Origin: a virus
Length of the DNA: 30,773 bases
IMG/VR virus record: IMGVR_UViG_3300027917_000127
Coordinates: 1 to 30,773 of that record
Reading direction: 5' to 3' (one strand)
The notes under the pieces are model-generated. The model had not been told where the DNA came from, did not search any database, and worked only from the letters and a program-made list of their open reading frames with translations. Positions 1 through 30,773 of this stretch are shown here, in pieces. The position numbers and the translations under genes were made by a program. Every line of letters starts with the position of its first letter. Position 1 is the stretch's first letter.

Positions 1-1674
1 ATGGTATTTCATCGCGCGCGAACGCCCATCAATATCCATTCGTTGTGATGCCTCAATCCCTGCGGTATCTCCAATGTACCCCACAAAACACGAATAATAA
101 TCTGTACTATTTGGAGATAACTCGATGCTCACCACATCGCTCGACTTCAGGCGCCCACTATAATATCCCATGTTCGCTTCTGCAAAGATTTTAATGAACC
201 GAACATATCCTGTGTAACTATTCCCACTTATCTTGACACGAATCTGATCAATGGTCTTCCCTAAACAAAGAGCATAGAGATCAACATGCTTGGTATTGAC
301 AGTTGTGTCATTCCATGTGGTACTCTCGTACCACGTTCCATCTGTTGTGTGAAATCGCAAAGAAAGCGCAGCAGATGCATTACTCACAGAAAGGCGGATT
401 TTACACCGCCGAAAGTGCGAAGTATCCAGAAACACATTGGGGGAATGTTCCCACTCAGTCGGCCCTGTCGTTACGGTAAATTGCATCACATCGCCGACCG
501 AAGTATCGCTACCTGTTCCTGATGCAAGATCCCAATGCCCTGCGTCCCCACAACGGCATTGCCATCCGGCGTATTGATAGGTTGTCTCGTTATAGTTATC
601 CTTCTCAGTTTGTGACCATTCGATATTATCATAAAAAATGGATTCCTGTAAGAGGGGAGGGTTGGCAACACGGAGATGATAGGAAGGAATAATCCCCTCA
701 CTATATGTTGTTGTGACTGACAGAAGATGTCCATTATCGGAAATACAATGTGGTTCTCGACAAAACACAACCCAATCTATTTCTGCTCCACCGTCGGTCT
801 GCCCGTTATCACCGCCTCGCACTCCGATTTGAGTAATAGGGTCAGATACAGTACCAGTAAAATCATTGACGTGTTTAACAAAAACTTCAAACTCGGTATT
901 AGTATGTTCCACATAGGCCCCACCAAGGACAATTCGATAAATCCCTCCATTAATCGCTCGGGCGCGATATACAATATAGGGGTATTCTGTTGGAGATACC
1001 GATTCCGATGTCTTAACTACTCCAATCCAGTTTGATCCTGTAGTGTTCCCTTCGAGACGAAGTACCCCATCCTCATTCCAGTATTCGCCATCCGTATAAC
1101 TTCCTGCAAGTGACCATCCCTTCAACTCAAAGACACGGAGCCAATCCACGTACCCTGAAATCCAACCCCCAGCAAACGTGTCATTAGTGTCATCCACATA
1201 AATGAGAATTGATTCGGCCGTATCGTTGCCTACCAAGTCATACATATTTAAACGGAATGTTGTCCACGTTGTAGGACTCCCGCTATATACCTGAGTCTCT
1301 CCTGCGGTTGTGAAAATCACGCGTACGCGGATAGTCGCATTCGTATTTGAAACTTTAACACGCCCCTCAATGATAGGGAAGTCTGTGGTAGAGAGATTTG
1401 TATTATTGATCTGGTAAGCTACCCACTCATTCTCCAGAACCTGATCACAATTGACCTGTATGCGCCCAATTACTCCGTTCGATGTGAAAGAATAATCTGA
1501 TGCTCCCACAGCCGCAGGGCGGGTGTAGTACACGACATTTGTGCAGTCCCTGAAATCCTCACACCACCCTGATGTAGTATTATCTACCCGATGTTTGGGG
1601 TCATTCGTTTCGGCCCACGCGAACTCCTCAAATACAACATCGTGAAGAACTTTTACATCAGCAGCGGGTTTCAT
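1..1674 (-). CDS. Tail-tip / receptor-binding protein, C-terminus cut by window edge
   Basis: An open frame runs from an ATG at 1674 to the window edge without a stop (558 codons seen), so the C-terminus is missing. I translated it by hand; it is rich in Thr, Ser, Asn, Tyr and Trp, as expected for beta-rich tail-tip proteins. Two stretches look like carbohydrate-binding jelly rolls: one around residues 140-190 (ESILIYVDD followed by DWLRVFELKG) and one around residues 350-530 (FYDNIEWSQ to VRFIKIFAE). Its start overlaps the stop of the upstream 78-residue gene as ATGA, so translation is probably coupled. It follows two other tail-tip genes with similar modules. Binding of a host surface glycan or S-layer is inferred from module type and position only. 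Confidence 0.75.
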   Translation of the reverse strand, partial: MKPAADVKVLHDVVFEEFAWAETNDPKHRVDNTTSGWCEDFRDCTNVVYYTRPAAVGASDYSFTSNGVIGRIQVNCDQVLENEWVAYQINNTNLSTTDFPIIEGRVKVSNTNATIRVRVIFTTAGETQVYSGSPTTWTTFRLNMYDLVGNDTAESILIYVDDTNDTFAGGWISGYVDWLRVFELKGWSLAGSYTDGEYWNEDGVLRLEGNTTGSNWIGVVKTSESVSPTEYPYIVYRARAINGGIYRIVLGGAYVEHTNTEFEVFVKHVNDFTGTVSDPITQIGVRGGDNGQTDGGAEIDWVVFCREPHCISDNGHLLSVTTTYSEGIIPSYHLRVANPPLLQESIFYDNIEWSQTEKDNYNETTYQYAGWQCRCGDAGHWDLASGTGSDTSVGDVMQFTVTTGPTEWEHSPNVFLDTSHFRRCKIRLSVSNASAALSLRFHTTDGTWYESTTWNDTTVNTKHVDLYALCLGKTIDQIRVKISGNSYTGYVRFIKIFAEANMGYYSGRLKSSDVVSIELSPNSTDYYSCFVGYIGDTAGIEASQRMDIDGRSRAMKYH

Positions 1675-1907
1675 TTCGGTTCACCTAAATCATCTATATC
1701 ATCATCATGCCCATGTAGCTTTAATAACTCAACAATTTCTTTGATCCGTTCGCGGATTGAAAATAATTCTGTGAGCTTCCGATTCCCTAAATTCTGAAGG
1801 GCTTGTTGTTTTTCCTGAATTTGCGCAATCTCTAAGCTCAATCGACTTTCATCATCTTCTAATACTTCTTTTCGCGTTTGTAATATTCCTACTGCTTTCT
1901 TACTCAT
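1671..1907 (-). CDS. Small coiled-coil protein of the tail-tip operon
   Basis: This encodes 78 residues from ATG 1907. A GTG at 1916 is in frame, but the ribosome site AGGTGG overlaps that codon, so ATG 1907 is preferred. The sequence is highly charged with heptad-like Leu/Ile spacing through about residues 8-66 (EDDESRLSLEIAQIQEKQQA then a LLKLHG end), so a single helical coiled coil is likely, with an acidic HDDDIDD tail. It lies in the same frame as the upstream 285-residue tail-tip gene, whose TAG stop is immediately adjacent. Function is unknown; an oligomerising or assembly role at the tail tip is a guess from location. Confidence 0.7.
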   Translation of the reverse strand: MSKKAVGILQTRKEVLEDDESRLSLEIAQIQEKQQALQNLGNRKLTELFSIRERIKEIVELLKLHGHDDDIDDLGEPK

Positions 1908-1916
1908 AACCCCCAC

Positions 1917-2774
1917 CTAACGTACTATGTGAATTGATCCAAAATCTTCTACCAAACCTAACGTATAAGACACCGTATCGATTGCTCCTGCAACGACTGT
2001 CGAAGTATATGTGATAATCTTCACCAATCCTGAAAAGACATCTGAGTGGAAATAAAACTCATTTCCTCCCAACACCAAATCTTCCAGTTGAGCTTCGCGC
2101 TCTAACGCAGAAGTTGTCGTTGTCGGTAAAATCCCCGTCACTGAAAACATTCGTGGATGGCGTCCCATATCCATTGTATCCTTCAGTCCATGCGCAATAG
2201 GAATCTCCCGAACTTGATAGGTATCCTCTTCAGAAATATTCTCATCGGTGTTTGATAAATCAAATGCATTGTCATTATCGATTAAACAGATTCCATCGAT
2301 ATATAGATCAACATCCTCACTCGATCCATAATCAGTCTCATCGATGAGAAGCCTGAATTGTTCGACATTATTTCGGGCCGAAGGCAATGCCACGGTCGCT
2401 ACTCCCCACCCATTTGTTACTAACCCCGAACAATATGCCCATGTAGACCATGTGGCATCATTGAGAAACCGATGAATTAATACAGGGGGATTTCTCGTAC
2501 AGGCCGAATATACCCAAAACGCAGCGTGCGTGTAATCAGAAAAATCCTTTGTGGTATAGTGCATATTAAACCAATGATCGACTAATAATGTGCCTGATTG
2601 AGTGCTCCCTGTGGTCATATCCATATGAAGCGAGTTCCTCCCACTCTTTACGTATTTCCCTGAATGGAGTTCCATCGAAATTGTTCCATTTCCTGAATCC
2701 GTCTCAGTCCACAGTCGCGTTGAGCCATGCTCAAAATTATCAATTAAGAGCGCAGGATATAGTTTGACAGTCAT
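1917..2774 (-). CDS. Tail-tip protein with N-terminal carbohydrate-binding-like jelly roll
   Basis: A 285-residue protein. Residues about 8-170 resemble a CBM-like jelly roll: an opening FEHG motif, a SGRNSLHMDM strand, a FSDYTHAAFWVYS strand, and an acidic VDLYIDGICLID strand near the end. Residues about 190-285 look like the distal-tail/insertion domain that attaches such modules to the tail (RHPRMFSVTG, LEDLVLGGNEFYFHSD). The architecture parallels the 275-residue gene just upstream, so the two are probably paralogs. The start overlaps that gene's stop as ATGA. It ends in TAG, followed directly in frame by the small coiled-coil gene. A distal tail or adhesin role is inferred. Confidence 0.7.
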   Translation of the reverse strand: MTVKLYPALLIDNFEHGSTRLWTETDSGNGTISMELHSGKYVKSGRNSLHMDMTTGSTQSGTLLVDHWFNMHYTTKDFSDYTHAAFWVYSACTRNPPVLIHRFLNDATWSTWAYCSGLVTNGWGVATVALPSARNNVEQFRLLIDETDYGSSEDVDLYIDGICLIDNDNAFDLSNTDENISEEDTYQVREIPIAHGLKDTMDMGRHPRMFSVTGILPTTTTSALEREAQLEDLVLGGNEFYFHSDVFSGLVKIITYTSTVVAGAIDTVSYTLGLVEDFGSIHIVR

Positions 2775-3598
2775 AGTAACTCCCCCAAGGTTTCAACAAA
2801 CTTGAGTCCGGCAGGATGACGCGCTATTTCTCCTGCTAATTGATCTGTTCGTTTACCAATGAGACGCACCATGATTCCATGTTGGCCACTCAGTCCGGTA
2901 AAAAAGAAAAGATTGTCTCCGCTCCGCATCATATCTTCGAACTCTTGTTTATCGGCTAGACTTTTCCATTCTGCTAAAAGAGTTCGGGTTCGAATCGTTG
3001 TTCCACGATCCAACACAAAGCCCATGTCTCGGCCGGGGGTCTTTTCTACCCGCGCATCCCGTTCCATCCCTTTTGTTAGACGGAGTTCATTAATCTCCCC
3101 GAAATCATAATAATGATCTGTGTCCGTTCGTACCACTACAATGGTATCAATATATACAACCTCGGCTCCTGTTCCAAACTCGGCCTGCTGGAATTGAATC
3201 CCGAATCCATCGACTTGATTACGCGTCCCACTCAACGAATCATAAGTCAGTATCCATGTATCGGCCGTGGTGCTCACATCCATAAAGTCATATGAGCCCC
3301 ATGAACCATTATTACGCAATCGAAATCTAGGATACCCTGCTTCTGAAGCACGAATCCAAAAATATACCCGATCATAATCAGATAGGTCTAGGTTAGGAGT
3401 GCTCCACGTTTTCTCAATATCGAGTGTCCCACCAGATGTTAGCGTAAAATCAACACGGATCGAACATACCCCATCTTTCACAAAGAGGCCTTCGTGAAGA
3501 GAATGTGATCCCGTACCAGACGCAACAGTAGAATCCCAATAATCATAAAACGTACCGTCTTCAAAATGTTCTAACCACAATGCCCGACGCAGAATCAT
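2771..3598 (-). CDS. Distal tail-like protein with jelly-roll module
   Basis: A 275-residue protein directly after the tape measure, where distal tail proteins usually sit. Residues about 8-160 form a CBM-like module (LEHFEDGTFYDYW opening, LSDYDRVYFWIRAS strand, AEVVYIDTIVVV closing strand). Residues about 165-275 contain the tail-anchoring-like region (TKGMERDARVEKTPGRDMGF, LADKQEFEDMMRSGDNLFFF). The start overlaps the tape measure stop as ATGA. Distal tail proteins form the ring at the tail end and often carry a carbohydrate-binding insertion; here the module would be N-terminal rather than inserted. The assignment rests on order and visible motifs, not on a database match. Confidence 0.7.
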   Translation of the reverse strand: MILRRALWLEHFEDGTFYDYWDSTVASGTGSHSLHEGLFVKDGVCSIRVDFTLTSGGTLDIEKTWSTPNLDLSDYDRVYFWIRASEAGYPRFRLRNNGSWGSYDFMDVSTTADTWILTYDSLSGTRNQVDGFGIQFQQAEFGTGAEVVYIDTIVVVRTDTDHYYDFGEINELRLTKGMERDARVEKTPGRDMGFVLDRGTTIRTRTLLAEWKSLADKQEFEDMMRSGDNLFFFTGLSGQHGIMVRLIGKRTDQLAGEIARHPAGLKFVETLGELL

Positions 3599-5313
3599 CC
3601 GAGTCCCCCCTGATAACGTAACTCCTTCGCAATCGTGCTCCCCAAGGCATGCGTTGCTCCGGTCGCAAAGACGTTGATCGTTTGAACATAGCCTGCTCCT
3701 CCACCACGCCCTGCTCCTCCAGCAAATTCGGCAATCCCCTCAAAGAGGCTATCCCTCTGTTCACGGCTTATTCCACCACGCCCAACCCCGGGGGTTAAGA
3801 TATCTTTGAGGTCAATGTCGAGAGCATCCCATATTGCCACCATTCGCTCAAGACTCTCCGCAGAAAATGCAATCGCATCCCCGAGAACTCCGAATACATC
3901 TCCAAGTCCTTCAATGAGGTCTTGAACAGATTCCATTTCTAAGATACGATTCATCGCTTGATAGAATCGCGTCATCCCGGGAGTAGCCTTTTCTCCAAGA
4001 GTTGTCGTTAATTCTTTAATTTGAGTATGGAACTTTTGCTGTTGCCCACGCATCGTTCCCATTAATTCGGCAGAACGGCGTGCGGCTTCCCCGGGTTGGT
4101 AAATTGCATCGGCGACTGCATTGAGAGAATCAGTCATTTCATTTCCTGTCGCAATTGCTTCCCGCTCGGCATTGACTAACGCGGCTAATGCTGAACCTGC
4201 CCACACCCCAAACCCACGAATTAGTAATCCTGTGCGCTCTTCTGGAGTAAGTCCTTCCATCGCCAGAGTTAGATCATGCACAATATCTCCCAACTGACGG
4301 AAGTTCCCTGAACTATCAAACGCCTCAACACCTAATCGGCGAAGCGCCTTTTCTGTCTCAGGAGTTCGATCTGCAAGGTAGGTATAGACCTGTCGGAGAT
4401 ATCGCCCTGCTTGACTCGCAGCAAATCCTTGATTAGAAAGCACCGTCAATGCTGCGGCTACTTGTGTCAATTCCTGTTCGGCCATGACCGCAATCGGCCC
4501 CACATATCGGAACGCAATCGCGATGTCATTCACCGATAATGCTGAATCATTCACGGCCTTTGCCATGATATCAACCAGCATCGTAACATCCTCGACCTGT
4601 GCCCCAAACATATGCATTGAAGTTCCTACTAACTTCGCTACATCATCCAAGTTCTCTAATTGTCCGGTCGCCATCCCTAAATTAGTAATTGCTTGGGTCG
4701 CATCATTAATCTCTTCGGCTGTCCAACGCCCCGCGGCCGCAAATTCATACATGATCTCAGTTACGTCGCGCATCTGTAATACTGAAGAAGTGGCCGCATC
4801 CCACACGGCATCTTTCATACTTTGCATATTTGACTCAATACCAGCAACCGCATCTCCTGCCACGATTCCTACCCGAGTCATCTGCCATTCAAAATCTGCT
4901 GCTGCATTTACTGCGCCCATGAAAGTCTTAATTAGAAGTTCCACGGCCTTAATCAAAATGGCTAGTTTGATATCTGCTGCTCCAGCTCCTTCTGCAACTC
5001 CGAATAAGGATTTTGCCCAATCCCCTGCGGCTCCCTTCGCGGCATCCATAAAGGTCTTAGCTTTCTTGACTTCCTCTCCATAATCCTTAACACCCTGCAT
5101 CGCAACTTGCATAGGCTGTCCTTCTTTCTTCGTGAAAGTAATTTCTCGAATTGAAGAAGAAGTTTGGCGGGCGACATTGACTGTTCGATCCATCGCCTGT
5201 TCTAAGGCACGGAACTGAGCAGTCGTATATTCGACACCTTCGCCTTGAACCTTGATAATTGCCCGAATACGGGCGTCCTCTGTTTGTCCGCCCGCAGGGA
5301 CATCTTCACTCAT
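3595..5313 (-). CDS. Tail tape measure protein (TP901 core type)
   Basis: A 572-residue Ala-rich helical protein. It contains the TP901 tape-measure core: AAADFEWQMTRVG near residue 140, a VTEIMYEFAAAGRWTAEEIN region, repeated Asp/Asn-rich helices (LSVNDIAIAFRYVGPIAVMA) and NQGFAASQAGRYLRQ. A hydrophobic stretch near residues 115-140 (IKLAILIKAVELLIKTFMGA) could insert in a membrane during DNA entry. The N-terminus is charged and the C-terminus is Gly-rich. Using the usual rule of about 1.5 angstrom per residue, the tail would be roughly 85 nm long. The start overlaps the small chaperone ORF as ATGA. The absence of a sheath gene nearby supports a non-contractile tail. Confidence 0.92.
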   Translation of the reverse strand: MSEDVPAGGQTEDARIRAIIKVQGEGVEYTTAQFRALEQAMDRTVNVARQTSSSIREITFTKKEGQPMQVAMQGVKDYGEEVKKAKTFMDAAKGAAGDWAKSLFGVAEGAGAADIKLAILIKAVELLIKTFMGAVNAAADFEWQMTRVGIVAGDAVAGIESNMQSMKDAVWDAATSSVLQMRDVTEIMYEFAAAGRWTAEEINDATQAITNLGMATGQLENLDDVAKLVGTSMHMFGAQVEDVTMLVDIMAKAVNDSALSVNDIAIAFRYVGPIAVMAEQELTQVAAALTVLSNQGFAASQAGRYLRQVYTYLADRTPETEKALRRLGVEAFDSSGNFRQLGDIVHDLTLAMEGLTPEERTGLLIRGFGVWAGSALAALVNAEREAIATGNEMTDSLNAVADAIYQPGEAARRSAELMGTMRGQQQKFHTQIKELTTTLGEKATPGMTRFYQAMNRILEMESVQDLIEGLGDVFGVLGDAIAFSAESLERMVAIWDALDIDLKDILTPGVGRGGISREQRDSLFEGIAEFAGGAGRGGGAGYVQTINVFATGATHALGSTIAKELRYQGGLG

Positions 5314-5474
5314 TGTTTTCCCTTCTTTGATTTTGCTATCTTATCGCGGTGCCTATCCATGACTAAAAACTTCTGAATAAAGACCGCATCTTGTGCATCA
5401 ACCACAGATGGTGGCCATCCATGTGCTTGTCTAAAATGCTCATATACGAGAATATCATCAGGGTCAGGTTTCAT
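5310..5474 (-). CDS. Tail assembly chaperone, T-like downstream ORF
   Basis: A 54-residue ORF between the first chaperone gene and the tape measure. It has an ATG at 5474, but its frame stays open upstream through the end of the preceding gene back to a slippery heptamer at 5501-5507. It is therefore best read as the T part of a G-GT fusion made by -1 frameshifting, as in lambda-type siphoviruses. The product has GWPPSVV near residue 19 and ends in a basic tail (RHRDKIAKSKKGKQ). Its stop overlaps the tape measure start as ATGA. The fused protein would chaperone the tape measure. Expression as a separate protein from the ATG is also possible, since no strong ribosome site is seen. Confidence 0.8.
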   Translation of the reverse strand: MKPDPDDILVYEHFRQAHGWPPSVVDAQDAVFIQKFLVMDRHRDKIAKSKKGKQ

Positions 5475-5482
5475 CGCTCGGC

Positions 5483-5845
5483 CTAGCTCAACTGCAACCC
5501 TAAATTTTTCACTTGATCAGGGGTAATCCCAATCACACTATCAATCTTATCTTCAATAAGTTCCCCTAAAAAGTCGGGCAATTGATCGATAGATTCTTCG
5601 GTGATCTCAAATGGAGCTTCCTTAATACACCCAATAAACTTATGGATTGAATATTTCACTACATCAAAGTCTCCTCGTTGCGTGAGGACATCATATGATG
5701 CGGCTTCTGATTGAGCGCGTTTCTTTGCTCCATATGTCCATCGTTGTATTAAATAGTGCCCCGAATATTTTTCAACTTCTTCAGGACTACATCCCCGTTC
5801 TCGTAACCATTTCTTCGTTATCTTAAACTGGTCTTCTTTTACCAT
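5483..5845 (-). CDS. Tail assembly chaperone, G-like
   Basis: A 120-residue helical, charged protein placed between the tail tube genes and the tape measure, the conserved position of the lambda G-type chaperone. Near the 3' end the codons read GTG AAA AAT TTA GGG; the heptamer A-AAT-TTA at 5507-5501 fits the X-XXY-YYZ slippery pattern. The zero frame ends shortly after at TAG, while the -1 frame continues without a stop into the 54-residue ORF and ends at the tape measure start. This gives a short G product and a longer G-T product. No similarity to a named family was recognised apart from position, size and frameshift arrangement. Confidence 0.82.
   Translation of the reverse strand: MVKEDQFKITKKWLRERGCSPEEVEKYSGHYLIQRWTYGAKKRAQSEAASYDVLTQRGDFDVVKYSIHKFIGCIKEAPFEITEESIDQLPDFLGELIEDKIDSVIGITPDQVKNLGLQLS
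5501..5507 (-). promoter_or_regulatory. Predicted -1 ribosomal frameshift site in tail chaperone genes
   Basis: On the minus strand the sequence is AAATTTA read in frame as A-AAT-TTA, a canonical slippery heptamer. After slipping back one base the reading continues AGG GTT GCA GTT GAG CTA GGC CGA GCG ATG and enters the downstream ORF in frame. Programmed -1 shifts at this exact gene boundary are widely conserved in long-tailed viruses. Confidence 0.78.
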
Positions 5846-5865
5846 ATATAGCCCCCCTATTTTAC

Positions 5866-6708
5866 TTACGGTGCTGTTACTGTTGCATTTTTCCCAACAA
5901 AATTCAATGTTTCTGTGAGCGTTACATTGGCTTCTGAAGGCTGTTCCAATCGACCAAATTTAGCATCGCTCACCGTGATATAGTGAGTTGTTGAATTGAG
6001 ATACAAGATCAAGTCTTGTTCGGTATCTGCTAAAATGTCATCTACATAGGTCGAACCTTCTACGGTGAACATCAGCGTGCCAGAAACGTCGAACCCACTC
6101 AAGATATTATCCCGCGGTTCAGTGCCAGTAAATCCGAATCGGCGATCTGAATTGTGCGTGGTATCTAAAGTGTACTCAATGATCTCTGGAGCATCAACCC
6201 CCCCGACACTAACACTACCATTGTGCCATGCCCAAGGAGCAGTTGCCGGATCAGTTGGATCAGTACCAATTCCACTAGAACCAGATACGGTCAGATCCAT
6301 CGAATGCCCACCAACAGTTGCCATGACCACATCTCCTACACGGGCTCGTAATGACAAGGTATTTAAAATTGCCCCTGTAAAGAGCCAGTAGAGATATGTT
6401 ACTCCATCCCCTGAATCACGGATTTCAATCGTATAGGTATCGTAAGTCGCTGTCGGATTAAGCACTTCACTAATAAAGTCAAGATCTTGTACGTAGTATT
6501 CGATGCCTACATCATATTCTTTCCGTGACGGAATAGAGTATTGCCGCAGGGCCGAACCTGTACCTCTCACATCGACAAGATTAGGATTAATCGTCTTTGT
6601 AAACCGACTGGTAACTCCGATCCAATTGAATGTTCCGCCGGGGTTGGTATTTTTCGCGGCTTCTGCCTTAAAGAATCCCTTTGTATAACGCCCATGATAT
6701 ATAACCAC
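5866..6708 (-). CDS. Tail tube protein, second paralog
   Basis: A 280-residue beta-rich protein. It starts at GTG 6708 behind a strong AAGGAGG site eight bases upstream. It resembles the 356-residue protein just upstream: both open with a short YH motif, both have IEYYVQDLDF / VEFYLQNSTL-like strands, and both carry a late VEGSTYVDDILADT / VEDSDIIDAILADT segment followed by TLTETLNFVGKN or FLTGRVPISANN. The position directly before the tail chaperones fits the major tail tube protein. One paralog may build the tube and the other may cap or initiate it. Assignment to the tube fold is by position and pattern. Confidence 0.75.
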   Translation of the reverse strand: MVIYHGRYTKGFFKAEAAKNTNPGGTFNWIGVTSRFTKTINPNLVDVRGTGSALRQYSIPSRKEYDVGIEYYVQDLDFISEVLNPTATYDTYTIEIRDSGDGVTYLYWLFTGAILNTLSLRARVGDVVMATVGGHSMDLTVSGSSGIGTDPTDPATAPWAWHNGSVSVGGVDAPEIIEYTLDTTHNSDRRFGFTGTEPRDNILSGFDVSGTLMFTVEGSTYVDDILADTEQDLILYLNSTTHYITVSDAKFGRLEQPSEANVTLTETLNFVGKNATVTAP

Positions 6709-6721
6709 AGGTCATTCCTCC

Positions 6722-7792
6722 TTAAAATATATTATAATTATTTGCGCTTATAGGTACACGCCCTGTTAAAAATGTATCTGTCTCAGACGGACTATCTAAT
6801 GAATTAAACTGAAAATTGTCCTTCAGACGGAATCGCATTGTGCCGTTCTCGCCTGCCCCAAATTTCATTTGTAATCCCCAATAAGTCGTATCTGCCAAGA
6901 TTGCATCAATGATATCGGAATCTTCAACCGTATAAATTAGGTCTCCCGTAACTTCAATCGCTCCTTCTCGAATCGCACGGGCCTGATACCCTGTTTGGCT
7001 GATATTCGCAATTCTTCCCATATTGTACTCAACACGGAAGCGCGCTTCTATAAGATAATCCAATGGATCTTCATAGACATAATCTACGGTAACTGATCCT
7101 GCTGGACTCCCTGATAAATTGAATGTCCCTGCACTCGAATCGACACTCGCAACTCCTACTGGCGAACCGTCATCATAGGCAGTAATATCTCCTGTATCAT
7201 CGATGTTTCCATCTTCATCGCGATCTGCGAATGGATTATTTACAGCAGTATAGGGGCCAGTTCCACTTCCAGAAGGAGATTCCCCTGTTATTGCCTTTAA
7301 TAATTCAATTCGTGTATTATACCACGCCAATGGAGTATCTGACCATTCACTTGCCCAAGATGCCCCCGTAATAGACGATTCATCCCGAAGAGATTTCCCT
7401 ACAAATGCCATCCGACAAAGATTTGTCTCCCCTACACGCGCGGAGATCTCGAGTCCTCCTGCACGACACCCCTCTAAAATCCGATAGATTGATGATCCTG
7501 TATCATCGAGCACTACTAATGAGTAACTCTTTGTAGGATCTTCAATTAGAGCAGGTAGGGTTGAGTTTTGTAAGTAGAACTCCACCTCAATAAATGGCTC
7601 TTGTAATCCCCTTAAAATATACAGGGGAGTAGCTGAACCAAGCACCGAGAGAGAAATATTATTCGCCTCGAATCCTCTGGTCACTAATGAAGTCGCTGTA
7701 ATTGGTTGTAGTGTTGGACTGGTCGGGAGTGTTCCAAATGCACTCTCTTCGATGTATCCAATCCGTGTACCGGATGTATGATAAATTGTCAT
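6722..7792 (-). CDS. Tail tube protein, first paralog, with inserted Ig-like domain
   Basis: A 356-residue beta-rich protein. Residues about 1-165 and 240-356 match the general layout of the shorter paralog downstream. Residues about 170-235 form an extra domain (TAVNNPFADRDEDGNIDD to SVTVDYVYED) containing a YDDGSPVGVASVD strand. This is the same kind of domain inserted near the N-terminus of the neck connector at 13,918-14,775. Such domains in tube proteins usually project from the tail surface. The gene lies between the tail terminator and the second tube gene. Tube identity is inferred from order and paralogy. Confidence 0.75.
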   Translation of the reverse strand: MTIYHTSGTRIGYIEESAFGTLPTSPTLQPITATSLVTRGFEANNISLSVLGSATPLYILRGLQEPFIEVEFYLQNSTLPALIEDPTKSYSLVVLDDTGSSIYRILEGCRAGGLEISARVGETNLCRMAFVGKSLRDESSITGASWASEWSDTPLAWYNTRIELLKAITGESPSGSGTGPYTAVNNPFADRDEDGNIDDTGDITAYDDGSPVGVASVDSSAGTFNLSGSPAGSVTVDYVYEDPLDYLIEARFRVEYNMGRIANISQTGYQARAIREGAIEVTGDLIYTVEDSDIIDAILADTTYWGLQMKFGAGENGTMRFRLKDNFQFNSLDSPSETDTFLTGRVPISANNYNIF

Positions 7793-7801
7793 GTTTTTCC
7801 C

Positions 7802-8239
7802 TCAACTATTTGTTTCTAAATGTACTACATATACGCGAATTGATTCGCTCAGCAACGGAGGAGTCTCTTTATAATTGTTCTGAGGAAACTCCTCATAGAT
7901 TAAGATATGTTCAATGCCCGGCGTAGTATAGGTTGTTGTCGTCGGGTTCTTTTGGTTTGCATAGATGATTCGCCGAGTCTCTTGTTTCATATCCCATATC
8001 TCATCCTTATCACTCGAATATAACTCTACTCCGCATATTGTGTAGTAATAATGATATGTCGAGCCTAAGTTTAAATGCGTAGGTCTCGCAGGGAATCCAA
8101 TAATAGTAACTAATGGCAATGCCGATCCTTTCTTATAAGGGCCTGTCACAAACGTCGGCGTAAACCCTAGCCCCGTTCCATTCCAATTTTCTGATAACCA
8201 GTCCCTAATAAACACTAAGGGATCGACTGTAATTCCCAT
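7802..8239 (-). CDS. Tail terminator / tail completion-like protein
   Basis: A 145-residue protein opening VDPLVFIRDWLSENWNG, followed by strands such as LPLVTIIGFP and YYTICGVELYSS, a helix DEIWDMKQETRRIIYANQ and a final strand ESIRVYVVHLETNS. This alpha-beta pattern and the place immediately before the tail tube genes match tail terminator proteins that cap the tube and join it to the head. No catalytic motif is seen. The family assignment is by position and secondary-structure pattern. Confidence 0.65.
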   Translation of the reverse strand: MGITVDPLVFIRDWLSENWNGTGLGFTPTFVTGPYKKGSALPLVTIIGFPARPTHLNLGSTYHYYYTICGVELYSSDKDEIWDMKQETRRIIYANQKNPTTTTYTTPGIEHILIYEEFPQNNYKETPPLLSESIRVYVVHLETNS

Positions 8240-8240
8240 T

Positions 8241-8462
8241 TTAAATTCCCCAAATTTCTTTTAACTTCTCCACGGAAGCCATAATATTATCCACATGAAT
8301 CCGCGCTTCAGGAGTTAGTGTATCCCATTGTTCCTTAAACCATCGAAGATCGTGTTCGATAGATTCCACATGCTCCACAGACAGAGTGGCTTTCCTGAAA
8401 ATCTTCAGTAACCAATCCCATGCTCCTCGAAAAGCAGATTTAATTCCATCTAGTCTACCCAT
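8241..8462 (-). CDS. Small helical protein of the neck region, unknown
   Basis: A 73-residue protein starting MGRLDGIKSAFRGAWDWLLK, an amphipathic basic helix, followed by charged helices (VEHVESIEHDLRWFKEQWDT) and VEKLKEIWGI at the end. It ends two bases before the tail terminator gene starts. I do not recognise a family. It could be an assembly factor or membrane-associating peptide; the first 20 residues are amphipathic rather than a clear membrane span. Confidence 0.6.
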   Translation of the reverse strand: MGRLDGIKSAFRGAWDWLLKIFRKATLSVEHVESIEHDLRWFKEQWDTLTPEARIHVDNIMASVEKLKEIWGI

Positions 8463-8475
8463 ATTTGTTTCCCCC

Positions 8476-8724
8476 CTATAAGAGTTTATCTAAAAATTTC
8501 AATATAATATTACCGAAAATTGTAAGTGCCGTGGTATAAAGCGCCAATCGTTGTGTCTTAGAAAGGCCATTCTTCCTTAATAACTCCTCAAGGTGGTTTC
8601 GTACAAACCCATCTAAAGTATCAACCTTTGTTTCGACACGTCGAATGTGCTCTCCCATTTCGGCTCGGCACAATAAAAATTGTTGCGAATCTCCAAATGC
8701 TTCAAACTCTATGTTCTTGCCCAT
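8476..8724 (-). CDS. Small coiled-coil protein with one C-terminal membrane segment
   Basis: An 82-residue protein. Residues about 20-50 are charged and helical (MGEHIRRVETKVDTLDGFVR), and residues about 56-80 are hydrophobic (LALYTTALTIFGNIILKFLD), suggesting one membrane span with a short basic C-terminus. The coiled coil plus C-terminal membrane anchor resembles the haemolysin XhlA type seen in Bacillus phages, which would make it a candidate holin accessory, but no endolysin is present in the window. Its stop is TAG. The next gene follows in a different frame. Confidence 0.6.
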   Translation of the reverse strand: MGKNIEFEAFGDSQQFLLCRAEMGEHIRRVETKVDTLDGFVRNHLEELLRKNGLSKTQRLALYTTALTIFGNIILKFLDKLL

Positions 8725-8733
8725 TGTCTCACC

Positions 8734-9075
8734 TCACGAATACGAGACAGAATCTAACGCCCGTTCTACCAATGTATATACGCGAATCGTATTTCCCTCA
8801 GAATCCCACCAGTTATCTCTCACTACAATCTCGTATTGTTCCCCCGAAATGATTATGCGATTGCCTTCCAAGACATACTCAATATTATCTACATCAGGAT
8901 GAAATGTTACCTGATATCTCTTCCGGCGCCATACCCCAAAATCATGGTACTCCTGTTCCGGCCTCCGGTCTGGATGGATTGTCGTTACTAGCACTCGATA
9001 TTCTGTCCATGTCAGCGCTGGATCACCATACGCATCGACGCTTCCTTCTGTTTTATGTAGGACGCTCACCAACAT
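8734..9075 (-). CDS. Head-tail adaptor (head closure-like) protein
   Basis: A 113-residue protein with the features of phage head-tail joining proteins (H_T_join type): an N-terminal strand, a TWTEYRVLVTTIHPDRRPEQ region, a YQVTFHPDVD strand, a GNRIIISGEQYEIVVRD strand and a TIRVYTLVERA end. GTG 9084 is in frame, but the ribosome site AGGTGA covers it, so ATG 9075 is the likely start. It overlaps the end of the fibre gene by about 20 bases. Its place before the tail terminator agrees with a head-closure role. Confidence 0.75.
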   Translation of the reverse strand: MLVSVLHKTEGSVDAYGDPALTWTEYRVLVTTIHPDRRPEQEYHDFGVWRRKRYQVTFHPDVDNIEYVLEGNRIIISGEQYEIVVRDNWWDSEGNTIRVYTLVERALDSVSYS

Positions 9076-11602
9076 CTCTCTCACCTATATTTACTTTTGG
9101 AAGTACAATTGATGGTATTCGTGTATGAGCCGCGCCTCTCCTTACGGCAGGAATCTTAAATCGCACAAAGATAGCATCGACTGAGAAACTTTTTGATTTT
9201 GTTCCTGACTCGAATAGAATCGCGTCTACTGTAAATGTCTTTGTGATCCCTAACTGTTTCAAGTAGGCATCTGTGGTAAAGGTCTTTAATGCCCCTAATT
9301 GTTTTAGATAAGAATCTACTGTAAATGATTTTTCGGCCGCGAGTTGTTTCAAATACGCATCTGTTGTAAAGGTCTTTTCAATCCCTAATTGTTTTAAGTA
9401 GGCGTCCACCGTAAAGGTTTGTGTGACCTCCACTTGCTTGAATAGGGCATCCACAGTCATGCTCTTCTCTACTCCCAATTGCTTAAAGAACGCATCGACT
9501 GTAAAGGTCTTTAAGGTTTCACTTGTAACAAGAATTGCATCAACCGTAAAGGTCTTCTCAAACCCAAGTCCCTTTAACCACGCATCGACAGTAAATGTCT
9601 TCTCTGCTGCTAATTGCTTTAAATAGGCATCGACTGTCATGCTCTTTTCGATCCCGAGTTGTTTTAAGTACGCATCAACGGTCATCGATTTTTCGATTGC
9701 CACCTGTTTCAAGAACGCATCGACCGTCATAGTCTTCGGCTTTGCAAGTTGTTTCAGATAGGCATCTACCGTAAACGTCTTTTCCAAAGTATATATAAGG
9801 AACGCATCTACCGTAAACGTCTTTTCTCTACCCAACTGTTTTAATAGGGCATCTACTGTAAACGTTTTCTCCAACGCAATCGCATGTAAAAATGCATCAA
9901 CCGTTAAAGTCTTTTCTACCCCCAACTGTTTGAAGAACGCATCAACGGTGAGTGTCTTAATCCCCCGTAGTTTGATCCATGCATCTACCGTGAAGGTTTT
10001 TTCTATTCCTTCGCGTTTCAAATAGGCATCAACCGTGAGAGACTTCTCCACCCCTAATTGCTTAAGAAAGGCATCAACCGTCATGGTCTGTGTGACATTG
10101 AGTTGCTTCAAAAGCGCATCGACTGTATAAGTTTTTTCTACCCCAATTTGTTTTAAGTAGGCATCGACAGTCATCGTCTTTTCTAACCCAATGGCGTGTA
10201 AGAAGGCATCGACTGTAAAATCTTTCTCCAATCCCAATGCACGTAAATAGGCATCAACTGTGAATGTCTTTTCCAGTCCCAATGCCTTGAGATATCCATC
10301 AACTGTAAAGGTCTTCTCTACGGCTAACTGCTTGAAATACGCGTCGGCTGTGAGTGTTTTTTCAACTGCTACCTGTTTGAGATACCCATCAACTGTGAAT
10401 GTCTTTCCGACATTTGTTTGTTTTAAGTAAGCATCTACCGTGAAGGTTTTTGTTAGTGTAGTGGCTCCACCTGTTCCCGTTTCCATATGTCTATAAAGTA
10501 CATAATAGGTGCTTGTGCCATCAAAGCGAGAATAGGATAAAGCCGCCCACCCATTTCTTTGTTTTTTTTCAGAGGCAAAATACCTAACATATCCGGCACT
10601 ATATCCCTCTAATTGGCTCATCCCACTCCAAGAGCTTGCAGAATAATCATAAGTTTGGATATAAACATCCTCATAGCTACTTGAAAAATTATACCCCGCA
10701 ACATTGATAATATCATCAACCTCTCCCACCTCGGTTTTTAAAATATGGCAACCTGAGTTTCCCATATCCGCATCCGAACCATGATTAGGAAAACTACTAA
10801 ATGACTCGCCCAATGTGCTTGAGCGAGAAAAAACCGCCCCCGTATCATAGAGGTTATAGGTTCCATCCGCAAAAACCATGATATTAGTGCCAATACTCCC
10901 ATGCAAGCGCCCGCCCACGTTATTAGTGCCAAAAGAAAATCCCGTATCTGAATCAGAGCAGGTTTCCCAAGCGGGCGTGCCTGTATTATAATATTCTAAA
11001 GTGCTTGTTGAATAATTATACCGTTTGGATAGTCCTGTTCGGGCTGATCCCATAGCCGTTACAATATGGATATAATCCCCATCCCACACCACCGCCGAGG
11101 CGCGGCAATAATTGGTGGATCCAAAATCAAAGATTTCTATTTCTGATCCCCAATTAGCGCCTCCATCCTCTGAAACCATAATACTCATCGCTTTGGTATC
11201 GGGGGAAAACCCCACCACTATGCGCTCATTGGTATTATCATAATGTGCGGAAACATACCCAGTTGAAGCTATTAAAGCCCCTTGATCTGAAAAAGAAAGC
11301 GTACTTACAGGCGCCCGTTGTACGTGCAAATCGGCGCTCGAGTCTATATAAAAAACCCATATATACTCAATAGTGGAATATACACCAATGATCATGTACG
11401 CATTAACGATTGACTTAGTCCAATTGGCGGCGGATGCCACCGTAGTGGTGGAGAAAGAGGTAGGCTCAGCCGCATTGCCTTCATATAAGACTAGATTATC
11501 ACTTGCATCCACCGCAAGCACATAGGGGATATTGGAAGCATCCCGCACATGCGCCAAGGGATAAATATCATCGGTATCGCTTACCACCGTCACCGTTGCC
11601 AT
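9053..11602 (-). CDS. Large fibre protein: beta-propeller-like N-terminus plus 29 tandem 15-residue repeats
   Basis: An 849-residue protein. Residues about 1-380 look like a sialidase/BNR beta-propeller, with one clear Asp box (SEDGGANWGS) and repeating strand patterns. Residues about 385-825 are roughly 29 tandem repeats of 15 residues with consensus KTFTVDAYLKQLGVE; nearly every unit keeps T-V-D-A. The last about 25 residues are basic and different. There is no signal peptide. The ATG directly follows the TAG stop of the upstream gene in the same frame. A trimeric fibre shaft with a glycan-binding or hydrolysing head is the likeliest role. The 15-residue period recalls the triple beta-spiral of adenovirus and reovirus fibres, but this is inference. 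Confidence 0.85.
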   Translation of the reverse strand: MATVTVVSDTDDIYPLAHVRDASNIPYVLAVDASDNLVLYEGNAAEPTSFSTTTVASAANWTKSIVNAYMIIGVYSTIEYIWVFYIDSSADLHVQRAPVSTLSFSDQGALIASTGYVSAHYDNTNERIVVGFSPDTKAMSIMVSEDGGANWGSEIEIFDFGSTNYCRASAVVWDGDYIHIVTAMGSARTGLSKRYNYSTSTLEYYNTGTPAWETCSDSDTGFSFGTNNVGGRLHGSIGTNIMVFADGTYNLYDTGAVFSRSSTLGESFSSFPNHGSDADMGNSGCHILKTEVGEVDDIINVAGYNFSSSYEDVYIQTYDYSASSWSGMSQLEGYSAGYVRYFASEKKQRNGWAALSYSRFDGTSTYYVLYRHMETGTGGATTLTKTFTVDAYLKQTNVGKTFTVDGYLKQVAVEKTLTADAYFKQLAVEKTFTVDGYLKALGLEKTFTVDAYLRALGLEKDFTVDAFLHAIGLEKTMTVDAYLKQIGVEKTYTVDALLKQLNVTQTMTVDAFLKQLGVEKSLTVDAYLKREGIEKTFTVDAWIKLRGIKTLTVDAFFKQLGVEKTLTVDAFLHAIALEKTFTVDALLKQLGREKTFTVDAFLIYTLEKTFTVDAYLKQLAKPKTMTVDAFLKQVAIEKSMTVDAYLKQLGIEKSMTVDAYLKQLAAEKTFTVDAWLKGLGFEKTFTVDAILVTSETLKTFTVDAFFKQLGVEKSMTVDALFKQVEVTQTFTVDAYLKQLGIEKTFTTDAYLKQLAAEKSFTVDSYLKQLGALKTFTTDAYLKQLGITKTFTVDAILFESGTKSKSFSVDAIFVRFKIPAVRRGAAHTRIPSIVLPKVNIGERDVGERPT
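9150..10452 (-). repeat. Tandem 45-bp coding repeat array (about 29 units)
   Basis: Units of 45 bases encode the 15-residue motif KTFTVDAYLKQLGVE. The DNA units differ at many synonymous positions, for example in the codons for the T-V-D-A core, so protein sequence is kept while DNA has drifted. A few units are 14 residues long (ending LRGI and YTLE). The position opposite LKQ is variable (LRA, LHA, IKL, LVT). Confidence 0.92.
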
Positions 11603-12400
11603 CTAAAACACCACTTCCTCCTCTTGGGCAACGGGTTGCGGAGTGCCTAAATTAGCCCCACCCGCGCGGAGCATCCAATAAGTTGTGCCCTCAAGCTCCA
11701 CTTGGAGAGTTTCCACTTCTTTATGATCCCACCCGTATTGCTCCAAATCCATGATAAATAAGATCTCAGGAGGAATCATACTCGAACCATCGGGTGTCCC
11801 ATAGACTAACCCAAAACGAAGCACAGAATCCGACACATCGGATGCAATATCCTTGACCTGATTGATAGGATAATACCCTTCTACGCCTCCTTCTCGTTCC
11901 ACATACACCCAATTGAGATAGGCCTGAAACTCCGTTTTCACGAACCACCGAATCTCATATCCAATGTTTAATAGACTTGTTGTTAATGGGGTTACCTTAG
12001 TAATTAAATCCCATCGTCGGCGATCATTCCTCACTCGCACATATTGCTTCACTAAGGCATCATCGCCTGCCGGAGGTTGTCGCACATTATAAGTCTGTTG
12101 CCACCCGAAAGTATTTTCGAGTTCCCAATTCCCTCCACTTTCTCCCTCATATTGGTTCTTATTTGAACTCCAATGCGTCGAGAACCGATCCCATCCTGCC
12201 CCCGTTTGAAACCAAATACGGGTATTGGCATAGATCGCGGGTTCAGTAATAAACTCACGTAACGCAAAAGGCCGATATCCAATGCACGAATAGGGGAAAT
12301 AAAACCCGAGATCATATCCTCGGACACTTTTATAAATGTAATCTCCTACCTGATTGGAGGTTATTGAATCTACAACCGATGTTAATTGAATGTTACTCAT
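11603..12400 (-). CDS. Structural protein of unknown type, fused-frame neighbour of the fibre
   Basis: A 265-residue protein rich in aromatic residues (YKSVRGYDLGFYFPYS, WNLELENTFGW-like and IRWFVKTEFQAYLNWVYV segments), suggesting a beta-rich virion protein. It begins ATG within an ATGA overlap with the YkgJ-like gene and ends QEEEVVF at a TAG, which is followed at once by the in-frame ATG of the large fibre. It could serve as the base or chaperone of the fibre. No named family is recognised. Confidence 0.7.
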   Translation of the reverse strand: MSNIQLTSVVDSITSNQVGDYIYKSVRGYDLGFYFPYSCIGYRPFALREFITEPAIYANTRIWFQTGAGWDRFSTHWSSNKNQYEGESGGNWELENTFGWQQTYNVRQPPAGDDALVKQYVRVRNDRRRWDLITKVTPLTTSLLNIGYEIRWFVKTEFQAYLNWVYVEREGGVEGYYPINQVKDIASDVSDSVLRFGLVYGTPDGSSMIPPEILFIMDLEQYGWDHKEVETLQVELEGTTYWMLRAGGANLGTPQPVAQEEEVVF

Positions 12401-12849
12401 ACATAATCATCTCCATCAGGGATTTGTCCTTTCAAATTCCATCCGTACTTTCTCCCCCACCGCATCGCATGATCCCGAATAACCATCATTTGAAGCAGGA
12501 ATAATGGGTCGCGTTCTTGACGTTCGGTGTTATTTAATACGTACCTTCCCTTCACACGAAGAGGCTCACGCTCATTTCGCCGACCACACACATAGAGCCG
12601 ACACGGATATGGTCGAATCTTATAGATAGCACATAGGCCTTTCTCCTTATTTCGAAAGGGACATTCCCCTTCGATCGCGAGAAATCTCGGATTCCGTGTA
12701 TGAATAGTTACTGATGATTGAAAGTGGTTTAATAGCTTTGGAAATTTCTTTCGTAATCGGGAAGAAATCAACCGATATTCTTGTCGAGATAACGCAATCC
12801 GCCTACAACATTCCCCACAGTTGAAGCAATACCACGGGCCTTGACTCAT
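12397..12849 (-). CDS. YkgJ-type CxxCxxCC putative metal-binding protein
   Basis: A 150-residue protein. The N-terminus has CFNCGECCRR (C-x2-C-x2-CC at residues 8-15), and the middle has ECPFRNKEKGLCAIYKIRPY followed by PCRLYVC, the second cysteine set typical of the YkgJ / CxxCxxCC (PF03692) family, which is thought to bind zinc or an iron-sulfur cluster. The family is mostly cellular, and its place inside a virion gene block is unusual. It overlaps both neighbours by ATGA-type junctions, so it is a true operon member. Its role for the virus is unknown; metal loading of a neighbouring protein is one possibility. Confidence 0.85.
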   Translation of the reverse strand: MSQGPWYCFNCGECCRRIALSRQEYRLISSRLRKKFPKLLNHFQSSVTIHTRNPRFLAIEGECPFRNKEKGLCAIYKIRPYPCRLYVCGRRNEREPLRVKGRYVLNNTERQERDPLFLLQMMVIRDHAMRWGRKYGWNLKGQIPDGDDYV

Positions 12850-13313
12850 TTACTCCATGCCGCCTTACCAAATCCTAATCGCTGGCTCGATAATTCTACT
12901 GATCCATCCTCTCGGATATACATAATCCGGTGTGCATCGTATCGACGTTTCCGGCCTCGAATTTTATGAACTCCCAAGGCATAAATAATCTCGCGTCGAT
13001 TAACCTCTGCTCCCTCTCCTGCCATTGAGAACTTTGTTTCTACAAAATTCTTCCGAAAGAACGTGAGATAATCCCCTCTCCCAAGATGAACCTCGTAGTG
13101 TGGCAAAGGAATTGCTAATACCGCTGTCCCCGCGGCAGTTACCTTTTCCGCAAATTCTGGATGGAATGGATATAACCCAAACTTACATAGCCTATCGTGT
13201 TCGACCTCCCCATACAAATGCTCTTTCCCCGTTTCGGGATGGAACTGAGGAAAGACTGTTCCATCTGTATAGAAGGCAACCCATTGAAACACCAAAGGGT
13301 GATTGGTCGCCAA
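12846..13313 (-). CDS. Conserved-looking virion-block protein, unknown function
   Basis: A 155-residue protein from a TTG at 13,313, with a G-rich TAGGGGGA ribosome site upstream that overlaps the previous stop. The N-terminus (FQWVAFYTDGTVFPQFHPET) resembles short phage proteins that open with a W-x-A-x-Y-x-D-G-T strand, and the protein ends in a basic region (KIRGRKRRYDAHRIMYIRED) and a SQRLGFG motif. It overlaps the start of the YkgJ-like gene by ATGA. No catalytic motif is seen. The two genes may act together because they are translationally coupled. Confidence 0.7.
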   Translation of the reverse strand: MATNHPLVFQWVAFYTDGTVFPQFHPETGKEHLYGEVEHDRLCKFGLYPFHPEFAEKVTAAGTAVLAIPLPHYEVHLGRGDYLTFFRKNFVETKFSMAGEGAEVNRREIIYALGVHKIRGRKRRYDAHRIMYIREDGSVELSSQRLGFGKAAWSK

Positions 13314-13326
13314 TTAAACAGTCCCC

Positions 13327-13905
13327 CTAAGTCTCATCATATGTCCATGTAAGAGTTTCGCTATCTTGCTGACCCGGCGATGCTCCGTTTGCAACGGTAT
13401 CGACTTTTACCTGTAACACCGCATAGTAACAACTATTTCCACTCACGGTGATAGATGTAGTTGTATCAATCTGACATTTTGATCCAGATGTATAATCCGT
13501 AATTGGATCGCTCTTGTTCGTTTGTCCGCTGTAATAGGTATGACCTGTCTCTAGGTCGTCTCCTGTTGTCCCGGGAGTTCCTGATGCTTGATCATAACTT
13601 CCTGATGGGCATCCAAAATCCCCTGAGTCTCGGGCTCCTACGCGCATTTCGCCACTTGTACCCCATGTCCATGTTCCAAAAGAACCATCCGAATAGAGAT
13701 AGAAGTTCTCAATCGAAGTAAAAGTCCCTGTCATTTCCAAGCAGATGTGCTTCCAGTATGAGTAATTAAACCCAGCAGAGGGAATCACAATCGGATTGCT
13801 CGTGCCATCGTCATAGGCATCTGCCGTACAAAATCTCGCATTCGTAATGGTACTTAGTGTAGGGCCTGCGCCGTTAGCCTCTTTCACGGTTGCTGTTGCT
13901 GCCAT
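13327..13905 (-). CDS. Beta-rich structural protein, possible decoration or neck fibre
   Basis: A 192-residue protein rich in Thr, Ser, Gly and Tyr, without long helices. Segments such as IPSAGFNYSYWKHICLEMTG, FYLYSDGSFGTWTWG and CYYAVLQVKVDTVANGASPG suggest a beta-sandwich. The C-terminal GQQDSETLTWTYDET is typical of small virion surface proteins. The ribosome site is GAGGTGA. Its place between the gp6-like connector and unknown virion genes suggests a neck or head decoration role. Confidence 0.68.
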   Translation of the reverse strand: MAATATVKEANGAGPTLSTITNARFCTADAYDDGTSNPIVIPSAGFNYSYWKHICLEMTGTFTSIENFYLYSDGSFGTWTWGTSGEMRVGARDSGDFGCPSGSYDQASGTPGTTGDDLETGHTYYSGQTNKSDPITDYTSGSKCQIDTTTSITVSGNSCYYAVLQVKVDTVANGASPGQQDSETLTWTYDET

Positions 13906-13917
13906 TTATTTTTCACC

Positions 13918-14775
13918 TCATATAATTCCAATCATTATTTTTCGCCCAACCCGGCTCAACAGACGATCAATATGTGCTTGAAGGCGCTCAATGTGTTGGG
14001 CATGCGCCGTTCCTTTCGCAAATCGTACCTGTTGTTCTACTAGCCGAAATTCCTCAATTCCCCATCCCGAATCAAGCAAAAGCAAAATCCAAATCGCCGC
14101 GAAACACGCCGATAGCTCACTCGCTAAGGTTGGGATTGAGCTATATCCATAGGTATATTCAATCTTCACATTTCGATTTCCTGTCTCAGGGGCCTCCACA
14201 AATTCGATCCAACTCTGATTGTCCGTGATATAGGGCCAATAATCATCATCTACCCCATCACCATCGGCCTCAGTTTGAGTATCCCAACCAGTGCCTCCTG
14301 CTTCCCGCAGTGAAACGGCCGTGATACTTTGCACAGGATATTTCTCTAAGATAAATACCTTTTTTAGACTATCCCCATCGAAATAATCTGTCTTGGCATT
14401 TGCATTGGAGAAGACCTGCCCTGTCTCTTCTTCTACAAAATCATCTGCGCTCGCAATTGCGAGAGCAAATGCTTCTTCACTCACGCTGGAATACGCATAG
14501 TCCACCGTTATCGCGGTATCTGTTCCCGGGGCACTTGCTAAGATAATTTGTCCGCTATTTCCATTGACTGACGACACCGTTACGGGACTCCCATCCACGT
14601 AGACTGTAACATCTGTTATGGTAATACTCTCACTCCCATTCACATCGGCGAGTGGATAGTATTCCGTATAGAAGGTCGTCTCACTGTTATCACCAGTTCC
14701 GAGCGATTCCCCTACAACATAGGTAGGTTCCTGCCCACTAAAGTAACGAACTTGTGCGTGTGTTGTGTATGCCAT
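13918..14775 (-). CDS. Head-tail connector (HK97 gp6-like) with inserted Ig-like domain
   Basis: A 285-residue protein. The short N-terminus (YTTHAQVRYFSG) and residues about 115-285 form the helical gp6-like connector: ALAIASADDFVEEETGQVF, a YFDGDSLKKVFILEKYPVQS strand, VKIEYTYGYSSIP and a long C-terminal helix pair. Between them, residues about 25-110 carry a beta domain (VTVYVDGSPVTVSSVNGN, ASAPGTDTAITVDYAYSS) that closely parallels the insert in the first tail tube paralog. Connectors of this type form the ring below the portal. The insert probably decorates the neck. Confidence 0.82.
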   Translation of the reverse strand: MAYTTHAQVRYFSGQEPTYVVGESLGTGDNSETTFYTEYYPLADVNGSESITITDVTVYVDGSPVTVSSVNGNSGQIILASAPGTDTAITVDYAYSSVSEEAFALAIASADDFVEEETGQVFSNANAKTDYFDGDSLKKVFILEKYPVQSITAVSLREAGGTGWDTQTEADGDGVDDDYWPYITDNQSWIEFVEAPETGNRNVKIEYTYGYSSIPTLASELSACFAAIWILLLLDSGWGIEEFRLVEQQVRFAKGTAHAQHIERLQAHIDRLLSRVGRKIMIGII

Positions 14776-14784
14776 GAGATCCCC

Positions 14785-15219
14785 TCACAGCCGTTGTCGA
14801 TGACCTTGTAGCCATACGGTCACATCGGCTGATTCTGTTGCCAATGTTGCATATAGCGTTATTCTGATCCAATTACAAGGCAACACATTCTCAAAATACG
14901 GATCAACCAATACATCTGTTGTATAGAGTGGAAAGCTCGAACCAAACCGCCAATGATCGTAATTCCCTGCTGCCAATGTTGGGTCACTCCCTATTGCGTC
15001 GATAAAGGCAGGCGTTCCCCCATGTCCTTCATCATCCATCGCCCAATCGATACTGATTGTGATTCCATCACTTGTGGCCGCATTCTCAATAAATACCGTG
15101 AGATCTGTCACTCCTGCCACCCACATATATAAATGGGTCGCATTCGCGGCTTCATCAGCAACCGAATAGGTCGCCGAAAAGTTAAGAGGTCTCCTTTCCA
15201 CAATTTTTGTTATTGCCAT
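14785..15219 (-). CDS. Virion surface protein, tandem paralog B
   Basis: A 144-residue beta-rich protein. It aligns over its whole length with the 142-residue gene just upstream: RPLNFSATYSVADEA, AGVTDLTVFIEN, an ISIDWAMDDEGHGG strand, DHWRFGSSFPLYTTDVLVDP, NVLPCNWIRI and the identical ending QGHRQRL. The pair arose by tandem duplication. The fold pattern is that of a small jelly roll or Ig-like decoration protein. The ribosome site is GTGAGGG. Confidence 0.72.
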   Translation of the reverse strand: MAITKIVERRPLNFSATYSVADEAANATHLYMWVAGVTDLTVFIENAATSDGITISIDWAMDDEGHGGTPAFIDAIGSDPTLAAGNYDHWRFGSSFPLYTTDVLVDPYFENVLPCNWIRITLYATLATESADVTVWLQGHRQRL

Positions 15220-15232
15220 TTTTTTCCCTCAC

Positions 15233-15661
15233 TTATAATCGTTGGCGATGCCCCTGAATCCATACGGTCGCTTCGGATGCGGCCGCAGTTCCATACATTC
15301 GAATCCTAATAAAATTGCAAGGCAATACATCTGAAAAATACGGATCAACTACAACATCTGTGGTGTAGGTCGGGAATCGCGAACCAAATCGCCAATTGTC
15401 AGACACTCCAGCATTGATCGTCGGACTACTCCCTAACGCATCAATATATACTCCGCTCGCTCCATGTCCTGCTTGGTTCATCGCCCAAGCAATACTCACA
15501 GTCATTTGAGCCGAGGCATGGGTATTCTCAACTAAAATTGAAAGATCAGTTATCCCTGCAACCGAAAGAATCAAGTCTGTCGCGTTGCCTGCCCCAATTC
15601 CCAATGTATAACTATCAGAGAAATTCAGAGGTCTATCTTTCTGTACTGGCACTACTGGCAT
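15233..15661 (-). CDS. Virion surface protein, tandem paralog A
   Basis: A 142-residue beta-rich protein, the paralog of the following gene (RPLNFSDSYTLGIGAG, AGITDLSILVEN, DNWRFGSRFPTYTTDVVVDP, DVLPCNFIRI, ending QGHRQRL). It starts at ATG 15,661 behind GAGGGA, just downstream of a strong terminator-like hairpin and T-tract that follow the decoration gene. It may therefore be expressed at a lower level than the capsid genes. A head or neck decoration role is inferred. Confidence 0.72.
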   Translation of the reverse strand: MPVVPVQKDRPLNFSDSYTLGIGAGNATDLILSVAGITDLSILVENTHASAQMTVSIAWAMNQAGHGASGVYIDALGSSPTINAGVSDNWRFGSRFPTYTTDVVVDPYFSDVLPCNFIRIRMYGTAAASEATVWIQGHRQRL

Positions 15662-15684
15662 TTTTTTGTCCCTCGAATTATCAT

Positions 15685-15720
15685 AAAAAAAAATAAAGGT
15701 AGCCCGCCTTACGGCGCTAC
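15685..15720 (-). terminator. Hairpin and T-tract after the decoration gene
   Basis: On the minus strand GTAGC-GCC, a GTAA loop, GGC, two unpaired G and GCTAC form an eight-pair hairpin (15,720-15,699), followed by CTTTATTTTTTTTT (to 15,685). The stop codon of the decoration gene lies in the 3' arm. A T-tract alone terminates in archaea and the hairpin would also suit bacteria. It could limit readthrough from the highly expressed capsid genes. Confidence 0.7.
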
Positions 15721-16713
15721 AAGATCGACGAGAACCTTGCTACCTCTACCTTTGCAACTTGAAACGGCATATCCCTTTGTCGTATTAGTTGTATCGTTCG
15801 CCCCAGTAAACGTGATCGTGTGTGCCGCTGCAACATCAGACATTACGACATAACGAATTACATCGAATGCGCCTGTTGAAGTAACGGGCGTCACTCCGTT
15901 TAACTGTTCCAATTCAATCAACTCGGTGCCAGCGCTCGAAATCCCATAATAGATTATGTATTTCGTTCCGGCTGTATCCGAGACGGCTGTAATCTGTCCT
16001 CCGCCTGCCGAAACACCTTCGTGTCCCGTAGCTTTAGATGCGATTAATACTCCTGCTGATTGGGATGCTGCTGAAATTGTCGCAATTGTAGTATTGCTCG
16101 TTCCACTCCGTGCGGTAACTGTTCCTGCCGCAGCAACGGGACTATGTGCATTGTTTTCGCTCATTAGAACGAATCCGATGTTTCCATTCCCTGCCGTGCC
16201 TGACCATTTTGTTGTTCCCGCGACATACGTTCCTGTTGCAGCAAGAGGCCCAATTAGTTCTTTCTTCTCAGTAGAATCATCTGTATCCACTCCAATGACC
16301 ATGAGATATTTCCCAATGTCACTATCGTGGGTTGATGTCCACTCGATTACTTCGTCATCATCCATCGCGGCGCTGACTTCAGCATCAAGTCCTATACTGG
16401 AATCAATTGCTAATTCACCTGTAACTGTCTTTCGGTTCGCATATCCACTACCAGTTGAACGAATCGCCATACCGTCCTCTAAAGGAGCAGCGGCGGTCAT
16501 CTCTACAACTCCGAATCGCTGAACGTTCCCAAAAGCACCACTTGCGATGTCTTCGAGGGTTACGCCATGCGACGCAGCATTGTGCGTTGTTTCAGTTGCA
16601 ATCGTCCCCGCGGCAGCGCGAGCTACAAATACTCCTTTGGCAATTGCCGCTGAAGATTTATACCGACCCGCGATAGCGCGTTTGGCTTTTGCATTACTTA
16701 CTCCTGTTCCCAT
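15709..16713 (-). CDS. Capsid decoration / head-stabilising protein
   Basis: A 334-residue Ala-, Gly- and Thr-rich protein directly downstream of the major capsid gene. The N-terminal about 125 residues resemble DUF2190-like capsid accessory proteins (AKRAIAGRYKSSAAIAKGVF, FGVVEMTAAAPLEDGMAIRS). The C-terminal half is Thr/Ser-rich with Ig-like strands (YIIYYGISSAGTELIELEQL, AAHTITFTGAND). It starts at ATG 16,713 after a strong GGAGGTG site. The gap before it contains a possible TATA box, so it may be transcribed separately. Function is by position and composition. Confidence 0.75.
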   Translation of the reverse strand: MGTGVSNAKAKRAIAGRYKSSAAIAKGVFVARAAAGTIATETTHNAASHGVTLEDIASGAFGNVQRFGVVEMTAAAPLEDGMAIRSTGSGYANRKTVTGELAIDSSIGLDAEVSAAMDDDEVIEWTSTHDSDIGKYLMVIGVDTDDSTEKKELIGPLAATGTYVAGTTKWSGTAGNGNIGFVLMSENNAHSPVAAAGTVTARSGTSNTTIATISAASQSAGVLIASKATGHEGVSAGGGQITAVSDTAGTKYIIYYGISSAGTELIELEQLNGVTPVTSTGAFDVIRYVVMSDVAAAHTITFTGANDTTNTTKGYAVSSCKGRGSKVLVDLVAP

Positions 16714-16826
16714 ATAAACACCTCCACTTATTAAGGTACACAGTACCAGAGGATTTTTTTTTCTAAATTAGAGTAGGAGGCCCGAAGGCCACGTCCTCAA
16801 AACATGCTCAAAAATTGAAAGCTAGA

Positions 16827-16835
16827 ATTTATATT
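16827..16835 (-). promoter_or_regulatory. Possible TATA promoter between major capsid and decoration genes
   Basis: Minus-strand AATATAAAT preceded by AAAGCCG resembles an archaeal BRE-TATA pair. It lies just past the capsid stop and about 120 bases before the decoration start. It is supported by pattern only. The 131-base gap also holds small inverted repeats at 16,734-16,746 (GGTAC arms) and 16,779-16,790 (GGCC arms). Confidence 0.35.
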
Positions 16836-16844
16836 CGGCTTTCA

Positions 16845-18026
16845 TTACGCCTTCTCATAGACGTTGGTTAGTTTCACAATACCATTTGTGTATCGTGTCA
16901 CGTAGCCTAATCGTTGAATCAAGATCAGGAAGTTTACTTGATACCTAGCCCAGAACTCCCGTTGTAATTCCAAAGCAGTAACATTTCCGATGACTGGCGC
17001 TCTGCGGTCAATCATCAAGCATGTACTGTAATCTGGAGTACCCGCAGTAATGGGTAATGCATCTGAAACGACAATAGGCACACCATACAATCGGGCAAGT
17101 TCGCCTGTTAATACAGTCGCACGAGGCCCGTATTTGTCGATAGTGAGCACATGGTCAAACTCTGTCTTGTCCAAGAACCGATGGGCAACCCTGCGTGTGC
17201 AGATAAATGCTCCCGGCTCAAAGCGATTGTCTCCGAGTAAAGCCATAGACTCAACGAAATCATCGTTTGTCAGAGGTGCTAAACTCAAGTCTAAGGTCTG
17301 TCCCGCATCATTAATCATTCCATCGAACATGGATTTGACATCTGGTGCTGAGTAAGATCCCGTAGCTCCTTGAATAAAGGCTTCCTCTTCTCCCATTCGG
17401 ATGGCATCCGCCATCTCCATCGATAGTAAATCCATTACGTCATAAGCCGCATCTTGGATTACTTCTGGAGTGACCCATGTAGCTACAAAGTGTCTTACTT
17501 TCGTAAGTTGCTTTTCGCTAATGGTGCCGCGTGTGGTGTCATCCATCAAGTCAATTAATGAAGTCGAAGGTTCGCCCCGCGTCTTAGATGTTAATCCCGC
17601 AGTTGTAGTTGGAATGTGCAGAATGTCTCCGGGCCCTGTGAAATTCACGACACTCGCTAAATCACGAATGACAGATTTCTCTAAGATCCGGCCCCAAATC
17701 TGACTTGACCAAATTTCGGGGATTAAGTACGCAGTGCTAGTCTCTGTGGTGTAGTACCCTGCAATTGCTTTGGCAACATCTCTCCATTTCTTCTGCATGG
17801 GCGAAGGACTGTAATCGCGCGGTGGGGTTTTAAACCACTTTGCAAAATCACGATGTTCATCCATACGTCGTTCATAGAGTTGATTTAACTCATCTAGGGA
17901 GGTATGTTGCAAATTCTTGGCTCTGGTTTCCGCGATCTGATTAGTCTTCACACGGTCAGAGTATTTCAGTAATTTCCCTAATCGCTGATTCAGGATCATA
18001 GCTCGATCCTTTTCAGTTTGTGGCAT
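16845..18026 (-). CDS. Major capsid protein (HK97 fold)
   Basis: A 393-residue protein. The N-terminal about 105 residues are charged and helical, like a delta domain that is removed by the protease (RLGKLLKYSDRVKTNQIAET, LNQLYERRMDEHRDFAKWFK). The rest has the HK97 layout: STAYLIPEIWSSQIWGRILE, an E-loop-like region GPGDILHIPTTTAGLTSKTR, TWVTPEVIQDAAYDVMDLLS, an A-domain with ARLYGVPIVVSDALPITAG and ELQREFWARYQVNFLI near the C-terminus. It is flanked by protease and decoration genes, as usual. The size matches this family. Confidence 0.92.
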   Translation of the reverse strand: MPQTEKDRAMILNQRLGKLLKYSDRVKTNQIAETRAKNLQHTSLDELNQLYERRMDEHRDFAKWFKTPPRDYSPSPMQKKWRDVAKAIAGYYTTETSTAYLIPEIWSSQIWGRILEKSVIRDLASVVNFTGPGDILHIPTTTAGLTSKTRGEPSTSLIDLMDDTTRGTISEKQLTKVRHFVATWVTPEVIQDAAYDVMDLLSMEMADAIRMGEEEAFIQGATGSYSAPDVKSMFDGMINDAGQTLDLSLAPLTNDDFVESMALLGDNRFEPGAFICTRRVAHRFLDKTEFDHVLTIDKYGPRATVLTGELARLYGVPIVVSDALPITAGTPDYSTCLMIDRRAPVIGNVTALELQREFWARYQVNFLILIQRLGYVTRYTNGIVKLTNVYEKA

Positions 18027-18046
18027 TAGTTTTCACTCTCTTTTTT

Positions 18047-19264
18047 TCAATCTTCGGAGTTTTGGTCGTCTCCTTCGGACTCCCCTTCTTCAAGCTCAAC
18101 TCCTTGCTGCTCCATCAAAAACTCCAATAAATTCGTAACGTTTTCTACCCCGTTTCCAAATTCATTGAGGGTCTGTGTGGTCTCAGCCTGTAGCTCTTCA
18201 AGGCTACTCCGAGCTTGCGTATTAGTTTCTTCTATCTTTTCATTGACCGCTTCGAGAATCTCATCGCGTAATGCGCTGAGACGCTCCCCGAGTTGGTCTT
18301 CGATTTCTGAAAAGACATCAACCTCTTCTTCGTCGTCTCCCCCTTCTTCAGGGTCTTCCGACTCTTGAGGCGTCTTTCCTTCAGTTTCATCTACCAGATT
18401 AGTTTCCCCCTGTTGTTTTGCTATATCGCTCATCATTTTTCCAAGTACGACAGAGATCCGTGCTTCTGGATTCGCTGCGATATTAACGACCGAAGCCTCA
18501 AACAATTCCCAACTATGAATAAGCCGATAATCGAACTCATCATCATCGTTGTAGAACTCTTCCGCGCCACCCCAATCCAACACACCACCGACAGACATCT
18601 CTATGAGAATCCCCTCATCGATGAGTGTCCAGATATCCTGTGCCGTTTTTGAAATTCCGATATATCCTTGAATCTCTCCAGTTTCTACTCCGTACTCGTT
18701 TATTCCTTTCTTAACTGCCCATGCCTTAATAAACCTCCCAATCGGAGGATCATATCGGTTGTGGTTAAAAAGCACAATTCCGCGCTGATTCAATTGATTC
18801 GCGCCTTGTTCGATCGCTTTCCATGTAATTATATCTCGGTCTGAATCTAATGCGGAGGTACTCACCGTCGCTTTAAACACTCCAAGATATTTAGAAAATT
18901 CTTCTGGATCAATCCCATCAGGCACATCATCAGTGCCGAGTGCTTTCTCAATTAAACAAGGAATCCTGAATTTATAATTATTGTCCTCTTTACTTAAGAA
19001 GTTTCGAAGGGCCATATCAAAATCAGAGTAAAAAGATTTCGTGTGTTCTTTCACCCATGCTTTTGCATCGGCCATTGACCACTTACTCTTAAGAAACATA
19101 TATTTTTGAATGCTCGTTGATCCTTGGGCATCACTCTTCAACTTTCCAACCACGGCCTTTATTCCTTTTGTTGAAGAAATTGTAGTGGTTCGGAGCGAAT
19201 CGCTCACAAACAACCCTGAATCCCGAACAGGTATGTGTAAATATTTTTCGCCTTCTTCAGGCAT
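18047..19264 (-). CDS. Prohead protease with C-terminal scaffold-like domain
   Basis: About 405 residues from ATG 19,264; a GTG at 19,273 overlaps the GGTGAG ribosome site, so it is less likely. Residues about 125-290 match phage prohead proteases of the XkdF/herpesvirus-like fold: STSALDSDRDIITWKAIEQG, a His in VLFNHNRYDPPIGR, and a Ser in ILIEMSVGGVLDWGG are the probable catalytic pair. The C-terminal about 100 residues are very acidic and coiled (PEEGGDDEEEVDVFSEIEDQ, LQAETTQTLNEFGNG), typical of an internal scaffold. It would cleave the scaffold and the capsid delta domain during maturation. Confidence 0.85.
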   Translation of the reverse strand: MPEEGEKYLHIPVRDSGLFVSDSLRTTTISSTKGIKAVVGKLKSDAQGSTSIQKYMFLKSKWSMADAKAWVKEHTKSFYSDFDMALRNFLSKEDNNYKFRIPCLIEKALGTDDVPDGIDPEEFSKYLGVFKATVSTSALDSDRDIITWKAIEQGANQLNQRGIVLFNHNRYDPPIGRFIKAWAVKKGINEYGVETGEIQGYIGISKTAQDIWTLIDEGILIEMSVGGVLDWGGAEEFYNDDDEFDYRLIHSWELFEASVVNIAANPEARISVVLGKMMSDIAKQQGETNLVDETEGKTPQESEDPEEGGDDEEEVDVFSEIEDQLGERLSALRDEILEAVNEKIEETNTQARSSLEELQAETTQTLNEFGNGVENVTNLLEFLMEQQGVELEEGESEGDDQNSED

Positions 19265-19760
19265 CGATCTCACCCATCTCTTCCTTTAATCTTTTTAATA
19301 CTACACTAATTTCTAACTTTCGTGTATCTCGTTCTGCTTCCCCTGTCAGTTCAGCAAATAATCGTAACCCTTTTAAGAGAGATTTCAGGTAACGATCCTG
19401 AGCATTGGCCACCCGTAAGAGTTCAGTCACATCTCTGGTATTTTTCAACTCTTCGAGTTCCTTTATCTTGTCCCACGCGAACTGGTGTACTTTCAAATAT
19501 TCATCGAGGGTATTCAAGATCTTTTCTCCGTGCTCCTCTAAAATCTCATCCCGCTTTGGCGCTAGTTTTTTTGCCCTCAGCCAAATCATGTGATTGCTAA
19601 TTTGCTGTTTCGTGATGCTTACATCATATTTCTCTGACATGCGATCTGCAATAGATTCGTAACTTTCCTTTTTCTTAAGCGCAGCAACCTCTAGCTCCTT
19701 GATGTCCTCTGGACTTAAAACGTTGCAAATCGTACATTGATCTTCATGCGTTTGAGCCAT
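19257..19760 (-). CDS. Helix-turn-helix protein, candidate small terminase subunit
   Basis: A 167-residue protein. An N-terminal CTIC pair is followed by a helix-turn-helix (KKESYESIADRMSEKYDVSI then TKQQISNHMIWLRAKK, about residues 31-65), then a long helical region suited to oligomerisation. Small terminases have this layout, but they usually lie upstream of the large subunit; here the gene sits four genes into the block. The start overlaps the gp10-like stop as TAATG. An alternative is a transcription regulator of the late genes. The CxxC pair is unusual for small terminases. Confidence 0.6.
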   Translation of the reverse strand: MAQTHEDQCTICNVLSPEDIKELEVAALKKKESYESIADRMSEKYDVSITKQQISNHMIWLRAKKLAPKRDEILEEHGEKILNTLDEYLKVHQFAWDKIKELEELKNTRDVTELLRVANAQDRYLKSLLKGLRLFAELTGEAERDTRKLEISVVLKRLKEEMGEIDA

Positions 19761-20221
19761 TATCTCCTACCTCTAAAAAACTTTCGTATCCGACTCACTG
19801 TGCCCCGCATCCGCGTTCCGAAGGAAACTGATGCGGCTTCAAATACAATCCCTCTTAAAATTCCATCCAACTCCCCGCGCGCCTGATTAGCACCGATATC
19901 CAAGAAAGGCACTCTATCATGCACAAAATGTGCGTAAGGAACGCGTGTCCCAACTGTTACGGAGTCTCTCTCTAAGACCCAATACGCATCCGCAGGACTG
20001 GCTTCATCATTCGGCTTAACCAAAAAAGATGAATCGAAATGTCCGATAGACGCCTTCAATCGGCCTGTGTCTACGGGAGTAACCTCCCTCGTTCGTTCCT
20101 CAATCAAGAGACCTACTTCTTCTAGGGCGTTCTCTACACTTGTGAGAAGATTGCCCTTAAATCGAGGCATTCCCTTGAGAAACTCGACATCTCCTTCAAC
20201 CTTCGCCGTGATCTTGATCAT
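19760..20221 (-). CDS. HK97 gp10-like neck/tail completion protein
   Basis: A 153-residue protein with the hallmark of the HK97-gp10-like family: VENALEEVGLLIEERTREVT, then PVDTGRLKASIGH, and later TVGTRVPYAHFVHDRVPFLD. It ends with a very basic tail (RIRKFFRGRR). Members help complete the tail or neck and normally lie next to connectors and adaptor genes. Here the gene is directly after the portal, far from the other neck genes. It overlaps the portal stop by four bases. Confidence 0.8.
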   Translation of the reverse strand: MIKITAKVEGDVEFLKGMPRFKGNLLTSVENALEEVGLLIEERTREVTPVDTGRLKASIGHFDSSFLVKPNDEASPADAYWVLERDSVTVGTRVPYAHFVHDRVPFLDIGANQARGELDGILRGIVFEAASVSFGTRMRGTVSRIRKFFRGRR

Positions 20222-21531
20222 AAGCCCCTCTCCTTCTGTCGAGATGGAGCAATCTCTCCCTCTCTCAATTTCCCGGGAGTCTCCTGATCCCGATCCTGTC
20301 GCTCCGATTGTTGTTCATTTAAATTAGTATCCGGCCCCATTCCATCCTCGTTCGTTTCACTTCGAACCCGAACATCAGACACAGGGTCATCCCCTCCTTC
20401 AATCGGAGGAAGACGTAACCGCTTACGAACCTCATTAGGAACAATTGTTTTCCATTTCAGGTAGATTGCGTCGATTTGGGCTTGAACATATGGATCAACC
20501 CATTCATGGAGTTCAAACCGAACATCCCAATAACTTTCTCCAAAGAGCTGAATGATTACGCGATCAATCGCATTCTCAATGACCTGTTGGATTCCATTAA
20601 TGCGGAACCCGAATGTATTGAGCTGTACCCGTGCTCCTTCTAAGCTAACCTTTGACTCATACCCAATGGCAATCGTCGGTACGCGAAGCACTGACATCAT
20701 TTCTCTCCGAGTGGAATTTAGAAGTTCGACATACTCCAAATCCTTATTAATACCCGAAATAGCTTGGATTGTTACATCTCCTGATAATAAGATGTTATCG
20801 CCTGCGCGAATTTCCTTTAACTTCTTTTCAATTCGATTAAATTGATCCTCACTTGCATCCCTCACTAAGAACGCTAGCGTTGGAATCCCTGAGTTATCAA
20901 ATAACTCCTGATTATATCCTTTCGCAGTGGAATAAAGATTGGCACTCTTGACAATCGTTTCTACATCAGAAACGCCATAGAAGGCACTCGCCATTTGATT
21001 CATTGAGACATGCACAATTTCTTCGGGCGTATATTTGGTTTCCCAACTACCCTGTCCCTCTCGATGAACATATCCCGCGACGTTCCCATTCTCATCGCGC
21101 TTAATTTTCATTTCCTCTGTTTCCAGAACGTAGATTCCTTTCGCCCCATTATTTTTGACGCACTCAATATATGCATCATCATAAACAATGGTATTAGTGA
21201 TAAGGGTGCGTAAGAAGATTGGAAACTGCACTTTAGGATGCGCGAAGAAATTCCGAACCTTTATAATTCTTCCTTTCGGTACTTTGATATCAAAAAATCT
21301 AGGAACAAACTCCCATCCTGATTTGATACACGTATCCACAATTGCCCCTACAGGGCCGCGTACATATGGTTCATTCCGATAAATACGTTTATAAGTATTC
21401 TGTTCCGCGCCTACGTCACTCTCTGTCTTAGGGTACATCCCCCAAGGCACAGGGGCTACAAACGGTTTGCTTTTGCTTCCCCCAATGATAATATCTCGCA
21501 ATCGCTTGCGAACTTTAGATAAAAAAGACAA
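20218..21531 (-). CDS. Portal protein
   Basis: A 437-residue protein of the HK97/SPP1-like portal type: a basic N-terminal helix, NTYKRIYRNEPYVRGPVGAI, a wing region with AYIECVKNNGAKGIYVLE, YVHREGQGSWETKYTPEEIV, a stem-like AKGYNQELFDNSGIPTLAFL and a crown-like LLNSTRREMMSVLRVPTIAI then LEGARVQLNTFGFRINGIQQ. The C-terminal about 60 residues are polar and probably disordered. It starts three bases after the terminase stop. It forms the dodecameric DNA channel of the head. Confidence 0.93.
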   Translation of the reverse strand: MSFLSKVRKRLRDIIIGGSKSKPFVAPVPWGMYPKTESDVGAEQNTYKRIYRNEPYVRGPVGAIVDTCIKSGWEFVPRFFDIKVPKGRIIKVRNFFAHPKVQFPIFLRTLITNTIVYDDAYIECVKNNGAKGIYVLETEEMKIKRDENGNVAGYVHREGQGSWETKYTPEEIVHVSMNQMASAFYGVSDVETIVKSANLYSTAKGYNQELFDNSGIPTLAFLVRDASEDQFNRIEKKLKEIRAGDNILLSGDVTIQAISGINKDLEYVELLNSTRREMMSVLRVPTIAIGYESKVSLEGARVQLNTFGFRINGIQQVIENAIDRVIIQLFGESYWDVRFELHEWVDPYVQAQIDAIYLKWKTIVPNEVRKRLRLPPIEGGDDPVSDVRVRSETNEDGMGPDTNLNEQQSERQDRDQETPGKLREGEIAPSRQKERGL

Positions 21532-21533
21532 TT

Positions 21534-23081
21534 TTAAACCCTTCTGATATATACTCGGGATCTTTTGCGCGGATTGATATGTGCTGCTGGATCATTCTTT
21601 ATTCGTTCCAGAAGCTCCTGCATATCCCGTTCGGATTTTGGTGCTTGACTCGCTTCCTTGAAAGGAACTCCCTTGGCATCTGAGTACCCTTTGGGAACTC
21701 GATCTTGCACGGCCAAGGCCAATGCCCATGCCAAATCATCATTTCCTTGACTCTTCCCTGAAAACTTTCGTCTTCCTGAAGGAGTTGTCTCCGCATGGAT
21801 TGCATGGAGCTGATTGATTAGTCGTCGATTATCTGGAATGATTAAGATTCCTGCCTCCATCATTCCTTTCAAATTATAAATCAATCTTTCTTTTACCGCA
21901 TTCGTAAATGTGATTCCTTCTAAGACAGTAGGGCCAATCAAATGCCCTTGCTGTAAGTGATCAACAAACGGTAGTCCAAACGAAGTTTGATCGCAATATA
22001 CCCTTATAGGGCGAAATGCTTTAAAAATTTCAAAAATACGTTCTTCCTGCTCAGGAGCAGGTACATTATCGAACGTCTCCACAAATCGAGTGAACCAAAC
22101 ATATTCCTCAACTTGTTTGGTAATTTCCTCCTCATCCTCCCACACCGTCACTTCTCGCGTCACTTTCTTAGGACTTCGTTCCGTGAGGATAATTGCGGTT
22201 TCTGAGTCCTTCCGCCCGAAGTCAATACCAAGATACCGCGCACGATTTTCGTACAATGGGGGTGGTGAGAACACGCTATACTGTGTGATATCTCGCGTCA
22301 CTTGATCCAATAATGTAAATGGAAAGAGCGTCATGCTCTCATCTACAAAGGTGCAACAAAATTCCATGAGCCATTCTTCTTCGGTATCGCACAGATCTCG
22401 AATGACCTGATATTCTAACCGAGGACATTCCGACCACATAACCTCGTGATAACTCCATTTCGGAAGTTCTTTTCGTCGAATCGCCTCTTGAATTTTCTGC
22501 CATGTTCCATAATAGTGTCCGCTCTTTCCTCGCGCCGTGCTACTCATGGTTAAACGTAACCCTGATCCTACGGCCACTGTCTTAGATGCGGCCTTCCACA
22601 CATCATCCGCATTCGGAACGAATGCCCATTCATCTAGGTATGCATTTCCTGTAAGTCCTCGTGCCGCATCAGGCGACGAAGATAATGCGGTGATTCGTGA
22701 CCCATTCCCAAACTCGAGTTTTGTTTCGCGATCTTTTACAACCGCAATTTCAAATGGTTTGGGCAGATTTCGCGCAGCAAAGCGCGCAACGCGCAACATT
22801 TCGCACGATTGATCCTCTTTTTTCGATACAAAGAAGGACATCATTTCGTCGTTTAACACCGACTGGTGAAACGATTCTAGGGAGAACAACGTCGAAAATC
22901 CTACTCGTCGCGACTTTAATACAAATCGCATCATGCTCGGATCACGTAAGTACCGAATGGCATAGGGATCGAGTTGAATCTTTACGCCTCCTTTGCCCGG
23001 GAAAGGCACATAGCATAAGCGATGAATAAACTTCACCGGATCGAGGAGGGTTTCGTAAATTTTTTGACTTGTCCATGTCAT
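21534..23081 (-). CDS. Large terminase subunit
   Basis: About 515 residues. The ATPase domain has a Walker A-like KSRRVGFST (Arg in place of the usual Lys, as in many phage terminases), Walker B AYLDEWAF and a coupling motif SSTARG. The C-terminal nuclease of RNase H fold shows GIDFGR (first Asp), RVYCDQ (second Asp) and a late NDDLAWALALAV (third acidic site). GTG 23,087 is in frame six bases upstream; ATG 23,081 is preferred. A TATA box at 23,109-23,119 would start the mRNA a few bases before the gene, implying a nearly leaderless message. It packages DNA through the portal encoded next. Confidence 0.96.
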   Translation of the reverse strand: MTWTSQKIYETLLDPVKFIHRLCYVPFPGKGGVKIQLDPYAIRYLRDPSMMRFVLKSRRVGFSTLFSLESFHQSVLNDEMMSFFVSKKEDQSCEMLRVARFAARNLPKPFEIAVVKDRETKLEFGNGSRITALSSSPDAARGLTGNAYLDEWAFVPNADDVWKAASKTVAVGSGLRLTMSSTARGKSGHYYGTWQKIQEAIRRKELPKWSYHEVMWSECPRLEYQVIRDLCDTEEEWLMEFCCTFVDESMTLFPFTLLDQVTRDITQYSVFSPPPLYENRARYLGIDFGRKDSETAIILTERSPKKVTREVTVWEDEEEITKQVEEYVWFTRFVETFDNVPAPEQEERIFEIFKAFRPIRVYCDQTSFGLPFVDHLQQGHLIGPTVLEGITFTNAVKERLIYNLKGMMEAGILIIPDNRRLINQLHAIHAETTPSGRRKFSGKSQGNDDLAWALALAVQDRVPKGYSDAKGVPFKEASQAPKSERDMQELLERIKNDPAAHINPRKRSRVYIRRV

Positions 23082-23108
23082 TCGCACTTCACGTCGCAGC
23101 GTCTTCTC

Positions 23109-23119
23109 ATATATATATC
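23109..23119 (-). promoter_or_regulatory. TATA promoter of the morphogenesis operon (near-leaderless)
   Basis: Minus-strand GATATATATATG preceded by GGGGCGCGGA. An initiation point about 25 bases downstream falls near 23,089, a few bases before the terminase start, so the transcript would be leaderless or almost so, a common archaeal arrangement. A second TATA-like site with BRE-like CCGAAAA lies at 23,236-23,250 on the same strand and would give a longer leader. Confidence 0.5.
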
Positions 23120-23279
23120 TCCGCGCCCCTACGCGTTTGGTATCCGCCTCCCTGTTATCCTAGGCCTCTCTTTCCCCAATCCGATTTCCCCTCGTACTTG
23201 TGTCGGGGGGGTATAACCGCGCGCTTGTATAGACCTCTATATATTTTCGGTGGAATATATACTCGCGCCCCCAACAAGC

Positions 23280-23288
23280 AAAAAAAAA
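23280..23288 (-). terminator. T-tract after the minus-strand zinc-ribbon gene
   Basis: A run of nine A on the plus strand is T9 on the transcript, starting three bases past the stop of the 46-residue gene. Archaeal RNA polymerase terminates at such tracts. It would separate this gene from the terminase operon about 190 bases further on. Confidence 0.55.
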
Positions 23289-23290
23289 GG

Positions 23291-23431
23291 TTACTCTTGG
23301 TAGTAGGGTTCTAATCCCTCAAAGCTCATGCAGTGGGGGCAATATAGCTTTCCACCATCGGGGACAAGTTCGCGCTCAGGGTTGTCAATTCTACCATCAC
23401 ATTTTTTGCAGTACCAAACTATTTGAACCAT
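23291..23431 (-). CDS. Small zinc-ribbon protein
   Basis: A 46-residue protein starting MVQIVWYCKKCDGRI, with CxxC at residues 8-11 and CPHC at 31-34, the layout of a minimal zinc ribbon. An archaeal-type promoter 35-42 bases upstream and a T-tract directly downstream make it a self-contained transcription unit between the divergent control region and the terminase operon. Zinc ribbons of this size in viruses often contact RNA polymerase or other proteins. A late-gene regulator is an attractive guess given its place, but nothing in the sequence proves it. Confidence 0.8.
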   Translation of the reverse strand: MVQIVWYCKKCDGRIDNPERELVPDGGKLYCPHCMSFEGLEPYYQE

Positions 23432-23463
23432 TTTGTTTCTCTCATATAATATTGCTCATGCAA

Positions 23464-23482
23464 AGTATTTAAATCTTTTGGT
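23464..23482 (-). promoter_or_regulatory. Leftward BRE-TATA promoter
   Basis: Minus-strand ACCAAAAGATTTAAATACT contains BRE-like CCAAAAGA directly before TATA box TTTAAATA (23,473-23,466). Initiation about 25 bases downstream gives a leader of roughly 12 bases before the zinc-ribbon ATG. The first 13 bases are identical to the rightward promoter at 23,813. Confidence 0.75.
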
Positions 23483-23506
23483 GCGCCCCTATACACTGTA
23501 TATACT

Positions 23507-23553
23507 CAGTATATATCGGCATACTGCGGCGTATATAATCTATACCGATATAT
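23507..23553. promoter_or_regulatory. Nested inverted repeats in the divergent control region
   Basis: CAGTAT at 23,507-23,512 is inverted as ATACTG at 23,521-23,526. ATATATCGG at 23,511-23,519 is inverted as CCGATATAT at 23,545-23,553. They lie just upstream of the leftward promoter and are good operator candidates for a dimeric regulator. No gene is seen in this stretch. Confidence 0.5.
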
Positions 23554-23608
23554 ATTGCGCTCCTCACAATATAACTCAATCATACAAATAGAGCGCGAAT
23601 ATATACCC

Positions 23609-23706
23609 CCTCAAAGATCAATACCTCCTACTCAAAAATGAGTATAGCCCTATCAAAAGTGAGTATATTAACTCAAAAATAAGTAGTCTTACCCATAAGG
23701 GAGTAT
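23609..23706. repeat. Five imperfect direct repeats spaced 20-21 bp
   Basis: Copies resembling ACTCAAAAATGAGTATA begin near 23,609, 23,630, 23,651, 23,671 and 23,691. The second copy is itself palindromic (ACTCA-AAAA-TGAGT). The spacing equals two helical turns, so bound proteins would line up on one face of the DNA. They sit midway between the divergent promoters and may be operators or origin iterons. Confidence 0.6.
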
Positions 23707-23711
23707 AAAGC

Positions 23712-23769
23712 GCGCTGATATATACCAAGATAGCGCGGTATATACTCCATAACCGCGCGGTATATACCA
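23712..23769. repeat. Three repeats of GCGCGGTATATACC, 20-22 bp apart
   Basis: Copies begin near 23,712, 23,733 and 23,755, with a related copy (GCGCGAATATATACC) near 23,593 on the other side of the five direct repeats. Each joins a GCGC core to an alternating TATATA tract. They lie upstream of the rightward promoter. They may be a second operator class or easily melted origin elements. Confidence 0.5.
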
Positions 23770-23812
23770 CTATACCATAAGGGCTAAAATATATATTGTA
23801 TAGCGGACTTCA

Positions 23813-23830
23813 ACCAAAAGATTTATAAGC
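23813..23830 (+). promoter_or_regulatory. Rightward BRE-TATA promoter
   Basis: ACCAAAAGATTTATAAGC has BRE-like CCAAAAGA directly before TATA box TTTATAAG. Initiation about 25 bases downstream falls near 23,850. This leaves a leader of about 265 bases before the first rightward gene, and that leader is strongly structured. Confidence 0.72.
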
Positions 23831-23835
23831 CTAAA

Positions 23836-24110
23836 CTGCGCAGTATTATTTGAGAAAGCCAAAAGGGGCGGAAAGGGGCAGCAACCTCTTCCCTTGGTGC
23901 AGCGAATAGCTGTAAACTTTTAATTGTGGGAAATCCACGAAATCCGGCGATACGGTCTTGATCTCTTAGATCTGGAGTCCAACCGAATAGAGGCGACTCT
24001 AAGCGTACCCTACAAGATCCCAATGGATAGTAGGGATTACCCACCTCCCGAAAGATCGACAGGGAGCGCTCTTATTAGCCGCAAATAGTGAGTAGAAACC
24101 AAAAGGGTGA
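23836..24110 (+). ncRNA. Structured leader RNA or independent structured RNA
   Basis: No convincing gene lies here. The plus strand can form a chain of hairpins: 23,898-23,914 (CAGC/GCTG with GAATA loop), 23,924-23,940 (GTGG/CCAC with GAAAT loop), 23,944-23,955 (CCG/CGG), 23,960-23,972 (GATCT/AGATC), 23,973-24,001 (TGGAGTC with GACTCTA) and 24,008-24,035 (CCCTAC/GTAGGG enclosing ATCC/GGAT). It starts right after the rightward promoter and ends at the ribosome site of the first gene. I checked it by eye against tRNA, RNase P, SRP and group I intron signatures and found no match. It could be a cis-regulator, a processed small RNA or a decoy. Confidence 0.5.
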
Positions 24111-24114
24111 TAAT

Positions 24115-24744
24115 ATGGATATGTCAAATAAGAAATCTGAAATCATCGAAGCAATCTTAAACGTCGCTGAGAAAGACACACAAGAGCAAAAAGAACTAGA
24201 AAAACTCACAAAAGAACAATTATTGGATATCCTCAGTACATATGAGGAAATCCCACAAGACGACAACCCACAAGACGATAAACCACAAGACGACAAAGAA
24301 ACAACCCCCGCAACCAAAACTTTACGAATTGGTGACAAAGAAATTAACTTAGAAACAGGAGAAACAAAAACAGTACAGAAAGACATAGAACCGACTTCAA
24401 CCGATAAAAGCGGTTACATTCAGGCTTTGCCCACAAATAAGCTAGGATTCACTCCACTGATGAAGCTAGTCGGGCACGGGCTCTTTTTCTCCCCAAAAGA
24501 GTACCCCCACCAACAGCAACAGCTCGCAAAGATATACGAGCTGTTCTTGGACTTAACAGCGTACCCCGAACCATTTAACCGACCATTTTCTCAGCCACTC
24601 CTCCCTGTAGTCTTAAATCCAGAATACATCAATTTTGTTGCAGAAAATGTCGGGTTTATTATCTTAACCGCAAGATATCTCAGAGATTCAAAAGATTTCA
24701 GAAAGGACTTAATAGAACTTCTTAAAACCCACCAACCCCAATAA
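24115..24744 (+). CDS. First rightward (early) protein, unknown
   Basis: A 209-residue protein from ATG 24,115, with GGGTGAT four bases upstream; an in-frame GTG at 24,088 lacks such a site. The acidic, helical N-terminus (SEIIEAILNVAEK, KLTKEQLLDILSTYEEI) is followed by three Pro-Gln-Asp-Asp repeats at residues 47-61, a linker, and a more hydrophobic C-terminal domain (LGFTPLMKLVGHGLFFSPKE, INFVAENVGFIILTARYLRD). No known family is recognised. As the first gene after the structured leader it is probably made early and abundantly. It has no cysteines or clear nucleic-acid motif. Confidence 0.85.
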   Translation: MDMSNKKSEIIEAILNVAEKDTQEQKELEKLTKEQLLDILSTYEEIPQDDNPQDDKPQDDKETTPATKTLRIGDKEINLETGETKTVQKDIEPTSTDKSGYIQALPTNKLGFTPLMKLVGHGLFFSPKEYPHQQQQLAKIYELFLDLTAYPEPFNRPFSQPLLPVVLNPEYINFVAENVGFIILTARYLRDSKDFRKDLIELLKTHQPQ

Positions 24745-24750
24745 TAACTT

Positions 24751-24801
24751 AGTTCGGTGCAATCCCGAACACCTCCCAAACTTTTTTCTATTATGGAGGT
24801 G
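24751..24801 (+). promoter_or_regulatory. Intergenic RNA element 1: hairpin, U-tract and hidden ribosome site
   Basis: GTTCGG (24,752-24,757) pairs with CCGAAC (24,765-24,770). Next comes CACCTCC (24,770-24,776), fully complementary to the ribosome site GGAGGTG at 24,795-24,801. Between them lies CAAAC and a T6 run (24,782-24,787). The RNA could end at the U-tract or hide the site that starts the 62-residue gene. It shares CCTCCCAAACTTTT with element 3. Confidence 0.6.
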
Positions 24802-24808
24802 AAAAGCA

Positions 24809-24997
24809 TTGAGGCAAAAAGTTATTATAACTGGAATACTGAGTAAAGACCTTTTTTGGTATAGCTTCACCCTCAAAGTGGAGCAAGAAGGGTTTGAGGG
24901 ACAGCAAAGCAATAGCGGAGTTATTGACTGTTACCCTATGACTCAAAGAGGGATTTCTCAATATCTTCTTGAAGAAGATATAGAGAGATTACTCTAA
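24809..24997 (+). CDS. Small unknown protein under element 1
   Basis: A 62-residue protein starting at TTG 24,809, eight bases after a perfect GGAGGTGA ribosome site; no ATG is better placed. The sequence (ITGILSKDLFWYSFTLKVEQ, VIDCYPMTQRGISQYLLEED) suggests a small alpha-beta domain. It has one cysteine and no membrane span. No family is recognised. The ribosome site can be masked by the intergenic element in front of it. Confidence 0.72.
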   Translation: MRQKVIITGILSKDLFWYSFTLKVEQEGFEGQQSNSGVIDCYPMTQRGISQYLLEEDIERLL

Positions 24998-25000
24998 TTT

Positions 25001-25049
25001 GGAGGTGCGAAATCCTCCGACCTCCTTTCTTTATTTCTAATATGGAGGT
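25001..25049 (+). promoter_or_regulatory. Intergenic RNA element 2: competing hairpins around the ribosome site
   Basis: GGAGGT at 25,001-25,006 and GGAGGT at 25,044-25,049 can both pair with the single ACCTCC at 25,020-25,025. Pairing with the first makes a hairpin followed by a U-rich stretch (25,026-25,037), like a terminator. Pairing with the second hides the ribosome site of the next gene. The two states exclude each other, as in an attenuator or switch. Confidence 0.6.
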
Positions 25050-25056
25050 TGATAAA

Positions 25057-25365
25057 ATGTATAAGATCAACACAACAAAAGGGCATAGACCACACAAAGA
25101 ACAACCACACATAATAATACACTATAAACCCTTACACCATAAACTCCAAGATATGACAGAAGAGCAGAAAGAAGAACTTAATACAGCGCGAAAAATGTTT
25201 ATTATGTTCTTAAGAGTCATAGACATAGAGTATAACGACTTAAAACGGATGGACAAACACATTATAACGTACCATATGGACAAACAAGATTTTGAACTAG
25301 AGCAAGCGCGTTTATGGTCTTATCGGTATTTGTTTATGATGGAGGGCCTCCCCTCCCTCTCATAA
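25057..25365 (+). CDS. Small helical protein, unknown
   Basis: A 102-residue protein from ATG 25,057, with GGAGGTTGAT seven bases upstream. An in-frame ATG at 25,042 overlaps that site and is unlikely. It has a His-rich, basic N-terminal third (GHRPHKEQPHIIIHYKPLHH), then helical segments (TEEQKEELNTARKMFIMFLR, KQDFELEQARLWSYRYLFMM). The His cluster could bind metal, but this is only suggestive. It is the last gene before a T-tract terminator and the GC-rich repeat region. Confidence 0.75.
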   Translation: MYKINTTKGHRPHKEQPHIIIHYKPLHHKLQDMTEEQKEELNTARKMFIMFLRVIDIEYNDLKRMDKHIITYHMDKQDFELEQARLWSYRYLFMMEGLPSLS

Positions 25366-25391
25366 CCCTCTCTTTTTTTTTATTTTTTTTC
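25341..25391 (+). terminator. Strong T-tract terminator of the first early operon
   Basis: GGAGG-G-CCTCC (25,341-25,351) lies in the end of the coding region. It is followed by CCCTCTC and a near-continuous T-tract at 25,373-25,390 broken by a single A. This is a typical archaeal oligo-T terminator. Confidence 0.75.
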
Positions 25392-25393
25392 TT

Positions 25394-25830
25394 AGGCGCG
25401 CCTGAGTCGCGGCCGCGTCTTAGTCTTAGTCATACGTATAAATCCCCAGCGCGCCTAAGCCGCGCTCACGTCTGTGGAGCGCTGAGCGATGGGGGGCGCG
25501 CTTGCGGTGCGGGCACGTCTGTGGCGCGGGCCTTCTCCAAGACAAAGGCCGCGCCTGAGACGCAACCGCACGTCTATCATAGCTGAGGTTGCGCAGAACA
25601 CGCGCGTTCTCGCACCCCTCTCTCCTATACACGCGAAAAATCACACGTCTCTTCTGCGCTGTCTCAGCCCTATTTCTGTGGATATGCGCGCGCGAGTCCG
25701 CTGCCTCACACGTCTTTCTCGGGGCGCGCTTAAGACGCGCTTGCGATTGTCGCGCGCCGCGCCTGAAGAAAAAGGAACGAGGAGCCGCACGTCTAGTCAC
25801 ACGTCTAAAAGCGCGCTTAAGACGCGCTTG
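25394..25830. repeat. GC-rich degenerate repeat field, gene-free
   Basis: The stretch 25,366-26,084 has no convincing gene; long open frames there are Arg-rich artefacts of the repeats. Units of about 28 bases join GCGCGCCTGAG-N-CGCG to CACGTCT. Four align well near 25,395, 25,450, 25,495 and 25,548, and looser ones lie near 25,685 and 25,757. CACGTCT occurs seven times (25,467; 25,514; 25,569; 25,644; 25,709; 25,788; 25,800). GCGCGCTTAAGACGCGCTTG occurs twice, near 25,724 and 25,811. Spacing is irregular, so it is not a CRISPR array. A TATA-like TATAAAT at 25,437-25,443 might transcribe it. Confidence 0.65.
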
Positions 25831-25978
25831 AGATACGCCCATGACGGCGACACAGGGGCGCGGAAAATTAAATATGTTGTATAGGTATCTAGGGGGCGCG
25901 AACAGAAGGTGCGATAGGAAAGGCCACCGCACGGCATAGTGAGAGCATAGGATTAGGCGCGGGTATCCGAGCTTTTCC

Positions 25979-25987
25979 TTTATATAG
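25979..25987 (+). promoter_or_regulatory. TATA promoter of the second rightward operon
   Basis: CTTTATATAGGCC, with a TTTATATA core after a pyrimidine-rich stretch, is a strong archaeal TATA box. Initiation near 26,008 gives a leader of about 75 bases before the 39-residue gene. A second candidate, TAGTATAT, lies at 26,014-26,020 inside the duplicated leader described below. Confidence 0.55.
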
Positions 25988-26010
25988 GCCCATACGTTAG
26001 ACCTTACCGC

Positions 26011-26084
26011 GCTAGTATATCCGATAAATTTTCGGGTCTAATTGAGAATCAAACGCCCCACCGACCTCACAGGAGCGCGATAAT
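26011..26084 (+). promoter_or_regulatory. Duplicated leader, copy 1
   Basis: Contains a TATA-like tract, AAATTTTCGG (26,026-26,035) and a CTCACAGGAGCGCG segment just before the 39-residue gene. The order and spacing match the leader before the gene at 27,718 (59 bases from AAATTTTCGG to the segment end in both). CCGA/TCGG arms around AAATTT can pair. It is probably a shared promoter-leader unit. Confidence 0.5.
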
Positions 26085-26204
26085 ATGAAAGAATATAAAT
26101 TTGAGGTAAAGGTAACATCCCCTTACCCAATAGACAGTGAGTTTATTCTGGACGCGCTACGGCGTATCGCAGATGAAGAGACATACGAAGTTAAAGAAGT
26201 ATAG
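26085..26204 (+). CDS. 39-residue protein, unknown
   Basis: ATG 26,085 follows AGGAG by nine bases. The peptide opens KEYKFEVKVTSPYPIDSEFI and ends ADEETYEVKEV, reading like a small beta-alpha-beta unit with strongly coding-like alternation. It ends in TAG, and ten codons later in the same frame the next gene starts at its own ATG with its own ribosome site. No family is recognised. Confidence 0.65.
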   Translation: MKEYKFEVKVTSPYPIDSEFILDALRRIADEETYEVKEV

Positions 26205-26231
26205 GAGCGCGGTAATATAGGAGGAATAAGG

Positions 26232-26543
26232 ATGTATCAAAAAGAAAAAACGCTAGAACCCACAAAGAAACATTATACCTTCTTTGTGAGGGTAGGAGTG
26301 AACAGGGCCCCTTGGATATTCACCGCAGAGGAATATCCCGCATTCCTTGACCAGTACGACGAGTCCCACAAGGAGATTATTCCTCGGCATGTGTACCTCG
26401 GAATTCCAGAACTTAAACAAATGATAAAGCACATCCTCAGTCTCAAAGCGCAGGGGCGCGCGGATGAGGAGATTGAAATTAAACTTGTGCGGAAAGTTAC
26501 AACTATCGCCGATGAAATATGGGATATCGCCCCAGAAGAATAG
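26232..26543 (+). CDS. 103-residue early protein, unknown
   Basis: ATG 26,232 follows AGGAGG by seven bases. The N-terminal half contains KKHYTFFVRVGVNRAPWIFT and EEYPAFLDQYDESHKEIIPR, followed by helical ELKQMIKHILSLKAQGRADE and a C-terminal helix VTTIADEIWDIAPEE. It is charged and soluble, with no cysteine. It is followed by intergenic RNA element 3. No known family is recognised. Confidence 0.8.
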   Translation: MYQKEKTLEPTKKHYTFFVRVGVNRAPWIFTAEEYPAFLDQYDESHKEIIPRHVYLGIPELKQMIKHILSLKAQGRADEEIEIKLVRKVTTIADEIWDIAPEE

Positions 26544-26582
26544 GGCCTCGGCCCCCCTCCCAAACTTTTGTTTGAAAGGAGG
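26543..26582 (+). promoter_or_regulatory. Intergenic RNA element 3: hairpin, U-tract and hidden ribosome site
   Basis: GGGCC-TC-GGCCC (26,543-26,554) is followed by CCTCC (26,556-26,560), which pairs with the ribosome site GGAGG (26,578-26,582). Inner AAAC and GTTT add four more pairs around TTTT. It shares CCTCCCAAACTTTT with element 1 and controls access to the small membrane protein gene. Confidence 0.6.
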
Positions 26583-26589
26583 AACAAAG

Positions 26590-26736
26590 ATGAATACCCT
26601 AAGAGATCTTATCCTCATATACCTACTCAACGCGATTGTAGATGTAAAATGGTATCATATCATTTTCCTTCTCATCGCGATCCTTGTAGATAACCAAGAA
26701 ACAATAGAGAGAATTGTGAAAAAAGATGACGCATGA
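26590..26736 (+). CDS. Small single-span membrane protein
   Basis: A 48-residue protein from ATG 26,590, seven bases after GGAGG. Residues about 5-35 are hydrophobic (LILIYLLNAIVDVKWYHIIF then LLIAILVD), enough for one membrane helix, possibly two short ones. The tail is charged (NQETIERIVKKDDA). Small membrane proteins in early viral operons may be holin-like or modify the host membrane; which applies cannot be told here. Its end overlaps the next gene by 11 bases. Confidence 0.7.
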   Translation: MNTLRDLILIYLLNAIVDVKWYHIIFLLIAILVDNQETIERIVKKDDA

Positions 26737-26926
26737 TATATGCCGCGTTCATTTCACACAGGTACAAAACGCCTGTAAATACAGGTGGACTTTTACCTGT
26801 GCGCAAACTGACCCGTACCGAGGATACGAAGAAGGCAAGCGCTATCACCAATGTGTTAATCACTCGCGCTATCCTCTATGTCATGCTGATATCTGTCCTC
26901 TTGTAATAGTTGATTACGATGATTGA
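26726..26926 (+). CDS. Small cysteine protein, C-x4-CPL family, member A
   Basis: A 66-residue protein with Cys at positions 6, 17, 25, 43, 52 and 57. The end PLCHADICPLVIVD matches the ends of members B and C further along (C-x4-CP followed by L or I). Four cysteines (17, 43, 52, 57) can be aligned in all three, suggesting one zinc site. Its start overlaps the membrane protein stop. The family is not one I can name. Confidence 0.72.
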   Translation: MTHDICRVHFTQVQNACKYRWTFTCAQTDPYRGYEEGKRYHQCVNHSRYPLCHADICPLVIVDYDD

Positions 26927-26959
26927 ACCTCGAATGCGCGAAAGCGCGGAGGAATCCCA

Positions 26960-27052
26960 ATGCTGGCGCATGTCCTCGACGCCTACTATAAGAACATTGA
27001 GATTTCGCAAACATGGCCCTCGACCTATGAAACAGTAATTCAGGTGGATTAA
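26960..27052 (+). CDS. 30-residue peptide, unknown
   Basis: ATG 26,960 lies five bases after GGAGGAAT, a good ribosome site. The peptide (MLAHVLDAYYKNIEISQTWP, then STYETVIQVD) ends two bases before the next ATG, which fits an operon. An overlapping 39-codon frame starting at 26,919 lacks such a site. It is short, so this is uncertain. Confidence 0.5.
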   Translation: MLAHVLDAYYKNIEISQTWPSTYETVIQVD

Positions 27053-27054
27053 TA

Positions 27055-27252
27055 ATGCTACACCTATGTCCTGTCTGCGGCATTAAATGGAGCTGTATTA
27101 TGCTCCGCAACCCCATAGACGGCACGCCTTACAAAGTCTCCCTTAGGGATGATTCCTGTGGGCGCGAGTACCTCAGCGAGGCGCCCTGCCTCGCCTGTCA
27201 GGGATTATGTAGTCGCGAACATATGGAGAGATTCTATGTTCCCTCCCCTTAA
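27055..27252 (+). CDS. Zinc-binding protein with HxCPxCxxxWSC motif
   Basis: A 65-residue protein with Cys at 5, 8, 14, 35, 45, 48 and 52. The opening HLCPVCGIKWSC matches HVCPKCLTPWSC in the 119-residue protein at 30,190-30,549, and CLAC-x3-C follows near the end. One or two zinc sites are likely. The site AGGTGG lies eight bases upstream of ATG 27,055. A protein- or nucleic-acid-contact role is typical of such modules but is not shown. Confidence 0.75.
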   Translation: MLHLCPVCGIKWSCIMLRNPIDGTPYKVSLRDDSCGREYLSEAPCLACQGLCSREHMERFYVPSP

Positions 27253-27451
27253 ATCATTTATCACTAAGATACTATATCATGGCAAGCCTATGAAGATAGA
27301 GTTCAAGGCCCGCTCCATTAAGATTCAAGGAGTAGATTTCCTATCCCTAAGTGATATAGACCATCATATTAATAAGGTAACTCAAGCCCTCGACGTAGTG
27401 GATAGCACCACACACAGTAAGGAGTATGATAACAATGCCTCAGACCGATGA
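27236..27451 (+). CDS. 71-residue protein, unknown
   Basis: ATG 27,236 follows GGAGAG by five bases and overlaps the end of the zinc protein by 17 bases. A shorter form from ATG 27,290 is possible. The sequence (KIEFKARSIKIQGVDFLSLS, DIDHHINKVTQALDVVDSTT) suggests two strands and a helix. No family is recognised. It overlaps the next cysteine gene by about 17 bases. Confidence 0.6.
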   Translation: MFPPLKSFITKILYHGKPMKIEFKARSIKIQGVDFLSLSDIDHHINKVTQALDVVDSTTHSKEYDNNASDR

Positions 27452-27623
27452 TAAGATACAGGTCGCGCTCAAATTCGAGACCTTGAGTGAGGCCTGTAAG
27501 CACCGCATGTTCCAACCTTACCTTGAAGATAGTCGCACTACCTTAGTGCCCCAGTGCGCCGAGAACTGGTGGAAGCCCTGTAAACTCGACCTGTGCCCGC
27601 TCCAACTCGGCATAGTTGGCTAG
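27435..27623 (+). CDS. Small cysteine protein, C-x4-CPL family, member B
   Basis: A 62-residue protein from ATG 27,435, ten bases after AAGGAG; ATG 27,426 in frame sits too close to that site. Cys lie at 21, 41, 49 and 54, ending PCKLDLCPLQLGIVG. It shares the first-Cys context ACKHR with member A (ACKYR). Probably one zinc site. It ends in TAG and is followed by a second copy of the duplicated leader. Confidence 0.7.
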   Translation: MPQTDDKIQVALKFETLSEACKHRMFQPYLEDSRTTLVPQCAENWWKPCKLDLCPLQLGIVG

Positions 27624-27629
27624 CGCGGC

Positions 27630-27706
27630 GCGAGGATATATTGTCCAAAATTTTCGGATAAATCAGAACCGAACCGAACCCACCCCCTCACAGGGGGCGC
27701 GGAAAG
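27630..27706 (+). promoter_or_regulatory. Duplicated leader, copy 2
   Basis: A GATATATT tract, AAATTTTCGG (27,648-27,657), a C-rich stretch and CTCACAGGGGGCGCG repeat the order of copy 1 at 26,011-26,084, with the same 59-base spacing. It precedes the 59-residue gene and may be a second internal promoter. Confidence 0.5.
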
Positions 27707-27717
27707 GATGGAAAAAA

Positions 27718-27897
27718 ATGCTATCATATAGACGCATCCGCGCGATAACTCCTTCTCCAATGGATATTGATAAGGTGCCCTTCTCATTGATCGTACTTCC
27801 GCTGGAAGAGCGCGATTATGATGTGGAAGGCGCTCCCTTCATGGGATGGAATCGCGTTGTTGCACACAACCTAAAAGCACAGGGGATTGTAGAATGA
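27718..27897 (+). CDS. 59-residue protein, unknown
   Basis: ATG 27,718 follows AAAGGA by eight bases and comes after the second copy of the duplicated leader. The peptide (SYRRIRAITPSPMDIDKVPF, SLIVLPLEERDYDVEGAPFM, GWNRVVAHNLKAQGIVE) resembles a small beta-rich domain. Its stop overlaps the next start as ATGA, so it is co-translated with cysteine protein C. Confidence 0.65.
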   Translation: MLSYRRIRAITPSPMDIDKVPFSLIVLPLEERDYDVEGAPFMGWNRVVAHNLKAQGIVE

Positions 27898-28085
27898 CAG
27901 AGGTAGTAGTAGACTTCGCGGTCTATAAGAATATTTGCCCTTTCTCTTATCTTCACTCAGAAGAGGATGGGCGCGTTACTTGCCAGCATCCGGGATCAGG
28001 AATCGCAGAGATAAAATGCTCTGCTGAGATTTGCCCTATTTCCTTAGGAGTGATTGAAGATGGCTACATTATACGAAAAACTTAA
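27894..28085 (+). CDS. Small cysteine protein, C-x4-CPI family, member C
   Basis: A 63-residue protein from ATG 27,894 in an ATGA overlap. Cys lie at 15, 30, 42 and 47, with the end KCSAEICPISLGVIEDGY matching the ends of members A and B. A short beta-like N-terminus (EVVVDFAVYKNICPF) precedes the first Cys. Probably one zinc site. Function is unknown. Confidence 0.72.
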   Translation: MTEVVVDFAVYKNICPFSYLHSEEDGRVTCQHPGSGIAEIKCSAEICPISLGVIEDGYIIRKT

Positions 28086-28227
28086 GGCAAAGGCTCAGGC
28101 GCAAGTTCGCGCTGCCCAAGCAAAACGCGAACATGATCAGGAGCGCAAATATAAATGGGAACAACACGCGTTTGGAATCTCACGACGCGGCCTCACCGGA
28201 GGGCGCATTGTAATCTATGATCCTTAG
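28060..28227 (+). CDS. Basic helical 55-residue protein
   Basis: ATG 28,060 follows GGAGTGAT by five bases and overlaps the end of member C by 26 bases. The peptide is a long basic helix (YEKLKAKAQAQVRAAQAKRE, HDQERKYKWEQHAFG) ending GGRIVIYDP. It could bind nucleic acid through its charge. It ends in TAG; 18 more codons are open before a TGA, but that stretch also holds the next promoter. Confidence 0.6.
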   Translation: MATLYEKLKAKAQAQVRAAQAKREHDQERKYKWEQHAFGISRRGLTGGRIVIYDP

Positions 28228-28245
28228 CGCGGATACCCCGATACA

Positions 28246-28254
28246 TTTATAAAT
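28246..28254 (+). promoter_or_regulatory. TATA promoter giving a short-leader mRNA
   Basis: TTTATAAAT centred at 28,250 lies 37 bases before ATG 28,287. Initiation near 28,276 leaves about 10 bases of leader and no ribosome site is visible there, which suits archaeal short-leader translation. Confidence 0.6.
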
Positions 28255-28286
28255 GCTGACTATATTAACTATTTAGTTGATTGAAA

Positions 28287-29432
28287 ATGAATCAGATAGA
28301 AAGCGCGGCGCAAGGAGGTCTCGCGTGGCTTCACGCGCTGCAAGAGCAAGGAATCCTTCCGGCAGAGGACGCGCCGGGAGTAACACGCGAACATAAAAAA
28401 AAGAGCGCGGTGGAGGCACCGACAGTCATCTTAGATGCCAGTACACAGGAACAAATGAATCACTGGAAGGAAATGCGCCAATTTCTTCGGAGGTTAGAAA
28501 GGCACGGCGGTGGCATGCCCAAAAGGAGCTATTTCCCTAATCATTATGATTACCTTCAAGCAATCAAGCGCTACACTAGAAGTCCTTGTGAGATTTTCAA
28601 CAAGGAATACCTTGAGAACAGGCTCGCAAACATGCTCCTATCCAGCGAGGAATTTAATCAACCTACTCCTCAACCCGATCCAAAAGGCTGGATTCCCTCA
28701 GCACAGAGCGCCATCCTGAAACAAATCAAGATGTTGCATGAGAAAGCGCAGATCAAGTCCTACGAGGACGCGTGGAACTGTTGGACAAACAAACAGGCAA
28801 CGCGCTACACATCCCCTCTCGATTATGTGCCTTTGCACGATCTGGAGGCCCCCCTTATGGGGTGGATTAGTTGCCGCAACTGCACAGCGCGGTGTGCAGG
28901 ATTCAGTCTCGCAACCCTACACCAACAGGACTATGAGCCTCCTCAAATCTCTCCTCCTCCCCCACAATTCGCGATACGCGATCCTGCATGGAATTTCAAA
29001 TTTCCTGAACCTCCGCAAACTCTTAGGGAGCGCCGTGAATGGTTGCTCCGCAAGTTCTGCGGAGATTATGGGCCGTTCATTAAGGCGTCCGCAATATCTT
29101 TGGAGCGTCCTCACCCAAAGACTGAGGAACTTACAACCCTCCGATATCGCGGCGCCTTTTTTGAGGCCCCCTCGAACTATGGCTTCCCTACCTTAATGTT
29201 CAAGTTCTCGCGAAGCACCCCTTCGCGCTTCAGGAAGATTGACTATGACGACGCAAAGATATGGGAGATGGTGGGGAAACTCCAAGGAGCGCAATTGAAA
29301 GCATGGCTCAAAACGCGCCAAATGCTCAAAAAGAAGCGCAAATATCGCGGCACTTCGGTGCGCCACAAAGATGTCCCAAATGCAGGGGGCGCAGTAGCAG
29401 AAGCAATACGAAACATTGAAGTCCTCTTATAG
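28287..29432 (+). CDS. Largest early protein, 381 residues, unknown
   Basis: Starts at ATG 28,287; a TTG two codons upstream is in frame but less likely. The protein is soluble and Trp- and Pro-rich, with helical segments (LRRLERHGGGMPKRSYFPNH, ILKQIKMLHEKAQIKSYEDA), a cysteine cluster CRNCTARC near residue 197, a proline run (SPPPPQF) and a very basic end (KAWLKTRQMLKKKRKYRGTS). The cysteine cluster may bind zinc and the basic tail nucleic acid. No family is recognised. The TAG stop is followed by an in-frame open stretch of 101 codons and, 15 bases on, by a stable hairpin. Confidence 0.8.
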   Translation: MNQIESAAQGGLAWLHALQEQGILPAEDAPGVTREHKKKSAVEAPTVILDASTQEQMNHWKEMRQFLRRLERHGGGMPKRSYFPNHYDYLQAIKRYTRSPCEIFNKEYLENRLANMLLSSEEFNQPTPQPDPKGWIPSAQSAILKQIKMLHEKAQIKSYEDAWNCWTNKQATRYTSPLDYVPLHDLEAPLMGWISCRNCTARCAGFSLATLHQQDYEPPQISPPPPQFAIRDPAWNFKFPEPPQTLRERREWLLRKFCGDYGPFIKASAISLERPHPKTEELTTLRYRGAFFEAPSNYGFPTLMFKFSRSTPSRFRKIDYDDAKIWEMVGKLQGAQLKAWLKTRQMLKKKRKYRGTSVRHKDVPNAGGAVAEAIRNIEVLL

Positions 29433-29447
29433 CCCCCGCGCCTCTCT

Positions 29448-29467
29448 GCCCCCTCTTCGGAGGGGGC
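29448..29467 (+). promoter_or_regulatory. Stable UUCG-loop hairpin just after the amber stop
   Basis: GCCCCCTC-TTCG-GAGGGGGC is a perfect eight-pair stem with a UUCG tetraloop, 15 bases after the TAG of the 381-residue gene. No T-tract follows, so it is not a standard terminator. It could protect the 3' end, stall ribosomes or promote readthrough. Confidence 0.6.
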
Positions 29468-29501
29468 ACCTCCATCTTACGACATACATCCCCTGCCCAA
29501 A

Positions 29502-29532
29502 GGAGCGCGTTGGATTAATTCTGACGCGCTCC
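29502..29532 (+). repeat. Inverted repeat GGAGCGCGT / ACGCGCTCC
   Basis: Nine-base arms at 29,502-29,510 and 29,524-29,532 with a 13-base loop. It lies within the open stretch between two recognised genes. It may be an RNA hairpin or a protein-binding site rich in the GCGC core common in this arm. Confidence 0.5.
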
Positions 29533-29594
29533 CTAAGGATCACTACCCCGCACACGTCTCGGACTTCGCGCCGTTGCGGTGCTATGGGATAAGA

Positions 29595-29738
29595 ATGGTA
29601 GAAAAAATTGTCGCGCTAGGCGACCTCTTCGAGGTCGATCCTCTTGGGCGCGAAGAATGGCAGGTGCGAAATATTGAAATTTATGGAATCCCAGCGCAAC
29701 ACGTTGCTATTCTCTCACGAGGAAATTGTGAAGGATAG
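29595..29738 (+). CDS. Possible 47-residue ORF, or part of an amber readthrough extension
   Basis: From ATG 29,595 the frame encodes VEKIVALGDLFEVDPLGREE and WQVRNIEIYGIPAQHVAIL, which reads like real protein. The frame is open upstream without any ATG to the TAG at 29,430 and the upstream residues (WINSDALPKDHYPAHVSDFA) also look coding. No good ribosome site precedes the ATG. It overlaps the next gene by about 65 bases. It may be a small gene or the C-terminal part of a longer readthrough product. Confidence 0.4.
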   Translation: MVEKIVALGDLFEVDPLGREEWQVRNIEIYGIPAQHVAILSRGNCEG

Positions 29739-29946
29739 TCTCAAACGCGCTTCACAGGAACTTCTCCAAGCAACCCTCTATCTTAATCAGAGTAAAGCGA
29801 TGACGATGGATGATGCCTATTTCCTCGAACTAGAGGAGGCATGCGAAATCACAGATCGCGCTAGTGATCTCCTTAAATTTGTCAAACATAATCTCGACAA
29901 AACATTTGAGGCGCGCCGAAAACGAATATATGAGGAATCGAAATGA
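29674..29946 (+). CDS. 90-residue helical protein, unknown
   Basis: TTG 29,674 lies seven bases after AGGTG; ATG 29,683 in frame is a slightly shorter alternative. The protein is almost entirely helical and charged (FSHEEIVKDSLKRASQELLQ, DDAYFLELEEACEITDRASD, LLKFVKHNLDKTFEARRKR), like a small helical bundle or coiled coil. Its stop overlaps the next start as ATGA. No family is recognised. Confidence 0.72.
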   Translation: MKFMESQRNTLLFSHEEIVKDSLKRASQELLQATLYLNQSKAMTMDDAYFLELEEACEITDRASDLLKFVKHNLDKTFEARRKRIYEESK

Positions 29947-30200
29947 AGTGCGCGAAAGTCCATAGACGGATTAGGACAAATCTTCCTCTTCTCCCGAACT
30001 CCTTACGAACTTTAATCGAACAGCGCGCAGAAGACTTTCGGTGCGTGGATTGCGGGAGAACGATGATTCGCGCCCGCGAACTAGGGTGGCAAACCTCTTA
30101 TTACGAGCGCGGAGAGCACCTCGACACGGATTTTGATTATACGCAGGAGGCGTCCTACTTCTGCGACCACTGCGAGAGGGAATACTCAATTGAATGGTAA
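29943..30200 (+). CDS. Zinc-ribbon protein
   Basis: An 85-residue protein from ATG 29,943 in an ATGA overlap, with GAGGA upstream. CVDC at residues 34-37 and CDHC at 74-77 form a split zinc ribbon with a long acidic insert (YERGEHLDTDFDYTQEA). The N-terminus is basic (KVHRRIRTNLPLLPNSLRTL). Such proteins may bind nucleic acid or polymerase. The end overlaps the next gene by 11 bases. Confidence 0.78.
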   Translation: MKCAKVHRRIRTNLPLLPNSLRTLIEQRAEDFRCVDCGRTMIRARELGWQTSYYERGEHLDTDFDYTQEASYFCDHCEREYSIEW

Positions 30201-30549
30201 AAAGATCGCGGAAGAAATTGAAGAACTTCAGCGCGAAGAAGAAGAACTTTGGTTCAAGGCCGAAGTTAATAAGGCACTAATCCAAAAAGTTCAGTTAGAA
30301 AACATCGCCCTAGATAAACAGAGCGATGAAATAAGGAAGCGCATCGCAGAGCTACAATATGTTCGCGATGCCTTGAAAATCGACACCCGCACCACCCCCC
30401 ACGTATGCCCTAAGTGCCTCACGCCGTGGAGTTGTAATGTGCCCCTTGAAACAAACATCATATGCTCCTATCCAATCCTCTATGAATGCGGGGATTGCCA
30501 AAAGAAACGATTTGAAAATATCCATAACGCCACAAGGATGAGAAAATAA
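30190..30549 (+). CDS. Coiled-coil protein with C-terminal HxCPxCxxxWSC zinc module
   Basis: A 119-residue protein from TTG 30,190, eight bases after GAGAGGGA. Residues about 5-60 form a charged coiled coil (AEEIEELQREEEELWFKAEV, NKALIQKVQLENIALDKQSD). Residues 70-110 hold HVCPKCLTPWSC and a later CGDC, so a zinc module follows. The module matches the 65-residue protein at 27,055. An upstream ATG-less extension of the frame was rejected for lack of a start with a ribosome site. Confidence 0.75.
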   Translation: MNGKKIAEEIEELQREEEELWFKAEVNKALIQKVQLENIALDKQSDEIRKRIAELQYVRDALKIDTRTTPHVCPKCLTPWSCNVPLETNIICSYPILYECGDCQKKRFENIHNATRMRK

Positions 30550-30550
30550 A

Positions 30551-30773
30551 TTGTCTTATTGTAATGATTATTATGTCCTGCCGTCGCGCTACACGCTACG
30601 GCGTATGGACAACATCCCTATCCCCCCTGTAAGTAGCTACCCTCCTATGCCCTTGGGAGGGTGGCCTATCACCCTTATCCCCGCGCTAGAACACGAACTC
30701 CTTAGCGCACTGGCGCAGCGCGGATGTATATTTGACAAATTTCATTCATATAATGGAGAACGCCCCCCCCCCC
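30551..30773 (+). CDS. Partial ORF running off the right edge
   Basis: TTG 30,551 (with AAGGATGA nine bases upstream) opens a frame with no stop to the edge; ATG 30,605 is an alternative start. The product is Pro- and Tyr-rich (SYCNDYYVLPSRYTLRRMDN, IPIPPVSSYPPMPLGGWPIT), then LIPALEHELLSALAQRGCIF. The last codons fall in a run of C and may be unreliable. No family is recognised. Confidence 0.55.
   Translation, partial: MSYCNDYYVLPSRYTLRRMDNIPIPPVSSYPPMPLGGWPITLIPALEHELLSALAQRGCIFDKFHSYNGERPPP
30763..30773. other. Terminal poly-C run
   Basis: The last 11 bases are C. Such a run at the very end is likely where assembly or sequencing stopped, though a real homopolymer cannot be excluded. Confidence 0.6.

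Follow-up and report, generated by a model that had tools for sequence, protein, structure and literature searches.

Three intergenic gaps of this uncultured virus, here called E1, E2 and E3, each carry a CCTCC segment that is predicted to pair with the GGAGG ribosome site (SD) of the following gene. The sequence pattern is real and modestly unusual. From the predicted folds we propose, with a probability of about one half, that E1, E2 and the looser E3 act in cis as intergenic elements that would lower the expression of the next gene in the rightward early transcript.

Layout of the three gaps

The window analysed is the whole virus record of 30,773 bases. The terminase, portal, capsid and tape measure genes run leftward from about 23.4 kb down, while genes of unknown function run rightward beginning at about 24.1 kb, and each of the three gaps sits between two rightward open reading frames (ORFs). 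The gaps are 46–64 nt long and follow the same order: stop codon, hairpin, CCTCC, a U-containing stretch and the GGAGG of the next gene. Counted between their first bases, CCTCC and GGAGG are 23 nt apart in E1, 23 nt in E2 and 22 nt in E3. The parts, with the basis for each assignment where it was recorded, are as follows.

24745-24808, + strand: E1 gap, between the 24115-24744 ORF and the TTG-start 24809-24997 ORF (sequence, ORFs)
24752-24770, + strand: E1 post-stop hairpin, GTTCGG-TGCAATC-CCGAAC (folds)
24771-24776, + strand: E1 anti-SD strand ACCTCC, paired with 24795-24800 in the minimum-energy fold of the gap
24777-24794, + strand: E1 18-nt loop with a T6 tract, a possible archaeal terminator U-tract (sequence, T-tract scan)
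24795-24800, + strand: E1 SD, GGAGGT, of the 24809 gene, 9 nt upstream of the TTG start
24998-25056, + strand: E2 gap, between the 24809-24997 and 25057-25365 ORFs (sequence, ORFs)
25001-25018, + strand: E2 post-stop hairpin, GGAGG-TGCGAAAT-CCTCC (folds)
25020-25025, + strand: E2 anti-SD strand ACCTCC, paired with 25044-25049
25026-25043, + strand: E2 18-nt U-rich loop TTTCTTTATTTCTAATAT, without a run of four T (sequence, T-tract scan)
25044-25049, + strand: E2 SD, GGAGGT, of the 25057 gene
26544-26589, + strand: E3 gap, preceding the 26590 gene
26543-26554, + strand: E3 post-stop hairpin, GGGC-CTCG-GCCC, its first G within the TAG stop (folds)
26556-26577, + strand: E3 anti-SD CCTCC with a CAAAC/GTTTG inner stem and an AAA bulge (folds); CCTCCCAAACTTTT is common with E1
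26578-26582, + strand: E3 SD, GGAGG, of the 26590 gene

Folding and accessibility of the ribosome sites

In the minimum-energy folds of all three gaps, the post-stop hairpin forms and CCTCC is paired to the GGAGG that follows it. A comparison of folds with shuffled gaps had been suggested in the initial annotation, and the tight gap segments do fold better than dinucleotide shuffles, at z of about −2.6 to −3.2: −3.03 for E1, −2.63 and −3.21 for two segments of E2, and −2.82 and −3.04 for E3. A longer E1 context (24740-24815) gave a z of only −1.40 against dinucleotide shuffles. When the SD was held fixed and the rest shuffled, the fold energies remained low, with p of about 0.003 (E1), 0.007 (E2) and 0.04 (E3). 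Pairing of the SD as such was about as frequent in the SD-fixed shuffles of the same gaps (p 0.19–0.72). Since the SD pairs about as often in shuffled pyrimidine-rich gaps, much of the CCTCC/GGAGG complementarity arises from composition alone, and because the gaps are rich in C and U, some pairing with GGAGG comes easily.

The probability that the SD is paired was 0.97–1.0 at 37°C in local context for all three elements. Their SDs rank 2, 6 and 7 of 43 genes by inaccessibility at this temperature, ranks that are somewhat inflated because the elements had been picked for their SD-pairing property. The suggestion that a local helix hides the ribosome site is thus supported both by folding and by rank against the virus's other genes. 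On heating to 80°C, the predicted pairing of the SD remains higher than 0.75 in E1 and E3, while in E2 it drops to 0.36. Pairing of the SDs with 16S rRNA was computed at −10.9 to −14.7 kcal/mol, against a helix-opening cost of 5.7–7.9 kcal/mol; since the ribosomal pairing is stronger than the cost of opening the helix, repression may be mild.

Similarity among the elements and recurrence in the genome

The three gaps had been described as sharing one design. This applies to E1 and E2, which have a common layout of hairpin, anti-SD, 18-nt loop and SD with a helix of 6–7 bp, but not to E3, whose geometry differs: it folds as a tetraloop hairpin followed by a helix that contains the CAAAC/GUUUG pair and an AAA bulge, leaving no open U-rich loop. 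The E1 and E2 loops are alike at 11/18 positions, for which composition suffices (p 0.09); base composition would hardly give the nine loop bases common to E1 and E3 (p 4e-5). All three elements together have only CCTCC and GGAGG in common. E1 and E2 thus have a single architecture, to which E3 is more loosely related while having sequence in common with E1. A reading of the E1/E2 stem differences as compensatory change was rejected, as the hairpins are not in register without an indel.

The 14-base sequence reported as common to E1 and E3, CCTCCCAAACTTTT, was indeed found exactly twice, at 24772 (E1) and 26556 (E3), with no near-matches elsewhere in the record. The pattern CCTCC-N12-24-GGAGG occurs in the whole record only in E1, E2 and E3; the reversed pattern, run as a control, matched once on each strand. 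In 80 other viral loci, CCTCC was present 10–35 nt upstream of 12/503 GGAGG-type sites; here it lies upstream of the SD in three of about seven strong-SD genes. The recurrence of CCTCC/GGAGG within 1.8 kb exceeds this background, by a comparison that the choice of elements inflates in the same way as the accessibility ranks.

A possible fourth, looser element lies on the − strand in a 131-base gap after the capsid gene (16714-16844), where a GGCC-UUCG-GGCC hairpin has TCC directly 3′, so that its last bases and the TCC together read CCTCC; a GGAGGTG site follows at about 55 nt.

Search for relatives

No Rfam family reached its gathering score in the window, and no close relative usable for covariation came out of five protein scans, for which the queries were the early proteins of 62 and 103 aa, the terminase and the capsid protein. 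The terminase alignment comprised 80 loci at 23–32% identity, too distant for covariation. Four exact matches to CCTCCCAAACTTTT-N-GGAGG in other viruses were considered as a family and rejected as unrelated, as were five stretches matching GGTGCRA-N-ACCTCC-N-GGAGGT, all of them without the structure. Among the listed matches to CCTCC-N8-32-TATGGAGGTGA in other viruses (80 loci), the 18-nt spacing was not enriched (3 of about 80), and none of these loci held the module twice except for one overlapping pair. The initial view of a family of small viral RNA switches is therefore not borne out: there was no Rfam match, no related virus carrying the module, and no indication of a ligand or of a second equilibrium state. 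Separately, in three unrelated viral contigs (L111, L156 and L161) a TATGGAGGTGA ribosome site is buried in a long perfect hairpin.

The best sub-threshold Rfam match was the permuted tmRNA (RF04321), which E1 resembles in having a 7-nt T-loop-like hairpin stacked on a helix. It was rejected, since it scored 19.9 bits where the gathering score is 47 (E 0.19, chance level) and E1 has no CCA and no tag ORF. A more general tRNA-like reading, in which a 5-bp hairpin (loop UGCRA) and a 7-bp helix of E1 and E2 would correspond to a permuted T-arm and acceptor, was likewise set aside, the Rfam score being at chance level and E3 not fitting.

Transcription signals and host

A pair of BRE/TATA-like sequences (ACCAAAAGATTTAWAW) occurs exactly, in inverted orientation, at two divergent operon starts.

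23813-23828, + strand: ACCAAAAGATTTATAA, BRE/TATA-like, located upstream of the operon that contains E1 and E2 and likely a rightward promoter region (exact match with its inverted partner)
23467-23482, − strand: ACCAAAAGATTTAAAT, inverted partner of ACCAAAAGATTTATAA (exact match)
25369-25395, + strand: long T-tract after the 25365 stop, where the operon with E1 and E2 likely ends

Both members, which we take to resemble archaeal BRE/TATA promoters, belong to a 55-nt imperfect inverted repeat (23428-23482 and 23813-23867), and they likely serve the two main operons as paired promoters. The virus proteins gave only distant matches to bacterial tailed phages, and no tRNAs were found in the window. 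From its sequence, the virus quite probably has an archaeal host.

T-rich windows on the sense strand fall within gaps in 42 of 51 cases, though gaps make up 6.8% of the sequence, and two T9 tracts follow stop codons without an adjacent hairpin (23273-23288 and 25369-25395). Among the three elements, E1 has one U6 tract, its T run beginning 11 nt after the hairpin; E3 has a single tract of only four U; and E2 has no run of four U and holds a candidate for a bacterial-type terminator, a GC hairpin followed by a U-rich stretch. Archaeal termination uses U-tracts without a strict hairpin requirement, and binding of aCPSF1 in Methanococcus maripaludis needs a minimum of two U4-tracts (PMC8716108). 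In M. maripaludis, internal-operon terminators lower the expression of downstream genes in 38% of operons (PMC10450193). Given the archaeal-type promoter-like pair and the post-stop T-tracts, weak internal-operon termination of the archaeal kind may take place at the U-stretches of E1 and E3; its strength is doubtful, with a single U4 run in each of these two and none in E2. Attenuation, as initially proposed, is possible, but its likely route would be an archaeal-type U-tract terminator and not a bacterial hairpin switch, and E2 is without the U4 run that this route requires.

Several further features of the window were noted. On the − strand at 15662-15711, before the 15661 gene, a stop codon lies in a hairpin loop (GTAGCGCC-GTAA-GGCGGGCTAC) followed by CCTTTATTTTTTTTT, a terminator-like arrangement; the tract beside the hairpin at 15680-15697 would suit a bacterium too. 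Boxes of TATATACC/TATATACT cluster in both orientations at 23499-23768, which holds 8/14 of the window's copies, with 1.7 expected in the whole window. The 719 bases at 25366-26084 are without convincing genes and GCGCGC-rich, and contain five or six imperfect copies of a 20–33 base unit. Within 340 bases of this region CACGTCT occurs seven times, always on the + strand; the window as a whole has 8 where 2.6 would be expected. The region is a candidate replication origin or protein-binding array. An 849-aa protein encoded at 9053-11602 (− strand) has many copies of a KTFTVDAYLKQL-like repeat and no match among annotated phages. The record terminates in a run of 12 C (30762-30773), possibly an assembly artefact.

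Competing structures in E2

The 5′ arm of the E2 post-stop hairpin is a second SD-like GGAGGT and an alternative partner for 25020-25025. The claim that the E2 anti-site can pair with either GGAGGT copy is correct in that both pairings are possible, but the two states are far from balanced. With ViennaRNA energies, the SD-hiding structure has −18.6 kcal/mol, the best SD-open structure, which is the terminator-like hairpin, −11.5 kcal/mol, and hairpin 1 alone −8.7 kcal/mol. As long as the SD has not been transcribed, the terminator-like fold is the more stable one (up to −11.5 versus −8.7 kcal/mol); once it has, the SD-hiding state wins. With about 7 kcal/mol in favour of the hidden state, E2 could be a two-state switch only co-transcriptionally, not at equilibrium. 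A true attenuator, with the SD-hiding helix in competition with a terminator-like hairpin (GGAGGT/ACCUCC and the U-rich stretch after it), would draw on this order of folding. It appears improbable given the energy gap between the final states, the lack of any second GGAGG copy in E1 or E3, and the sigma-70 and terminator scans, in which promoters were little above chance.

Alternative explanations

The gaps might be only 3′-end signals of the upstream gene, hairpin plus U-tract, with the CCUCC/GGAGG complementarity a by-product of a pyrimidine-rich spacer beside a purine-rich SD. We regard this as a possibility of clearly less than even odds. It is consistent with the near-equal SD pairing in SD-fixed shuffles and with T-tracts marking gaps throughout the genome, and in four loci of other viruses (L106, L112, L162 and L171) a terminator-like hairpin, a T-tract and GGAGGTGA occur together with CCTCC inside the 3′ arm of the hairpin. 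In E1 and E3, however, CCUCC lies outside the hairpin, and the spacing of 22–23 nt in all three gaps, the folding energies below those of shuffles, and the scarcity of U4 runs (none in E2, just one in E3) also speak against it.

Two regulatory alternatives appear quite unlikely. In translational coupling, the helix would shut the next gene unless the upstream gene is translated; the elements do start right after the stop codon, with the post-stop hairpin where a terminating ribosome would sit. Termination-reinitiation in Haloferax volcanii and Escherichia coli falls to near zero past about 20–38 nt (PMC10666635). Coupling is therefore unlikely, because the gaps are longer than the distance over which reinitiation works in these organisms, and a ribosome at the stop would reach hairpin 1 but not the SD helix. 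Alternatively, a viral protein could bind the E1/E3 sequence (CCUCCCAAACUUUU) or the paired helices and repress the three genes together. The improbable sharing of nine loop bases by E1 and E3 would fit such a site, as would the recurrent start-site elements of this kind in mycobacteriophages (SAS/ESAS, PMC3203893), but CAAACTTTT is absent from E2 and has only two copies, and no RNA-binding protein was identified.

Proposed function and comparison with known systems

In the reading we prefer, that of cis elements lowering expression of the next gene, the SD is computed to pair with CCUCC 22–23 nt upstream, with a separate hairpin between the stop codon and the SD helix and the U-containing stretch held in the loop. 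In full-length mRNA the SD would then be closed to the ribosome, giving low translation of the next gene, and opening of the helix by breathing, heat, protein or cleavage of the loop would restore it. With less confidence, the U-stretch might also serve as a weak internal-operon terminator or a site of 3′-end processing and so reduce the number of transcripts extending into the next gene; partial termination within the loop would lower output just as closing of the SD does. A more specific version, for an archaeal tailed virus, is a long shot: one U-stretch would be both transcript-end signal and loop of the SD/anti-SD helix, readthrough transcripts would be translationally shut, and cleavage of the loop by the nuclease that the host uses for termination could make the SD accessible.

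The elements are plausibly an orphan instance of a well-known kind, the SD-sequestering leader hairpins, which include RNA thermometers and phage translational operators and likewise use an upstream anti-SD strand and a local helix to close the ribosome site. In all three elements the SD of the next gene is paired both in the minimum-energy fold and in the ensemble. They differ from these leaders in being intergenic within an operon, in occurring three times in 1.8 kb, and in having a further hairpin after the stop and a loop that contains a U-stretch. The SAS/ESAS of Cluster K mycobacteriophages are also short repeated elements at the SD of several genes in one phage; half have an inverted repeat just upstream, and a role in translation initiation has been proposed, with the mechanism open (PMC3203893). 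SAS is, however, one conserved 13-bp sequence, GGGATAGGAGCCC, with many copies in several genomes, whereas here there are three copies with little sequence conservation and no relatives, and GGGATAGGAGCCC was absent from the upstream sequences of 47 gene starts. Archaeal internal-operon terminators (ioTTS, U-tract/aCPSF1; PMC10450193, PMC8716108) likewise place a U-rich stretch in an intra-operon gap after the stop, but are not known to be enclosed by an SD/anti-SD helix, and here E1 and E3 have a single U4+ tract and E2 none.

A literature search of limited reach returned no report of such elements in archaeal viruses, where they seem little described. As candidates, E1, E2 and E3 form a clean set of three sites suited to mutational test. 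If the proposal is correct, they would represent RNA-level dosing of early genes in a virus probably infecting archaea, with a termination signal and the hiding of a ribosome site joined in one short gap.
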